From: Bacteroidota bacterium
Lineage (GTDB): Bacteria > Bacteroidota > Bacteroidia > Bacteroidales > Paludibacteraceae
Length of the DNA: 59,318 bases
Direction of reading: 5' to 3'
Assembly (NCBI GenBank): GCA_017860345.1
Contig: JAFNAV010000020.1
Location: 1 to 59,318 of the forward strand
Position numbers and translations under genes: made by a program. Below, one piece after another: positions 1 through 59,318 of this stretch; the first letter of the stretch is position 1; each line of letters starts with the position of its first letter. The notes beneath the pieces were generated by a model that was given only the letters and a program-made list of their open reading frames with translations, had not been told where the DNA came from and searched no databases.

Positions 1-2
1 TG

Positions 3-722
3 GGACAGAGTAAGTTGGCTAAAAGAGACATAACTGATACGCTGGCTACGATTGTAAGGCAGTTTGATGTGGTGGCTGTGCAGGAGGTTTCGGATGTTAG
101 CAACCAAACGGCTAAAGCATTTTTACAAATCATCAACTCAACCGGCATGCGTTATGGCATGGCTTGCAGCAGGCGTACCGGCGTACAGGAAAACGACCGT
201 AGCAGCAGGGAGCAATATGCGTTTTATTACAACAAAAAAACGGTTCAGTTGCTCGATACTGCTTTGTACAACGACTCGGCGTACGATTATTTTCAGCGCG
301 AGCCCTGGCTTGGTAAGTTTAGACGGCGAAGCGATAGCCTTGAATTTGTGCTGTGCACCATTCATACCATGCCCGAGCGCGCTGTGGCCGAAATAGATGC
401 GCTTGCCCGGGTAGCCGAATGGGTTCCGGTACGTTTTGGGGTGCAGGCTCAGCTCATCATTTGCGGCGATTTTAATGCATCGTGCAGTTATGCATCGGTC
501 AGAGATCTGGATTCGCTAAACATCCGCAAGCAGCCTTATCACTGGATAATACCGGATAGCGCAAAGACCAACCTCTCGAGAAAAACCTGTGCTTACGACC
601 GCTTTGTAGTTACCGGCGGTATAGCGCCATTAGTCGATGGTTGGGAAGTTTTTCGCTATTTCACTTCCAAAAAAGTGTCGGACCATTGGCCGGTTTATAT
701 CAGTTTACGCAGGCGGGATTGA
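3..722 (+). CDS. Endonuclease/exonuclease/phosphatase family protein, 3' part
   Basis: The reading frame is already open at the window edge (codons read GQSKLAKRD before any start), so the N-terminus lies outside. The visible 240 or so residues show the DNase-I-like fold signatures in order: a metal-binding Glu in VVAVQEV, the GDFNA motif near residue 150 and the C-terminal SDHWPVY motif with the catalytic Asp-His pair. Members hydrolyse phosphodiester or phosphomonoester bonds in nucleic acids or phospholipids with a divalent metal; the substrate here cannot be told. Many Bacteroidetes members are exported, but the part that would carry a signal peptide is missing. It ends 35 bases before the 3' end of a convergent gene. 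Confidence 0.8.
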   Translation, partial: GQSKLAKRDITDTLATIVRQFDVVAVQEVSDVSNQTAKAFLQIINSTGMRYGMACSRRTGVQENDRSSREQYAFYYNKKTVQLLDTALYNDSAYDYFQREPWLGKFRRRSDSLEFVLCTIHTMPERAVAEIDALARVAEWVPVRFGVQAQLIICGDFNASCSYASVRDLDSLNIRKQPYHWIIPDSAKTNLSRKTCAYDRFVVTGGIAPLVDGWEVFRYFTSKKVSDHWPVYISLRRRD

Positions 723-756
723 TGTTTTTTTGTGTGAGCTCGTATGTATGTTGCTA

Positions 757-1146
757 TCAAGCCCGTCTTTCGCTAACAATGAGCAGAGCTTCTTCACGAA
801 TACTTTCAGGCAGTTGAATGTTTCTGACCTGAAGGCTTCTTAGCCAGGCAGCCACATCGCTTTCGCGGAGCGTATAAAACACGTCGCTAAGCTGGCGCAT
901 TTGCGTTTCGTTCATTTTTTCAGGAGCAATGCCCGAAAGTGAGTCTAAGTCCTCGTCGTCAAAATACTCAGCTTTGTCGCTGGCGTTAAGCAGGCTGTCC
1001 CGTTCACAAACTTCGTGAGCGCCGCAGCACTCACCATTATCGTTGATTGTAATCTCGCTTTCTTCGTTTTTGTTCCTTCTGTTCATGTAGGTTAGTGCAT
1101 ATAGCAAGCCCCCGAAAAACAGCAAAATCAAAATTAATATCCACAT
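757..1146 (-). CDS. Conserved small membrane-anchored protein of Bacteroidetes
   Basis: A 129-residue protein with one N-terminal membrane segment (about residues 2-20) and a cytoplasmic or periplasmic acidic domain. Recognisable family features are the Cys-Cys pair in ECCGAHEVCERD and the C-terminal stretch SLQVRNIQLPESIREE ending in ERRA. I recall close homologues in Bacteroides that carry the label 'phospholipase', but no lipase motif is visible, so I do not adopt that name. It is convergent with the hydrolase gene upstream and divergent from the porW-like gene. Function unknown. Confidence 0.7.
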   Translation of the reverse strand: MWILILILLFFGGLLYALTYMNRRNKNEESEITINDNGECCGAHEVCERDSLLNASDKAEYFDDEDLDSLSGIAPEKMNETQMRQLSDVFYTLRESDVAAWLRSLQVRNIQLPESIREEALLIVSERRA

Positions 1147-1268
1147 AATATATCTAAAAAATCAGTTTACTTAATACAACATAATTTTCGGCGCAAAGTT
1201 AACTCTTTGTGAGCAAAAATATGTATATTTGTGAGTTAAAAACACAATAGAATCACTATTTTTAAGTT

Positions 1269-1279
1269 TGTATCTTTAC
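1269..1279 (+). promoter_or_regulatory. Possible -7 element of the porW-like gene
   Basis: The stretch GTATCTTTACT is one base from the Bacteroidetes -7 consensus TAnnTTTG (TATCTTTA) and lies about 45 bases before the TTG start. No TTTG is present 20 bases upstream, so the call rests on the -7 box only. Confidence 0.35.
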
Positions 1280-1318
1280 TTGAGAATGATTATGTCGTAA
1301 AACCTAAAAATTTGCCTT

Positions 1319-4300
1319 TTGAAGATAAAAAATTTATATACCATATTTGCGGGTGCATTACTTTTCATTGGCCTGTCGTGTTCCACCAACAAAAACACAT
1401 GGAGTACCCGTTCGTATCAGGCGTTGAACACCCGTTACAACGTTTACTTTAATGGAAAAACAGCTTACAAAGAAGGTCTTAAAAATATAGCCCTGGCCAA
1501 CAAGGAGGATTATTCCAACATTATCCCCATGTATCCGATAAGCAGACACGAGAATGCCGGTAGTGCCATATCGAATATGGATAGAGCTATTGAGAAAAGC
1601 CGGAAAGCCATTAAGCAGCACTCCATAAAAAAGAAGCCCGAGCGAAATATAAAAAAATGGAGTGACCCGGCCTACAAGTTGTGGTTCAATCAGGAGGAGT
1701 TTAACCCTGCACTTAAAGATGCCTGGCTATTATTGGCTCAGGCCGAGTTTCATAAAGGTGATTTTATAGGGTCGGTAGGTACGTTTACTTACATTGCGCG
1801 GCATTACTCCGGGAATAAAGATGTGGTGACTAATTGCCAGTTGTGGATAGCAAGGGCGTATGCCGAAATGGGTTGGCTGTACGAGTCGGAAGAGGTGCTG
1901 GGTAAACTCAAACAGGCCGATTTAAGCCCTGCCAACTCGGTGCTTTTTTCGTCGGTAAATGCCGATATGTTACTTAAAAAACGTCAGTATAAAGAGGCTA
2001 TTCCTTTTTTGGAACTGGCTGCTAAAAAAGAAAAGGATAAGTTGCTGAAACAGAGGTTTAACTTTCTGCTCGCTCAGCTTTATATGCGTGAAGGAAATAA
2101 TCAGGAAGCTTATGATGCCTTTACCCGGGTAATTAAAGCAAATCCCTCTTACGAAATGGATTTTAATGCGCGTATTTATCGTGCCGAGCTTGATAATAAA
2201 AATGTTGGAGCGGTTCGTAAAGAGCTTCAGAAAATGCTCAAAAATCCAAACAACAAAGATTATCTCGATCAAATCTATTACGTTTTAGGAAAAACCTACC
2301 TGCAACAACGTGATACAGCCAAAGCCATAGGTTTTTTCAAACAATCTGTTGAAAAAAGTACCCGCAACGGATTTGATAAGGCGGCAACACTGATAACATT
2401 GGCTGATTTGTATTACGGTAAACAACAGTATATTCAGGCTCAGCCTTGTTACGACGATGCCTCCAAAATCATAACCGTCGAAGATGATGATTATTCCCGT
2501 ATATCCAAAAGAGCACAGACTTTAGGTGAGTTGGTGTCGCAGTATGAGATATATACACTTCAGGACAGTTTGCAAACTCTGGCTAAAATGCCCGAAAGCA
2601 AGCGCATAGAGCTTATAGGCAAAATGATTGAAAACCTGAAAAAAGAGGAGCGGAAAGCTGAAGAAGCACTGGCCACTAAGCAACAGATGGAGTTGAATAA
2701 CGCCGGAGATGAAATGTTAGTTCCCATAGGCGGATTCCCGTCTTCGGGGTCGGACTGGTATTTTTATAATGCCGGATTAATGAAATCAGGGCAGAGCGAA
2801 TTTGTGAAAAAATGGGGTAAACGTAAGCTTGAGGACAATTGGCGGCGTGCCAGCAAATCGGCCACATTATTCAGCGATGATGCCGCTCAGGCAGTCTCGG
2901 CACAGCGTGGCGATGTACCACAGGCGGCTGAAGGACCCGATGCGCGGGCAGCTACAGGAACAGCTACCAATATTCAGAGTATGGAGTTTTATCTTCGTCA
3001 GATTCCTGTTACAGAAGCCCAGTTGGCCAAGTCCGATTCCGAACTTGCTACTGCTTTGTACAATATGGGAATGATATACAAAGATAAGGTTGAAGATTAC
3101 CCCATGGCCATAAAAACCTTTGATGAGTTTGAACGACGATTCCCAACCGACGAACGCCTCGAAGAAACTTATTTTCAGAGTTATATGGTTGAGATAAAAA
3201 ATGGCAATACCGATAAAGCCGGTTTGTACAAAAACAAATTACTACGGTCTTTCCCGGCTTCCCGGTATGCTCAGGTGCTATCGCAGCCCGATTATTTAAG
3301 CCGTATGAGCCGTATGTATGCTGAGCAGGACTCCTTGTATAGCCTTACTTACAAAGCCTACAACGAGAGTAATTTTGCGTTGGTGAAACGATATACAGAA
3401 TACGTTCAGCAACGGTATCCGCTTTCGACGCTAATGCCTAAATTCATGTTCCTCAATGCATTAAGCGTAGGTAAAACCGATAAGCCTGATGTGTTTGAAA
3501 AAGCGCTGAGTAACGTTGTTGAGAAATATCCCGAAAGCGATGTTAGTGCCATGTCCAAAGATATTCTGGCTCTTATCAAGCAGGGTCGTGAGGCCACTTC
3601 AGGCACATCGCATGGCAGTCTGCTGGCTCGTCGCGAAGAGATAGTGAAGAAGGAAGAAGCTTTCAGTGAAACCCGCATGGATTTTTCGACAGATAAAATG
3701 CAGCGCCACCGGCTTGTGTTTATAACCAGTGCAGGGAAAACTGATGTTAATACATTGCTCTACAACATTGCAGCATATAACTTCACCCGCTTCATGGTGA
3801 AGGACTTCGACCTTGTGCTATCGCAGCCTGACAGTACAAAATCGTATATATCGGTTACTAATTTCGATTCATATAACGAAGCCGAATGGTACGTAAGTTC
3901 CATTACTGCCGACCCTTCCATGGGTGCTTTGCTGAAGAGGCTGAATGTGGCCGAAATTGTTATTTCAGAACAAAATTATGGATTGATAAATTATAAAAGC
4001 TGGGATGAATACGCGCGTTTCAGGCAGCAATACCTTTCGCAGGGAAATAGTCAGGGTATCAACCCCGACTTAATAGCCATCAGAAATATGGAGCCTACTT
4101 CCATCAACGGTACAGTGCTTGTTCAAAACAGTGTGCAGTCAGCTGTTGTACGGCCTGAGCCTGCAAGCAATAAATCGACCGATACGGCGGTGAAAACCGA
4201 TAGTCGACCCGCACAACAGCAGGTCAAACCGATAGAAATGCCGGCTGAAGTAAAGCCTCAGCCCATGGCCGAAGCCAGACAGGAGCCCGCGCAGCAGTCA

Positions 4301-4795
4301 GGTGCCGTGGTAACCACGATTCCTGCACGTACTGAAACTCCACAGGCTCAGACTCAAAGTCAAACACAACCTCAGGTGGCGCCAGCCGTAGTTGTTCCAA
4401 AAGAAGACAAGGTGCCATTGTTCAAAAATCTCTTTGCCTACAGAGCCAATGAGCCTCATTATGTAGCAGTTGTTGTGATGTCGGGTACATTTGACTTCGA
4501 CAAGCTAAAAGCAGCTTTTGATACCTACAACGCCCAAAACTACGGTATGCTCAACGTTAAGGTAAGTCAGGAAGTTTATGACAAACAGCGCATTGTTTTG
4601 ATAGGTACTTTTGCCGATGCCAATATTGCCAAATCGTATCTGATGCGTATGGTAAAAGAGAAAATATTGTCTGAAAATCTGAAGGGTACAGATTACAGAA
4701 ATGTGCTTGGTTCGCAGAAAAACCTTCAGCTTATGATGCAGCAAAATGCGATGAAAACTTATTTTGAATTTATGCAGCAGTATTATTTAAAATGA
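1319..4795 (+). CDS. porW: Type IX secretion/gliding lipoprotein, PorW/SprE-like TPR protein
   Basis: This 1158-residue protein starts at TTG, which is required to include a lipoprotein signal peptide (hydrophobic run IFAGALLFIGLSC, lipidated Cys near residue 21). After the signal comes the family block NTRYNVYFNGKTAYKEG, then a long region of tetratricopeptide-like helical repeats (roughly residues 130-730), a Pro/Gln-rich low-complexity linker (about 940-1030), and a C-terminal alpha/beta domain. PorW/SprE is a periplasm-facing lipoprotein of the T9SS needed for secretion and, in gliding species, motility. The next gene, porX, supports this assignment. The name follows family resemblance; the linker and C-terminal part are more variable. 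Confidence 0.8.
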   Translation: MKIKNLYTIFAGALLFIGLSCSTNKNTWSTRSYQALNTRYNVYFNGKTAYKEGLKNIALANKEDYSNIIPMYPISRHENAGSAISNMDRAIEKSRKAIKQHSIKKKPERNIKKWSDPAYKLWFNQEEFNPALKDAWLLLAQAEFHKGDFIGSVGTFTYIARHYSGNKDVVTNCQLWIARAYAEMGWLYESEEVLGKLKQADLSPANSVLFSSVNADMLLKKRQYKEAIPFLELAAKKEKDKLLKQRFNFLLAQLYMREGNNQEAYDAFTRVIKANPSYEMDFNARIYRAELDNKNVGAVRKELQKMLKNPNNKDYLDQIYYVLGKTYLQQRDTAKAIGFFKQSVEKSTRNGFDKAATLITLADLYYGKQQYIQAQPCYDDASKIITVEDDDYSRISKRAQTLGELVSQYEIYTLQDSLQTLAKMPESKRIELIGKMIENLKKEERKAEEALATKQQMELNNAGDEMLVPIGGFPSSGSDWYFYNAGLMKSGQSEFVKKWGKRKLEDNWRRASKSATLFSDDAAQAVSAQRGDVPQAAEGPDARAATGTATNIQSMEFYLRQIPVTEAQLAKSDSELATALYNMGMIYKDKVEDYPMAIKTFDEFERRFPTDERLEETYFQSYMVEIKNGNTDKAGLYKNKLLRSFPASRYAQVLSQPDYLSRMSRMYAEQDSLYSLTYKAYNESNFALVKRYTEYVQQRYPLSTLMPKFMFLNALSVGKTDKPDVFEKALSNVVEKYPESDVSAMSKDILALIKQGREATSGTSHGSLLARREEIVKKEEAFSETRMDFSTDKMQRHRLVFITSAGKTDVNTLLYNIAAYNFTRFMVKDFDLVLSQPDSTKSYISVTNFDSYNEAEWYVSSITADPSMGALLKRLNVAEIVISEQNYGLINYKSWDEYARFRQQYLSQGNSQGINPDLIAIRNMEPTSINGTVLVQNSVQSAVVRPEPASNKSTDTAVKTDSRPAQQQVKPIEMPAEVKPQPMAEARQEPAQQSGAVVTTIPARTETPQAQTQSQTQPQVAPAVVVPKEDKVPLFKNLFAYRANEPHYVAVVVMSGTFDFDKLKAAFDTYNAQNYGMLNVKVSQEVYDKQRIVLIGTFADANIAKSYLMRMVKEKILSENLKGTDYRNVLGSQKNLQLMMQQNAMKTYFEFMQQYYLK

Positions 4796-4874
4796 TATTT
4801 TCTGCCGGTGAGTGATGATGGATTTTTAAAGCCCGCAAATACAATTTTTAAAAATGAACGAAGGTAAAAAAGAT

Positions 4875-6422
4875 ATGAAGAAAGACCGTATACTCTGGGC
4901 TGATGATGAGATTGACCTGTTGCGGGCATATGTCATTTTTCTGGAGGAGAAAGGCTACGAAGTAATTACGGCCACTAATGGAAAAGATGCTGTGGAGCTG
5001 TGTCAGAAAGAAAGTTTTGATATTATTTTTCTGGACGAAAACATGCCCGGACTCAGCGGACTTGAAACATTGGCATTGATTAAAGATATTGACCCGGTTG
5101 TGCCATTGGTAATGATTACCAAAAGCGAAGAGGAAAATATTATGAATATGGCTATTGGGAATAAAATTGCCGATTATTTGACTAAACCGGTGAACCCGAG
5201 CCAGATATTACTTACGCTTAAAAAGAATATCCACAAAAAAGAAATAGTAAGCGAACATACTACCTCGGTATATCGGTCGGAGTTTGGGCGCATAGGAATG
5301 CAGATAAACGACTCTCTGACTTATGAAGACTGGGTAGAGGTGTACAAAAAACTCGTTTACTGGGAACTGGAATTGGCCGAAACCGACAATGGTATGGGCG
5401 AGATGCTGAAAATGCAAAAGAGTGAGGCCAATTCTACCTTTACTAAATTCGTCAAAAAAAACTATCCGTTGTGGTTTGAGAAGCCTGATAGCCGGCCACT
5501 TATCAGCCCTGAGCTTTTTAAAAAGAAAGTATTTCCGATGCTCGATAATGGCGATAAAGTATTCTTTATTTTAGTTGACAATTTCCGCTACGATCAATGG
5601 AAGGTGATACGGGAGTTGATGAGCGAGCTTTTCAATTTTGTAGACGAAGGCATGTATTGCAGTATGTTGCCCACAGCCACTCAGTATGCCCGCAATGCCA
5701 TTTTTTCGGGTTTGTGGCCGCTACAGATACAGCAGATGTACCCAAACTTATGGGTGGACGAAGAAGAGGAAGAAGGAAAAAATATGAATGAGAAAGATTT
5801 GATAGAAACGCAAATACAACGTTTCAGGAAAAATTATTCGTTCTCTTATCATAAGGTAAACGAATCTTCGTTTTGCGAAAAACTAATCGAACAATTGCCT
5901 CGTATAGACAATAATCAGCTTAATGTGATAGTGCTTAACTTTATAGATATGCTATCGCACGCCCGCACCGAATCAAAGATGATGCGTGAGCTTGCCAACG
6001 ACGAAGAGGCTTACCGATCGCTTACCTTGTCGTGGTTTAAGCATTCGCCTACCTACGAACTGATGAAAGCCATATCACGCAGAGGTTTCAAGGTGATTTT
6101 TACCACAGACCATGGTACCATTCAGGCAAATAATCCGATAAAAGTAATAGGAGATAAAAATACCAACGTAAATTTGCGCTATAAAGTAGGAAAAAGTTTG
6201 AGTTATAACCAAAAAGAAGTTTTTGAAATGACTCAGCCGGCTAAGTTTGGCTTACCCAGTCCGAATGTAAGTTCAGCGTATATATTTGCCGGGAACGATG
6301 ATTTTTTTGCCTATCCCAATAACTATAACCATTACGTAAGCTATTACAAAAACACGTTTCAGCACGGCGGCATTTCGTTGGAAGAGATGCTTGTTCCGCT
6401 GATTATCATGGAGCCAAAATAA
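4875..6422 (+). CDS. porX: T9SS response regulator PorX (receiver + PglZ domain)
   Basis: I chose the ATG at 4875 (515 residues, beginning MKKDRILWADDEID) because PorX proteins start close to the receiver domain; an ATG at 4854 would add seven residues. Residues 1-120 form a CheY-like receiver with the acidic pair in ADDEID, phospho-acceptor Asp in IIFLDENMPG and the conserved Lys in LTKPVNP. Residues about 200-515 form a PglZ/alkaline-phosphatase superfamily domain with metal-binding motifs FILVDNFRYD, TATQYARN, FIDMLSHAR and FTTDHGT. In Porphyromonas, PorX with sensor PorY controls T9SS genes. No porY is seen next to it. It follows the porW-like gene by 79 bases, probably in the same transcript. 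Confidence 0.9.
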   Translation: MKKDRILWADDEIDLLRAYVIFLEEKGYEVITATNGKDAVELCQKESFDIIFLDENMPGLSGLETLALIKDIDPVVPLVMITKSEEENIMNMAIGNKIADYLTKPVNPSQILLTLKKNIHKKEIVSEHTTSVYRSEFGRIGMQINDSLTYEDWVEVYKKLVYWELELAETDNGMGEMLKMQKSEANSTFTKFVKKNYPLWFEKPDSRPLISPELFKKKVFPMLDNGDKVFFILVDNFRYDQWKVIRELMSELFNFVDEGMYCSMLPTATQYARNAIFSGLWPLQIQQMYPNLWVDEEEEEGKNMNEKDLIETQIQRFRKNYSFSYHKVNESSFCEKLIEQLPRIDNNQLNVIVLNFIDMLSHARTESKMMRELANDEEAYRSLTLSWFKHSPTYELMKAISRRGFKVIFTTDHGTIQANNPIKVIGDKNTNVNLRYKVGKSLSYNQKEVFEMTQPAKFGLPSPNVSSAYIFAGNDDFFAYPNNYNHYVSYYKNTFQHGGISLEEMLVPLIIMEPK

Positions 6423-6487
6423 ATGCTGCATCCAACCTCTAAAGTGGAACAATAAATATTAGTATTGACAATGATAAATGATTTTAA

Positions 6488-7528
6488 ATGAAAAATACAG
6501 AAAATGAAATAATAGGGGAAGCTAACCTGAACTCACCTTTAAGAACCCGGGCGAGATCTTATACTAATGTAAAAGACCTCGGCAACTTACAGGATGCCGT
6601 GAAGGAAGCACTGGAAATCAAGAAGAATCGCTTTGCCTACAAACATATCGGCGAAAACAAAACACTGTTGATGGTGTTTTTCAATTCCAGCCTCCGTACC
6701 CGCCTCAGCACTCAGAAAGCAGGCATGAATCTGGGCATGAATACAATGGTGCTCGACATAAATCAGGGAGCATGGAAGTTAGAAACCGAACGTGGTGTAG
6801 TAATGGACGGAGATAAACCCGAACATATACTCGAAGCTATTCCCGTTATGGCCAGTTACTGCGATGTGATCGGGGTACGTGCTTTTGCGCAGTTCGAAGA
6901 CAAAGCTTTCGATTATCAGGAAACCATTATCAACCAGTTTATCGAACATTCCGGCAAGCCGGTTTTCAGTATGGAAGGTGCTACTTCGCATCCTCTTCAG
7001 GCTTTTGCCGATCTGATTACCATTGAGGAATACAAGGACAAACCACGTCCCAAAGTAGTACTTACATGGGCACCACATCCACGGGCATTGCCACAAGCTG
7101 TTCCCAATTCTTTTGCCGATTTTATGAACGAAGCCGATGTGGATTTTGTGATTACCCATCCCGAAGGATATGAACTCGCTCCTCAGTTTGTAAGAGGCGC
7201 GCGGGTAGAATACGACCAAATGAAAGCCTTCGAAGGAGCAGATTTTGTGTATGCCAAGAACTGGGCGGCCTTTCAGGATCCGAATTATGGAAAGATACTG
7301 AGCAAAGATATGAACTGGACAGTAAGCAGTCGTCAGATGGCTGTTACCAACGATGCACGCTTTATGCATTGTTTACCCGTGCGCCGCAATATGATTGTCA
7401 CCGACGAAGTGATTGAAGGACCACGCTCCATAGTCATTCCCGAAGCTGCCAACCGCGAAATTTCAGCACAGGTGGTAATCAAAAGGTTGCTAAGCCCCTC
7501 CAACCTCCCCGAAGGGGAGGCTTTATAA
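6488..7528 (+). CDS. argF': N-succinylornithine carbamoyltransferase
   Basis: Transfers a carbamoyl group to acylated ornithine in arginine biosynthesis. Visible signatures are FFNSSLRTRLSTQKAG (carbamoyl phosphate binding), DGDKPEH (the Pro-containing loop that in the Bacteroides fragilis enzyme favours N-succinylornithine over N-acetylornithine), EGATSHPLQAFAD and HCLPVRRN. At 346 residues it is longer than the usual ~318: it has an N-terminal extension of about 22 residues without a better internal start, and the C-terminal tail SPSNLPEGEAL is encoded by a dispersed palindromic repeat that also supplies the stop codon region. argB and argE lie downstream but are separated by other genes. 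Confidence 0.9.
   Translation: MKNTENEIIGEANLNSPLRTRARSYTNVKDLGNLQDAVKEALEIKKNRFAYKHIGENKTLLMVFFNSSLRTRLSTQKAGMNLGMNTMVLDINQGAWKLETERGVVMDGDKPEHILEAIPVMASYCDVIGVRAFAQFEDKAFDYQETIINQFIEHSGKPVFSMEGATSHPLQAFADLITIEEYKDKPRPKVVLTWAPHPRALPQAVPNSFADFMNEADVDFVITHPEGYELAPQFVRGARVEYDQMKAFEGADFVYAKNWAAFQDPNYGKILSKDMNWTVSSRQMAVTNDARFMHCLPVRRNMIVTDEVIEGPRSIVIPEAANREISAQVVIKRLLSPSNLPEGEAL
7491..7525. repeat. Dispersed C/G-run palindromic repeat, copy 1
   Basis: The core CCTCCCCGAAGGGGAGG is a perfect 7-bp palindrome around GAA, preceded by CCCCTCCAA. It overlaps the last codons of argF'. It belongs to the same family as copies at 7571, 8140 and 29890 and is in inverted orientation relative to the copy at 7571. 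Confidence 0.7.
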
Positions 7529-7570
7529 GCTTCAAATAAAATAACAATTTCCAATGCCCCATATATTGGA

Positions 7571-7602
7571 AAGTCCCCCTTTGGGGGATTTAGGGGGCTG
7601 TA
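7571..7602. repeat. Dispersed C/G-run palindromic repeat, copy 2
   Basis: Core TCCCCCTTTGGGGGA followed by TTTAGGGGGCT. It sits just before the apt start codon, so it contributes to the apt leader and would be translated only if the weak upstream ATG at 7554 were used. Confidence 0.7.
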
Positions 7603-7607
7603 AGATT

Positions 7608-8132
7608 ATGAATTTACAACAAGTAATAGCGTCGATACGCAATGTGCCGGATTTTCCGAAGCCGGGAATTTTATTTAAAGATATATCTACTGCGCTGAAA
7701 GATGCAGAAGTGTTACATTTCATAGCTGATGAATTGTATGACTATTATAAGGACAAAGGCATCACCAAAGTGGTGGGAGTAGAAAGCCGCGGGTTCGTAC
7801 TCGGCAGTATTCTGGCCTACAAACTCGGAGCAGGATTTGTTTTGCTGCGCAAACCCGGTAAATTACCTTCGGAAACCTTCCGTTACGAGTACGATTTAGA
7901 GTACGGCAGCGATGCGCTCGAAATACACAAGGACGCCATCGATGAAAATGATGTGGTATTGCTGCACGACGACTTGCTGGCAACAGGCGGAAGCGCGGGA
8001 GCTGCACTGAAACTCATTGATATGTTTCACCCCAAAGAAGTATTGGTAAGCTTTATGATCGAACTCGAATTCCTCAATGGCCGGCCCAAACTACAAGGTG
8101 CAAAAGACATACACGCATTGATTAAGTTTTAA
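7608..8132 (+). CDS. apt: Adenine phosphoribosyltransferase
   Basis: Converts adenine and PRPP to AMP in cytoplasmic purine salvage. The 174-residue product starts MNLQQVIASIRNVPDF and has the usual order of motifs: PGILFKDIS, GVESRGFVLGS, the flexible-loop region LRKPGKLP and the PRPP-binding motif VVLLHDDLLATGGSAG. The ATG at 7608 is chosen because an upstream ATG at 7554 would translate a palindromic repeat into the N-terminus. It lies between argF' and argB, bracketed by inverted copies of that repeat, so its position in the arginine cluster looks secondary. Confidence 0.95.
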   Translation: MNLQQVIASIRNVPDFPKPGILFKDISTALKDAEVLHFIADELYDYYKDKGITKVVGVESRGFVLGSILAYKLGAGFVLLRKPGKLPSETFRYEYDLEYGSDALEIHKDAIDENDVVLLHDDLLATGGSAGAALKLIDMFHPKEVLVSFMIELEFLNGRPKLQGAKDIHALIKF

Positions 8133-8139
8133 GTAATAC

Positions 8140-8163
8140 ACCCCTAACCCCTGAAGGGGGATA
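8140..8163. repeat. Dispersed C/G-run palindromic repeat, copy 3
   Basis: ACCCCTAACCCCTGAAGGGGG, just after the apt stop codon, in the orientation opposite to copy 2. The two copies bracket apt. Confidence 0.6.
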
Positions 8164-8287
8164 ATATTCAGGCAGTACTTATTCCGGAAATCAAATAAAT
8201 GTGATATCATTTTCTATTGTTCTTCATTAAAAACCAACACAAACAAAACCGTTAGTTTATAATATATTAAATTCAACTTTTGATATT

Positions 8288-8671
8288 ATGAAACTATTAC
8301 ATGAAGAGATTACTGATAAAATCATAAAATCATTTTTTCAGGTTTACAACACACTGGGTTATGGTTTTCTTGAAAAAGTATATGAGAACGCACTGGCTAT
8401 CGAACTACGAAAAAACGGATTGGAAGTTAAATGTCAGCATCCGATCTCTGTTTTATATGAAAATGAAATAGTGGGACAGTATTTTGCCGATCTCATTGTG
8501 AATAATATTGTAATCATAGAACTAAAAGCGGCTAAAGAAATAACAGTTGAAAATGAATGCCAATTAATGAATTATCTGAAAGCTACAAATATCGAGCTTG
8601 GCTTTGTTATGAATTTTGGAAAAGAAGCTGAGTACAAAAGAAAGATATTTATGAATAAGTATAAACATTAA
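8288..8671 (+). CDS. GxxExxY protein
   Basis: A 127-residue protein of the GxxExxY family, named for the motif seen here as GFLEKVY near residue 27. Other conserved points are NALAIELRKNGLEV, YFADLIV and IIELKAAKEI: an Asp followed by an E-x-K pair at about residues 70-83, an arrangement resembling a PD-(D/E)XK nuclease core. The biochemical role of the family is not established to my knowledge. The gene is followed immediately by about 350 bp of repeats based on GCGGATAAAACGGAT, a type of sequence I associate with GxxExxY loci in several phyla. It lies inside the arginine cluster, which suggests insertion. Confidence 0.85.
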   Translation: MKLLHEEITDKIIKSFFQVYNTLGYGFLEKVYENALAIELRKNGLEVKCQHPISVLYENEIVGQYFADLIVNNIVIIELKAAKEITVENECQLMNYLKATNIELGFVMNFGKEAEYKRKIFMNKYKH

Positions 8672-8700
8672 GAGGTTTCTTTTGTCTATTTTGATTTTAA

Positions 8701-9036
8701 AAATAGATACGCGGATAAAACGGATGATACAGATAAAACACGGATTTATAAACATAGAATTGACGGATCTTATTTCGGATTTGATTTACTTCGTAAATGG
8801 CGGATAAAACCACGCTCAGGGCTATCCGCGGACTTCATTTATGAAGTCTTTATCAGAATAAAATCCGCTTTATCTGTGTAAATCAGCGTTACTATTATTA
8901 TCAAAACGCATAATAGATACGCGGATACAACGGATTGTACGAAAAGAACAAAGAGGATTGTACAGAAAGAACAAAGATTTATTGATATTAATCAGTTATA
9001 TCAGCGTTTATCAGCGTAGCTATTATTGAATCAAAC
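8701..9036. repeat. Foldback repeats adjoining the GxxExxY gene
   Basis: Two related units occur in tandem. Each begins with nearly the same block (8701-8725 and 8912-8935, AATAGATACGCGGATA followed by AAACGGAT or CAACGGAT) and ends with a related block (8861-8905 and 8992-9036, sharing ATCAGCGT and CTATTATT). The end blocks are rough inverse complements of the start blocks, so each unit can fold back on itself. Unit 1 also contains small palindromes, including GACTTCATTTATGAAGTC at 8831-8848. No coding frame is visible. It ends about 50 bases before argB. Confidence 0.7.
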
Positions 9037-9084
9037 ATAAAATATTATACCCGAAGGGCAACAAAAACATAGAAGCAAAAGCAA

Positions 9085-9873
9085 ATGACTCAGCACACTA
9101 TTAAAGAAAAGCTTACCCTCGTAAAAGTAGGTGGAAAAATTGTAGAAGAACCCGAAACACTCAAACAACTGCTGGCCGATTTCTCCCAAATTCCCGGTCG
9201 TAAAGTTCTGGTGCACGGTGGTGGACGCTCGGCTACCGCCATGGCGGCCAAACTGGGTATCGAAAGCCAAATGGTGAACGGTAGGCGCGTGACTGATGCC
9301 GAAACACTGAAGGTAGTAACCATGGTGTATGGCGGACTGGTGAACAAACAGATAGTAGCGGGACTACAGGCTATTGGTGTCAATGCATTAGGACTTACCG
9401 GAGCCGATCTGAACTATATGCGTTCCGAAAAACGTCCCGTAAAAGAAGTGGATTATGGTTTTGTGGGCGATGTAAAAGAAGTAAACGCCGGAATTCTGGC
9501 TGATCTGATTGCAAAGGATGTTGTACCCGTGCTGGCACCCCTTACGCACGACAAACAGGGCAATATGCTCAACACCAATGCCGACACCATTGCCGGAGAA
9601 GCCGCTAAGGCTTTAGCCGAACATTTCGACGTGACGCTTATGTTTTGTTTCGAGAAAAAAGGCGTACTTATGAGCGAAACCGACGACGAAAGTGTGATAC
9701 CGGAAATTACGTCTGCAGCCTTCGAAAAGTTAGTGGCTGATGGAATTATTAGCGGAGGCATGATTCCCAAACTGGAAAATTCCTTTGAAGCCATTCGTGC
9801 CGGTGTGAAACAGGTGGTAATTACACGTGCCGACCAGATACATACCGACGGCGGAACTAGGATAAAATCTTAG
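9085..9873 (+). CDS. argB: Acetylglutamate kinase family (N-acyl-glutamate kinase)
   Basis: Phosphorylates N-acylglutamate in arginine biosynthesis. The 262-residue sequence shows LVKVGGKIVEE at the N-terminus, the substrate-binding HGGGRSATAM, NGRRVTD, LTGADLN and the C-terminal ISGGMIPKLENSFEA. In Bacteroidetes that carry the succinylornithine transcarbamylase, this enzyme probably acts on N-succinylglutamate; the sequence alone does not prove it. Separated from argF' by apt and the GxxExxY locus. A terminator follows directly. Confidence 0.9.
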   Translation: MTQHTIKEKLTLVKVGGKIVEEPETLKQLLADFSQIPGRKVLVHGGGRSATAMAAKLGIESQMVNGRRVTDAETLKVVTMVYGGLVNKQIVAGLQAIGVNALGLTGADLNYMRSEKRPVKEVDYGFVGDVKEVNAGILADLIAKDVVPVLAPLTHDKQGNMLNTNADTIAGEAAKALAEHFDVTLMFCFEKKGVLMSETDDESVIPEITSAAFEKLVADGIISGGMIPKLENSFEAIRAGVKQVVITRADQIHTDGGTRIKS

Positions 9874-9901
9874 ATTTTCAGAATTAAAAAACCAATATAA
9901 A

Positions 9902-9939
9902 ACAGGCGGAAAGCGTATAACTTTCCGCCTGTTTTTGTT
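9902..9939 (+). terminator. Rho-independent terminator after argB
   Basis: A 12-bp perfect stem ACAGGCGGAAAG / CTTTCCGCCTGT with a 7-base loop, followed by a run of T. Confidence 0.9.
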
Positions 9940-10650
9940 TTACTCTTATCGATATGACAAAATATCTCGAGGGTCTATAAAGGTTAATTATTGTAAAATT
10001 TTTATATTAAATAAAATAATATTATATATTTGTGAGCAAATAATTTACACTCAATATTGTGCTTAACTTTCAGGCTGTGAAATGAATAATCAAACAAACC
10101 TTAGTAAGCCCCTTGAAAGTATTTTGTGAACTTTATGAATGACAATGAAAGACGAATGACTTTCATGTTTCATTATTTTTTTTTTAAATTTTCCTTCATT
10201 GCTGTTATTTTCCGACACAATTTTTTACAATATCTATAAGTCTTAGAAAAGGAGTATTTTGAATTTATCTCGAACGATATACTGTTAAGTTTTTATTTAT
10301 AAGCTAACTGTTCTTTATTTCAAAAAAATATACGGACTATTGCGTGAATCTATTTATACAACTCGAAAAATATTGAACCCAATAAAAAGTATTATTTATG
10401 GATATAAAAAAGTTAAACTAAATAAAAAAGCTCAAAGCATTAGATTTGTTTCTGACAAATAATGATGCTATTATCCTCCCTGAAAGTTAAAGTCATACAT
10501 CAGTTATGTCTCGCACAAAGAGAAAGTAGAAGAAATTCAAACTACTCATCACAAAACAGGAAAATGCGATTTCAATTCAGATTCTTTGGAAGCATTGTTC
10601 CGTATTATTTATCCAATATTTTCAATTAAAATAAGAAGAAATATACTGTC
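9940..10650. other. 710-bp AT-rich intergenic stretch with no convincing gene
   Basis: Stop codons interrupt all frames. It holds a -7-like box TATATTTG at 10025-10032, a weak stem ATGAAAG/CTTTCAT at 10145-10166 followed by about ten T at 10176-10185, and a perfect 12-bp inverted repeat TTAACTTTCAGG (10063-10074) / CCTGAAAGTTAA (10479-10490). Short open stretches near 10415-10640 in different frames may be a decayed gene, but I recognise nothing in them. Confidence 0.4.
10025..10185 (+). ncRNA. Possible small RNA in the argB-lipoprotein gap
   Basis: A TATATTTG -7 box at 10025-10032 is followed, about 110 bases on, by a 7-bp hairpin and a ten-T run that could stop transcription. Between them ACTTTCA (10066-10072) can pair with TGAAAGT (10114-10120). 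There is no TTTG 20 bases before the -7 box, so this is a weak candidate. Confidence 0.25.
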
Positions 10651-11565
10651 ATGAAACAATTATTGACTTTGTTTTTGATTTTTATTAGCGTTGGGTGTGC
10701 TGTTACGACACCGCTACAAATAGCAGACACTCAATACCGAAACTATAAGCCTATAGAACCAATACCGGTAAAAAATGTAGAGGTGTATACCAGTAATGGA
10801 TTTGTAACAAAACCATGGGCATCGTTGACTGATAGTGCCATAAGAGATCTGTTGCCCAATCAGTCGGCTCAAATAGCAATGCGTACCAATGACTTAACGG
10901 GAAAAGTCAATTATCTGACTGCTTCTATCACAGGTCAGGCTGGAACTTATGAGGTAATTATGGATTATATGAAATACCGGATTGAAGATGTTTATGCACA
11001 GAACGAGGTTGTTGGTAGTGGCAGGATTGGGATAGGGCTACGCGTAAATGCAAAAGTTATCACCAATAAAGCCAACCTGAATCTTTCAAGTTTGACTAAT
11101 CTGGGTTTGGAAGCAAGCAATAATCATCTGACCGGATTATTATCGATTGACATTATTGGAATTGATTCCAAAGATATCACCAATTACATACCATTGACTG
11201 CTAAACTCGATGAAACATCCATCCAGAGTGCGTTACAGGCTATAGCTACCATCAAATCGAAAATTTGGGACAAAAACGTGAAAATCACACCTCAACTTAT
11301 AGCCATCAATCAATCTAAAGATTCGGCGGAAAAGATAATTAAAGAAAAGATTGCAGGTACTTACAGCTATACCAATACAAGTGATTTGATATTCAGATTT
11401 TGGAAGCCCAACGGAATACAGATTGATAGTACGCATCAAGAATTAATCAAAAAATGGATATCAGATAACGGACTTGATGTCAGTATAACCTATTTTATCA
11501 ATACAAATGAAATGGAGTTATATCGTCAAAAAATTATTTCAGACTTAAAATTAGGCGAAAAATGA
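10651..11565 (+). CDS. Putative lipoprotein of unknown function
   Basis: A 304-residue protein with a lipoprotein signal (FLIFISVGC, lipidated Cys near residue 16), so it is probably anchored in the outer or inner membrane facing the periplasm. The mature part begins with a block KNVEVYTSNGFVTKPWASL and continues as an alternation of strands and loops without a family motif that I recognise. Its stop codon overlaps the start of a 45-residue gene (ATGA), and a two-membrane-segment protein follows, so the three may form one transcript. Not identified. Confidence 0.7.
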   Translation: MKQLLTLFLIFISVGCAVTTPLQIADTQYRNYKPIEPIPVKNVEVYTSNGFVTKPWASLTDSAIRDLLPNQSAQIAMRTNDLTGKVNYLTASITGQAGTYEVIMDYMKYRIEDVYAQNEVVGSGRIGIGLRVNAKVITNKANLNLSSLTNLGLEASNNHLTGLLSIDIIGIDSKDITNYIPLTAKLDETSIQSALQAIATIKSKIWDKNVKITPQLIAINQSKDSAEKIIKEKIAGTYSYTNTSDLIFRFWKPNGIQIDSTHQELIKKWISDNGLDVSITYFINTNEMELYRQKIISDLKLGEK

Positions 11566-11699
11566 AAACAGAAACAATTCATGACATTCCTCAGGAAAAA
11601 GTTCAAAACATTGTAATGAATTATCAAAGCGAGGGATATTCCACGAAGGTAATAAAACAAGCCAATGGACTTTTTACTATCATAGCTACAAAAGAATAG
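11562..11699 (+). CDS. Small hypothetical protein, 45 residues
   Basis: Begins MKTETIHDIPQEKVQNIV and ends TIIATKE. The start codon overlaps the lipoprotein stop as ATGA, which suggests translational coupling. The Gln-Ser-Glu-Gly-Tyr segment followed by short strands resembles a small alpha-beta unit. No signal or membrane segment. I do not recognise a family. Confidence 0.5.
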   Translation: MKTETIHDIPQEKVQNIVMNYQSEGYSTKVIKQANGLFTIIATKE

Positions 11700-11813
11700 C
11701 TACGTAAACATGCTTTGCTGATTTAGTTCAGTGACGAAGTGATTTATGGCCATAATTGGAAAATAAATTTCGGATTTCAATTAATATATTCAGAATTATA
11801 AATAATACAAGTT

Positions 11814-12611
11814 ATGAAGAAACAAAAACAAATAAGCAATGATACAAATACCCAACCTGTAAAAGAGGAAGGATGGTTTTCCCGAAATATTATTGCTTAC
11901 ATAATAACAGGAGCCGTTATATTGGTTACTGTTTACATCGCCTGGTACTCGTTGAATAAAGGCCCAACAAATGCCAGCGGATTTCGCGACATGTCGTTCG
12001 TGGGTCAAACTTTGATTCCGCTTTGGAGTACGTGGATGGGCACCGTGTTGGCATTTTATTTTGGTAAAGCTAACTTTGAGGCAGGTAGTAAATCGATGAA
12101 AGAGGCTATGAAGGCGCAAACACCCGAAGATAAATTTGCAGAACAGATGGTTAAAAATGTAATGCTTAACGTTGATAGTATTGTGTATCTGAAGTACGAG
12201 GAAGAGTTAAATAGCCCGATTGCAGATATTCTCAAATACGACCGATTTAAGCCTTACAACCGCTATGCGGTGTTCGATAACAACAATGTAGTGAAGTTTA
12301 TGATTCATCGTGGGTTGTTTTATCAATACATTTATGTACGTACAACCGAGCCGGATCAAGAAGGAAATCTTGCTGAAAGTAACAAGCTGACTCTGAAGGA
12401 TCTGATTGAATCTCCCGACGAACGCTTCAAAACGCCATTGCAACGGGGTATCGTGTTTATCAATATCGAAGCTAATCTGCTCGAAGCCAAGCATAAAATG
12501 GATGCTGTAGATGAATGTGAAGATGTGTTTATAACTCAAAATGGTAAACCTACCGAGTCAGTGTTGGGTTTGATTACGAATAACCGTATTATGGAACTGG
12601 CAAAAGTATAG
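11814..12611 (+). CDS. Membrane protein with C-terminal CBS-like segment, unknown function
   Basis: A 265-residue protein. An N-terminal charged stretch is followed by a membrane segment (about 25-45, IIAYIITGAVILVTVYIAWY) and a second one (about 70-85, WSTWMGTVLAFYFG). The C-terminal 170 residues are soluble and end with DVFITQNGKPTESVLGLIT, whose layout resembles the second half of a CBS module. CBS modules often bind adenine nucleotides, but here only one partial unit is visible, so ligand binding is inference. A terminator follows at 12702. Confidence 0.6.
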   Translation: MKKQKQISNDTNTQPVKEEGWFSRNIIAYIITGAVILVTVYIAWYSLNKGPTNASGFRDMSFVGQTLIPLWSTWMGTVLAFYFGKANFEAGSKSMKEAMKAQTPEDKFAEQMVKNVMLNVDSIVYLKYEEELNSPIADILKYDRFKPYNRYAVFDNNNVVKFMIHRGLFYQYIYVRTTEPDQEGNLAESNKLTLKDLIESPDERFKTPLQRGIVFINIEANLLEAKHKMDAVDECEDVFITQNGKPTESVLGLITNNRIMELAKV

Positions 12612-12701
12612 CTTATTATCTTTTTATCGGACAATATTGAATCGAAAGATAGAACTCCGGTGTGAAAGAATGAAGAAAATATTTAGGCTTTAATAAAACT
12701 G

Positions 12702-12738
12702 AAAACGGGATGTAAATTGTAACATCCCGTTTTTTTAT
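12702..12738 (+). terminator. Rho-independent terminator after the membrane protein gene
   Basis: Stem AAAACGGGATGT / ACATCCCGTTTT with an 8-base loop and a T run. Confidence 0.9.
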
Positions 12739-12739
12739 G

Positions 12740-13028
12740 ACGTACAAAGTTTGCACTGATTGCATACACAACAAACATTTTTATTCCTGAACACACATTT
12801 GACCAACTCACGATAGCGACAAAGCTGATTGAGTGGGAGTTCATTCCAAATATTATGTTTACTTTTGCACTGGCAACAGAGCACAAAAAGTAAAGGAAAA
12901 AATCATTTCAATTGCATGAAACAAGCATGACAAGACTGAATCATACGGGTAGGGATACCTACAAGTGAATGATTCAAATTTAATTTATGTGAGTTTTATC
13001 AGACAACTAAAAAAACAATTATATACAG
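12740..13028. other. Intergenic region before the alpha/beta hydrolase gene
   Basis: About 290 bases without a gene. The only regulatory signal I see is a -7-like TACTTTTG at 12861-12868, without a properly spaced TTTG. Confidence 0.4.
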
Positions 13029-13901
13029 ATGAAAACGCGTATTTATCTTTTATCGTTATTTTTATTTATGATATTATCGGCTAATGCTCAGGAAGAGATA
13101 AAACTGTATCCGCAAGGAGCTCAGGAAAGTAACGGATTGCAGAAGCCCGAAAGCTTTCGCGACCCGGAATTTATTGTAGACATTTCGGATGCCCGAATGT
13201 ATGCTTTCCCGGCGCCAAGTGATAAAGCCAATGGCACGGCTGTGCTGATTTGTCCGGGTGGTGGTTATTCGGGTGTTTCGCAAATTAAGGAAGGCTCTGA
13301 AATAGCCCGTTGGTTCAACAATTTAGGTGTTACAGCCTTTGTGTTGTACTACCGTATGCCCAACGGACACCATGCTATTCCGCTGAAAGATGCTCAAACG
13401 GGGCTTTCGATAATCTATAAAAATGCCAAAAAATGGAATATTGATCGAAAGAAAATCGGGATTATGGGTTTCTCGGCCGGTGGACATTTGGCTGCAACGG
13501 CAGGGACGCATTTTAAATCAAAACAGCAACGACCTGCTTTTATGATATTGGGATATCCTGTGGTAACGATGGACGCGACATTTACGCATGGAGGGTCGCG
13601 CAGAAATTTGCTGGGCGAAAATCCGACCGACGATATAGTGAAGTTGTATTCCAATGAACTTCAGGTGACAAAGAAAACGCCGCCAACCTTTATTGTACAT
13701 GCCAAAGATGATGGAGCAGTGCCTATTGCAAACAGTGAGCGGTTGTTAAATGCTTTGCAGGAAAAAGGAGTTTCGGCCGAGTTGCAGGTATACGACCTTG
13801 GCGGACATGGCTTTGGTATGCGCAAAAAAGGAATACCTGCCGATAACTGGCCCGAGGTGCTGAAAGCCTGGTTGGTAAAGCAGGGGCTGATAAATCTCTG
13901 A
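13029..13901 (+). CDS. Secreted alpha/beta hydrolase (esterase/lipase type)
   Basis: A 290-residue protein with a cleavable signal peptide (hydrophobic run then SANAQE, cut near residue 20), so probably periplasmic or exported. The catalytic triad is visible: nucleophile elbow GFSAGGH (Ser near residue 149), acid in HAKDDGAVP and His in GGHGFG. The oxyanion block PGGGYSG precedes them. Relatives include acetyl-xylan and other carbohydrate esterases, but the substrate is not determined here. No T9SS sorting domain is present. It is followed by argE after 90 bases. Confidence 0.85.
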   Translation: MKTRIYLLSLFLFMILSANAQEEIKLYPQGAQESNGLQKPESFRDPEFIVDISDARMYAFPAPSDKANGTAVLICPGGGYSGVSQIKEGSEIARWFNNLGVTAFVLYYRMPNGHHAIPLKDAQTGLSIIYKNAKKWNIDRKKIGIMGFSAGGHLAATAGTHFKSKQQRPAFMILGYPVVTMDATFTHGGSRRNLLGENPTDDIVKLYSNELQVTKKTPPTFIVHAKDDGAVPIANSERLLNALQEKGVSAELQVYDLGGHGFGMRKKGIPADNWPEVLKAWLVKQGLINL

Positions 13902-13991
13902 TTTTTCTTCGATAAAAATAAGTGGACAGTATACACATCTAAAAATAAGAAATATATAATTCCCGTTTTTCAGGGAAAAAGAAGGCAGCCT

Positions 13992-15050
13992 ATGTTATCC
14001 GAACTTACCAACGATGCGGTTTCTTTGCTTCGCGAAATGATTTCTATCCCATCTTTCAGCAGGGAAGAGGAAAAATTAGCTGATTTTCTCGAAAACTACA
14101 TTGAATCAAAAGGTTACGTGGCTTCGCGTAGCGGTAATAATATCTGGTTGATGAGTCCTGGTTTTGATGCCTCGCGGCCTACTGTGTTGCTCAATTCGCA
14201 TATAGATACGGTAAAGCCGGTGGCTGCCTGGGTACGCAATCCCTTTGAGCCGCAAATTGACAATGGGGTGCTCTACGGGCTGGGAAGCAATGATGCCGGG
14301 GCAAGTGTGGTTAGTCTTTTGCAGGCATATTTTTATCTCACGCAGCAACGGCAGTCGTACAACCTGATTTTTGCTGCCACTGCCGAAGAAGAAGTTTCGG
14401 GTACCAATGGTATTGAAAGTCTTATACGTGAACTACCCGGGATTGATTTTGCCATTGTTGGCGAACCCACCGGAATGCACCTGGCCGTGGCCGAAAAAGG
14501 CCTGATGGTGCTCGATTGTACAGCTACGGGAATAGCCGGTCATGCAGCTCGCAACGAAGGTGAAAACGCCATCTACAAAGCGCTCAAGGATGTAGCGTGG
14601 TTTAGCACTTACGAGTTTCCTCGGAAGTCGGAACTGCTCGGCTCGGTCAAAATGTCGGTAACCATGATTCAGGCAGGCACGCAGCACAATGTGGTGCCCG
14701 ACAAATGCAGTTTTGTGGTAGATGTACGCAGCAACGAGCTGTATACCAATGAACAGTTGCTTGATTTTATAAAAGCCAATGTGAGTAGCGCTGTGAGTGC
14801 CCGCTCCACGCGCCTGAGTTCTACGGCCACTCCGGCTGATCACCCCATTGTAAAACGGGCATTGGAACTCAACCGAAATCTTTTTGGCTCACCCACCTTG
14901 TCCGATCAGGCGCTGATGCCATTTCCGAGTGTAAAAGTAGGTCCCGGCGATTCGGCACGTTCCCATACGGCCGACGAATATATCCGGATATCTGAAATAG
15001 AAGAGGCCATAGGTATATATATTGATATGCTGAACGGGGTTGTGATATAA
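13992..15050 (+). CDS. argE: M20 family N-acyl-ornithine deacylase (ArgE type)
   Basis: A 352-residue zinc-dependent amidohydrolase of the M20/ArgE group. Metal ligands are visible in LNSHIDTV (His-x-Asp), YGLGSNDAG (bridging Asp), ATAEEEVSG (catalytic and metal Glu), and the C-terminal SHTADEYI (His). It removes the acyl group from N-acylornithine or N-acylcitrulline in arginine synthesis. Given the succinylornithine-type ArgF' 6 kb upstream, the natural substrate is probably N-succinylcitrulline; a general aminoacylase role is less likely because of the gene context. Confidence 0.8.
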   Translation: MLSELTNDAVSLLREMISIPSFSREEEKLADFLENYIESKGYVASRSGNNIWLMSPGFDASRPTVLLNSHIDTVKPVAAWVRNPFEPQIDNGVLYGLGSNDAGASVVSLLQAYFYLTQQRQSYNLIFAATAEEEVSGTNGIESLIRELPGIDFAIVGEPTGMHLAVAEKGLMVLDCTATGIAGHAARNEGENAIYKALKDVAWFSTYEFPRKSELLGSVKMSVTMIQAGTQHNVVPDKCSFVVDVRSNELYTNEQLLDFIKANVSSAVSARSTRLSSTATPADHPIVKRALELNRNLFGSPTLSDQALMPFPSVKVGPGDSARSHTADEYIRISEIEEAIGIYIDMLNGVVI

Positions 15051-15155
15051 AAACTTTTTTACCTCTGATTTTTTTTAGTTTACCTCACTTTGTCATACAA
15101 AAACATTTTTGGATGGTAATATTACATTTTCATTATTGTAATTTATCATTCATTT

Positions 15156-15644
15156 ATGAAAACACACCATTACAAGTCTTTATTGGTAGTTCTTTTTGTG
15201 GTATTATGTTTCCAGCACATACAATCGCAAAGCCTGTTAATTTTAAAATTTCAGGACAAGAGCAATCAAAGTGTGCCTCTGAATACGATTAGCAAAATTG
15301 TTTTTAGTAAAGATAATTTTGAAATAAAGCAAAACGATGGCAGTGAGTATGTCTACACATTTCCGTCTGTTGCCAAAATTTCTTTCTCATCAACCGCCAC
15401 CGGTAATTTGTTGGTCAACAACGATGATGAAATTGTCCTTTATCCAAATCCGGCGCAGAATGTGATATATCTGAAAAACACTGTTACAGATAATCTTCAG
15501 GTAGTTATTTACAACCTGAGCGGCTGTGTTTTAATGTCGGCCATACTCAGCAATACAGGCGAAGGCATTGATGTAAGTAGCCTGTCAAAAGGATTTTATC
15601 TGTTGAAAATTAAAAATAAGACATTTAAATTCAGTAAACTATGA
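15156..15644 (+). CDS. Small secreted protein with type A T9SS sorting domain
   Basis: A 162-residue protein: signal peptide (hydrophobic 10-22, cut after IQSQS), a short strand-rich unit of about 50 residues (SVPLNTISKIVFS repeated in form as VFTFPSVAKISF-like strands), then a complete type A T9SS C-terminal domain from about residue 88, with EIVLYPNPAQ, VVIYNLSG, IDVSSLSKGFYLLKI and the final FKFSKL. Such domains direct export across the outer membrane by the T9SS and are removed on the surface. The stop overlaps the next start as ATGA. Confidence 0.85.
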   Translation: MKTHHYKSLLVVLFVVLCFQHIQSQSLLILKFQDKSNQSVPLNTISKIVFSKDNFEIKQNDGSEYVYTFPSVAKISFSSTATGNLLVNNDDEIVLYPNPAQNVIYLKNTVTDNLQVVIYNLSGCVLMSAILSNTGEGIDVSSLSKGFYLLKIKNKTFKFSKL

Positions 15645-18487
15645 AAAAGATAATTACTCTTTTTATATCTGTTTTAGTAGGAGTTTTGGCTGTATATTCT
15701 GTTCAGAAATTCAATCTTGTTAAGTTCGATAAATCAGTTGTCAGCTACAATGTATCCACCATGGATAGCATCACCTTTAGTAGCGACAATGCATATCTGA
15801 GTATATTTCGGTCGGGCATCACGGCAGAGTCTTATCTTGTTTCCGAAATTGACAGCATATATTTCTCAGGATCGCCGGATACGGTTTATATTACTTTTTC
15901 AGGCAGTTCGGCAACGATAGAAAATCCTCTCGAAAATCAGGGAGTAAGTGTATCCGTAAGCGGAGCAGATGTGGTGGTATATTCTACAGTTGCCGACAAT
16001 GAAGTCCGCTATTTGCTCAAAGGCACTTCTACCGATGGTTCGGTAAAATTTTACGGAAACTATAAATCTGAAATAATACTTTCAGGACTTACACTGACCA
16101 ATCCCACCGGACCGGCTATCAATAATCAATCGGAAAAACGCACCACAGTTACTTTGGCTGCGGGTACCACCAATAGTCTGACGGATGGTAGTACCTACGA
16201 TTCGAGTGCCGAAGACCAGAAAGGAACATTTTTTAGTGAGGGGCAACTTATATTCACCGGAACTGGAAATTTGTCGGTAAAAGGAAACAAAGGACATGCT
16301 ATATGTAGCGACGACTATATCGAAATTGAAGGAGGGGTTATTACTGTCAGCGGTGCTGTAAAAGACGGTATTCACTCTAAAGATCATTTCAATCTGGAAA
16401 ATGGCATCGTTTTGATAAGCGCAACAGGAGATGCTGTTGAATGTGAGGCCGGAAAAATTAAAGTTGAAGGAGGTTCGCTCACATCTACTATAAGCTCGTC
16501 GGATGCTAAAGGTTTAAAATGTGATAGTACACTAACGGTAAGTGGAGGAACAATAAACTTAACTGTAACGGGCAATCAGGCAAAGGGTCTTAAATCGGGA
16601 GGAATCATGAGTTTGAGTGGTGGTACTATTGTGGTAAACGCATCAGGGGCGGCAGTCACAACAGCGTCAGGATCGGGTTATGAAGTTTCTTATTGTACAG
16701 CCATAAAATGCGATACCACCATCAATATTTCAGGTTCAAATATTACGACTACAGCCACCGGCACTGGAGGTAAAGGTATCTCATCCGATGCTGATATTAA
16801 TATCTCGGGTGGCATCATCAATATAACCAATTCAGGCAACGGAGCTACCTACACCAACAGTTTAGCTGTTTTGGATGCGTATAGCGGTTCAGGAATAGAA
16901 GCCGATGGGAATATAAATATTTCTGCGGGGAACGTAACTGTCACTTCATCAGGAACAGGGGCAAAAGGGATTTCGGCGGATGGTGCATCCACATTTGGAA
17001 CTACTTCCAGTTCACCAATAGTGAAAGTTACTAATACCGGAACACGCATTTTACTTTCAGGAACAGCGAATTATGCAAATGCAAATTATGTCAAACCAAA
17101 AGCTATAAAGAGCGATGGAATGCTTACTGTGAATAATGGCGAATTTACCATTTCAACTAACCAACAAGATGGGGTAGGATTAGATAGCGATTCTATTCTT
17201 ACAGTAAATAATGGAAACCTAACGGTTACAGCTTCGGGGAACGCTTCTAAAGGAATCAATGCCGAGGGTACACTAAATATAAATGGTGGCACAATAACTG
17301 TAAATACTTCCGGTGCTACAGTGTTAGAAACCTCAGGGTCGGGCTATGATCCTTCTTATTGCTCGGCTATAAAATCGTCGTATCACATCAATTTGAATGG
17401 AGGGAATATTATAATCACCGGATCGGGTACTGGAAATAAAGGGATCTCAGCCGATGGTAATATTTCTGTTCAAAACACAACAATCAACATCACAGGTACC
17501 GGTGCCGGAGCTACATTTAAAGATGCATCTAATACCACAGATTCCTATTTTTGTACAGCACTTAAAGCCGATAAAGATATTAATATCCAAACGGGAAATA
17601 TAACTATTAACGAAACGGGAGCAGCGTCGAAAGGCATTTCGGCAGCTGGAACTTTAACTGTTGGTTCTACCGCTAATAGCCCCGTAATAAACATTGTTAC
17701 CAGTGGAGGAGGAATCCTGTTATCGTCGAGCGGAAAAGATGCCGATTACTCCATTGCCAAAGGAATGAAGGGAACCACTGCATTTGTTATAAATAATGGT
17801 GATATTACCATACAATCGAATGGAAGTACGGGTAATGCCGGTGGAGGAGAAGCTCTTGAGAGCTTTGCGCTGACTCTTAACGGCGGAACGATTAATCTGA
17901 ATGCTTTTGACGATTGCATAAGCGTTACTAATGGAGGTGAAACAATGAGTGGCAGCGATGGTAGTAGCTTGATTATTAATGCCGGATATATTCTCGCTAA
18001 TTCTTCTGTAGGCGATGCCATAGATAGTAACGGAACTATCAGCATGACAGGAGGAACTGTCATTGTTCACGGTCCGACTTCATCGCCCGAAGAAGGGATT
18101 GATTTCAATGGTTCAGCTAAAATAACAGGAGGTTTTATCATGGCTTCAGGATCAAATTCCAATATGAATCAGGCTTTAAGCACTACATCAACGCAATGTA
18201 ATTTTTATATTCTCTCAAGCAGTCAAATTGCTTCTGGTACATTATTTAATATTCAGGATGCCAGCGGGAATAGTATTGTAACATTTAAACCTGCGCGAGC
18301 ATATTATTCTATTATATTCTCGTCCTCGTCTTTAGTTAAAGGTAGCACTTATAAAATATACACAGGAGGAACATGTACAGGTACATTAAAGGACGGAATT
18401 TATACAGGTGGAACTTATTCGGGAGGAACGCTCAAAAAAACTGTGACAACCTCTACATCAAGTACCGTAAATAAAGTGACGTTTTAA
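15641..18487 (+). CDS. Large beta-helix carbohydrate-binding protein (Cthe_2159-like)
   Basis: A 948-residue exported protein. After an N-terminal hydrophobic segment (3-20) comes the same short strand unit found in the preceding gene (VSYNVSTMDSITFSS), twice, then a long series of imperfect repeats of about 20-25 residues such as GGTINLTVTGNQAKGLKSGG, giving a right-handed parallel beta-helix as in Cthe_2159-type polysaccharide-binding proteins. The Gly/Ser/Thr/Asn-rich composition and the Asp-rich turns (KCDSTL, SDADIN) suit calcium-dependent sugar binding. It ends without a type A or obvious type B sorting domain. Overlaps the upstream gene by 4 bases. Confidence 0.8.
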   Translation: MKKIITLFISVLVGVLAVYSVQKFNLVKFDKSVVSYNVSTMDSITFSSDNAYLSIFRSGITAESYLVSEIDSIYFSGSPDTVYITFSGSSATIENPLENQGVSVSVSGADVVVYSTVADNEVRYLLKGTSTDGSVKFYGNYKSEIILSGLTLTNPTGPAINNQSEKRTTVTLAAGTTNSLTDGSTYDSSAEDQKGTFFSEGQLIFTGTGNLSVKGNKGHAICSDDYIEIEGGVITVSGAVKDGIHSKDHFNLENGIVLISATGDAVECEAGKIKVEGGSLTSTISSSDAKGLKCDSTLTVSGGTINLTVTGNQAKGLKSGGIMSLSGGTIVVNASGAAVTTASGSGYEVSYCTAIKCDTTINISGSNITTTATGTGGKGISSDADINISGGIINITNSGNGATYTNSLAVLDAYSGSGIEADGNINISAGNVTVTSSGTGAKGISADGASTFGTTSSSPIVKVTNTGTRILLSGTANYANANYVKPKAIKSDGMLTVNNGEFTISTNQQDGVGLDSDSILTVNNGNLTVTASGNASKGINAEGTLNINGGTITVNTSGATVLETSGSGYDPSYCSAIKSSYHINLNGGNIIITGSGTGNKGISADGNISVQNTTINITGTGAGATFKDASNTTDSYFCTALKADKDINIQTGNITINETGAASKGISAAGTLTVGSTANSPVINIVTSGGGILLSSSGKDADYSIAKGMKGTTAFVINNGDITIQSNGSTGNAGGGEALESFALTLNGGTINLNAFDDCISVTNGGETMSGSDGSSLIINAGYILANSSVGDAIDSNGTISMTGGTVIVHGPTSSPEEGIDFNGSAKITGGFIMASGSNSNMNQALSTTSTQCNFYILSSSQIASGTLFNIQDASGNSIVTFKPARAYYSIIFSSSSLVKGSTYKIYTGGTCTGTLKDGIYTGGTYSGGTLKKTVTTSTSSTVNKVTF

Positions 18488-18589
18488 AATTTAGCAAATT
18501 ACAGAGGATTAGCTCTTAGAAAAGAATTTCCCGACATTTTCTTTAAAAGTATTGATTTTGACTTTTGTAAATAGTAGATGCAGAGTTTT

Positions 18590-18625
18590 AAGGTTGTTTG
18601 GCTAAGGGCAGACAACCTTTTTTTA
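18590..18625 (+). terminator. Rho-independent terminator after the beta-helix gene
   Basis: An 11-bp stem AAGGTTGTTTG / CAGACAACCTT (one G-T pair) and a T run, about 100 bases after the stop. The remaining ~135 bases before manC hold nothing that I recognise. Confidence 0.85.
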
Positions 18626-18761
18626 TTACAACACTCATCCTTTATTTGTTGAACTATTATTAAAACCAATTGAAAAAATTTCCTAATCAGGAAAAAACTC
18701 ATTATCTTAGTGCAATTTTTAATAGTCTTCGGATAAATAAAAAGTAAATATTTAATTTTCC

Positions 18762-19835
18762 ATGGAAAATAACTATTGCATTATTATGGCCGGCGGTGTT
18801 GGAAGCCGTTTTTGGCCTTTTAGCAGAAATAACCGTCCCAAACAATTTCTTGACTTTTTCGGAACGGGACGCTCGTTACTGCAAATGACTTTTGACCGAT
18901 TTCGGCATGTGGTGCCTGTTGAGAATATTTTGATTGTTTCGAATATTATTTACAGAGATCTTATCCTTGAACAATTGCCTGATATTAAGCCCAATCAGGT
19001 GTTGCTTGAGCCGAACCGACGAAACACAGCTCCGTGTATTGCCTATGCGGTAAACCGTATAAAAGCAATTACGGATAATGCCAACATCATTGTAGCTCCG
19101 TCGGATCATCTTATCCTGAAAGAAAATGATTTTCTGGATACGATAAAAGAAGGGCTTGAGTTTATCAAACATCATGACAATTTACTCACGCTGGGCATAA
19201 AACCAAGCCGTCCGGAAACGGGATATGGCTATATTCAGATAGATGAAGGTGAAAGCAACCTGCGCATGGTAAAAACTTTTACGGAAAAACCTAATGCCGA
19301 GCTTGCTCAGATTTTCTACGAAACAGGCGAATTTTTCTGGAATTCGGGCATTTTTCTCTGGAATCTGAAAACCATTAGTCATGCTTTTGATACTTTGTTG
19401 CCCGAGGTGGCTAATAAGTTTAATGCAGGCAAGCACGTTTTCAATACCGATGCCGAACAAGCGTTTATCGACGAGATGTATTCTACCTGCCCCAATATCT
19501 CCATCGACTACGGAATTATGGAGAAGGCCGAAAATGTATACGTACTCTGTTCCGATTTTGGATGGACTGACCTTGGAACCTGGGGTTCGCTTTACGAAAT
19601 GTCGCCCAAGGATAAAAACCAGAACGTAACGCTCAAGTGCAATACACTCTTCTACGAAAGTAAAAATAATATTGTTGCCTTACCTTCGGATAAATTGGTA
19701 GTGATTCAGGATATGGAGGGATACATTGTTGCAGAGTCGGACAATGTGCTACTTATCTGCAAATTGGAAGACGAACAAAGGATACGTCAGTTTGTAAACG
19801 ACGCCAATGTAAATTTTGAGGACAAATATATTTAA
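18762..19835 (+). CDS. manC: Mannose-1-phosphate guanylyltransferase
   Basis: Makes GDP-mannose from mannose-1-phosphate and GTP for surface polysaccharide and glycan synthesis. The 357-residue protein is a single-domain enzyme: nucleotidyltransferase motif AGGVGSRFWPFSR, PKQFLDFFG, APSDHLIL (metal-binding), the sugar-binding FTEKPN and GEFFWNSGIF, and DFGWTDLGTWGS. It lacks the C-terminal phosphomannose isomerase domain found in some bifunctional enzymes. The gene is followed by a small membrane protein gene after 21 bases. Confidence 0.93.
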   Translation: MENNYCIIMAGGVGSRFWPFSRNNRPKQFLDFFGTGRSLLQMTFDRFRHVVPVENILIVSNIIYRDLILEQLPDIKPNQVLLEPNRRNTAPCIAYAVNRIKAITDNANIIVAPSDHLILKENDFLDTIKEGLEFIKHHDNLLTLGIKPSRPETGYGYIQIDEGESNLRMVKTFTEKPNAELAQIFYETGEFFWNSGIFLWNLKTISHAFDTLLPEVANKFNAGKHVFNTDAEQAFIDEMYSTCPNISIDYGIMEKAENVYVLCSDFGWTDLGTWGSLYEMSPKDKNQNVTLKCNTLFYESKNNIVALPSDKLVVIQDMEGYIVAESDNVLLICKLEDEQRIRQFVNDANVNFEDKYI

Positions 19836-19856
19836 TTCTTAAAAAAATCAATCAAT

Positions 19857-20150
19857 ATGGGTTTCTTTAATCTATATAAACCGAGGGAATACAAGCACCG
19901 TTACATATATTACGATCCCGAAAAAGAAGCGCTGAAAGAGCGGCAAAAAGAGTGGCAAAAAGAAATGGCGGCAAATGATGATACGGCGGAGAGTAAGGAG
20001 TACCGACCCACCATACGCAGAGGTACTTTCAGGGAAATGGCCGATAAAAACCGCAATATGGTTAAGGTGCAGGAAGCCCGAAAGGCCAACATCAGACTGC
20101 TGGTAATTATACTGGCGCTGCTGGCTCTGATGTATTATATACTGGTATAA
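19857..20150 (+). CDS. Small membrane protein upstream of mutL
   Basis: A 97-residue protein: basic N-terminus (YKPREYKHRYIYYDPE), a charged helical middle that may form a coiled coil (KEALKERQKEWQKE), an Arg-rich stretch, and one C-terminal membrane segment (about 80-96, LLVIILALLALMYYILV), so it is probably tail-anchored with the bulk in the cytoplasm. Similar proteins are, as I recall, common just before mutL in Bacteroidetes. Function unknown. Confidence 0.7.
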   Translation: MGFFNLYKPREYKHRYIYYDPEKEALKERQKEWQKEMAANDDTAESKEYRPTIRRGTFREMADKNRNMVKVQEARKANIRLLVIILALLALMYYILV

Positions 20151-20166
20151 ATCAAGGATAAAAAAG

Positions 20167-20204
20167 AGTAGAAGGAGTTAACAAAATTCCTTCTACTTTT
20201 TTTC
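20167..20204 (+). terminator. Rho-independent terminator before mutL
   Basis: Stem AGTAGAAGGA / TCCTTCTACT, 11-base loop, then a run of seven T. It separates the manC transcript from mutL. Confidence 0.85.
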
Positions 20205-20260
20205 CGTAGAACAACGATATGAACAGGCCGGGAGTATAAAGCCCGGCTTCAAAACATAAT

Positions 20261-22138
20261 ATGAGCGATATTATTCATCTTTTACCCGATTCGGTAGCTA
20301 ATCAGATTGCTGCCGGTGAGGTGATACAGCGTCCTGCCTCGGTAATCAAAGAGTTGGTCGAGAATGCTATTGATGCCGGAGCTACCCATATACGCGTGGT
20401 GATAAAAGATGCCGGACGCACGCTGATACAGGTTACCGACGATGGTAAGGGCATGAGCGAAACCGATGGCCGCATGGCTTTTGAAAGGCATGCTACTTCA
20501 AAAATTAAAAATGCTGATGACCTTTTTGCGCTTCGTACCATGGGTTTTAGAGGCGAGGCGCTGGCGTCGATTGCTGCGGTAGCGCAGGTTGAGCTACGTA
20601 CCCGGCGCGATGATGATGAGCTTGGTGTGCTGATAGAGATAGCCGGAACAAAGATATTCCGCCACGAACTTGTACAGTGCGACAAGGGTTCGACCTTTAT
20701 GGTGAAGAACTTGTTCTTTAATGTTCCGGCTCGCAGGCGTTTTCTCAAAAGCGATAATGTGGAAAAATCGCATATCCTGAATGAGTTTTACAGAATTGTT
20801 CTGGTGAACAACGAGATTGAATTTTCTTTTTTCGATGGTGAGGAGGAGATGTTTCACCTCCCGGCATCAAATGTGAAAGCCCGTATTGAAAATGTACTGG
20901 GCAAAAACCAGAAGAAGCGCATACAACAGCAGCTACTGCCTATCGAAACATCTACAAATCTTGTGAAGATATATGGTTATGTGGGCAAACCGGAGTTTGC
21001 TCAGAAAAGTCCGAACCAATATTTCTTTGTCAACGGGCGGTATATGCGTCATCCGTACTTTCATAAAGCCGTAATCATGGCTTACAGTCAGATGATACAA
21101 GCCAACGAAGGGCCTAATTATTTTATCTACTTTGATGTGGAGCCTGATACCATTGATATCAATATTCATCCCACCAAAACAGAAATAAAGTTTGAAAACG
21201 AGCAGGCTATCTGGTCAATCCTGTCGGCTGCCGTAAAGGAGGCGCTTGGCAAATTCAATATCGTTCCGTCCATCGATTTTGATCAGGACGGAGCCATTGA
21301 TATACCTGCAAGCCACCAGCTGTTGCCTGAGGATATAAAGCCGCCGCGCACCAATTTTAACCCCGAATATAACCCATTTACGGTGGGCGGAAGCTCTTAT
21401 AAAAGACCTGCGCTGGACTGGGAAAAGCTATACAACGATTTTGAAACAAGCCCGGCAAAGCCCGATGCGGTAGATTTTGATACGGAAGAAAGTCCGGAGG
21501 TGGTGCCGGTAGAGGAGGAGTTGGTTTACACTCAGGAGTTTGAGCAGCAATCCATAACCGATACTGGCGATGCACAGTCGGTAAATTTCCAATTCAAGAA
21601 CCGTTACATTGTAACCAGTGTGAAGTCGGGCATGCTTATCATCGATCAGAACAGAGCTCATGAGCGAATCCTTTACGAAGCATTTCTCGGACAAATAAAA
21701 ACGCATCACGCCAATTCGCAGCAATTGCTTTTTCCGGAGCTTATTGAACTGAATGATGATAATGCCCTGTATTTCGATCAGATAGCGCCGGATTTGCAGT
21801 CGGCAGGTTTTGTGTTCAATATAAGCGAAGGAGGAAATCAGGTTGAGGTAGTTGGTACGCCTGCGGAGCTTCCTGCCGAAAAGGTGGTTGGGCTGATTGA
21901 TGGATTGATAGAAAAAGCTCGTACCACAGGTATGAGTTCGTCGGAGTCTATTCATGAGTTGGTGGCTTCGTCGTTGGCGCGGGGGGCATCGTTAAAATCG
22001 GGAAAGAGCATGACCGACGAAGAAATGTCAGATATTATCGATAGATTATTTGCCTGCGATTCGCCCAACTTTACGCCGGACGGTAAACCGGTAATGTCAA
22101 TTTTCTCGCTCGACGAAATTCAGAGTCGTTTCCGGTAA
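20261..22138 (+). CDS. mutL: DNA mismatch repair protein MutL
   Basis: A 625-residue MutL. The N-terminal GHKL ATPase is complete: EVIQRPASVIKELVENAIDAG, the Mg/ATP motif VTDDGKGM, GFRGEALASIAAV and the later DINIHPTKTEIKF. A less conserved linker covers about residues 345-430. The C-terminal domain has a variant of the endonuclease metal motif, DQNRAHERILYE at 462-473 (the common form begins DQHA), and PNFTPDGKPVMS near the end. It acts with MutS after mismatch recognition. Whether the variant motif keeps nicking activity is not certain. Confidence 0.95.
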   Translation: MSDIIHLLPDSVANQIAAGEVIQRPASVIKELVENAIDAGATHIRVVIKDAGRTLIQVTDDGKGMSETDGRMAFERHATSKIKNADDLFALRTMGFRGEALASIAAVAQVELRTRRDDDELGVLIEIAGTKIFRHELVQCDKGSTFMVKNLFFNVPARRRFLKSDNVEKSHILNEFYRIVLVNNEIEFSFFDGEEEMFHLPASNVKARIENVLGKNQKKRIQQQLLPIETSTNLVKIYGYVGKPEFAQKSPNQYFFVNGRYMRHPYFHKAVIMAYSQMIQANEGPNYFIYFDVEPDTIDINIHPTKTEIKFENEQAIWSILSAAVKEALGKFNIVPSIDFDQDGAIDIPASHQLLPEDIKPPRTNFNPEYNPFTVGGSSYKRPALDWEKLYNDFETSPAKPDAVDFDTEESPEVVPVEEELVYTQEFEQQSITDTGDAQSVNFQFKNRYIVTSVKSGMLIIDQNRAHERILYEAFLGQIKTHHANSQQLLFPELIELNDDNALYFDQIAPDLQSAGFVFNISEGGNQVEVVGTPAELPAEKVVGLIDGLIEKARTTGMSSSESIHELVASSLARGASLKSGKSMTDEEMSDIIDRLFACDSPNFTPDGKPVMSIFSLDEIQSRFR

Positions 22139-22174
22139 GCACTTGCTGTGCTTTGAAGGCTTATTTACACACCT

Positions 22175-22226
22175 AAAAAGCGACCCTCCGTATGTTATAC
22201 AAAACACTCGGAGGGTCGCTTTTTTA
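22175..22226. terminator. Bidirectional terminator between mutL and the RprXY genes
   Basis: Long stem AAAAAGCGACCCTCCG / CGGAGGGTCGCTTTTT with an 18-base loop, A-rich on one side and T-rich on the other, placed between two convergent genes. Confidence 0.92.
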
Positions 22227-22246
22227 TTGTTCAGGCAGAGAATGAT

Positions 22247-22954
22247 TTATTCTTCTTTAGCCTGTGGAGTAATCAGTTTGTATCCTTTGCCGTGAATGTT
22301 GATAATGGCCACATTCTGGTCATCCTTCAGCAGTTTACGCAGTTTAGTAATATATACGTCCATGCTGCGGGCATTGAAGTAATTATCGTCCACCCAAATG
22401 GTTTTCAGGGCAAAATTACGTTCCAGAATATTGTTGGCATTGGCAGCAAGCAGGTTAAGCAGTTCCGATTCTTTGGTAGTCAGTTTTTTTGAATCGCCAT
22501 CATAAGTTAGCAGTTGTTTTTGAGCATCAAAGGTGAAAGCTCCGATGTTGTAAACTACCACATCTTTAGTTTTTTTGCCGTTAACGCGACGCAAGATTGA
22601 CTCAATACGGTAGAGCAATTCTTCCATGCTGAAAGGTTTTGACAAATAATCGTCGGCTCCCAGCTTGAATCCCTGAAGAATATCTTCTTTCATGGATTTT
22701 GCAGTAAGGAAAATAATGGGCACTTCTGAATTTGTCGATCTGATATCGGCAGCCAGAGTGAAACCATCTTTTTTAGGCATCATTACATCAAATATGCAAA
22801 GATCATATTTACTTCTTGAGAAAGCTTTAAAGCCGGCTTCGCCGTCTGGTTGAAGGTCTACGTCGTAGCCTTTGGTTTGCAGGTATTCTCTCAGAAGCAT
22901 TCCAAGATTTTCGTCATCTTCACATAACAGAATTTTTACTTTTTCGTCCGTCAT
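22247..22954 (-). CDS. rprY: Response regulator, OmpR/PhoB class, RprY-like
   Basis: A 235-residue two-domain regulator. The receiver (1-120) has the acidic pocket CEDDEN, phospho-acceptor Asp in CIFDVMMPK, Thr in IFLTAKS and Lys in LSKPFSMEEL. The C-terminal winged helix ends with VYITKLRKLL and INIHGKGYKLI, the DNA-binding part of the OmpR class. It follows the kinase gene with an ATGA overlap, forming one operon. Bacteroides RprY is linked to redox and stress regulation; the target genes here are not known. Confidence 0.88.
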   Translation of the reverse strand: MTDEKVKILLCEDDENLGMLLREYLQTKGYDVDLQPDGEAGFKAFSRSKYDLCIFDVMMPKKDGFTLAADIRSTNSEVPIIFLTAKSMKEDILQGFKLGADDYLSKPFSMEELLYRIESILRRVNGKKTKDVVVYNIGAFTFDAQKQLLTYDGDSKKLTTKESELLNLLAANANNILERNFALKTIWVDDNYFNARSMDVYITKLRKLLKDDQNVAIINIHGKGYKLITPQAKEE

Positions 22955-24489
22955 AACTCGTAATTTTTAAGTGTTGGTATTGCGATAGTGAATTTAGTTC
23001 CGATATTAGGTTCGCTTTCTACTTTAAGAAATCCATGGTGCTCGCTTACAATTTTCTTCACATAAGCCAGTCCAAGTCCGAACCCTTTAACATCGTGCAG
23101 GTTTCCGGTAGAAACCCTGTAGAATTTCTCAAAAATGCGTTTTAGGTCATCTTTGTGAATTCCAATGCCGTTGTCCTCGATACTGATAAGCAGGTTGTCC
23201 TTGTCGTTCCATGTTTCGATGGTCAGGAGCAGTGGCTTATCGCAGTATTTCAGAGCATTATCCATCAGGTTGAAAATAACGTTGGTGAAATGTACTTCAT
23301 CAATAAGCGCTATATCATGAGGTGCATTCAGTTTGGTGGTTATTTGTCCTCCTTTGCTTGTTACTTTTAATGAAAAATTATTTACAATTTCTTTAATTAA
23401 CTGATTAATCTGCATTTCGTTCAGTTTGAGTATCGATTTCTCTTTCTCAAAAATGGCCATTTGCAGCACCTTTTCCACCATATAACTCAGGCGTTTGGTT
23501 TCGTCATGTATCACCTTAGAAATATGAACCAGGGTTTGAGGCGTTTTTCCTACGCTTGGGTCTTGCAGCATTTGCGATGCCAGCGAAATACTCGAAATAG
23601 GAGTTTTAAACTCATGGGTCATATTGTTCACGAAATCATTCTTCATATTGTTCAACTGCTTCTGTCTGAATATGATAATAATGGCTACAATAAAAATAAC
23701 CAGAATTACCAGCACCAGCAGCAATGAGGGGAACAATAAATTCATTGAGCTCATGATGTAGTTTTGCTTGGTTGGGAACGTAACCTGCAGGTATGCGCTT
23801 CTACTCGAATCTTCCGACGGGAATAATTTTTGCGTATACACGTTGCTGTTTTTGTTTTCGTTGCCCTGATGCAAATCTTTATGGCACTTGTAAATAATTT
23901 TTCCTTGTTTATCAACCAGGTTATAATAAAACGGTAACTCTACACCGTTGTTAATAAGCATTTTTTCGAGTACTGAGTTCAGTTCTTCAAAATCTACCCT
24001 TTCGCTGATTTCCTTGTTGTCCGACTCGCGCAACCATCTGAAAACAGCCTGATCCAGTATAGTCTTTGAGCGTGAAAAATTTTGCCTGAACCTCTCCTGC
24101 AAATATCTTGACGTTTCCTCGATAGTGGCTTTACCATGTCCGGTAGACAAGCGCAAACTTGGTTGAGCCAGCTTGTCCGAAGTTAGTTTCAGCTTATCCG
24201 TTACACTGTCAATGTTGGTATTCATCGGCAGTATTTCAGGGTTTAGCGTTGCCAGCTTGTTTTTGCTTGGGTGATAGTCAATTCCTTCCAGGGTTTGTCC
24301 CAGATACTCAAGCGCTTCGTTCTCTTCTACCAGTATGGCTGTTTGGAATAAGCTTCTCTGAACGCTTTCGTTGAACTGATTCTCAATCATTTCAGCATTT
24401 ATTTTCACGTAACGTGCTTGCAGGAATATAAGTCCTACAAAAGTTACTATCATCGAAAATATGAGTATAAAAATCGTTGTTCGTTTCAT
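22951..24489 (-). CDS. rprX: Sensor histidine kinase, RprX-like
   Basis: A 512-residue membrane kinase. Membrane segment 1 at about 5-24 and segment 2 at about 248-272 (LLVLVILVIFIVAIIIIF) enclose a periplasmic sensor of about 220 residues with no recognisable small-molecule fold. The cytoplasmic part has the H-box MTHEFKTPIS, N-box FNLMDNALKYC, and the ATP-binding motifs DNGIGI and GFGLGLAYVKKIV. It pairs with the regulator gene downstream, which it overlaps by 4 bases. The signal sensed is unknown. Confidence 0.88.
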   Translation of the reverse strand: MKRTTIFILIFSMIVTFVGLIFLQARYVKINAEMIENQFNESVQRSLFQTAILVEENEALEYLGQTLEGIDYHPSKNKLATLNPEILPMNTNIDSVTDKLKLTSDKLAQPSLRLSTGHGKATIEETSRYLQERFRQNFSRSKTILDQAVFRWLRESDNKEISERVDFEELNSVLEKMLINNGVELPFYYNLVDKQGKIIYKCHKDLHQGNENKNSNVYTQKLFPSEDSSRSAYLQVTFPTKQNYIMSSMNLLFPSLLLVLVILVIFIVAIIIIFRQKQLNNMKNDFVNNMTHEFKTPISSISLASQMLQDPSVGKTPQTLVHISKVIHDETKRLSYMVEKVLQMAIFEKEKSILKLNEMQINQLIKEIVNNFSLKVTSKGGQITTKLNAPHDIALIDEVHFTNVIFNLMDNALKYCDKPLLLTIETWNDKDNLLISIEDNGIGIHKDDLKRIFEKFYRVSTGNLHDVKGFGLGLAYVKKIVSEHHGFLKVESEPNIGTKFTIAIPTLKNYEL

Positions 24490-24770
24490 CCTAACGCAAA
24501 GTTACAATAAAAAATTACGTTAATTAAGACTTTAAAGAAGATTAACTAAAAATTGTATCTTGTTATGTTTATACCTGAAAATTAGTTGTTTTGTTATCAT
24601 TATTTAATGCTTAACTTAAAACATTAAAATGTAAGCATAAGTTCAGTTAATAGCCCTTTTTCTGCCGAGTGATTTTGTTGTTTCACATTGGCAACAGCTT
24701 TATTCTCACATTTATGCTTGTTGCATCCTGCTGGCAGTGCAAGGCAGAAGGGCTATGAACTTTGTTCATT

Positions 24771-24802
24771 TTTGTCCGAATCGATTAAAAAACTTATTTT
24801 TG
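24771..24802 (+). promoter_or_regulatory. Canonical Bacteroidetes promoter of the MFS gene
   Basis: TTTG at 24771-24774, 20 bases, then TATTTTTG at 24795-24802, an exact match to the TTTG/TAnnTTTG consensus. Transcription would start near 24809, downstream of the ATG at 24737, so the downstream ATG at 24827 must be the translation start. Confidence 0.75.
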
Positions 24803-24826
24803 TTGCATCTCAAAAGTAATAATAAG

Positions 24827-26074
24827 ATGGCAAAAATCATACAAAATAAATGGGCTTCGCTTTTTTTTAGTAATTTTCTGGGTGTTTTTAATGATAATCT
24901 GCTAAAAAACAGTGTAATATTTATTTCGGTGACCTGGGCATTGCCTCATTGGCTTACACAATCGCAATTAATATCTATTGTGTCGGCTTGTTTGGTACTC
25001 CCTTATATTTTTTTATCGCCTTTGGGAGGCAAACTTGCTGTAGTACATTCGCGTAAGCGCGTTTTTCGTTTTTTCAAGCTCCTTGAGATTCCTATTATGC
25101 TGGTGGCTTGTGTGGCATTCTACTATCAATGGGTGTTGCTGGCCGCCATTTCTGTTTTGCTTATGGGTACGCAGAGCAGCCTTTATTCTCCTTCAAAATA
25201 CAGTTTGATACGCGATATCGGGGGCGAGGAAGGTGTGTCGTTTGGCAGTGGTGTTTTTGAAGCCATGGCATTTCTGGGTATACTAACGGGTACAGTTACA
25301 GCTTCGGTTATTTCCGATTCGTATAGTTTCGCTCTGATAGTTTCGCTGTTTTTGGGTGTTGCTCTGCTGGGTTATCTGGTAACGCGCGCCATCCGTGCCA
25401 CCGAGCAAGCTATACCTGACCACAATGTAACGCATATGAACCCAATCAGGTTTCTGAAAAGTACCTATAAGTTTGCCCGGGAGCATAGTTTGGTAAATTC
25501 AGCGGTATTGGGAGCTTCGGCTTTTTGGCTTATCGGGGGCATGCTGCAAATGAATTTGGTTATACACACTCAGCACGTTTACCATGCAAGCAACACTACT
25601 ACCGGGCTTGTGATGGCCTGTGCAGCTGTAGGTATAGCCACGGGCATGTATGTGGCAGGGAAAATATCGGGCAATACGGTAAAGCGGGGACTGATACTTG
25701 CAGGAATTACGCTGATGTCGGCTTTGTTGTTGATTCTGACGCTGATTCATCTTACGCTTCCGGCTTATGCGGTGGTGGTATTTTGTGTGGCTTTTTCGGG
25801 AGGTTTGTTTCAGGTGCCTTGTATGTCCATGATTCAGAGCTCGGACCTGGGGCGCAAGCTGGGTGACGTGATAGCCTATCTGAACCTGATAACATTTATC
25901 TTTATACTGATGGGTACAGCTTTGTTTTGGTTGGTTACGTGGGTTACCAACGAAAATAGTTATGCCGTTTTTGGTGCCATATTGTTGGTTTGTTTGTTGG
26001 TTGGTGCCTATTTTGTGCGCAAATCGCCCGTGTTCGTAGCCGAATATAGGGCATTGCTCCGTAAACCGGTTTGA
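24827..26074 (+). CDS. Major facilitator transporter, LplT-like
   Basis: A 415-residue inner-membrane protein with about 12 hydrophobic segments. The opening WASLFFSNFLGVFNDNLLKNS and the block GTQSSLYSPSKYSLIRDI resemble the LplT group of the MFS, which flips lysophospholipids across the inner membrane in Proteobacteria; in those, LplT is joined to an acyltransferase (Aas), and no such gene is adjacent here. Other substrates are possible. The start at 24827 is set by the promoter at 24771-24802; the upstream in-frame ATG at 24737 would precede the transcription start. Confidence 0.75.
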   Translation: MAKIIQNKWASLFFSNFLGVFNDNLLKNSVIFISVTWALPHWLTQSQLISIVSACLVLPYIFLSPLGGKLAVVHSRKRVFRFFKLLEIPIMLVACVAFYYQWVLLAAISVLLMGTQSSLYSPSKYSLIRDIGGEEGVSFGSGVFEAMAFLGILTGTVTASVISDSYSFALIVSLFLGVALLGYLVTRAIRATEQAIPDHNVTHMNPIRFLKSTYKFAREHSLVNSAVLGASAFWLIGGMLQMNLVIHTQHVYHASNTTTGLVMACAAVGIATGMYVAGKISGNTVKRGLILAGITLMSALLLILTLIHLTLPAYAVVVFCVAFSGGLFQVPCMSMIQSSDLGRKLGDVIAYLNLITFIFILMGTALFWLVTWVTNENSYAVFGAILLVCLLVGAYFVRKSPVFVAEYRALLRKPV

Positions 26075-26237
26075 AGTACGGAATTTTTTTGCTTGAGCAA
26101 GGTATGATCCTTTTTGTGTATTTGGCAGATAGTAGTGTGGCTTAAGGTATGATAAAGAACACAGCTTTGCATTCGAAGCATTATTTAGGAATAAAGAATT
26201 AACTATAAATTTAAATATTTTCTTCAAAATTACGTAG

Positions 26238-27470
26238 ATGATTAAAAAGATTAAATTCTCAACTGTAGTGCGCGATCTGAGTTTTCAGATTTTGCTGGCC
26301 ATGGTTATTGGCGTTGTTGTAGGTAAACTGATGGGCTCCGAAGCATCTGTTTTTGCTCCGCTTGGTTCCTTGTTTATCCAGCTTATCAAAATGCTTGTGG
26401 TGCCATTGGTACTTATATCCATTATTTCGGGAGCTGCATCGCTCGGAGCCAGCAGGTCGGCTGGTAAAATTGGGGTTGCTACCCTGTTTTACGTTTTTGG
26501 TACTACGTTTTTGGCAGTATTGATTGCATTTGCAGGAGGTGAATTTTTCAGGCCGGGAGCAGGACTTTCAATCGAAGCCATTAAAGCGTTTATTCCTGCC
26601 GGCGATTACAGTCAAACTCCCGAAAAAATGGATTTCTGGAAAATAATTATCGGGGTGATTCCCTCAAATCCTATTCAGGCCATGGCCGAGGGCAATATAC
26701 TACAGCTCATTTTTTTCGGTTTGTTTTTGGGTTTCGGGCTTAGTATTCTGCCTCAGAACAAGAAGCAGCCGGTTATCAACGGCTTCAATACCATACTTGA
26801 AGCCCTTATCTGGTGTATTGGTAAAGTAATGCTTGTAGCGCCTCTGGGTGTTTTCGGGCTTATGGCCGATGCTACAGGAACTTTCGGTTTCGATTTGCTC
26901 CTCAAGGTAGGGAATCTGCTTTGGGTAAATATTTTGTTATTCCTTTTTATGCTTCTTGTTTTTTATCCGCTAACACTCAAATTGTTTTCAAAACAAGGTA
27001 TTGTTCATTTCTGGAAATCGATGTTCAAACCACAGGTAGTCGCATTTTCCACAGCATCGTCAATGGCTACGCTGCCCGTTACGCTGAAAACCTGCGAAAC
27101 AGACCTTGGCGTTAGCAAAGAAACCGCGTCGTTTGTAATACCCCTTGGCGCCACTATCAATATGACCGGAAACGCCATTTATTATACGCTGGTAGCTTTA
27201 TTTTTTGCTCAGCTTTACGGTATTGAGCTTAGTTTTGCTCAGTATATGGCTATTGCGCTTACAGCCACCGTGGGCTCGGTGGGACAGGCCGGCGTACCGG
27301 GTCCAACCTTATTAGTTGTGGCGGTACTTGCAGCGGCAGGCATCCCTATCGAAGGATTACCTTTGCTTTATGCGCTCGATCGTATTTTTGATATGTTGCG
27401 TACCGTGCTGAATATTACCGGCGATGCTGCCTGCGCGGTAATTGTTGACGGGCTGAACGAGAAAGAATAA
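26238..27470 (+). CDS. Dicarboxylate/amino acid:cation symporter with altered NMDGT motif
   Basis: A 410-residue SLC1/DAACS-family transporter using a Na+ or H+ gradient. Membrane segments are spread over the protein; the two re-entrant hairpins are visible as VAFSTASSMATLP (Ser-rich tip of HP1) and GSVGQAGVPGPTLL (HP2). The segment-7 motif, normally NMDGT, reads NMTGN at residues 308-312, so the Asp is replaced by Thr. Segment 8 keeps DMLRTVLNITGDA. The second family member at 32941 has the normal motif. The altered motif points to a different substrate or ion coupling. Confidence 0.88.
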   Translation: MIKKIKFSTVVRDLSFQILLAMVIGVVVGKLMGSEASVFAPLGSLFIQLIKMLVVPLVLISIISGAASLGASRSAGKIGVATLFYVFGTTFLAVLIAFAGGEFFRPGAGLSIEAIKAFIPAGDYSQTPEKMDFWKIIIGVIPSNPIQAMAEGNILQLIFFGLFLGFGLSILPQNKKQPVINGFNTILEALIWCIGKVMLVAPLGVFGLMADATGTFGFDLLLKVGNLLWVNILLFLFMLLVFYPLTLKLFSKQGIVHFWKSMFKPQVVAFSTASSMATLPVTLKTCETDLGVSKETASFVIPLGATINMTGNAIYYTLVALFFAQLYGIELSFAQYMAIALTATVGSVGQAGVPGPTLLVVAVLAAAGIPIEGLPLLYALDRIFDMLRTVLNITGDAACAVIVDGLNEKE

Positions 27471-27638
27471 CTTAATAGTTAATAAACACAAAAATCTCAA
27501 CCGTTAATAGAAAGAATGTTGTAAAACATACAAAATGAAATAAATTTTTAATAGAGATTTCATACATTGCCAAACGATTTGCTAAAATCGTATATCTTGA
27601 ATTTAAAGTGGTATTAATCATTTAAAATTTAATACGTT

Positions 27639-29798
27639 ATGAAAATCTATCAATCAAATGAAATTAAGAACATCTCTATCTTGGGAAGTTCAGGCTCGGG
27701 AAAAACCACTCTTGTGGAGTCGATGCTCTACGAGAGTGGTATTATAAAACGAAGGGGATCGGTCGATGCACAAAACACAGTGTCGGACTATTTCCCCGTA
27801 GAAAAAGAATACGGTTATTCGGTGTTTTCTACTATCATTCAAACCGAGTGGCTCGACAAAAAACTTAACTTTATTGACTGCCCCGGTTCCGACGATTTTA
27901 TAGGCGGTGTTGTAACTTCTCTTTCGGTTACCGATACAGCTCTTATTCTTCTGAACGCTCAGTACGGCGTTGAAGTCGGCACCAATAACCACTTCCGATA
28001 TACCGAAAAACTTAAGAAACCAGTAATTTTTGTCGTAAATCAGTTGGATCATGATAAGGCCGATTTTGACCGCACGCTGGAACAGCTCCACGAAAACTTC
28101 GGAAACAAAGTAGTGCAGATACAATATCCTGTAAACGTAGGCGCACAGTTTAACGCTGTGGTAGATGTGCTTAAAATGAAAATGTATCGATGGAAGCCCG
28201 AAGGTGGAGTCCCCGAAGTACTTGATATACCTGCCGACCAGATAGAAAAGGCTCAGGAATTGCACAATACCCTGGTAGAAGCTGCCGCCGAACACGATGA
28301 AGCACTGATGGAAAAATTCTTTGATCAGGGCTCGCTCGAAGAGGAAGAAATGCGCGTAGGAATACGCAAGGGTTTATTGCATCGCGATATGTATCCGGTG
28401 TTTTGCGTAAGCGCGGGCAGAGATATGTGCGTACGCCGCCTGATGGAATTTGTTGGTAATGTAACTCCCAGTGTGAGTATGACCGAAAAACCGCTTACAA
28501 AAGACGGTAAAGAAGTGGCTGCCGAGGCCAGCGGACCTGCCAGTATTTATGTGTTTAAAACAAGTGTGGAACCGCACATAGGTGAGGTGTCGTACTTTAA
28601 AGTAATGAGTGGCAAGGTGAAAGAAGGTGATGATCTGGTTAATGTCAACCGCAGTTCAAAAGAACGTCTCAGCCAGTTGTTTTTGGTAGCCGGACAAATC
28701 CGGAATAAAGTGGATGAACTGTACGCCGGAGATATTGGCGCAACGGTAAAACTAAAAGACACACGTACTGGAAATACCCTGAATGTAAAAGGTTGCGAGT
28801 ATGAGTTTAAGGCCATTCAGTATCCCGAGCCCAAATACCGCAGAGCCATCAGAGCAGTCAATGAGTCTGACGAAGAAAAGCTGAGCGAAGTACTTACCCG
28901 GATGCACGAAGAAGATCCTACCTGGATTATTGAGCAATCCAAAGAGCTAAAGCAAACGATTCTTTACGGTCAGGGCGAGTTCCACCTCCGTACGCTGAAA
29001 TGGCGGGTAGAGCATAACGATAAAATCCCTATTGAATATAAAGAACCCAAAATACCATACCGCGAAACCATTACCAAAAGTGCCCGTGCCGACTATCGTC
29101 ACAAAAAGCAATCGGGAGGTGCCGGACAGTTTGGCGAGGTACATCTGATTGTAGAGCCTTACTACGAAGGTATGCCTACACCGGATACGTTCCGCTTTGG
29201 AGGTCAGGAATTTAAAATCAGTGTACGCGATACGCAGGAAATTAACCTCGACTGGGGTGGCAAACTGGTACTTATCAACAGTATAGTAGGCGGTGCCATC
29301 GATGCGCGTTTTGTGCCTGCCATACTCAAGGGGCTGATGGATAGGATAGAACAGGGACCGCTTACCGGCTCCTATGCCCGCGACGTAAGGGTAATAGTAT
29401 ACGATGGAAAAATGCACCCGGTAGATTCCAACGAAATATCGTTCCGTTTGGCCGGCCGTAATGCTTTTGCGCAGGCATTTAAAGAAGCCGGGCCTAAGTT
29501 GCTGGAACCCGTTTACGATGTAATCGTTCAAGTGCCGTCAGACAAAATGGGCGATGTAATGAGCGACCTTCAGGGACGACGAGCCATTATCATGGGCATG
29601 GAGAGCGAAAAGGGCTACGAAAAGCTTACTGCCAAAGTTCCTCTCAAAGAGTTAGGTAGCTATTCCACCACGCTGAGCTCACTTACCGGTGGCAGAGCTT
29701 CGTTTAGCATGAAGTTTGCAAACTACGAACTTGTGCCGGCCGATATTCAGGATAAGTTGCTAAAAGAATACGAAGCAACTAAAAAAGAAGAAGACTAA
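27639..29798 (+). CDS. fusA2: Elongation factor G paralogue EF-G2 with degenerate GTPase centre
   Basis: A 719-residue EF-G-like translocase with the full domain order: G domain, domain II (PASIYVFKTSVEPHIGE), domain III (LYGQGEFHLRTLKWRV), domain IV (GGAGQFGEVHLIVEP) and domain V (GDVMSDLQGRRAIIMGM). The P-loop GSSGSGKT (16-23) is intact, but switch II reads DCPGSDDF (80-87) instead of DTPGHVDF, so the catalytic His is Ser, and the switch I RGIT block is missing (EKEYGYSV). The base-recognition motif is NQLD. These match the Bacteroides EF-G2 described as supporting translation without GTP hydrolysis during carbon limitation. The gene stands alone with a terminator. Confidence 0.88.
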   Translation: MKIYQSNEIKNISILGSSGSGKTTLVESMLYESGIIKRRGSVDAQNTVSDYFPVEKEYGYSVFSTIIQTEWLDKKLNFIDCPGSDDFIGGVVTSLSVTDTALILLNAQYGVEVGTNNHFRYTEKLKKPVIFVVNQLDHDKADFDRTLEQLHENFGNKVVQIQYPVNVGAQFNAVVDVLKMKMYRWKPEGGVPEVLDIPADQIEKAQELHNTLVEAAAEHDEALMEKFFDQGSLEEEEMRVGIRKGLLHRDMYPVFCVSAGRDMCVRRLMEFVGNVTPSVSMTEKPLTKDGKEVAAEASGPASIYVFKTSVEPHIGEVSYFKVMSGKVKEGDDLVNVNRSSKERLSQLFLVAGQIRNKVDELYAGDIGATVKLKDTRTGNTLNVKGCEYEFKAIQYPEPKYRRAIRAVNESDEEKLSEVLTRMHEEDPTWIIEQSKELKQTILYGQGEFHLRTLKWRVEHNDKIPIEYKEPKIPYRETITKSARADYRHKKQSGGAGQFGEVHLIVEPYYEGMPTPDTFRFGGQEFKISVRDTQEINLDWGGKLVLINSIVGGAIDARFVPAILKGLMDRIEQGPLTGSYARDVRVIVYDGKMHPVDSNEISFRLAGRNAFAQAFKEAGPKLLEPVYDVIVQVPSDKMGDVMSDLQGRRAIIMGMESEKGYEKLTAKVPLKELGSYSTTLSSLTGGRASFSMKFANYELVPADIQDKLLKEYEATKKEED

Positions 29799-29825
29799 CC
29801 TTTTTTGCAATTTCAAAATCAAGGT

Positions 29826-29867
29826 AAAAAACGGCTGTCTGCTTTATGCAGGCGCCGTTTTTTTTTG
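29826..29867 (+). terminator. Rho-independent terminator after EF-G2
   Basis: Stem AAAACGGC... / GCCGTTTT with an inner CTGC/GCAG extension, followed by nine T. Confidence 0.85.
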
Positions 29868-29889
29868 ATGGGAAGCTACATCTACTTAA

Positions 29890-29922
29890 AGGCTCCTCCA
29901 ACCTCCCGTAGGGGAGGCCTTC
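29890..29922. repeat. Dispersed C/G-run palindromic repeat, copy 4
   Basis: AGGCTCCTCCAACCTCCCGT followed by AGGGGAGGCC; the same family and orientation as copy 1 at 7491. The rest of the gap to 30151 shows no gene or clear signal. Confidence 0.6.
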
Positions 29923-30151
29923 CGATTTATTGAGTTGATTTTGTGTTTGGTAATAGTTTTCTTAATGTGAGTAAACTTTCTCATGAGTGTTTCATATTAT
30001 AAATCATCTTTTTGAGGAAATGATTTAAAAGACTTCAAGTTGAGAGTTCTCTTTCTTTGTATATCGGACATTAACGAAAACTTTCGATATAACCAAATGA
30101 ATAACATCTTGATAAAAGAGATTAGCAAGTATTATGGTTTAGAGTTTTTAA

Positions 30152-31918
30152 TTAGTCAAATAAAGTCATTTGTTTGTCTTTCTCGGGTTGCATTTCGTCA
30201 AGAAAGGCTGCCCATTTTGAGTAGTCAACATTCAAACAGTATTTTTCGTTTAATTGGATTATTTGTTCTTCAATTTCTTGCTGAGTGATTAGTTGTGATA
30301 GTTTAAATAGGTCTAAACGCATTAATAAGTCTTTTGTGAAGACTCTTTTAGCATCAGAAAATGTAATTGACCGTAAAAAATCCTCTGTTAACTTTGAATT
30401 TAAAAGAATGATTGAATAAACGGCATATTCAATTTTATCAAATCCAATAAAATAACAAGTGTCGTCTAACATGACAGGCTTACCGTTTTGTGGTAATACA
30501 AGTGTAAAATGAAAGGTTTTATACAGGCCCGATATTGCAACTTTAAAAGGTTTAAATGAGTAGTCGCCGACACCAAAAATAGAAAATTTAGGTTTTCCGT
30601 TATATATGCTTGATTTCCTGTTCGTAAACCTATCTAAGTTATCGTTCAGATATTCATAAGTTTGAGGATACAGTTCTTTTATGAAATTTGTTTCTTGTCC
30701 TACTTTTCTTTGTGTTACAATGGTGTATTTTCGGGTTTCCCTCATCACAGTATTCTTTAAATCTGAGCTTTTTAAAAAGCCAAATACTAAATCTTCCTCA
30801 ATTTTAATATTTTGTGATAAGTTGTTGACAAAATGAGAGTTTACTCTTTCAAGTTCCATAATTGCAGTACAATCATGTTTAATTCCTTGTCGCCAAACAA
30901 ATGGACAAATATTATCAACTTGACTTGCCTCTAAGTAATTATCAATGTTTGAAACGAATTTCGAGTTTAGCCATCCAAATTTCAATTTTGACTCATTCGT
31001 ATAAAAATCAAACTCTTCACAATCAAAGCTTGGTTTTGAATTTAACTTACAAAAAAGCATTGAGGCTTCAACTGACACGTTGAACTCCTTTTTGCTATCA
31101 ATGCAGTATTTTTCAATTCTTGAAATCTGATATTTTTTTGCGTTTTGTTCAAAAACAATATTTTTTACAACAGTGTTTTTTACCAGAAGAGATAAAAAAC
31201 CGGTATGCGTTTGAAATGCGTCAAGGAGCATAATAGAGATATACTCAGCAATATCAAAATTACCTTTCCCTGTTATTGCATCTAATCCTGTTTGTTTTTT
31301 GAAGTTATTCTTCTTCGGCAGATTTGTAGAATTAAGACTTCCTAATTTGGAGTTTGTTACCCAAGGGGGATTACCGATGATTAATAATTTTTCGGTTTGA
31401 AATTGCTTTGATATTACTTGAAAATCAAAATCAAAAACGCTTGAATGGATAATTTCAATTTCAGGCTTAGGTGAGTTTGCATTAGAAAGAAAATAATCAA
31501 GTATATTAAATTTTGTTTCCCAAACGTATGGCTTATAAATTTCTATCCCAAAAATCGCCTTAATATTTTTGAAGTTTTTGAGTGATGCAATTATAAAGTT
31601 TCCTTTTCCACATGTTGGTTCAATAACTAATTCAGGGGAAATTCCCTTACACGATAATTGCAACGTAACTTTATTTGCCAATATTGAATTTGTTTGAAAA
31701 TCCCCATATTCTTCTCTGTCAGGCTCTTCTACAATATCATTGTTTAGAGTTGCTAATATTTGTAGCATATCACTAAAATCATCATCTTCAAAAAAATGTT
31801 TGATACCACAAGCCTCAAACATGATTTGATTTGCTAATTCAAATGACGTAAAGCTTTTAAAGTTGTCTTTGAGATATATAGACACTTGATGGGAAATATT
31901 GGTTTCAAAAACTTTCAT
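30152..31918 (-). CDS. DNA adenine-N6 methyltransferase of a restriction-modification system
   Basis: A 588-residue methyltransferase. Motif I is visible as VIEPTCGKGNFI (about 95-106, AdoMet binding) and motif IV as GNPPWV (about 181), the form used by amino-methyltransferases of the gamma (TaqI-like) order. The C-terminal half (about 300-588) should be the target recognition part. The gene follows its partner nuclease with a TAATG overlap. The module is clearly richer in A+T than the surrounding genes, which suggests transfer. The recognition sequence cannot be read from the protein. Confidence 0.85.
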   Translation of the reverse strand: MKVFETNISHQVSIYLKDNFKSFTSFELANQIMFEACGIKHFFEDDDFSDMLQILATLNNDIVEEPDREEYGDFQTNSILANKVTLQLSCKGISPELVIEPTCGKGNFIIASLKNFKNIKAIFGIEIYKPYVWETKFNILDYFLSNANSPKPEIEIIHSSVFDFDFQVISKQFQTEKLLIIGNPPWVTNSKLGSLNSTNLPKKNNFKKQTGLDAITGKGNFDIAEYISIMLLDAFQTHTGFLSLLVKNTVVKNIVFEQNAKKYQISRIEKYCIDSKKEFNVSVEASMLFCKLNSKPSFDCEEFDFYTNESKLKFGWLNSKFVSNIDNYLEASQVDNICPFVWRQGIKHDCTAIMELERVNSHFVNNLSQNIKIEEDLVFGFLKSSDLKNTVMRETRKYTIVTQRKVGQETNFIKELYPQTYEYLNDNLDRFTNRKSSIYNGKPKFSIFGVGDYSFKPFKVAISGLYKTFHFTLVLPQNGKPVMLDDTCYFIGFDKIEYAVYSIILLNSKLTEDFLRSITFSDAKRVFTKDLLMRLDLFKLSQLITQQEIEEQIIQLNEKYCLNVDYSKWAAFLDEMQPEKDKQMTLFD

Positions 31919-32592
31919 TACTTTGTAACCTTATCAATTACTTTGCTTATACCTGATACACCCTCACTTAAAGTAACTACTCTTTGATATTGTAATCTCC
32001 ATTGTAATGCGTTGGAAATTGTTAAATATCCTTGAGTTGGTGGCGATTTTAGAATTTGTTCGGCAAGAAGTTCTAAAGTAATTTCATCGGCAGGTATGTT
32101 TTTGTCATTCAGGTATGCAACAATGTCTTCTTTATTTGCTTTGTCTTTAACCATTTCACGAAGTCTAAAAGTAGTTGTGTAATCAGCAGTTCTTTCCTTT
32201 GAAATAAAAGAACAACTAATAAAATCTAAAGTAGCTGTTTTTGTTTTTGGGTCATCTACTTTTTCATAAACAAACACAAGAAGATTATAGCCTAAACCAA
32301 ATATCTTTTGTTTTGCATCTTTAAATGGACAAGAGGACTGTGGTTGTTTAATTGAAGTCACTTTGATATCAGTCATAATATTTTTTGCCGGTAAATCGAT
32401 TCCGATCGCAGAAGAACCTATCGTTGTATCGTATTTAAGATTTAATTGTTCTTGAAACTTATGTTCAATATGCGTGCCTACCGCTTTACCGTCAGTAACT
32501 CCAAAAAGAAAAGAGTTTTTAATTTTTGATTCTGCAATGCAAAATGCTTTTGCTTCTGCATTTAATTTTTCAATTGTAAGTTTTTGTTTCAT
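31918..32592 (-). CDS. Type II restriction endonuclease
   Basis: A 224-residue protein. A PD-(D/E)XK-like core can be read as an acidic residue in GTHIEHKFQEQL, then GIDLP and TDIKVTSIKQPQSSCPF (D-x-K), spacing typical of this fold. It directly precedes the methyltransferase gene. The ATG at 32592 (MKQKLTIEKL) is preferred over the one at 32616, because a TAAATTTG -7 box lies at 32614-32621. Placing the nuclease before the methylase in one operon is common, though some cells need delayed nuclease expression on entry. The exact specificity is unknown. Confidence 0.75.
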   Translation of the reverse strand: MKQKLTIEKLNAEAKAFCIAESKIKNSFLFGVTDGKAVGTHIEHKFQEQLNLKYDTTIGSSAIGIDLPAKNIMTDIKVTSIKQPQSSCPFKDAKQKIFGLGYNLLVFVYEKVDDPKTKTATLDFISCSFISKERTADYTTTFRLREMVKDKANKEDIVAYLNDKNIPADEITLELLAEQILKSPPTQGYLTISNALQWRLQYQRVVTLSEGVSGISKVIDKVTK

Positions 32593-32613
32593 TTTCTTTC
32601 TTTTAATCTTGGA

Positions 32614-32621
32614 CAAATTTA
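32614..32621 (-). promoter_or_regulatory. -7 element of the restriction-modification operon
   Basis: TAAATTTG on the minus strand, about 22 bases before the chosen start codon; a TTTG at the right distance is not evident. The rest of the interval to 32907 shows nothing I can name. Confidence 0.45.
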
Positions 32622-32907
32622 GGCAATTTTTCTTTCGTAGTTATTTAAATTTCTTTTTTTCTCATAAGCCATAGTAATAAGCTACTCTTCTCCAAAGTTT
32701 TTTGTATCCCTTTTGGAGTAAAGCTCAATGTTGTTTTCTATAATATTTTTTCACATCCCAAAAAACACCTGACTGTCTTTGGCTGGAGTTCATGGAGCGT
32801 TAAGTATGAAAAAAACTATTTCTCGAAAATGATATAACTGTCTGATTTTATGGTATGCGATGTGTTTTTGTAGCTTGAATGATAATAAACCCATGCAAAA
32901 CCCGACA

Positions 32908-32923
32908 TATTTTTGTAGTTTTG
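32908..32923 (+). promoter_or_regulatory. Tandem -7 elements of the second symporter gene
   Basis: TATTTTTG (32908-32915) and TAGTTTTG (32916-32923) both fit TAnnTTTG and lie 18-33 bases before the ATG at 32941. They rule out the upstream ATG at 32860 as the start. Confidence 0.45.
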
Positions 32924-32940
32924 TAAAAAACAGCATCCAT

Positions 32941-34242
32941 ATGACAAAATTCAAACAATGGCCTCTTTATATCAAAATTCTTCTGGGAATGGCCGCCGGA
33001 GTTGTGTTCGGATATATTTTTCTGCTTACCGGGTTAAGTGGTTTTGTAACCGATTGGGTAAAGCCTTTGGGTACGATTTTTATTAAATTATTAAAATTAA
33101 TAGCTGTACCCTTAGTTTTTGTATCGCTCATCAAGGGGGTTACAGGAATGAAAGATTTGAAACAACTCTCGGGGCTGGGATTGAAAACGCTGGCTGTGTA
33201 TATGGCTACTACGCTGTTTGCAGTGTTGCTGGGTGTAGGAATGGTTAATCTGGTACGTCCCGGCGATATGTTTCCGCAGGAAAAGGCCGAAGTTTACAAG
33301 CAACAATACCAGAGCCATGTAGAGGCCGGAATAGGCCGGGCTAATGCCATGACCGAAACCGGACCGATGGATTTTATCGTGGAAATTGTTCCTGAAAATA
33401 TTCTGGCTTCGGCATCGAACAACAGCAACATGCTGCAGGTTATTTTTGTGGCTTTACTGGCGGGGGTGGCTATGGTGGCTTTGGGCAGCAAACAGATTGC
33501 TCCTGTGCTTACGTTGATTGATGCGTTGGACAGAATTATTCTGAAAGTGGTTGATTTTGTAATGATGTTTGCGCCCGTTGGGGTTTTTGCATTGCTGGCC
33601 GGGCTTATCGTCGATTTTTCCGGCGATGCCGAAATGTTCAAGGCATTGGGTGTTTATGCCTTAACCGTGGTAGTAGCCTTGTTTGTACTGATGTTTCTAT
33701 TCTATCCATCATTGCTGAAAATATTTACGCGTTTCAACCTTAAGCGTTATTTTCAGGGTATTTTTCCAATACAGTTAGTAGCTTTTTCAACCAGTTCCAG
33801 TTCGGCTACTCTGCCTTTTACCATGGAGCAGGTGCAAAAAAAACTTGGGGTTTCTGAGGAGGTCGCTTCCTTTGTATTGCCTGTTGGTGCTACCATCAAT
33901 ATGGATGGTACAAGTTGTTATCAGGCTATTTCTATCCTTTTTATAGCTCAGATATTTGGCATTGATCTTACTTTGGCGCAGATGCTTGCTGTTGTTTTTC
34001 TTACTGTGCTGGCATCTATTGGCACACCCGGAGTGCCGGGGGCAAGTGTAGTGATGACTGTGATGGTAATGACCTCGGTAGGTATTCCTGTAGAGGGACT
34101 TGCCCTGATATTAGGGATAGACCGCCCGCTGGATATGCTCCGTACCGTTGTTAATGTTACCGGCGATAGTTTTGTGGCGGTATTGATGGAAGAAAGAGCT
34201 TCAAAAGGGAAAAAGCCTAATCTGTCAAAGGCTGATTCCTGA
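32941..34242 (+). CDS. Dicarboxylate/amino acid:cation symporter
   Basis: A 433-residue SLC1/DAACS-family transporter (glutamate, aspartate or dicarboxylates with Na+ or H+). HP1 tip FSTSSSSATLPF, segment-7 motif NMDGT at 320-324 (canonical), HP2 block ASIGTPGVPGASVVM and segment-8 DMLRTVVNVTGDS are all present. The start MTKFKQWPLYIKIL is chosen because -7 promoter boxes lie between it and the upstream ATG at 32860. It is a paralogue of the gene at 26238 but has an intact cation/substrate motif. Confidence 0.9.
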   Translation: MTKFKQWPLYIKILLGMAAGVVFGYIFLLTGLSGFVTDWVKPLGTIFIKLLKLIAVPLVFVSLIKGVTGMKDLKQLSGLGLKTLAVYMATTLFAVLLGVGMVNLVRPGDMFPQEKAEVYKQQYQSHVEAGIGRANAMTETGPMDFIVEIVPENILASASNNSNMLQVIFVALLAGVAMVALGSKQIAPVLTLIDALDRIILKVVDFVMMFAPVGVFALLAGLIVDFSGDAEMFKALGVYALTVVVALFVLMFLFYPSLLKIFTRFNLKRYFQGIFPIQLVAFSTSSSSATLPFTMEQVQKKLGVSEEVASFVLPVGATINMDGTSCYQAISILFIAQIFGIDLTLAQMLAVVFLTVLASIGTPGVPGASVVMTVMVMTSVGIPVEGLALILGIDRPLDMLRTVVNVTGDSFVAVLMEERASKGKKPNLSKADS

Positions 34243-34263
34243 TTTTTTTACAAGCACCGTTTT

Positions 34264-34776
34264 TTATAAATATTTTATGCTAATAGAGCTATGCGTCTTC
34301 AAAGATGTGAGATCAAAGCCTGTCCATAGCATTAGCCCGGGGGCTGTTCCCGGTTCAATATGGCATGGTTGGTTGGTATATATAGCCGGTAGTATGCAGC
34401 AGGCTCTTATTATTTCGGAGGCTGTATGTTTACTAAAAAAAAGCTCATGTTTCCTGAGTAACTTATTAATAACTGTCTGATCTTCTGTTCCGAAATCAAT
34501 TATACATCGGTTTGAAAAAATAGTCTCCGGGTTTTCGGATACCGAAAGGTTTACATAGGGTTGTTCCGCACAGTTTGGCAAGGCTCCTCTCAGGCTTAAA
34601 GATATAATTCCCGGGCTGATTATCCCGTTGAAGAACAAGGTTTGAGCAGTCTCACTTTGTTCGTCAGACAGGCTGATTAAACGGACAATGTGTTGATATT
34701 CATCCGTTTCTATAACGGTTTTTTTCAGAAAACTATCTGGAGAACTGTAAATCAGTTGGCTGCTTACGCGTTTCAT
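34264..34776 (-). CDS. Conserved hypothetical protein at the end of the lspA operon
   Basis: A 170-residue soluble protein without signal or membrane segments. It shows FFNGIISPGIISLSLRG and a Cys-rich patch near RACCILPAIYTNQPC. I recognise no domain. It overlaps the DUF4296 gene by 44 bases, so translation is probably coupled, and it is the last gene of the ileS-dksA-lspA-DUF4296 set. Confidence 0.6.
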   Translation of the reverse strand: MKRVSSQLIYSSPDSFLKKTVIETDEYQHIVRLISLSDEQSETAQTLFFNGIISPGIISLSLRGALPNCAEQPYVNLSVSENPETIFSNRCIIDFGTEDQTVINKLLRKHELFFSKHTASEIIRACCILPAIYTNQPCHIEPGTAPGLMLWTGFDLTSLKTHSSISIKYL

Positions 34777-35668
34777 GTTTATATAAAAGCACTTTGCTGC
34801 GGAGTCGTGTTTTTTCAGGCAGATTTCCGTTAAGTGGTTTTGTTAATTCAATGGGTGCAGGCATCAGCAGTTTTCGGATACTATCCTGAGCTATAGCGTC
34901 GTAATGGCGTATAAGCTTAATGCTATCTACAGTGGCATGTAAAGTACCTTTATAGCGTTTGCTTCCCAATAATTTTCCCGTTACAGAGTCGACCTGTTCC
35001 AGTCGGCGTGCTTTCAGGCGTATGGTGTAACGGCGCATTAAATCATCGGCATAAGCCGGGGTATATATGCTGTCGGTAATATTATTTTTGTAATGAACTC
35101 TGATAACAATGTACTTATTCTCGCTGGAATCTTTTGGCGATACTTTTTGCAGGAAACTCAGTTCGTAGGTATCGTTCCACGACAGTTCGGAATGCTTAAC
35201 ACAAAATGCCAGTTGCGTGCGTGTTGAGTCTTTTGTAAGCGCATAATTCTGTTTCAATGGCCATAGGTCGATTGTTGATTTGCGCAAGGCAGCCGAATCA
35301 ATAGGATGATATTTAAGGCTTTTCACCTCTTTTTCAAAAGCAGTCAGATTATCTATTACACTACTGTATATTCTCTCAAATCTTTTAGGCTTGCTGGTAT
35401 AATACACCAGCGATGAGTCGAACTGAGCTTTGGTGATGCCGTGTTTTTTCAATAAGGCATTGTAGTAGTACAGATTCTCTCTATCCTGCATATTACCCAT
35501 GCCTTTGGCTTCGAGGTTGCCATCGAGCTTGTGGAGGTCGGTGAGAAAACTCACCATATCGCTTTGAGACAGCACGCCTTTCGGTCTGCCGGAGCAGGCA
35601 GTGGCAATCAGAGCAATTCCGATAAGCACAGCGCCTGTTTTCAAAAGCTTATTAATCAATTTGGTCAT
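34733..35668 (-). CDS. DUF4296 lipoprotein
   Basis: A 311-residue protein with a lipoprotein signal (GIALIATAC, lipidated Cys near 25). The DUF4296 domain covers about 30-115, with SFLTDLHKLDGNLEAKG, LLKKHGITKAQFDSSL and YTSKPKRFERIYSSV. The remainder (about 150-290) is strand-rich and not recognised. Overlaps lspA by 17 bases; a lipoprotein encoded next to the lipoprotein signal peptidase is a repeated pattern in this phylum. Function unknown. Confidence 0.8.
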   Translation of the reverse strand: MTKLINKLLKTGAVLIGIALIATACSGRPKGVLSQSDMVSFLTDLHKLDGNLEAKGMGNMQDRENLYYYNALLKKHGITKAQFDSSLVYYTSKPKRFERIYSSVIDNLTAFEKEVKSLKYHPIDSAALRKSTIDLWPLKQNYALTKDSTRTQLAFCVKHSELSWNDTYELSFLQKVSPKDSSENKYIVIRVHYKNNITDSIYTPAYADDLMRRYTIRLKARRLEQVDSVTGKLLGSKRYKGTLHATVDSIKLIRHYDAIAQDSIRKLLMPAPIELTKPLNGNLPEKTRLRSKVLLYKHETRKQPTDLQFSR

Positions 35669-36257
35669 TCTTTTCTTTTTTCGATTCCAGACTTTCGTTC
35701 AGATCTTTGCGGAAAAAAATCAGGATTATCGCCACAGCTACCGATATGGCGGAATCCGCAATATTAAATACAGGGCTAAAAAAGAGTGTGCTTCCATCAT
35801 TGTTCTTAATAATGGGGAAATAAAGCATATCTACTACTTTGCCATGAAGTAAAGGTGCATATCCACCTGTTTCGGGCAGAAAATTGGCAGCCTGAAAGGT
35901 AGTGCTTTCACTGAAGAGAACGCCATAAAATACTGAGTCGAAAATATTTCCGGCGGCTCCGGCCAAAAGCAAAGCCACTGCAAGGATATAGCCGGGGCGG
36001 GCATTCTTTTTAATAAGAGTGTGGATGAAATATCCAAGTCCGGCCACAGCAACGATGCGAAAAAGCGTAAGAAAAAGTTTTCCGAAAATTTCCATGCCGA
36101 ATGCCATACCATTATTTTCGATAAAGAATATCTGAAACCAGCTGAACACATCGATGTGGTCGCCCAGCGCAAAGTTCAGCTTGATGAATATTTTGGAAGC
36201 CTGATCGATAAATAATACCAGAAAAATCAGCAGGATTGATTTAATTTTTATTGACAT
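35652..36257 (-). CDS. lspA: Lipoprotein signal peptidase (signal peptidase II)
   Basis: A 201-residue inner-membrane aspartic protease that cleaves prolipoproteins. Four membrane segments; catalytic Asp residues in AAGNIFDSV and FNIADSAI, with FIENNGMAFG between segments. Compared with the ~160 residues of the E. coli enzyme it has an extra periplasmic loop (about 115-150) common in Bacteroidetes. I use the ATG at 36257 (MSIKIKSILL), as the upstream in-frame ATG at 36305 falls in a hairpin. Encoded after the dksA-like gene. Confidence 0.92.
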   Translation of the reverse strand: MSIKIKSILLIFLVLFIDQASKIFIKLNFALGDHIDVFSWFQIFFIENNGMAFGMEIFGKLFLTLFRIVAVAGLGYFIHTLIKKNARPGYILAVALLLAGAAGNIFDSVFYGVLFSESTTFQAANFLPETGGYAPLLHGKVVDMLYFPIIKNNDGSTLFFSPVFNIADSAISVAVAIILIFFRKDLNESLESKKEKNDQID

Positions 36258-36294
36258 CGGTGCGTGGAAAGTCTTTATTGTTTTATTAAACAGT

Positions 36295-36330
36295 AAATTC
36301 GGCAACAGAATAATAACTATTGCCGAATTT
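36295..36330. terminator. Hairpin between dksA-like gene and lspA
   Basis: Perfect 11-bp stem AAATTCGGCAA / TTGCCGAATTT with a 14-base loop. It has only a weak T run on the minus strand, so it may attenuate rather than stop transcription into lspA, or stabilise the upstream message. Confidence 0.5.
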
Positions 36331-36348
36331 TATTTGTAATCGAAAAAA

Positions 36349-36726
36349 TTATCTCTTATCGTTTTTAGCCTCAATGCTTAAAGTGGCATGCGGAACAGCC
36401 CGCAGACGTTCTTTTGGAATTAGTTTGCCTGTTTCGCGACATATTCCGTAAGTTTTGTTCTCAATACGTACCAATGCAGCCTGCAGGTGTTGGATAAATT
36501 TCATCTGGCGTTGTGCCAAACGACCCGATTCTTCTTTCGAGAGCGTGGCAGCACCTTCTTCCAGAACTTTAAATGTCGGAGAAGTGTCCATTACATCGTT
36601 GCCGTCGAGGTTGGTTATACCGTTACGCAACAACTCATAGTCTTTCTGAGCTTTTTCGAGTTTTTCGAGGATAATTTGTTTGAATTCTTCCAGCTCTGCA
36701 TCTGAGTATCTTGTTTTTTCCGACAT
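36349..36726 (-). CDS. TraR/DksA family protein lacking the four-Cys zinc finger
   Basis: A 125-residue DksA-like protein: two-helix coiled coil (about 5-85) and a C-terminal globular end. The usual zinc-finger Cys set is reduced to a single Cys in YGICRETGKLIPKERLRAVP, giving a C/H-poor version frequent in Bacteroidetes. DksA binds RNA polymerase through the secondary channel and modulates rRNA and stress promoters, often with ppGpp. Placed between ileS and lspA on the same strand. Confidence 0.82.
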   Translation of the reverse strand: MSEKTRYSDAELEEFKQIILEKLEKAQKDYELLRNGITNLDGNDVMDTSPTFKVLEEGAATLSKEESGRLAQRQMKFIQHLQAALVRIENKTYGICRETGKLIPKERLRAVPHATLSIEAKNDKR

Positions 36727-36864
36727 AGCTTTATACTTTTTTAATTTGGTTGATATAAAAGTGCTTATATAATAGTATTATCCACAGCTTTTTAATAGAC
36801 TGCGAAAATAAGAAATAAGTTTCAGTCTGCCAATTATTTTTCTTATTAAATTAAACCTGAGCAT

Positions 36865-39800
36865 TTATGCTTTTTTTACAGAAGTTTTTACGATATATTC
36901 GTCAAAATCGAGTTCTGTCGCATCAGTAAGCTCAGTTTTTAGAACCACCGAGTTTGCCAGCGTTTGTGTAGCAATATATCCGGCATATTCCTGCACGGCG
37001 TCTTCTATTTCAGCACGATTTTCAATCTCCACCACAATCTTATCGGTGATTTCGTAACCGTTGGATTTCCGGATGTTCTGAATACGGTTTACCAACTCGC
37101 GGGCAATACCTTCGCGGAGCAATGCTTCAGTTACGGTGATGTCTAATGCCACGGTGAGTTTGCCTTCGTTGGCTACCATCCAGCCCGGCATATCTTCGGT
37201 GATGATTTCGGCATCTTCGGCTTCGATCAGCACATCGCCCGACTCCAGTTTCAGGGTATATTGACCATTGCGTTCTATTTCGCTGATTTCGTGTTTGGTC
37301 AATGTCCCGAATGCCACGGCAATTTCTTTCATCTGTTTGCCGTATTTCTTACCCAGTGTTTTGAAATTGGGTTTGATTTTCTTTACCAGATTATCCACAT
37401 CTTTATCAGCCGAAATAACTTCCAGCTCTTTGATATTTACTTCGGTTTTTACCAAATCGGCTACGTAGCTCAATTGCTCGAAGGTTTTATCGTCAGGAGC
37501 CGGAACTACAGCCTTACTAAGCGGCTGACGTACTTTCTTTTCAGCTTTCTTACGCAAAGCCAGAATCATCGAAGTGGTTTGTTGCGCCAATTGCATACAT
37601 TCCTCCAAATTGGTGTCAATCAGCGAAGCATCGTACGTTGGAAAATCAGACAGGTGAACTGATTCGCTACTGTCTTTTCCGGTAACTACGTTCAAATCGA
37701 GGAATAGTTGATCAGCAAAGAACGGAGCGATAGGTGCCATCAGGCGTGCTACAGTTTCCAGACAGGTGTAAAGTGTTTGGTAAGCCGCGATTTTATCGTC
37801 GTCGTACTCGCCACCCCAGTAGCGTTTGCGGTTCAAACGAACGTACCAGTTGCTCAGGTTTTCGCCCACGAAATCGGAAATTGCACGACCCGCACGGGTT
37901 GGCTCGTAGTTTTCGTAGTGTTCCTGTACTTCTTTTACCAATGTATTCAGCAGCGATAAAATCCAGCGGTCGATTTCCGGACGTTTTTCCATCGGGATTT
38001 CGGCTTCAGCATAAGTGAATTTATCCACGTTGGCGTACAATGCAAAGAAAGAATAGGTATTGTAAAGCGTACCGAAGAATTTGCGACGCACTTCTTCGAT
38101 ACCTTCAATGTCAAATTTCAAGTTGTCCCAAGGCGAAGCATTGGTCATCATGTACCAGCGCAAAGGGTCGGAACCGTATTTCTCGATGGTTGAGAATGGA
38201 TCGACAGCATTGCCCAGGCGTTTCGACATTTTGTTGCCGTTTTTGTCGAGCACCAAACCGTTTGAAATAACGCTTTTGAAAGCGACACTTCCTTTAAACA
38301 TCGTACTAATGGCATGAAGGGTAAAAAACCAACCTCTTGTCTGGTCAACTCCTTCACTTATAAAATCAGCCGGATAAAAGTCCCCCGACTCAACTAAATC
38401 CTTATTTTCAAATGGATAATGTAATTGAGCAAATGGCATAGCACCAGAATCGAACCAAACGTCAATCAGGTCGAGTTCGCGTTTCATCGGTTTGCCGGAG
38501 GCTGACACCAACACGATGCCATCCACATACGGACGATGAAGATCGATATTTTTTACCGCGTAATTGTCGGCAGTATATTCGCCTACTTTGAAGTTTTTAT
38601 AAGGATTTTCGGTCATGAATCCGGCCGCGATTGATTTCTCAATTTCGCTCATCAATTCTTCAACCGAACCAATACAAATTTCCTCGGTTCCATCTTCTGT
38701 ACGCCAGATAGGAAGCGGAGTTCCCCAGTATCGACTGCGACTGAGGTTCCAGTCCTGAAGGTTTTCCAGCCATTTACCGAAACGACCTGTACCAGTAGAA
38801 ACAGGTTTCCAGTTGATGGTATTGTTCAACGCCATCATCTCTTCGCGACAAGCCGTGGTGCGGATAAACCAGCTATCCAGCGGATAGTAAAGAACCGGTT
38901 TGTCAGTACGCCAGCAGTGCGGATAGGTGTGGGTATGTTTTTCTATTTTATAGGCCAAACCTTGCTGTTTCAGCATGATGCAGATAGAAACATCGAGTGT
39001 TTCGTCCTGATCAGTCAGGGTGGCATCGTAGGCATTTTTTACATAACGGCCTGCAAATTCTTTGTATTTCTCAATATCTACTTTTTCGGTTACAAACGCT
39101 GCATCCAAATCTTCAACCTTAAAGAATTTTCCGCTGCGATCCACCATGGGTTGGCGGTTGCCATCTTTATCGATAAGAAGCATTGGCGGAACGCCATTTT
39201 GTTTGGCTACGCGGTCGTCGTCCGCACCAAAAGTAGGGGCAATGTGAACAATCCCTGTACCGTCTTCAGTGGTTACAAATTCGCCGGTGATAACTTTGAA
39301 AGCTCCTTCGCCCGGATTTACCCACGGAATCAGTTGCTCGTATTCCAACCCGGCAAGTTCAGAACCTTTGTATTTGGCAATGACTTCGTATTCGTTTTTA
39401 CCAAGCACAGCACCCAATAGGTTTTCAGCGAGAATAAACTCAGCTTCAACTTTGCTGTAAGGATTGGCAGATTTTATACGAACGTAATCGATGTTCGGTC
39501 CCACGCAAAGTGCTGTGTTCGATGGCAATGTCCATGGAGTGGTGGTCCATGCCAGAAAGTATGCATTTTCTTCGCCTTTTATTTTGAACTGAACGGTGGC
39601 TGTGGTATCTTTCACATCGCGATAGCAGCCCGGTTGGTTCAATTCGTGTGTGGAAAGGCCTGTTCCGGCAGCCGGAGAATAAGGCTGAATAGTATAGCCT
39701 TTGTATAATAAGTTTTTGTTATAAAGCTGTTTGAGCAACCACCAAAGTGTTTCGATGTAACGATTGTCGTACGTGATGTACGGATCGTTCATATCCACCC

Positions 39801-40224
39801 AATAGCCCATTTTGGTGGTGAGATCTTCCCATTCGCGGGTGTATTTCATTACGTCGCGACGGCAAGCGGCGTTGTATTCATCAACAGTAATTTTTTTGCC
39901 GATGTCTTCTTTTGTAATTCCCAATGATTTTTCCACGCCCAGTTCCACCGGAAGTCCGTGCGTATCCCAGCCTGCTTTACGTTTTACCTGAAAGCCCTGC
40001 ATGGTTTTGTACCGGCAGAAAATATCCTTAATGGTACGAGCCATGACGTGGTGAATACCCGGCATACCGTTAGCCGATGGCGGACCTTCGTAAAATACGA
40101 ATGAAGGTTTGCCCTCGCGGGTTTCGATACTCTTGTGAAAAACATCGAGTTCCTGCCAACGTTTCAGTTGTTCTTTGTTTACGTCGGAGAGATTTAAGCC
40201 GGAATATTCTTTAAATTTTGTCAT
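36865..40224 (-). CDS. ileS: Isoleucyl-tRNA synthetase
   Basis: A 1119-residue class I synthetase that charges tRNA-Ile and edits misactivated valine. N-terminal PPSANGMPGIHHV corresponds to the HIGH region, WDTHGLPVEL follows, editing-domain sequences lie at about 190-390, and the KMSKS loop is NGNKMSKRLGN. The C-terminus is long and lacks an obvious Cys4 zinc site, as in the eukaryote-like IleRS class. I start at the ATG at 40224 (MTKFKEYSGLNLS) instead of 40263, matching the family's N-terminus. A -7 box is at 40318. Confidence 0.95.
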   Translation of the reverse strand: MTKFKEYSGLNLSDVNKEQLKRWQELDVFHKSIETREGKPSFVFYEGPPSANGMPGIHHVMARTIKDIFCRYKTMQGFQVKRKAGWDTHGLPVELGVEKSLGITKEDIGKKITVDEYNAACRRDVMKYTREWEDLTTKMGYWVDMNDPYITYDNRYIETLWWLLKQLYNKNLLYKGYTIQPYSPAAGTGLSTHELNQPGCYRDVKDTTATVQFKIKGEENAYFLAWTTTPWTLPSNTALCVGPNIDYVRIKSANPYSKVEAEFILAENLLGAVLGKNEYEVIAKYKGSELAGLEYEQLIPWVNPGEGAFKVITGEFVTTEDGTGIVHIAPTFGADDDRVAKQNGVPPMLLIDKDGNRQPMVDRSGKFFKVEDLDAAFVTEKVDIEKYKEFAGRYVKNAYDATLTDQDETLDVSICIMLKQQGLAYKIEKHTHTYPHCWRTDKPVLYYPLDSWFIRTTACREEMMALNNTINWKPVSTGTGRFGKWLENLQDWNLSRSRYWGTPLPIWRTEDGTEEICIGSVEELMSEIEKSIAAGFMTENPYKNFKVGEYTADNYAVKNIDLHRPYVDGIVLVSASGKPMKRELDLIDVWFDSGAMPFAQLHYPFENKDLVESGDFYPADFISEGVDQTRGWFFTLHAISTMFKGSVAFKSVISNGLVLDKNGNKMSKRLGNAVDPFSTIEKYGSDPLRWYMMTNASPWDNLKFDIEGIEEVRRKFFGTLYNTYSFFALYANVDKFTYAEAEIPMEKRPEIDRWILSLLNTLVKEVQEHYENYEPTRAGRAISDFVGENLSNWYVRLNRKRYWGGEYDDDKIAAYQTLYTCLETVARLMAPIAPFFADQLFLDLNVVTGKDSSESVHLSDFPTYDASLIDTNLEECMQLAQQTTSMILALRKKAEKKVRQPLSKAVVPAPDDKTFEQLSYVADLVKTEVNIKELEVISADKDVDNLVKKIKPNFKTLGKKYGKQMKEIAVAFGTLTKHEISEIERNGQYTLKLESGDVLIEAEDAEIITEDMPGWMVANEGKLTVALDITVTEALLREGIARELVNRIQNIRKSNGYEITDKIVVEIENRAEIEDAVQEYAGYIATQTLANSVVLKTELTDATELDFDEYIVKTSVKKA

Positions 40225-40317
40225 GAAATTAATTTTCAATTCGGTAATTACCTGTTTTTTCAAAAGGTGCGAATTAGCACATTGACTTATTGGTATATTA
40301 GCTCCTATTTAGGGCTG

Positions 40318-40325
40318 CAAAATTA
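40318..40325 (-). promoter_or_regulatory. -7 element of the ileS operon
   Basis: TAATTTTG on the minus strand, about 95 bases before the ileS start; no properly spaced TTTG. The leader between could hold regulation, but I see no T-box: Bacteroidetes generally lack these. Confidence 0.4.
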
Positions 40326-40432
40326 CAAAAATTATCCGAAAAGAAAAAAGAATCAAATGGTTGATTTGGTTTGAATTTTAACCGGTATATCTTCTGATTT
40401 GCAGGATGGTCTGAATATAAGGTTAGCTATAG

Positions 40433-40762
40433 TTATTTTTTCAGAAAACAAGTTTTTAAAACGATGCTGCTGCCATCAATTTTACAATCCACTTCTTCGG
40501 TGTTTTCGGTAAGGCGAATGCTTTTTACCCTGGTTCCGCGTTTGATTACCATCGACGATCCACGCACTTTCAGATCTTTAATTACGGTAACCGCATCTCC
40601 ATCCACCAGCGGAGCTCCATTACTGTCGCGTGGTGTTAGGTCGGGGGTGGTTTCCACTGCATTGGCATCCCATTCATGACCACAGTCGGGACATACGGTC
40701 ATTGTTCCATCAAAATAGGTGTTGCTCATATTGCATTTCGGACAATCTGGAAATTCATTCAT
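40433..40762 (-). CDS. PhnA/YjdM-like zinc-ribbon protein
   Basis: A 109-residue protein: a zinc ribbon at the N-terminus (CPKCNMSNTYFDGTMTVCPDC, Cys pairs at about 8/11 and 25/28) and a C-terminal small beta-barrel with GDAVTVIKDLKVRGSS and KRGTRVKSIRLT. Named after PhnA of the E. coli phosphonate locus, but it is not itself required for phosphonate breakdown; its role is unknown. No phosphonate genes are nearby. Confidence 0.88.
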   Translation of the reverse strand: MNEFPDCPKCNMSNTYFDGTMTVCPDCGHEWDANAVETTPDLTPRDSNGAPLVDGDAVTVIKDLKVRGSSMVIKRGTRVKSIRLTENTEEVDCKIDGSSIVLKTCFLKK

Positions 40763-40793
40763 ACGTCAATCTGTTTTTTTAGTATATAGTTTA

Positions 40794-40838
40794 ATAAAAA
40801 AGTAAACTGCCTCCGCATGGCTATACGGAAGGCAGTTT
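40794..40838 (-). terminator. Rho-independent terminator after ahcY
   Basis: Stem AAACTGCC / GGCAGTTT with a paired inner part; on the minus strand it is followed by ACTTTTTT. Confidence 0.75.
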
Positions 40839-40887
40839 GAAATATCAGTAGCTAATAGTTGTAAACTATAAGCAATTGGTTAATATG

Positions 40888-42309
40888 TTAGTATCTGTAG
40901 TGTTCCGGTTTGTACGGACCGTTTTCGTTTACGCCGATATAAGCAGCCTGTTCGGGAGTAAGTACCGTAAGTTTCACACCCAGTTGTTCCAGGTGTAAAC
41001 GGGCTACTTCTTCGTCTAAATGTTTGGGCAGACGATAAACATCCACTGCATAATCTTTGGTGTATAGTTCGATCTGTGCCAGAGTTTGGTTGGTAAACGA
41101 GTTGCTCATCACAAACGACGGATGACCTGTGGCGCAACCCAGATTCACTAAGCGTCCATCGGCCAGTAATAAAATGCTGTGCCCGTCGGGGAAAGTGTAT
41201 TTATCTACCTGTGGTTTAATATTTTCGGGTTTTATTCCCGGATATTTTTTTAGCTTGTCTACCTGAATTTCGTTATCGAAATGGCCAATATTACATACGA
41301 TGGCACCGTCTTTCATCGCAGCCATGTGATCTATTCTGATAATATCTTTGTTGCCAGTGGTGGTAACAAAGATATTTCCTTCGGCCAAAGCATCTTCTAC
41401 GGTGCTTACTTTGAATCCTTCCATAGCAGCCTGAAGCGCACAAATAGGATCAATTTCGGTTACAATAACGCGGGCGCCATAAGCCAGCATAGAGCGTGCG
41501 CAGCCTTTGCCTACATCGCCATAGCCGCATACTACCACTACTTTGCCGGCCAGCATAATATCGGTAGCACGTTTGATTCCGTCGGCCAGCGATTCGCGGC
41601 ACCCGTAAAGGTTGTCAAATTTCGACTTGGTAACCGAGTCGTTCACGTTGAACGCCGGGAAAAGCAGAGAACCTTCTTCAAGCATTTGATACAGACGGTG
41701 TACTCCGGTAGTAGTTTCTTCGGATACTCCTCGTATTTCGGGAACCATTCGTGTCCATATTCCGTTATCTACCTGAAGTACATCTTTGAGGATGGCATAA
41801 AGCAGGCGTTCGTCTTCGCCACCGGCATTTTTATTCAGTACCGAAGCATCTTTTTCGGCAGCAGCCCCTACATGTATCATCATGGTTGCGTCGCCACCAT
41901 CATCAACAATTACGGTAGGGCCTTTGTGTCCGTCGAAAGTAAGAGCTTGTAGCGTGCACCACCAATATTCTTCCAGGGTTTCGCCTTTCCATGCAAATAC
42001 CGGAACACCGGCAGCAGCAATGGCAGCCGCGGCATGGTCTTGTGTAGAATAAATATTGCAACTGCACCAGCGCACTTCGGCTCCGAGTTCTACAAGAGTT
42101 TCGATGAGAACGGCGGTTTGAATAGTCATATGGAGTGAGCCCATGATACGTGCTCCCCGAAGAGGTTTTTGTTGTCCGTATTTAGTCCGGAGAGCCATAA
42201 GTCCCGGCATTTCGTTTTCGGCCAGGATTATTTCCTTGCGACCAAAATCGGCCAGTGATATATCAGCTACTTTATAAGGTAAACTGGCAAATAATTCTGA
42301 GTTGCTCAT
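40888..42309 (-). CDS. ahcY: Adenosylhomocysteinase
   Basis: Hydrolyses S-adenosylhomocysteine to adenosine and homocysteine, recycling the product of methyltransferases. The 473-residue protein has the substrate-domain signature [13 protein letters not shown], the NAD-binding [35 protein letters not shown] and the C-terminal [11 protein letters not shown] that reaches into the neighbouring subunit of the tetramer. A -7 box TATCTTTG lies at 42366-42373 on the minus strand. Confidence 0.97.
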
Positions 42310-42365
42310 GCGTTTTTAATTATTGTTTTGATTTTTATTGTTTTATTATGTTGTAGTAAAGGCTG

Positions 42366-42373
42366 CAAAGATA
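42366..42373 (-). promoter_or_regulatory. -7 element of ahcY
   Basis: TATCTTTG on the minus strand, about 57 bases before the start codon. A TATTTTTG box for the divergent TatD gene lies at 42395-42402 on the plus strand. Confidence 0.45.
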
Positions 42374-42447
42374 CAAATTTTCGATGGAAATACGTATTTT
42401 TGTGAAGTGTTTGATGTTAAATAAAATTGCGTTGTTGAAATATAAAA

Positions 42448-43080
42448 ATGTATATTGATATTCATAGTCATAATATTTCCCCGGATAATCCCTTGACTGT
42501 CTGTAGTGTAAATGTTGCACAAGCCAAGCGAATACTTACTCCCGGATTTGATGGTTTTCTGTCGGTGGGTATACATCCCTGGGATGTACATGAAACTGAT
42601 TCTGCTATATTTGATGAAATGGTGGTGGTTGCCCAAGACAAAAGAGTGTTGGCCATAGGCGAATGCGGATTGGACAAAAACAGCAAGGCGACCATCAAGG
42701 AACAGGATTATTATTTTGAAAGACAAATATATATTTCTGAACTGCTTGAAAAGCCATTGATTATTCACTGTGTAGCGGCGTTCAACGAAGTTATAGCTTA
42801 TAAAAAGCGTTTGAAGCCAAAGCAAACATGGATTATCCATGGTTTCAGAGGAAAGCCTCAGTTGGCCGAACAGCTACTCGGACAGGGCTTTGTGTTATCG
42901 TTTGGCGAGAAGCACAATCCCGATAGCGTGGCAGTAACTCCGATTGACAAATTATGCGTGGAAACAGATGAGAGTAAGCTGCCTGTGGAGCAAATTTACC
43001 ACCATATAGCTTTGATTAAGAATTGCCGGCCTCAGGAGCTGAATGCGGCGTGCCGCTTTTTACGCATGTTTGTGTATTAA
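42448..43080 (+). CDS. TatD family metal-dependent hydrolase
   Basis: A 210-residue, shortened TatD-type protein (usual length about 255). Metal ligands remain visible: DIHSHN near the N-terminus, IGECGLDK, LIIHCVA, WIIHGFRG and ETDESKL. TatD enzymes are 3'-5' exonucleases or D-aminoacyl-tRNA deacylases; the function in this compact group is not settled. Divergent from ahcY. Confidence 0.85.
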   Translation: MYIDIHSHNISPDNPLTVCSVNVAQAKRILTPGFDGFLSVGIHPWDVHETDSAIFDEMVVVAQDKRVLAIGECGLDKNSKATIKEQDYYFERQIYISELLEKPLIIHCVAAFNEVIAYKKRLKPKQTWIIHGFRGKPQLAEQLLGQGFVLSFGEKHNPDSVAVTPIDKLCVETDESKLPVEQIYHHIALIKNCRPQELNAACRFLRMFVY

Positions 43081-43209
43081 GTTGCAGGTATTAGTTTTTT
43101 TACCATATCGCCGAAGCAAAATTGTGTTCAAAAAATTTTTTATATCGAAACTATGCGTTATAAAAACCAAATTACAAGTATTTTATCTTTTATATTGCGC
43201 AATAATTTG

Positions 43210-43217
43210 TAAATTTG
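43210..43217 (+). promoter_or_regulatory. -7 element of the S41 protease gene
   Basis: TAAATTTG, 20 bases before the ATG, followed by GCGCC. No TTTG at the expected spacing. Confidence 0.45.
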
Positions 43218-43236
43218 CGCCTTTTAAAAATTTATT

Positions 43237-44823
43237 ATGAAGAAATGTGTTTTAATTATATCCATCTGCACGATGGGTTTTGCTGCTGTTTACGGACAGG
43301 GGATTTCGTCGCTTCAACAACGTAAGCTGACAAATGCAATTTTAGCTATATCCAATTTATATGTAGATACGATTAACGATAAGAAGCTTGTGGAAACGGC
43401 AATTGAGTCGATGCTCAAGGATCTTGACCCTCATTCGTCGTACATACCTAAAGAAGAGGTGGAGCGTGTAAACGAACCACTCGAAGGTAGTTTTGAAGGT
43501 GTGGGTATTCAGTTTCAGTTGCTCGAAGATACGCTGCTGGTAGTTCAGACCATCTCGAACGCACCTGCCGAGAAAGTGGGAGTACTTGCCGGCGACCGCA
43601 TTGTTTATATCAACGATGAGCTTGTGGCCGGAGTAAAAATGCAGAATTCCGATATAATGAAACGTTTGCGTGGGCCTAAAGGAACCGAAGTTACCGTAAA
43701 AATTAAACGCAGAGGAAATAAAGAACTGCTGATTTTCAAAATTATACGTGATAAAATTCCGGTATACAGCATTGATGCACATTACATGATAGGCAAAGAT
43801 ATAGGGTATATTAAGATTAATAATTTTGGAGCCACTACGGTTGAAGAATTTCAGAAAGCATTTACCGAACTTCAGAAAAATGGAATGACATCGCTTATAC
43901 TAAGCCTGCAGGGCAATGGTGGTGGCTACCTGAATGCTGCGCAGGATTTGGCCGATGAGTTTCTGGGTAATAACCAGTTGATTGTTTATACACAAGGACT
44001 TAATCAGCCCAAAAGTGTAATGGCAGCCACTGCCAAAGGACGCTTTGAGTCAGGCAAACTGATTGTGCTTGTAGATGAATATTCGGCTTCGGCCAGCGAA
44101 ATTCTCTCGGGAGCTATACAGGACTGGGATCGCGGAATTATTGTTGGTCGCCGCACATTTGGCAAGGGTTTAGTTCAGCGGCAGTTACCTTTGGTAGATG
44201 GCTCTATGCTGCGACTTACCACAGCGCGCTATTACACGCCTACAGGCCGATGCATTCAAAAATCGTACAAAGATGGGGTAGATAAATATGAGCGAGACAT
44301 CCTCAACCGCTATAACCATGGGGAGTTTCTTCATGCCGATAGCATTCACTTCCCTGACTCGCTCCGATACCAAACGCTCAAGCTGAAACGTACGGTATAT
44401 GGCGGCGGCGGTATCATGCCGGATATTTTTGTGCCTATTGATACAACTTCATATACCGATTATCACCGGAAAATAGTGAATCGGGGTGTATTGAACAAAA
44501 TTGTAGTGCAATATAATGATAACAACAGACTTTTGCTCAAGAAGAAATATCCGACATTCGATAAATTCCGTAGCGGTTATCAGGTGGAGGATGCTTTGCT
44601 GGAGCAAATAAAACAATCGGCCGATAAAGAAAAAATAACTTTTGATGCCGTACAGTTTGAGAAGGCCAAACCATTGATAAAACTACAGATAAAGGCCTTG
44701 GTTGCAAGAGACTTATGGGATAACAACCAGTATTATCAGATTATTGATGCTGAAAATGAATCATTGACTAAGGCTCTGGAAATACTTCGGACTCCGGGAG
44801 CTTATGAGAAAATACTTAAGTAA
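43237..44823 (+). CDS. C-terminal processing protease, S41 family
   Basis: A 528-residue periplasmic serine protease. Signal peptide (1-20, AAVYGQ), N-terminal cap, PDZ domain (about 85-165, LEGSFEGVGIQF to KIKRRG) and the S41 core with the catalytic Ser in EYSASASEIL and Lys in RTFGKGLVQ. CtpA-type proteases cut unstructured C-termini in the cell envelope. The C-terminal ~130 residues form an extra helical region frequent in Bacteroidetes. Confidence 0.9.
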   Translation: MKKCVLIISICTMGFAAVYGQGISSLQQRKLTNAILAISNLYVDTINDKKLVETAIESMLKDLDPHSSYIPKEEVERVNEPLEGSFEGVGIQFQLLEDTLLVVQTISNAPAEKVGVLAGDRIVYINDELVAGVKMQNSDIMKRLRGPKGTEVTVKIKRRGNKELLIFKIIRDKIPVYSIDAHYMIGKDIGYIKINNFGATTVEEFQKAFTELQKNGMTSLILSLQGNGGGYLNAAQDLADEFLGNNQLIVYTQGLNQPKSVMAATAKGRFESGKLIVLVDEYSASASEILSGAIQDWDRGIIVGRRTFGKGLVQRQLPLVDGSMLRLTTARYYTPTGRCIQKSYKDGVDKYERDILNRYNHGEFLHADSIHFPDSLRYQTLKLKRTVYGGGGIMPDIFVPIDTTSYTDYHRKIVNRGVLNKIVVQYNDNNRLLLKKKYPTFDKFRSGYQVEDALLEQIKQSADKEKITFDAVQFEKAKPLIKLQIKALVARDLWDNNQYYQIIDAENESLTKALEILRTPGAYEKILK

Positions 44824-44980
44824 ACCAACGTTTTAGCGGGTATTCCGCAACTTATCTTTACATTGCCGTTTCTTATGGAGTGTCTGTGGTCAGACTTTCA
44901 TGGAAACGGCTTTGTGATAGTAAACAAATATTAGTGACAGCGCTAAACTTAATGGTAAGCAACGAATCAGAAAAACAAAT

Positions 44981-45592
44981 ATGACCGACCAGATTTTAAA
45001 TTACATTACTTCTAACTGGATTGAAATAGTTGGCTCCCTGCTGAGTTTGATTTATATCTTTTTATCAATCAACCAAAAGGTAAGTCTCTGGATATTTGGC
45101 TTTTTATGCTCTGCTTTATATATTGTTGTTTTCTTTCAGAGTAAGTTTTATGCCGATATGTCATTGCAGTTTTATTACCTGGGTGTAAGCGTATATGGCT
45201 GGGTGAGCTGGAAACTGGGTAAGCAAAATACCGGAGCGGATATTCCTGTAAAACGAACGAATATGAAACAGGCTCTGGTGATAAGCCTTGTTGCTATTGC
45301 GCTTTATATGCTGTATTATTATATTTTAGCCGGTTTTACCGATTCGCCACTGCCCCGTGCCGACTCCCTGACTACAGCACTCAGTATAGTAGCCACATGG
45401 ATGCTGGCCCGCAAATTAATAGACCACTGGTTGATATGGGTTTTTGTGGATGGTTTATCGGCCGGACTGTATTTTTATAAAGGTTTGTATCCTACGGCTG
45501 TTTTATTCGTACTTTATACAATAATGGCTGCGATAGGCTACTTTAAGTGGCGTAAGAGTATGGTTGGCTCTGCAAAGTCTCACTTACGTTAG
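44981..45592 (+). CDS. pnuC: Nicotinamide riboside transporter PnuC
   Basis: A 203-residue inner-membrane protein with about seven membrane segments and the family block QFYYLGVSVYGWVSW. PnuC facilitates uptake of nicotinamide riboside for NAD synthesis; related PnuT and PnuX take thiamine or riboflavin. No TPP or FMN riboswitch is visible in the 157-base leader, which favours nicotinamide riboside but does not prove it. No partner kinase is adjacent. Confidence 0.8.
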   Translation: MTDQILNYITSNWIEIVGSLLSLIYIFLSINQKVSLWIFGFLCSALYIVVFFQSKFYADMSLQFYYLGVSVYGWVSWKLGKQNTGADIPVKRTNMKQALVISLVAIALYMLYYYILAGFTDSPLPRADSLTTALSIVATWMLARKLIDHWLIWVFVDGLSAGLYFYKGLYPTAVLFVLYTIMAAIGYFKWRKSMVGSAKSHLR

Positions 45593-45626
45593 GCTCTGAC
45601 TCAGGAGTCAAGCATCGGCAAAAAAG

Positions 45627-45665
45627 AAATGACAGGCGTAGTAAATCTACAGCCTGTCATTTTTC
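45627..45665. terminator. Bidirectional terminator between pnuC and the dehydrogenase gene
   Basis: Stem AAATGACAGGC / GCCTGTCATTT with an inner GTAG/CTAC extension, A-rich on one side and T-rich on the other, between convergent genes. Confidence 0.9.
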
Positions 45666-45693
45666 TTAAATAAATATGTCTTTTCTGAAAAAA

Positions 45694-46896
45694 TCAGAGT
45701 TCCAAATCTACATCGTGCAATTCTATCCATGGTAAACCGTGAATATTGAGTTGCTCCATAAACGGATCGGGATTGAATTCTTCTACGTTGTAAACGCCCG
45801 GTTTTTTCCACAGACCTTTCATAAACATCATGGCGCCGATCATAGCAGGTACTCCGGTAGTGTAGCTTACGCCCTGTGTGCCGGTTTCCTTGTAAGCAGC
45901 TTCGTGACTGCAATTGTTGTACACGTAGTATGTTTTTTCTTTACCATCTTTCAACCCTTTGATGCGGCACCCGATAGAAGTCCAGCCGGTATAATTTTCG
46001 CCCAGATCGCCCGGATTTGGCAAAACGGCTTTCAGGAATTGAATCGGAACAATTTTCACTCCGTTGTATTCCACTTCGTCGATGCGAGCCATACCGATAT
46101 TCTGAATCACACGCAGGTGAGTAAGGTATTCCTGACCAAACGTCATCCAGAAACGGGCACGTTTAATCGTGGGGAAGTTTTTCACCAACGATTCCAACTC
46201 TTCGTGATAAATCACATAAGATTCTTTTGGACCAATTTCAGGATAATTCAACGCTTTATGAATTTCGTGCGGCTCAGTCTCCACCCACTGGCCATTTTCC
46301 CAGTATTTGCCCCGTTGCGACACTTCGCGGATATTAATTTCCGGGTTGAAGTTGGTGGCAAAAGCTTTTCCATGGTCACCGGCATTACAGTCCACAATAT
46401 CTAAGTAATGAATTTCATCGAAATGATGCTTGGCAGCGTAGGCTGTGTAAACGCTCGTAACGCCCGGATCGAAACCACAACCCAGAATGGCAGTCAGGCC
46501 GGCTTTCTCGAACTTTTCTTTGTAAGCCCATTGCCAGCTGTATTCAAAGTGAGCTTCATCTTTAGGTTCGTAGTTGGCTGTATCCAAGTAGTTTACGCCA
46601 GCTTCCAGGCAAGCGTCCATAATGGTCAGATCCTGATACGGAAGCGCCACATTGATAACCAATTCAGGCTTATGTTCGTTCAGTAATGACACGAGTTCAG
46701 GAACCACGTCGGCATCCACCTGAGCAGTTTTAATATCCACGCCGTAACGTGCTTTCACGTCGGCGGCTATCACGTCGCATTTCGATTTGGTGCGACTGGC
46801 CAAAATGATTTCAGTAAAAACATCCGGATTTTGAGCTACTTTGTGAACCACTACGGTTCCAACTCCTCCGGCACCGATAATCAATACTTTTCCCAT
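45694..46896 (-). CDS. Carboxynorspermidine/carboxyspermidine dehydrogenase (saccharopine dehydrogenase family)
   Basis: A 400-residue NAD(P)-dependent enzyme. Rossmann motif IIGAGGVGTVVVHKVAQ, then VINVALPYQDL, YLDTANYEP, GCGFDPGVTSVY and the C-terminal TTGVPAMIGAMM. The pattern fits the carboxy(nor)spermidine dehydrogenase branch, which condenses aspartate semialdehyde with putrescine, rather than true saccharopine dehydrogenase. The presence of aguA and aguB 2-4 kb away, which make putrescine, supports a polyamine role. The decarboxylase that would follow is not in the window. Confidence 0.85.
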   Translation of the reverse strand: MGKVLIIGAGGVGTVVVHKVAQNPDVFTEIILASRTKSKCDVIAADVKARYGVDIKTAQVDADVVPELVSLLNEHKPELVINVALPYQDLTIMDACLEAGVNYLDTANYEPKDEAHFEYSWQWAYKEKFEKAGLTAILGCGFDPGVTSVYTAYAAKHHFDEIHYLDIVDCNAGDHGKAFATNFNPEINIREVSQRGKYWENGQWVETEPHEIHKALNYPEIGPKESYVIYHEELESLVKNFPTIKRARFWMTFGQEYLTHLRVIQNIGMARIDEVEYNGVKIVPIQFLKAVLPNPGDLGENYTGWTSIGCRIKGLKDGKEKTYYVYNNCSHEAAYKETGTQGVSYTTGVPAMIGAMMFMKGLWKKPGVYNVEEFNPDPFMEQLNIHGLPWIELHDVDLEL

Positions 46897-47034
46897 TTTT
46901 TATTTTAAGATAAAAGAACAAAGATCAAAGAACAAAGACATTCGTAGGATCAATGTTGTTGTTTTTTATGTAATTGAAAAAATTAATAGCATACAAAAAT
47001 ACGGTTTTTTATGCAATCCCGAAAATGTAACAGA

Positions 47035-48195
47035 TTAAGTTGCCAACTGTTCGTTTATTTTCAAAATCAATTCGCTGAGCGACACTACGTCCATCCGGGG
47101 AGCCATAGCCCAACCCTTCGGATTTGTGGATACTATAAAAATATAATCGGCCTGAATATCTTCAAAAGCATTATAATTTCCCTTGGATAAAACCGGACTG
47201 TAAGACGCTTTACACTCTATAGCGAAAACTTTGTTATAGATTTTCATAACAAAATCGCATTCAGCGCCATGATTGGTACGGTAAAAGAAAAACTCAGCAT
47301 CATCAAATTGCCCTTTCAGATTTGACAATACAATCTGTTCCCAAAGAGAGCCAAAAACAGGATGACCTGCCACTTGTTCAAAATTCTGTAACTGAATAAG
47401 ACTTACTGCAATTCCCGAGTCAGAAATATACACTTTGGGCGATTTCACCAACCGTTTTCCCATGTTCGATACATAAGGTGGAATTACCTCCACCATATAC
47501 GTATTTTCAAGCAGGTCGATATAATTTTTAATTGTTACCGACGATACTCCCAAAGCATTTCCCAGAGTTGAGTAGTTCAATATTTGGCCATTTATATGTG
47601 CCAGCATTTGCCACAATCGCCTCATGGTAGTAGGCGTAAATCCGGCCCAGAATTGAAGGTCTCTTTCCAAGAATGTACGGATAAAGCTTTGTCTCCAGTC
47701 AAATGACACTTTGGGTGTAGCAGCGAGCAGGCTGCGCGGAAACGCTCCATTCGAAAAATAGGTTTCGAGACTAAAAGAGCTTGAAATTTCGTCGTACAGA
47801 AATGGAGTAAGGCGCTTATAATTAATACGTCCGGCCAAACTCTCAGAACTTTGCCGGAGCAAATCCCGCGATGCTGATCCGAGAATCAGGAAACAACCCG
47901 GCCTTTTCCAGTCATCCACCAAACTTCTGATTAAAGGAAATAGTTCTGGCTTACGTTGCACTTCATCAATACAAATAAGTTTATCTTTCTGGGATGTCAA
48001 AAACCATTCGGCATTTTCCAACTTTTGGATGTCCGATGGGCGCTCTAAATCTAAATAAACGCTATCAGGTATTGTTGAAATAATCTGCTTTACCAAAGTA
48101 GATTTTCCACACTGACGTGGTCCAATTACAGCCACAACCGGAAAATGTTGCAAAGCCTCTACAATATCCTGTTTTTTAAGTCTTTCAAATTCCAT
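47035..48195 (-). CDS. AAA-family ATPase with DUF4143 domain
   Basis: A 386-residue protein. The N-terminal AAA_14 ATPase has Walker A GPRQCGKST (about 26-34), Walker B LICIDEVQ and sensor LGSASRDLL. A winged-helix linker follows (ALGVSSVTIKNYIDLLENT) and then the DUF4143 domain with a nuclease-like arrangement (NHGAECDFVM and FAIECKASY, D-x-n-E-x-K). The biological role of the family is not settled. Two inverted repeats precede it (48206-48328), which may be operators. It follows queC on the same strand. Confidence 0.85.
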   Translation of the reverse strand: MEFERLKKQDIVEALQHFPVVAVIGPRQCGKSTLVKQIISTIPDSVYLDLERPSDIQKLENAEWFLTSQKDKLICIDEVQRKPELFPLIRSLVDDWKRPGCFLILGSASRDLLRQSSESLAGRINYKRLTPFLYDEISSSFSLETYFSNGAFPRSLLAATPKVSFDWRQSFIRTFLERDLQFWAGFTPTTMRRLWQMLAHINGQILNYSTLGNALGVSSVTIKNYIDLLENTYMVEVIPPYVSNMGKRLVKSPKVYISDSGIAVSLIQLQNFEQVAGHPVFGSLWEQIVLSNLKGQFDDAEFFFYRTNHGAECDFVMKIYNKVFAIECKASYSPVLSKGNYNAFEDIQADYIFIVSTNPKGWAMAPRMDVVSLSELILKINEQLAT

Positions 48196-48205
48196 ACAAT
48201 GCTAT

Positions 48206-48250
48206 TTTACCGTGCAAATTTAAAAATAAATTTTAAATATACACGGTAAA
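48206..48250. promoter_or_regulatory. Inverted repeat 1 upstream of the AAA-DUF4143 gene
   Basis: Arms of 20 bases (48206-48225 and 48231-48250) beginning TTTACCGTG and ending CACGGTAAA, with two mismatches and a 5-base centre, only 11 bases before the start codon. It shares CCGTGCAAATTTAAA with the next repeat. Confidence 0.6.
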
Positions 48251-48279
48251 GTATACAATATTTATCTGAAATATTTTTA

Positions 48280-48328
48280 AATCATCCGTGCAAATTTAAA
48301 GTTTGATTTTAAATTTGCACGGATGATT
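48280..48328. promoter_or_regulatory. Perfect 21-bp inverted repeat between queC and the AAA-DUF4143 gene
   Basis: Left arm 48280-48300, right arm 48308-48328, centre of 7 bases. Arms contain CATCCGTGCAAATTTAAA. It sits 5 bases after the queC stop codon, so it could stop queC transcription or serve as an operator or repeat tied to the ATPase gene. Confidence 0.65.
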
Positions 48329-48332
48329 GTTT

Positions 48333-48980
48333 TTATTTTTGATACTCTGTAGGATCAAAACCCTGAAGTGCTTCCTTGCGTTCGGTGCAGGTGCCACAAG
48401 TGCCGCAGTGCACTTCCCGGCCGTTGTAGCACGAATATGTTTTTTCGAAAGGAACGTTTATCTCTTTGCCTATGAGTGCTATCTGGCGTTTGGTAAGGTG
48501 GGTAAACGGTGCCAAAATCCCGGTATGGGTATAGGTTCCACAACTAATAGCCTGATTCATAGCCTGAATAAATTCCTCGCGACAATCGGGATAAATCGCG
48601 TGATCGCCTGCGTGATTCGATATCAAAAGATATTTACAATCAATACTTTCGGCTATGCCGGCAGCTATACTTAACATGATACCATTGCGGAAAGGCACCA
48701 CGGTTTTCTTCATATTTTCGTCTTCATAATGACCGTCGGGTATCTCGCCACCCGACTGCAACAAGTCCGAGACAAAGCCCATTTTGTTCAAATCCATTTC
48801 AATCACCCTGTGCTCGATTCCCAGCGCCTTACAATTGGAAGCGGCATACGATATTTCACGTGCATTATGTTTCGAGCCGTAATTGAACGATACGGCCAAA
48901 CGGATACGGTCGGCATATTTGTACAGGGCCACCGAGCTATCCATTCCTCCCGAATAGAGAATCACAATATCTTTTTCCAT
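48333..48980 (-). CDS. queC: 7-cyano-7-deazaguanine synthase
   Basis: A 215-residue ATP-dependent enzyme that converts 7-carboxy-7-deazaguanine to preQ0 for queuosine in tRNA. PP-loop LYSGGMDSSVAL at 8-19, NYGSKHNARE, VPFRNGIM, and the zinc-binding Cys set in SCYNGREVHCGTCGTC. No other queuosine gene is nearby. Confidence 0.96.
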   Translation of the reverse strand: MEKDIVILYSGGMDSSVALYKYADRIRLAVSFNYGSKHNAREISYAASNCKALGIEHRVIEMDLNKMGFVSDLLQSGGEIPDGHYEDENMKKTVVPFRNGIMLSIAAGIAESIDCKYLLISNHAGDHAIYPDCREEFIQAMNQAISCGTYTHTGILAPFTHLTKRQIALIGKEINVPFEKTYSCYNGREVHCGTCGTCTERKEALQGFDPTEYQK

Positions 48981-49159
48981 TTATTTCAAAAAATAATTCT
49001 CCTGCAAAGTTAACAAATAAATACTAACTCGCTGAATTCAACACAACCAATATAGCGGAATTATTCAGAATTGAAGGTTGATGTACCCAACCTTTTAGTC
49101 GCTTCAGTCGTGATTTGAAGTCAAGCATTGGCGACTTGTAAGCCCATTTCTTATCTTTT

Positions 49160-49191
49160 TTTGCTGATTGACCGTACATTTCGTATTTTTG
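49160..49191 (+). promoter_or_regulatory. Canonical Bacteroidetes promoter of aguA
   Basis: TTTG at 49160-49163, exactly 20 bases, then TATTTTTG at 49184-49191. The transcript would begin near 49198, about 16 bases before the ATG. Confidence 0.75.
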
Positions 49192-49213
49192 CATAATATT
49201 TTGAAACAACCAT

Positions 49214-50230
49214 ATGACTGATAAAATAAAAAAATACCTGCCAGCCGAATGGGCTGAGCAAAAATTTGTACAGCTAACCTGGCCACATGCAGGCACCGAT
49301 TGGGTGTACATGCTCGACGAAGTAAATGAATGCTTTACGGCTATTGCCAAAACTATCGTGAGATACGAGAAACTGCTGATTGTATGCGATGAGGTAGATG
49401 ATATCAGCCCTGTTTTTGACGATACGGAGTTGCAAAGTATTACTTTTGTGCAAATGCCCACCAACGACACCTGGGCGCGGGATCATGGGGGAATCACTGT
49501 TTTCGAGAATGAAAAGCCTGTGATCTACGATTTTACATTCAATGGCTGGGGGATGAAATTTGCTGCCAACTACGACAATCAGATTACCCGGAATCTTTAT
49601 GACGAAGGAGTATTTGAAAATATGGCTTATAAAAACTGCCTGAGTTTTGTACTCGAAGGCGGCAGCATTGAGTCCGATGGTGAGGGAACTCTGCTTACTA
49701 CTGCTGAATGTTTGCTTTCGGACAACCGGAATAACATTACACGTGAAGAAGCAGAGGCTAAGCTAAAAGAATTTTTGGGCGCGGAACAAGTCTTGTGGCT
49801 CAACAGTGGCTATCTGGCAGGTGATGATACGGATAGTCATGTTGATACGCTGGCCAGACTTTGTCCCGGCTACACTATTGCTTACGTAAAATGCGACGAC
49901 GAAACCGACGAACATTACGAAGCATTGCTGAAGATGGAAGAAGAGCTACAATCATTCAAAACATTAGACGGAAAACCATTTAACCTGATACCGCTGCCCA
50001 TGGCCGATGACGTATATGACGAAGCAGAAAGATTGCCGGCCACTTATGCTAACTTTTTGATTATAAACGGAGCTGTATTGGTGCCTACATACAATTCGCC
50101 CAAAGACGAAGTAGCTAAAAATCAATTACAAATGGCTTTCCCCGGCAGAGAAATTGTGGGCATTGACTGTACGGCGCTTATCAAGCAACACGGATCGCTT
50201 CACTGCGTAACGATGCAATATCCGGCCTAA
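49214..50230 (+). CDS. aguA: Agmatine deiminase
   Basis: Converts agmatine to N-carbamoylputrescine and ammonia. The 338-residue protein has the guanidine-modifying fold with TWARDHGGITV, LEGGSIESDGEGTLL, DDTDSHVDTLARL (catalytic His) and the nucleophile Cys in HGSLHCVTMQ at the C-terminus. It is immediately followed by aguB, so the two form the agmatine-to-putrescine route. Confidence 0.95.
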   Translation: MTDKIKKYLPAEWAEQKFVQLTWPHAGTDWVYMLDEVNECFTAIAKTIVRYEKLLIVCDEVDDISPVFDDTELQSITFVQMPTNDTWARDHGGITVFENEKPVIYDFTFNGWGMKFAANYDNQITRNLYDEGVFENMAYKNCLSFVLEGGSIESDGEGTLLTTAECLLSDNRNNITREEAEAKLKEFLGAEQVLWLNSGYLAGDDTDSHVDTLARLCPGYTIAYVKCDDETDEHYEALLKMEEELQSFKTLDGKPFNLIPLPMADDVYDEAERLPATYANFLIINGAVLVPTYNSPKDEVAKNQLQMAFPGREIVGIDCTALIKQHGSLHCVTMQYPA

Positions 50231-50277
50231 ACTATTAGAAAAATTATAAATTCAAATTTCCTTTTTGGGAAAACGAT

Positions 50278-50284
50278 AGGAGGA
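50278..50284 (+). promoter_or_regulatory. Strong Shine-Dalgarno of aguB
   Basis: AGGAGGA ends 6 bases before the ATG. Such a complete site is unusual in this phylum, where most genes of this window have none; it suggests independent strong initiation at aguB. Confidence 0.6.
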
Positions 50285-50290
50285 ATTTTT

Positions 50291-51166
50291 ATGAAAATAG
50301 CTTTAATTCAACAGTCCAACACGGCTAATCGTGCTGAAAACGTAGCTAAGCTGGAGAAAAACGTACGTGCCTGCGCTGCTCAGGGTGCAGAATTGATCGT
50401 ATTGCAGGAGCTGCATAACGGACTTTATTTTTGCCAGACCGAGGATCCTTCAGTTTTTGATCAGGCCGAAACAATTCCCGGTGAGTCAACCGAATCGTTT
50501 GGCGCTTTGGCCAAAGAGCTGGGCGTGGTGTTGGTACTTTCGTTGTTCGAAAAGCGTGCTGCCGGACTGTATCACAATACAGCTGTAGTGCTTGAAAAAG
50601 ACGGAACTATAGCCGGAAAATACCGCAAAATGCACATACCGGACGACCCGGCATATTACGAAAAATTTTACTTTACACCCGGCGATCTGGGTTTTACACC
50701 TATACAAACTTCGGTAGGAAAGCTGGGAGTGCTGGTGTGCTGGGATCAGTGGTACCCCGAAGCTGCGAGGCTTATGGCTATGGCGGGCGCCGAACTGCTT
50801 ATTTATCCTACGGCTATCGGCTGGGAAAGCACTGATAGCGAGGACGAAAAAACGCGTCAGTTAAACGCCTGGATAACCGTTCAGCGGGGACATGCCGTGG
50901 CCAATGGATTGCACGTGCTGTCGTGCAACCGAACTGGCTATGAGGCAGATCCATCTGGCATTACCAACGGCATTGAGTTTTGGGGCAATAGTTTTGTAGC
51001 TGGTCCTCAGGGCGAATTGCTTGCCCAGGCACCCCATAATCAGGAAGAAAACATGGTGTTGGAAATAGATATGAAACGTTCGGAAAATGTTCGCCGCTGG
51101 TGGCCTTTCTTCCGCGACAGGCGCATCGATGCGTTTGACGATTTAACGAAAAGATGGAGAGAATAA
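50291..51166 (+). CDS. aguB: N-carbamoylputrescine amidase
   Basis: Hydrolyses N-carbamoylputrescine to putrescine, CO2 and ammonia. A 291-residue nitrilase-superfamily enzyme with the catalytic triad Glu in VLQELHNGLYF, Lys in YRKMHIPDDP and Cys in VLVCWDQWYPEAAR. It lies 60 bases after aguA with its own strong ribosome binding site, and a terminator follows. Confidence 0.96.
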   Translation: MKIALIQQSNTANRAENVAKLEKNVRACAAQGAELIVLQELHNGLYFCQTEDPSVFDQAETIPGESTESFGALAKELGVVLVLSLFEKRAAGLYHNTAVVLEKDGTIAGKYRKMHIPDDPAYYEKFYFTPGDLGFTPIQTSVGKLGVLVCWDQWYPEAARLMAMAGAELLIYPTAIGWESTDSEDEKTRQLNAWITVQRGHAVANGLHVLSCNRTGYEADPSGITNGIEFWGNSFVAGPQGELLAQAPHNQEENMVLEIDMKRSENVRRWWPFFRDRRIDAFDDLTKRWRE

Positions 51167-51183
51167 TATAAAAAAAGAATATC

Positions 51184-51227
51184 AAAAAAACAGGGTGCAA
51201 ATTTTTTGTTCGCACCCTGTTTTTTTT
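51184..51227. terminator. Bidirectional terminator between aguB and punA
   Basis: Stem AAAAAACAGGGTGC / GCACCCTGTTTTTT with a 13-base loop between convergent genes. Confidence 0.93.
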
Positions 51228-51236
51228 GAATTTTTA

Positions 51237-52049
51237 TTAGATACCCTGAACCAGTTCTTTCATAATCTGGGTCATCAGAGGTTGTACTTTATTTCCTATT
51301 TCCTGAACTTCCTCATGGGTTACTTCTACAATTTTGCCTGGCACTCCAAGGTCGGTTACGATAGACATACCGAATACGCGCATGCCTCCGTGATTGGCCA
51401 CAATAACTTCGGGCACAGTACTCATGCCTACGGCGTCGGCTCCTATGGCTCTAAAGTAACGGTACTCGGCAGGAGTTTCAAAGGTTGGCCCGGATGTGCC
51501 TACATAAACGCCCTCTACAACTTTTATTTTGTTTTGTTCGGCTATTGCTTTCGCTTTGACTATCAGTTCTTTTGAGTAGGCTTCGCTCATATCGGGGAAG
51601 CGTGGTCCCAGTTCCGGGTGGTTTTTCCCACGCAACGGATGCTCAGGGAAAAGATTGATATGATCGGTTATAATCATCAAATCGCCAATTTCAAAATCGG
51701 GGTTTACACCTCCCGATGCGTTAGAAACCAGCAGATTTTCAATGCCTATGGCTTTCATTACGCGTACAGGAAAAGTTACAGCTTTCATATCATAGCCCTC
51801 GTAGTAGTGAAAACGTCCCTGCATAGCCACTACATCTACACCACCCAATTTACCTACTATTAATTTCCCGCTGTGTCCTTCAACTGTTGATACCGGGAAA
51901 TTTGGAATTGTTTCGTAGGCTATGTCGGTTCTGTCGGTTATTTGAGTTACAAGGTTGCCAAGCCCTGTGCCCAGTATAATGCCTGTTTTGGGGTTTGATT
52001 TTATTTTAGACTTCAGAAAGTCAGCTGTTTCTTGAATTTTCTGTAACAT
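51237..52049 (-). CDS. punA: Purine nucleoside phosphorylase
   Basis: Splits inosine and guanosine with phosphate to base plus ribose-1-phosphate. The 270-residue protein is of the trimeric class: GIILGTGLGN, VEGHSGKL, MQGRFHYYEGYD, VSNASGGVN, GPTFETPAE and AVGMSTVPEVIVANH. It overlaps the lpxK 3' end by 29 bases, so the two are in one transcript. Confidence 0.95.
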   Translation of the reverse strand: MLQKIQETADFLKSKIKSNPKTGIILGTGLGNLVTQITDRTDIAYETIPNFPVSTVEGHSGKLIVGKLGGVDVVAMQGRFHYYEGYDMKAVTFPVRVMKAIGIENLLVSNASGGVNPDFEIGDLMIITDHINLFPEHPLRGKNHPELGPRFPDMSEAYSKELIVKAKAIAEQNKIKVVEGVYVGTSGPTFETPAEYRYFRAIGADAVGMSTVPEVIVANHGGMRVFGMSIVTDLGVPGKIVEVTHEEVQEIGNKVQPLMTQIMKELVQGI

Positions 52050-53106
52050 AATTTAAAATTTTGTTTTTGAAGATGTTTTCTTGTTGGTTCAATATTTTTA
52101 CTTTAATGGGCAGGGCGAATAAATACTGTTTCAGCTCTGCCGGGAAATTTTTATCCGATACAAATCTTGCTGCATCTTTTTCGGTAGTAACGATTATTTT
52201 GCGCGGATGGTTTATTTTTTTGAAAGTATTTTCAATAAGTTTATAATCCGAAGGCTTAAAATTATAATGATCCGGGAAAGACAGGGTATCAATATTTTGA
52301 TAAATACCGGATAGTTTTTCTATCATTGTAGCGGGGTTGGCAATGCCCGAAACAATCAGTACACTGGTTATTTCGTCAGCAATTTCGGCTTCAGAGTCTT
52401 CGGTGGACTGGTAGGCAAATACCGGCTGGAGATTACCATACTCAAAAGTTGAAAAAAACAAATGTTGATGTGGTAATACAACAAATTCTTTTTCGAGCAG
52501 GCGTATTCCTATATCTGAAATGTCTTCCGGGCATTTTGTAACCAGAATAATATCGGCTCGTTTAAAGCCATGTTTGCTTTCGCGCAAATTTCCACCCGGC
52601 AAAATAGAATCATGTGTATATAAATTGGCATAGTCGGTCAGTAGCAATGATAATCCGGCATTGATTCTACGATGCTGAAAGGCATCGTCGAGTACAATAG
52701 CGTTGATTTGAGGAAACTGCTTGAGCAGGTTTTTAACTCCTCTTACGCGGTTTTCATCAACGGCCACTATAGTATCTTTATTTTTAAGATAGACCTGATA
52801 AGGTTCGTCGCCAATACGCGTGGAGCTGGCTTTTTCGTCGGCAAGAATGTATCCGCGCGTTTTGCGTTTGTAGCCTCTGCTTAGCATGGCAGTTTTGAAT
52901 TGTGGCTTCAGGAGTTGCAGTACGTATTCTACGTGGGGGGTTTTTCCTGTGCCGCCAATTGCCAGATTGCCAACAGAAATCAAAGGGGTGCTAAACGATG
53001 TAGAGTGTGCTATTCCTCTGTCGTACATCCAGTTTCGAACGGCCACGATAGAGCCGTAAAGAGCCGAAAATGGAATTAAGATAATGTTTCTCCAAGTAGG
53101 TTTCAA
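52021..53106 (-). CDS. lpxK: Tetraacyldisaccharide 4'-kinase (lipid A synthesis)
   Basis: Phosphorylates the lipid A disaccharide at the 4' position on the inner membrane. The protein has an N-terminal membrane-associated helix, the Walker A-like GNLAIGGTGKTPHVEY, MLSRGYKRKTRGY, AIVLDDAFQHR and TEKDAARF. I place the start at TTG 53106 (361 residues, MKPTWRNIILI) because a -7 promoter box lies at 53142-53149, inside the longer frame that begins at 53220. Confidence 0.92.
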   Translation of the reverse strand: MKPTWRNIILIPFSALYGSIVAVRNWMYDRGIAHSTSFSTPLISVGNLAIGGTGKTPHVEYVLQLLKPQFKTAMLSRGYKRKTRGYILADEKASSTRIGDEPYQVYLKNKDTIVAVDENRVRGVKNLLKQFPQINAIVLDDAFQHRRINAGLSLLLTDYANLYTHDSILPGGNLRESKHGFKRADIILVTKCPEDISDIGIRLLEKEFVVLPHQHLFFSTFEYGNLQPVFAYQSTEDSEAEIADEITSVLIVSGIANPATMIEKLSGIYQNIDTLSFPDHYNFKPSDYKLIENTFKKINHPRKIIVTTEKDAARFVSDKNFPAELKQYLFALPIKVKILNQQENIFKNKILNYVTENSRNS

Positions 53107-53141
53107 GTGATTTTTCTCGCCATATTTGTTTGGGCGGACAA

Positions 53142-53173
53142 CAAAGATACAATATTTGGAATAAAAAAACAAT
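53142..53173 (-). promoter_or_regulatory. Promoter of lpxK-punA
   Basis: On the minus strand ATTG (53170-53173), 20 bases, then TATCTTTG (53142-53149). It is one base from the TTTG/TAnnTTTG consensus and supports the TTG start of lpxK. Confidence 0.6.
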
Positions 53174-53191
53174 ATCGTATCTAAGTACCTG

Positions 53192-53413
53192 TCAGGGTAC
53201 GGGGTCGTATCCGCTACCACCCCATGGATGGCAACTCATGATGCGTTTCAAGGCCAGCCACCCACCTTTAAATATCCCGTATTTAAGCACGGCTTCTACC
53301 GTATATTGTGAGCATGTTGGGGTGTACCGGCATCGCGGCGGTATCATGGGCGAGATGCTGTAGCGGTAAAAATATACCGGTATCAGGAATATATGTCTGA
53401 GAACTTTCTTCAG
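53192..53413 (-). CDS. yidD: Membrane protein insertion efficiency factor YidD
   Basis: A 73-residue protein with the family blocks [26 protein letters not shown] and [17 protein letters not shown]. The frame is open from the rnpA stop codon (same frame, 15 bases upstream) but contains no ATG, GTG or TTG at a suitable place; the only plausible start is CTG at 53413, giving (M)[14 protein letters not shown]. YidD acts at the inner membrane near YidC. It follows rnpA as in most bacteria. Confidence 0.85.
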
Positions 53414-53425
53414 TTTGCAGGTTTT

Positions 53426-53691
53426 TTAAGGGGTTATTAGTTTTTCGCTGATTCGTGTCAGGGCTTGTATTATTTTAGTTTCAATCACATCGAATTCAAG
53501 CTCCTGATCTGCTACATAGTGAAACGCTATTTGAAGGCGAATGTTTTTTTCGATACATTTTTCTACAAGAATATTTTTATTCAGCCGATAAGCTTCGCGC
53601 ATCAGGCGTTTTATCCGGTTCCTCCGGCAAATAGCTTGTTGATGCGTATTTCGCCGCAGAGGTGTTCTTTTTTGGGTAGGGAGGTGTCCAT
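53426..53691 (-). pseudogene. rnpA: Ribonuclease P protein component, internally deleted
   Basis: From ATG 53691 the frame reads 26 codons, including LPKKEHLCGEIRINKLFAGG, the usual RnpA N-terminus, then a TAA. In another frame the C-terminal half follows at once: NRIKRLMREAYRLNK (the RNR region) to ALTRISEKLITP. The roughly 45-50 residues that normally separate these parts (cleft strands and the VPKK region) are absent and the frame changes. Normal proteins have about 120-135 residues. RnpA is normally essential, so either this is an assembly collapse or a second copy exists. Gene context (hemD before, yidD after) is typical. Confidence 0.7.
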
Positions 53692-53713
53692 GTAGTTGAT
53701 TTATGTTTTTCTG

Positions 53714-53761
53714 TAAAAAAATATTCCCAAAAGTAAGGAAAAACTCCGATACTTTTGGGAA
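53714..53761 (-). terminator. Rho-independent terminator after hemD
   Basis: Stem TTCCCAAAAGTA / TACTTTTGGGAA with a 14-base loop; on the minus strand it is followed by ATATTTTTTT. It separates hemD from rnpA. Confidence 0.85.
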
Positions 53762-53785
53762 GACAATCTGTTTGAGAAGAAATAA

Positions 53786-54544
53786 TTATTTCCTGGATTT
53801 TTTAATATATTCTTTCATGTAGTTTTCCAAAGCCATGGTCATCGACGGAACTCCGGGAACGGGAGCTTCCAGATCGAGGCGCAAGCCGGCATCGCGAACG
53901 GCTTGTGCGGTAGTGGCTCCAAAGCAGCCAATCTGTATCTCGCCCTGCTCAAAGTTTGGAAAATTTTTCAACAAAGAGCTTATGCCTACCGGGCTGAAAA
54001 ACAGCAGCATGTCGTAGTTGAACTCTTCGTCAGGTCCAAAATCATTGCTTACTGTTTTATACATAACAGCTTTGGTGAATGTGATTTTAGACTTTTCGAG
54101 AATAGACGTAGTTTCTTCGTTTTGTACATCGGAAGTGATGAACAGGTATTTCTCGTCGGCATGCTTGTTCATGATAGTTACAAGCTCGTTCATTTTTCCG
54201 GTAGCGCCGTAAAAAACTTTCCGTTTTCGGTAGTGAATGTAATGCTGCAGGTATACGGCTACTGACTCCGAAACACAGAAATATTTCATTGTTTCGGGTA
54301 TTACAATTCTCATCTCTTCGCATAAGCGGAAAAAATGATCAATGCCATGACGGGCATTAAAAATTATGGCTGTATAATCCAGAATAGAAATTCGCTGAGC
54401 ACGGAAATCCTTGGCACTAACAGGCTCAACTTTGATAAATGGGCGGAAGTCAATCTTTACATTGTACTTATCGCTAATATCGAAGTAGGGAGACTTATCT
54501 GTGGTTGGTCGTGGTTGCGACACCAGTATCTTCTTAATTTTCAA
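53786..54544 (-). CDS. hemD: Uroporphyrinogen-III synthase
   Basis: A 252-residue HemD-family protein, which closes hydroxymethylbilane to uroporphyrinogen III. The family is poorly conserved; supporting features are ILVSQPRP at the start, FNARHGIDHFF, FITSDVQNEETTSIL, LFFSPVGISSLLKNF and CFGATTAQAVRDAG. Gene order DUF4271-hemD-rnpA-yidD is common in Bacteroidetes. Some such proteins may serve another role, as no other haem gene is present here. Confidence 0.8.
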   Translation of the reverse strand: MKIKKILVSQPRPTTDKSPYFDISDKYNVKIDFRPFIKVEPVSAKDFRAQRISILDYTAIIFNARHGIDHFFRLCEEMRIVIPETMKYFCVSESVAVYLQHYIHYRKRKVFYGATGKMNELVTIMNKHADEKYLFITSDVQNEETTSILEKSKITFTKAVMYKTVSNDFGPDEEFNYDMLLFFSPVGISSLLKNFPNFEQGEIQIGCFGATTAQAVRDAGLRLDLEAPVPGVPSMTMALENYMKEYIKKSRK

Positions 54545-54574
54545 AGCGGTAAACTTTAATAATTAAACACCATT

Positions 54575-55372
54575 TTATATCGAAACAAATGCCTCATATA
54601 GCAATATTAAAGGCAGAATTTCGAGGGTGCAAAGATACAACAATATATAAAAAGATGCTACAAATTTCCTGAAAAAAATTTGAAATAGTTTGATAATGAT
54701 TAAAATGCAGGCAATTAGGCATAAAATTAGAGCGATTGTCAGCGTATAGGGGTTAATCCATTCAAAACCGTATATCTGTAATAACAACGTGGGATAAAGC
54801 GATATACTCAGATAAAAAATGACATTGGAATAGCTTTCAAGCGCCAGTTTCAACGAAAGATTATCCAGAAACACATAACCCAATATTCTGCTTAACAGGT
54901 ATTTAAAAATAAAAAAAGCAGATGTGATGGCTAAATATATCAGATAGGTTTTAAAATGGTAACCATCTGCGGCATCAAAGAGATAATAATAGGCATATAA
55001 ACTCAATACTCCCACGGAGAAAACGTGAAGCAGAAATCTGGAGCCGGAGTTGTTTAGTGTGGTTTTGCTGAAAATACTTGAGCGCTCTTTTACATGAAAA
55101 AAGTTGGTGATGGACTCCGATAGCCAGGCTGTAGAGCGGGCAAGCGACAGTACAAGTATCATGAATAAAGCCATAAGTACACCAAAAACCCAATCTTCCG
55201 AAGCTGGTACCGAGGGATGATTGATGCCTTTGTAGCCTTTGGGAACGTAGGTGATTACTGTGTCCGTCACAATTTTTACCGAGTCGGCACGGAGCAGCGA
55301 GTCCTGATGTAGCGAGTCGGGATTTAAAGTGGCAGTGTCAGTTATGTGGGTTAAACTATCGTTCCGGGCCAT
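54575..55372 (-). CDS. DUF4271 membrane protein
   Basis: A 265-residue protein with about five to six membrane segments after a polar N-terminus of 65 residues. Landmarks are WVFGVLMALFMILVLSLAR, FFHVKERSSIF and FVASFYILLYLCTLEILPLILLY (quoted in part). It is the usual upstream neighbour of hemD in this phylum. Function unknown. Confidence 0.75.
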   Translation of the reverse strand: MARNDSLTHITDTATLNPDSLHQDSLLRADSVKIVTDTVITYVPKGYKGINHPSVPASEDWVFGVLMALFMILVLSLARSTAWLSESITNFFHVKERSSIFSKTTLNNSGSRFLLHVFSVGVLSLYAYYYLFDAADGYHFKTYLIYLAITSAFFIFKYLLSRILGYVFLDNLSLKLALESYSNVIFYLSISLYPTLLLQIYGFEWINPYTLTIALILCLIACILIIIKLFQIFFRKFVASFYILLYLCTLEILPLILLYEAFVSI

Positions 55373-55385
55373 GTGTTTTTTTTGT

Positions 55386-55964
55386 TTAAAATGCAGCTAA
55401 TTTACGGGTGTTCTTGTCCCAGTGCGGAGCGTTGCCGATAGCCTGAATTACATCTTCGGCCTTGTCAACTACCTGCCACATGTTTCGATGAATATCGCGC
55501 ATAAAATTTTCATCTACAGCTTTATGCAGCATTTCGATGAGTGGGTTGAAATAGCCGTTCACATTTACAATGATAATAGGTTTTGTGAAAATGCCAAGTT
55601 GTTTCCATGTAATAATTTCGAGGAGCTCTTCCAGCGTACCGCACCCACCCGGGAGTGCCACGGCAGCATCGGCCATCGAGGCCATTTTTTCCTTTCTTTC
55701 GTGCATGGTTTCGGTCATGATAAGTTCTGTGAGCCCGTTGTGGTTCCATTCCTGCTCGCACATAAAGCGCGGTATCACCCCGGTAACCTCGCCTCCCGAA
55801 CGCAATACGCTATCGGCAATTTCGCCCATCAAACCCAACGATCCACCGCCATATACCAACCTGAGGTTAAGCGCAGCCATAGCTGCTCCCAGCTGTTTGG
55901 CTGCTTCAAAGTAAACAGCATTTATTTTTGTGCTTGATGCACAATATACACAGATATTTTGCAT
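55386..55964 (-). CDS. LOG family protein (nucleoside monophosphate phosphoribohydrolase type)
   Basis: A 192-residue Rossmann-fold protein with the signature GGGSLGLMGE, PRFM and ALPGGCGTLEELLEIITW. LOG enzymes remove ribose-5-phosphate from nucleoside monophosphates, in plants from cytokinin precursors; the bacterial substrate is usually AMP or unknown. It lies 13 bases before the DUF4271 gene, so it is probably the first gene of that operon. Confidence 0.9.
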   Translation of the reverse strand: MQNICVYCASSTKINAVYFEAAKQLGAAMAALNLRLVYGGGSLGLMGEIADSVLRSGGEVTGVIPRFMCEQEWNHNGLTELIMTETMHERKEKMASMADAAVALPGGCGTLEELLEIITWKQLGIFTKPIIIVNVNGYFNPLIEMLHKAVDENFMRDIHRNMWQVVDKAEDVIQAIGNAPHWDKNTRKLAAF

Positions 55965-56066
55965 GTAAAAATCGTCTTGAAAAAAAATATGAAAATGAAT
56001 AATAATTACCCCAATGCGTATAAATTAATTTTCACTAAAAAACGTCCGTTAATTCGGTAACGTCTG

Positions 56067-56095
56067 CAAAAATACAGTTTCTTTCCGTATTTTTG
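56067..56095. promoter_or_regulatory. Palindromic pair of divergent -7 elements
   Basis: CAAAAATAC at 56067-56075 and GTATTTTTG at 56087-56095 form a perfect 9-bp inverted repeat. Read on each strand they give TATTTTTG, so one box can serve the LOG gene (minus) and the other a transcript toward the repeat region (plus). No TTTG is found 20 bases upstream of either. Confidence 0.45.
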
Positions 56096-56136
56096 AATAC
56101 TGAACTTGCTTAAATAATAAAATTGTGTATTATTGA

Positions 56137-56184
56137 AGCTAAATTATTGAAGCCAAAATAAGCTAAATTATTGAAGCCAAAATA
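56137..56184. repeat. Perfect tandem duplication of 24 bases
   Basis: Two adjacent identical copies beginning AGCTAAATTATTGAAG; a partial third copy precedes. The second copy ends exactly where TGTAGGGGGC begins. Confidence 0.85.
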
Positions 56185-56195
56185 TGTAGGGGGCA
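56185..56195 (+). mobile_element. Candidate left terminus of the Mu-like element
   Basis: TGTAGGGGGCA begins with the TG dinucleotide expected at Mu-like ends. Its inverse form TGCAGGGGGTA occurs three times on the minus strand at 56511-56547, as expected if these are related transposase sites. The right end is outside the window, so the target duplication cannot be checked. Confidence 0.35.
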
Positions 56196-56510
56196 ATACC
56201 AATGGTAAAAAAGTATATTTAGTGCAAATGGCGTGAAAACCCTTAATACAAAGGCTTTAAGCAAAATCTTATGAAGTGCTTATGGCAAAACGAACGGTAA
56301 AAAATAACCGTTTTTAACGTAAAAATAACAGCGGTGAACCGTTTTTTAGTACAAAATAGGCGTTGAAGTTGAAATTATGAAACAATATAACCGATAGTAA
56401 AAAAGGCAATAAATCAGGCTCAAAACACTGTATATCAATAGAAACAACATAAAAAGTAGCGTATTTAGTGATAAATCACGTTTTAATCATAAATCACTTT
56501 TTTGAAGTGC

Positions 56511-56547
56511 TACCCCCTGCATACCCCCTGCATTTTACCCCCTGCAT
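56511..56547. repeat. Three direct copies of TACCCCCTGCAT
   Basis: Copies at 56511, 56522 and 56536, spaced 11 and 14 bases, that is about one helical turn. Possible protein-binding sites at the element end. Confidence 0.65.
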
Positions 56548-56655
56548 TCCCCGTCATTTTTAATCGTTAACACCTACCTATTTCAGAAACATTGATATTA
56601 TCGATTAAAAATCATTTCGTGTATAACTTTTGAAAAAATATATTACTTTTGTGTC

Positions 56656-56724
56656 GTCGGAGCTGCGTACTTCGGCACACGTTGGCAGGTTATTCTTCGG
56701 AATGGGCTGCCAATGTCATTTTTA
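56656..56724 (+). ncRNA. Tandem structured RNA, unit A
   Basis: A TACTTTTG -7 box at 56644-56651 precedes it. Hairpin 1: GTCGGAG (56656-56662), loop CTGCGTA, CTTCGGC (56670-56676), seven pairs with two wobbles. Hairpin 2: ACGTTGGCAG (56679-56688) / CTGCCAATGT (56707-56716) with an inner ATTC-TTCG-GAAT tetraloop, then TTTTT. The whole is a short RNA with a Rho-independent end. Confidence 0.65.
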
Positions 56725-56730
56725 TAGTTA

Positions 56731-56762
56731 TTTGTTTTATTCCTATAAATACATTACTTTTG
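56731..56762 (+). promoter_or_regulatory. Canonical promoter of RNA unit B
   Basis: TTTG at 56731-56734, exactly 20 bases, then TACTTTTG at 56755-56762. It begins 7 bases after the terminator T run of unit A. Confidence 0.75.
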
Positions 56763-56766
56763 TGCT

Positions 56767-56835
56767 GTCTGCGTTGCGCACGTGGACGTCTTATGGCAAA
56801 TATAGCTTCGGTTGTGTTTGCCATTCGTATTTTTC
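56767..56835 (+). ncRNA. Tandem structured RNA, unit B
   Basis: Hairpin 1: GTCTGCG (56767-56773), loop TTGCGCA, CGTGGAC (56781-56787). Hairpin 2: ATGGCAAA (56793-56800) / TTTGCCAT (56817-56824) closed by a C-TTCG-G tetraloop, then TCGTATTTTT. The sequence of both stems differs from unit A while the pairing is kept. Confidence 0.7.
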
Positions 56836-56879
56836 ATGAATATATTGTACAACAATTTAAAATATATTTGTTTTGCAAT

Positions 56880-56951
56880 GTCGGAGTTGCGTACTCTGAT
56901 GCTACCCGTGGCGAATAGGTTATTTATAACTTGCTCGCCACGGTTCATTTT
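56880..56951 (+). ncRNA. Tandem structured RNA, unit C
   Basis: A promoter ATTG (56844-56847), 20 bases, TTGTTTTG (56868-56875) lies in the same register as in unit B. Hairpin 1: GTCGGAG (56880-56886), loop TTGCGTA, CTCTGAT (56894-56900). Hairpin 2: CCGTGGCGA / TCGCCACGG (56906-56914 / 56935-56943), then a T-rich tail. Confidence 0.65.
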
Positions 56952-56958
56952 AAAATAA

Positions 56959-57039
56959 TGCCTACAAAACAGTATTGCCGAATAAAGAATTAGTAATTTC
57001 TTATTCGGCAATACAATTAAAAATAGCTTATAGTAGGCA
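56959..57039. terminator. Nested hairpin at the 3' end of the repressor gene
   Basis: A perfect 14-bp stem GTATTGCCGAATAA (56972-56985) / TTATTCGGCAATAC (57001-57014) inside an outer 7-bp pair TGCCTAC (56959-56965) / GTAGGCA (57033-57039). Probable terminator of the repressor transcript on the minus strand. Confidence 0.65.
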
Positions 57040-57053
57040 CTAAGTAATTTATT

Positions 57054-57764
57054 TTATGTGTTTTCGCTACTGTCGATCTCTTTTAATAACTCTGATAATG
57101 TTTTTTGATGCTTATCTGTAATCTCAATTATTTTCATCATGGCATCGCTTTCGTTTAAAAAATCATTGTATATAACATCGTACTTATCAATCACCTGCTT
57201 AATCTCTTCAGGAATAACAGTATCATCTTTACCCTCTTTTATGGAGTTGGTCATTACTTCTAATATATTGTGAGTGATATCAAGTTCTAATGTTTGTTGA
57301 ATTTGTTCGCACAGTAATTGAGTTGCCATAAATTGCTTTGATAATTTATTGAAACTATCATATTTAATACTAGTATCATATTTTGATTTGTAATTATTAA
57401 ATATCATCCACGTAAAAGCCTTTGTTAATTGCTCCTGAGTTGTTTCCTGTTCATTTATAACTATTTCACTTTTATTTTCACTCAATTGTAATTCGCTTTC
57501 AGTTATAATTGATTTTGTGACTGATGAGTCTAAAGACCCATCAGTTGAGTTGCTTAAAAACCAATCAATTGAAATGTTTAATTTAGACTTTAATTCACTT
57601 AATATCTTTGTAGTAACTTCTCTTTTCCCATTTTCAAGTTCAGAGTAATACGATTGCTTTACACCCAGTAATGTAGAAAAATCTTTTTGATTCATTCCCT
57701 TTTCTATCCTGATTTTCTTTATCTTATCACTAAGAGTGATTTTATTTTTGAAAATATTTTCCAT
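57054..57764 (-). CDS. XRE-family regulator, probable repressor of the Mu-like element
   Basis: A 236-residue protein with an N-terminal HTH_3 domain (about 12-66: LSDKIKKIRIEKGMNQKDFS, LLGVKQSYYSELENGKREVT quoted in parts) and a long, mostly helical C-terminal part with no peptidase Ser/Lys motif. It diverges from a small HTH gene and a DDE transposase gene, the arrangement of c, ner and A in phage Mu. The AT-rich composition agrees with foreign origin. Confidence 0.75.
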   Translation of the reverse strand: MENIFKNKITLSDKIKKIRIEKGMNQKDFSTLLGVKQSYYSELENGKREVTTKILSELKSKLNISIDWFLSNSTDGSLDSSVTKSIITESELQLSENKSEIVINEQETTQEQLTKAFTWMIFNNYKSKYDTSIKYDSFNKLSKQFMATQLLCEQIQQTLELDITHNILEVMTNSIKEGKDDTVIPEEIKQVIDKYDVIYNDFLNESDAMMKIIEITDKHQKTLSELLKEIDSSENT

Positions 57765-57766
57765 TA

Positions 57767-57832
57767 AAGTGATATTTATTCATTATTAGTTATATCTTTG
57801 CGGTGATATTTATATACTGAACCGCAAATATA
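57767..57832. promoter_or_regulatory. Divergent control region of the repressor and Ner-like genes
   Basis: Two copies of GTGATATTTAT (from 57769 and 57803) and an inverted pair TTTGCGGT (57798-57805) / ACCGCAAA (57821-57828). -7 boxes TATCTTTG (57793-57800, plus) and TATATTTG (57825-57832, minus) overlap these motifs, so bound repressor could block both promoters. Confidence 0.6.
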
Positions 57833-57839
57833 CAATAAA

Positions 57840-58043
57840 ATGGATAATCGACAAGAATTAAAGAAACTTTTACCCTATGGAGGTCAAAAAGAAATTGCAA
57901 AGAGACTAAATGTGACAGTAAGTTTAGTATCAAACTATTTCTCTGGCTTAAATAACAGCGAATTGGTAGAAAAAGAGGTATGTAATTACTTAGCAGAGAT
58001 CGCCGAAAATAGACGTCAGTTGCTAATAAAAGCATTGTCCTAA
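57840..58043 (+). CDS. Small HTH protein, Ner/Cro-like
   Basis: A 67-residue DNA-binding protein: YGGQKEIAKRLNVTVSLVSN forms a helix-turn-helix (about 13-35), and SELVEKEVCNYLAEIAEN a following helix. Size, position and orientation opposite the repressor match Mu Ner, which limits early transcription. It is 14 bases before the transposase gene. Confidence 0.7.
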   Translation: MDNRQELKKLLPYGGQKEIAKRLNVTVSLVSNYFSGLNNSELVEKEVCNYLAEIAENRRQLLIKALS

Positions 58044-58057
58044 AGCCTGATTGTTTA

Positions 58058-59318
58058 TGGATGGTATTAGAATCATAGATAATAGTAGTAATCAGGTTTT
58101 CCTGTCGTATTCATGGATAATTGAAAATTCAGATATTCCAGAAAAGACAGTAAGATTTTGGAGTACGCGAGATGTAGGCGTTCGATTTACAGAAGGTAAT
58201 CGCGCTTATATTGACTATGATACTATCCCTGAACAATCGCGTAAAAAATTACCTTCAAAAGAGGGGATAATTTCCATTTACAAAGAAGAAACAAATGCTT
58301 TTGCTGACAACTGTCAAACATACAATTGTTTTGCAGTTCTCGACACCGCATATCACGTTGAGTTCGTTAAATACCGTCAAATTTATATTGATTTAGGGTT
58401 CAGTGGCGAAAAGGTAACCGAATATGCCCGAAAACATGCTGTTTGGACACGAATTGTACAACTCCACGACGAACATCATAAATTACGCTATATATACGAT
58501 GCTTATTCAATGGTATTACCGGGCGGTTATGTGTACGGTCGTATGAATGTGAATATCAATAAATGCAAAACAAGCGGTGTAACATCACTTCTTGTGAAGG
58601 ATGCACGAAGTAATGACAATGCCAAAAAATACGATGCTCGTTACGAGGCTTTTGTAGTTCGGTTTATGAGTAGTGGAAAAGCTTACGAACGAACCATAAT
58701 ACACGATGCATTGATTGAAGAGTGTGAGCGGCTTGGATGGGAAAAACCATCGTACAGCTGGGTTAAATACTGTGTGGCTCGCAATATGAATCATGCTAAA
58801 CGTGGTAGATATGGCGAAATGGAATACTTTTCAAAAGAAGAATCGTATGCCGGCATTATCAAAGCTCTATATACTCACGATCAGTGGCAAATTGATGGTT
58901 GGACTTTACCTTTTTACATGGAAGGAATGACGAAACTCACCCTCTTTGCTGTGATGGATGCAAGTAGCGGTTATATAATTGGCTATGACATAGCACCAAC
59001 CGAAAATACTGAAACTATACTCCGAGGACTCGAACGGGCCGTAAAAGTGGCAAAATGTCTCCCTTATGAAATAGTATCGGACAATCACTCATTCAATAAA
59101 ACAAAAGAAGCTGAATACCTGAAAATAAATACCGATAAATTGGGTATGACATGGACGGTAACATCTAATCCACGTCATAAAGGAATAATTGAACGTAGGT
59201 TAGGTGTTTTAGGACGCAAATTTATGAAGAGATACCCGGGTTATATTGGTGAAGGTATAAAAACTAAAAATCCCGATGGTAGAACATCGCTTGAAGAATT
59301 GACCAAATACCAACGTTC
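58058..59318 (+). CDS. Mu-like DDE transposase, cut by the window end
   Basis: An open frame of 420 codons runs off the window. Residues about 15-60 hold a small winged-helix-like part, about 110-250 helix-rich site-binding parts, and about 270-385 an RNase H-like core with acidic triad D280 (QIDGW), D342 (VSDNHS) and E379 (KGIIERRLG). The spacing and the gene order repressor-ner-transposase place it with MuA-type transposases of phages or transposons. The following B ATPase would lie outside the window. Confidence 0.85.

What the first reader, a model, noticed from the sequence alone, without database searches (positions are those of the whole stretch)
56656..56951. Array of three tandem small RNAs with a conserved heptaloop and covarying stems
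Three units start at 56656, 56767 and 56880, a period of about 112 bp. Each has a Bacteroidetes -7 box (unit B with an exact TTTG at 20 bases), four bases later a 7-bp hairpin with a 7-nt loop of the pattern YTGCGYA (CTGCGTA, TTGCGCA, TTGCGTA), and then a terminator hairpin followed by T. Stem bases differ between units but pairing is kept by compensatory and G-U changes (GTCGGAG/CTTCGGC, GTCTGCG/CGTGGAC, GTCGGAG/CTCTGAT). Two terminator hairpins close with a UUCG tetraloop. This indicates selection on RNA structure and on the loop, which could be an antisense seed or a protein site. Families of paralogous sRNAs are known in Bacteroides; whether this is one of them I cannot tell.
Basis: partly seen in the sequence, partly recalled or inferred. 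Interest (0 to 1): 0.9.

Follow-up and report, generated by a model that had tools for sequence, protein, structure and literature searches.

The report
Orphan array of toxin-linked phage RNAs
Three small structured RNA genes in a row, next to a virus-derived element in a bacterial genome, belong to a family that elsewhere sits right behind phage-borne nuclease-like toxin genes, so they probably are RNA antidotes, a job that in such toxin systems has so far been credited to proteins.

Summary
Units A, B and C (56640-56955, + strand) each have a Bacteroidetes -7 box, a 7-bp hairpin with loop N-U-G-Y-G-Y-N and a terminator hairpin; each folds 4.7 to 5.9 SD better than its shuffles. No Rfam family matches. 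The interpretation changes. A covariance model built from the array plus one relative finds the RNA in 27 of 29 phage MuF loci whose head protein ends in a CdiA-CT-like nuclease domain, and in 0 of 29 with other toxin domains. It lies antisense, at or within 60 nt behind the MuF stop codon, where MuF toxins carry their immunity gene. Most MuF genes with other domains have another antisense promoter and putative RNA in that slot; hankyphage p00, with a glutamine-deamidase toxin, has a protein gene there. RNA sequence follows toxin-domain sequence, not MuF backbone. Best reading: toxin-type-specific RNA immunity (antitoxin) genes. The window array is an orphan 'polyimmunity' set on a Mu-like element, in a draft genome with no MuF hit; B and C match RNAs of two toxin subtypes whose domains are 32-37% identical. 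Transcription, binding and neutralisation are inferred; no wet data exist here.

The parts
56640..56726 (+). RNA unit A (model R1 span): -7 box TACTTTTG 56644-56651, hairpin 56656-56676 (loop CTGCGTA), terminator stem 56679-56716, T-rich tail 56717-56726
   Evidence: best toxin-linked RNA match only 61%, so no known partner toxin
56751..56837 (+). RNA unit B: -7 box 56755-56762, hairpin 56767-56787 (loop TTGCGCA), terminator stem 56793-56824
   Evidence: 91-92% identical to the RNAs behind the MuF toxins of L134, L143 and G001
56864..56950 (+). RNA unit C: box TATATTTG 56863-56870 (shifted by 5), hairpin 56880-56900 (loop TTGCGTA), terminator stem 56906-56943
   Evidence: 91% and 89% identical to the RNAs behind the MuF toxins of L132 and L119, another toxin subtype
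56972..57014 (.). 21-bp inverted repeat between the array and the repressor gene, probably the terminator of the repressor gene (inferred)
57054..57764 (-). HTH_3 repressor-like gene of the Mu-like element
   Evidence: PF01381, 54.9 bits
57840..58043 (+). small HTH protein (position of Ner, recalled)
   Evidence: sub-threshold HTH matches
58051..59316 (+). transposase (MuA position), cut by the window end; the full 694-aa copy on L200 matches phrog_310 transposase; the Pfam rve match is below cut-off
55386..55964 (-). host LOG-family (Lysine_decarbox) gene, left chromosomal flank of the element

Best explanation
Each unit is an independent RNA immunity (antitoxin) gene. SHOWN by sequence: members of this RNA family are encoded antisense, at or within 60 nt behind MuF genes of phages whose C-terminal domain is CdiA-CT-like; RNA and toxin domain vary together rather than with the MuF backbone; most other MuF toxin types here have another antisense promoter and putative RNA in the same slot, one type (LPD3) confirmed by its own model; the glutamine-deamidase MuF of hankyphage has a protein gene there; units occur as second or third copies and away from MuF genes. 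INFERRED: the RNA is made in the lysogen from its own promoter, folds into hairpin plus terminator hairpin, and binds and blocks the cognate nuclease, protecting the producing cell and lysogens hit by sister phage. The window array (A, B, C; a fourth unit D at the other end of the same element on an IMG/VR contig) would be an orphan polyimmunity locus kept by a reduced Mu-like element; B and C would cover two toxin subtypes.
Confidence: 0.72

Rival explanations
1. The RNA is an antisense or otherwise regulatory RNA that lowers muf expression (type I-like), not an inhibitor of the toxin protein.
For: It is encoded convergently at the 3' end of muf, and in 24 of 27 loci the model span overlaps the muf frame.
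Against: The overlap is 3-11 nt in 23 of these, 34 nt in L153, and absent in L147-L149. Loop-to-muf duplexes are no better than shuffled. Copies in the window, G254 and G179 (C23) have no muf beside them.
Confidence: 0.1
2. The RNA gene is a bidirectional terminator or spacer of the head operon that hitchhikes with the toxin-domain cassette and has no function against the toxin.
For: Physical linkage explains co-inheritance; a hairpin with T-rich ends lies at a gene boundary.
Against: It has a consensus promoter on the antisense strand (34 of 40 loci) and a conserved NUGYGYN loop with covarying stem that a terminator does not need; tandem copies (L147 x3, L153 x2, L220 x2) and copies away from MuF occur.
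Confidence: 0.08
3. The RNA is a cofactor or virion passenger of the toxin (bound by MuF, packaged, or needed for activity) rather than an antidote.
For: One RNA type goes with one toxin type; the domains are predicted nucleases that may bind RNA.
Against: An array without a toxin gene, matched to more than one toxin subtype, is expected of immunity genes, not of cofactors; the slot holds a protein gene beside the glutamine-deamidase MuF of hankyphage.
Confidence: 0.06
4. The array is a host or phage trans-acting sRNA family that regulates host mRNAs through the heptaloop.
For: Small, multi-copy, conserved single-stranded loop. Host mRNA targets were not searched.
Against: Tight linkage to one toxin-domain family, no Rfam match, sporadic occurrence.
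Confidence: 0.04

Closest known systems
Type III toxin-antitoxin systems (ToxIN, CptIN, TenpIN; recalled)
   Same: A structured RNA encoded next to a ribonuclease-type protein toxin, probably neutralising it by direct binding.
   Different: RNA lies downstream and convergent with its own promoter and terminator, not as upstream tandem repeats in one operon; toxin is the C-terminal domain of a phage head protein with a CdiA_C or LPD3 domain; RNA differs by toxin type; orphan arrays occur.
MuF polymorphic toxins of temperate phages (PMC5576092; PMC11699363; passages seen)
   Same: MuF N-terminal domain, swappable C-terminal toxin, immunity gene directly behind.
   Different: In the passages seen the immunity factors are small proteins and no RNA is mentioned; here the slot holds an RNA gene.
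CDI toxin/immunity pairs CdiA-CT/CdiI of the PD-(D/E)XK class (B. pseudomallei 1026b, E479; PMC9086364, passages seen)
   Different: Carried by a phage head protein rather than CdiA; an RNA gene where CdiI would be.
Polyimmunity loci (PMC3482391, passages seen)
   Same: Tandem, functionally equivalent immunity genes without toxin, sometimes next to recombination genes.
   Different: Known loci encode proteins; this one would encode RNAs.

Membership tests
Type III toxin-antitoxin | RNA gene adjacent to a protein toxin gene | tested here: met
   R1 and R2 hits behind MuF in 27 of 29 CdiA_C-type loci, at the stop in 24 and 56-57 nt behind it in 3; not in the window itself, where the units are orphans
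Type III toxin-antitoxin | RNA lies upstream of the toxin in one operon, as short direct repeats before a terminator (recalled) | tested here: not met
   RNA is downstream and convergent, with its own predicted promoter and terminator
Type III toxin-antitoxin | RNA binds and inhibits the toxin protein | not testable with these tools
   needs co-expression or binding assay
MuF polymorphic toxin | N-terminal MuF domain | tested here: met
   PF04233 above cut-off in G001 (30.0), L272 (30.3) and hankyphage (35.7); below cut-off in L189 (26.7) and L151 (24.5); the other loci rest on the A4 alignment
MuF polymorphic toxin | Variable C-terminal toxin domain on a conserved backbone | tested here: met
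   eight CTD clusters among 61 loci; L104 against L106
MuF polymorphic toxin | Small immunity ORF behind the toxin gene | tested here: inconclusive
   no systematic search for ORFs under 60 aa; the gap to the next ORF is 100-161 nt in 34 of 55 loci, -29 to 99 in 16 (permissive start codons), above 161 in 5. A small ORF is present in hankyphage p00, BKO1-TP4 and Peternella_1
CdiA_C (PF18451) PD-(D/E)XK nuclease | Profile match and fold | tested here: met
CdiA_C (PF18451) PD-(D/E)XK nuclease | tRNase activity | not testable with these tools
   -
Rfam RNA families | Score above gathering threshold | tested here: not met
   0 matches in the window
Polyimmunity locus | Tandem immunity genes without cognate toxin | tested here: inconclusive
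   three tandem units and no MuF hit in G000 (genome 86% complete), but immunity function is inferred
Mu-like transposable phage (carrier element) | Transposase, ATPase partner, repressor at the left end | tested here: met
   phrog_310 and phrog_296 on L200, HTH repressor
Mu-like transposable phage (carrier element) | Head and tail genes present | tested here: inconclusive
   of five L200 proteins scanned with PHROGs one is tail-fibre-like and none is a head protein; its other ORFs were not scanned

The most novel reading that the evidence does not exclude
A general, previously unrecognised class of RNA immunity in polymorphic toxin warfare: phage-head-delivered nucleases of several folds (CdiA_C, LPD3 and others), each neutralised by its own structured RNA encoded in a fixed antisense slot, with RNAs accumulating into multi-specific RNA polyimmunity arrays on prophage remnants.
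Probability: 0.6. Interest if true: 0.95.

Novelty: new variant of a known kind. Interest (0 to 1): 0.9.

Why it matters
Immunity in polymorphic toxin systems has, in the paper passages that I saw, been a protein. An RNA that does the job would join type III toxin-antitoxin biology to virion-delivered toxins and explain why many nuclease MuF genes here have so little room for an immunity ORF. It would also make RNA polyimmunity loci findable by covariance models. The test is direct and cheap: toxin domain with and without its RNA in a laboratory strain. Hankyphage offers a cultured relative in which the same slot can be read in existing RNA-seq.

Tried and rejected
Antisense seed: duplexes of the loop with muf mRNA are no better than with shuffled mRNA (11 loci). 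tRNA mimicry: 25 hairpin pieces against 30 distinct tRNAs found around 30 of G001's 50 tRNA matches gave best scores at z -1.7 to +2.4 against shuffled pieces; alanine tRNA was not among them, and the pieces of G001, G047, units C and D were cut out of register by the script. In an earlier run against 31 tRNAs (29 of them Gln) one hairpin, L153, scored 22 against a shuffled mean of 14.5 (sd 1.8) with one tRNA-Pro; with the G001 tRNAs it reached z 1.6 only. Self-kissing loops: UGCGYA can pair with itself in A, B and C, but L142 (CUGCUUG), L137 (UUGCGCG) and others break the palindrome, so dropped. Coding: the + strand ORFs across the units start with TTG and run across units; linker lengths differ between homologues. 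Host-encoded array: LOG and epimerase genes are divergent neighbours in relatives (the epimerase match is on 11 of the 80 loci), and L200, the same element, ends at that epimerase; the array therefore most likely lies inside the element, but its exact ends were not defined. DNA search of 60 genomes gave, besides the window's own, G001 and two short matches without the hairpin, G024 and G039. Weak hits: of R1's, L091 was looked at and L092-L099 were seen only as scores and some alignments; of R2's, L193-L197 and L270 were seen as ORF lists and scores; of R3's six weak ones L273-L275 showed no MuF gene in their ORF lists and L276-L278 were not looked at. Foldseek without VIA-align gave nothing at E<=0.001. 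PADLOC: no hit for three MuF proteins. PDB sequence search with the toxin profile: one chance-level match. Fetched and not used further: phage record L267. Papers: of PMC5576092, PMC11699363, PMC9086364, PMC5512222, PMC3482391 and PMC12135933 I saw listings or abstract starts and passages only. Searches for an RNA antitoxin in this setting; searches gave no paper, and no listed title of the others points to RNA immunity of a MuF or CDI toxin (listings capped at 8 to 20; listed papers outside those six were not opened).

Full report
Observation. The three units are real and well placed. Each has a -7 box, a 7-bp hairpin whose loop carries UGCG(C/U), and a terminator hairpin followed by T. Fold z-scores are -4.8, -4.7 and -5.9. 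A pattern of the 5' part matches only these three places in 59 kb, against 0.01 expected. In unit C the exact -7 box is shifted by five bases. Rfam has no match. The host is a Paludibacter-like Bacteroidales draft genome: nearest relatives of the neighbouring LOG protein bear such titles; the genome is 86% complete.

Where else the RNA occurs. DNA similarity in 60 genomes (own included) found one good match outside the window, unit B at 95% in G001. It lies between the MuF gene (PF04233) and a Phage_tail_S gene of a prophage, on the opposite strand. Model R1 (units A, B, C and the G001 unit) over 100 genomes added G072, another genus, at E 2e-9, behind a shorter MuF homologue (aligned); the other new hits had E 0.02 to 0.8. 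I then collected MuF loci without reference to the RNA: an alignment of MuF backbones (A4) gave 64 IMG/VR loci. The C-terminal domains of 61 of them fall into eight clusters; three were too short to sort. The largest, 31 loci, is a CdiA_C-type domain: L147 is above the Pfam cut-off and 11 of 18 members of the type match at E<=0.1.

Linkage with toxin type. Of the 31, L123 is cut and L167 ends 75 nt behind the stop. Of the remaining 29, R1 finds the RNA at E<=0.01 in 27; R2 finds the same 27; L177 and L178 lack it. Of 29 loci with other toxin domains none has it. Left out of this count: L133 and L136 (cut), L146 (toxin domain broken by a frame change; RNA hit at E 0.0025 with R1, 40.5 bits with R2) and L158 (weak CdiA_C; 29.5 bits with R2, E 0.84 with R1). 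Fisher p is 3e-14, or 3e-8 after dereplication, 12 of 14 against 0 of 24 (L158 is among the 24 and is a miss under R1). The model span overlaps the MuF frame by 3-11 nt in 23 loci and by 34 nt in L153; in L147-L149 it ends 56-57 nt behind the stop. In separate scans of 295 genomes of the order, the toxin profile rang in 7 and R2 in 11 including the window's own. Two genomes, G093 and G340, have both, adjacent and convergent (neither of these two units was in the model, though another G093 unit, L090, was); the toxin locus of G047 holds a third, weaker RNA (27.7 bits). The other four toxin loci have no R2 hit; in L184, L185 and L186 I saw by eye another antisense -7 box with a different possible RNA, and L188, a 60-aa frame with a stop, is probably a chance match. 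In a phylum-wide draw of 395 genomes only one other genome rang at E<=0.001, so the family seems rare and mostly confined to Bacteroidales.

One cassette. For 21 MuF-RNA pairs (some closely related) RNA identity correlates with toxin-domain identity (0.82; partial 0.71 given the MuF backbone, 0 of 2000 permutations) and not with the backbone given the toxin (0.05). For 38 dereplicated loci of all toxin types the values are 0.65 and 0.05; among the 26 outside the core CdiA_C type the partial value is 0.38, not tested by permutation. L104 and L106 (the same contigs as L153 and L151) have closely similar MuF backbones but a different toxin domain and a different RNA. L135 has a toxin domain whose first half resembles L119 and whose catalytic half resembles L128; its RNA resembles that of L128. 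Linkage of neighbours would give part of all this.

The slot. Behind MuF the antisense strand carries TAnnTTTG 40-75 nt from the stop in 34 of 40 loci (38 dereplicated plus L165 and L172, for which one search found no usable promoter; L167 was dropped), against 2.3 expected and 0 on the sense strand. The six exceptions are L145, L147, L162, L164, L165 and L172; outside the core CdiA_C type it is thus 23 of 28. The first ORF of 60 aa or more behind MuF starts at 100-161 nt in 34 of the 55 loci that have one in reach, nearer in 16 and further in 5; the near ones partly reflect permissive start codons. ORFs under 60 aa were not searched systematically. In hankyphage p00 and BKO1-TP4, whose MuF ends in a glutamine-deamidase toxin domain (PF15644, 39.8 bits in p00), the same convergent slot starts with the same kind of promoter but holds a small protein gene. 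In Winogradskyella phage Peternella_1, by contrast, two small ORFs follow MuF on its own strand. PMC11699363 (passages seen) describes small immunity proteins next to MuF toxins of Bacteroidales. I read the slot as an immunity slot, filled by RNA where the toxin is a predicted nuclease.

A second RNA type. R3, from five RNAs behind MuF genes of the LPD3-type cluster, newly found G166 in 295 genomes at 64.4 bits, directly behind a MuF gene with PF04233 and PF18798 above cut-off. The other top hit, G281, was in the training set; of six weaker ones three were looked at and showed no MuF gene. G281 carries both: the LPD3-type RNA next to its MuF, then a CdiA_C-type RNA behind it. L145 likewise seems to have its own RNA plus one like that of L150, whose toxin differs (read by eye). 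Some of these RNAs fold no better than shuffles (L107 z -0.4, L154 -1.3); others do (L150 -3.5, L151 -3.4, L152 -4.5, L174 and L189 -2.8, L179 -2.0).

The window array. It lies next to the repressor end of a Mu-like element. IMG/VR contig L108/L200 carries the same element (99.85% over 2,629 bases): transposase (phrog_310), transposition ATPase (phrog_296), a tail-fibre-like gene, a fourth RNA unit D, then a host epimerase gene. LOG and this epimerase are divergent neighbours in 11 relatives, so the element sits between them; among its five scanned proteins none is a head protein. G000 has no MuF hit. Unit B matches RNAs of one toxin subtype (L134, L143, G001: 91-92%) and unit C those of another (L132 and L119: 91% and 89%); toxin domains of the two subtypes are 32-37% identical. 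A and D have no close partner. This is the layout of a polyimmunity locus as PMC3482391 (passages seen) describes it for proteins.

Mechanism and limits. Most likely the RNA binds and blocks the nuclease, as in type III toxin-antitoxin systems (recalled). Shown: genes, structures, linkage, slot, unlinked copies. Inferred: transcription, binding, protection. Antisense action on muf and tRNA sequence mimicry were tested without support.

Noticed in passing
L145 (4165-4497), L189 (1300-1700): Two different antisense RNAs in a row behind one MuF gene: the toxin's own type plus one that belongs to another toxin type, as if an older antidote had been kept (L145 by eye, L189 by models R2 and R3).
   Followed up: partly
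L265 (hankyphage p00) 3680-3979: The antisense 'hypothetical protein' behind the glutamine-deamidase MuF is probably its immunity protein, expressed from a Bacteroidetes-type promoter.
   Followed up: partly
L199 1057-1598: A small gene without any Pfam match (toxin-like by eye) also has a convergent promoter and a weak R2 hit at its 3' end, so the arrangement may not be limited to MuF.
   Followed up: no
L090 1501-1591, L191 1501-1587, L192 1501-1585: Single R2-type RNAs on bacterial contigs without a MuF gene within the fetched stretch, one downstream of a tRNA-Pro gene: likely orphan copies.
   Followed up: partly
window 56511-56560 and 56139-56180: Short direct repeats (TACCCCCTGCAT; ATTATTGAAGCCAAAAT) between the host flank and the array, possibly transposase sites at the left end of the element.
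   Followed up: no
L194 450-966: Regular repeats that look like a CRISPR array lie upstream of a weak R2 hit.
   Followed up: no
L091 1440-1710: Tandem copies of an intergenic hairpin (GGAGTTCCGACTCC) that mimic the 5' stem but lack the loop and the terminator.
   Followed up: no
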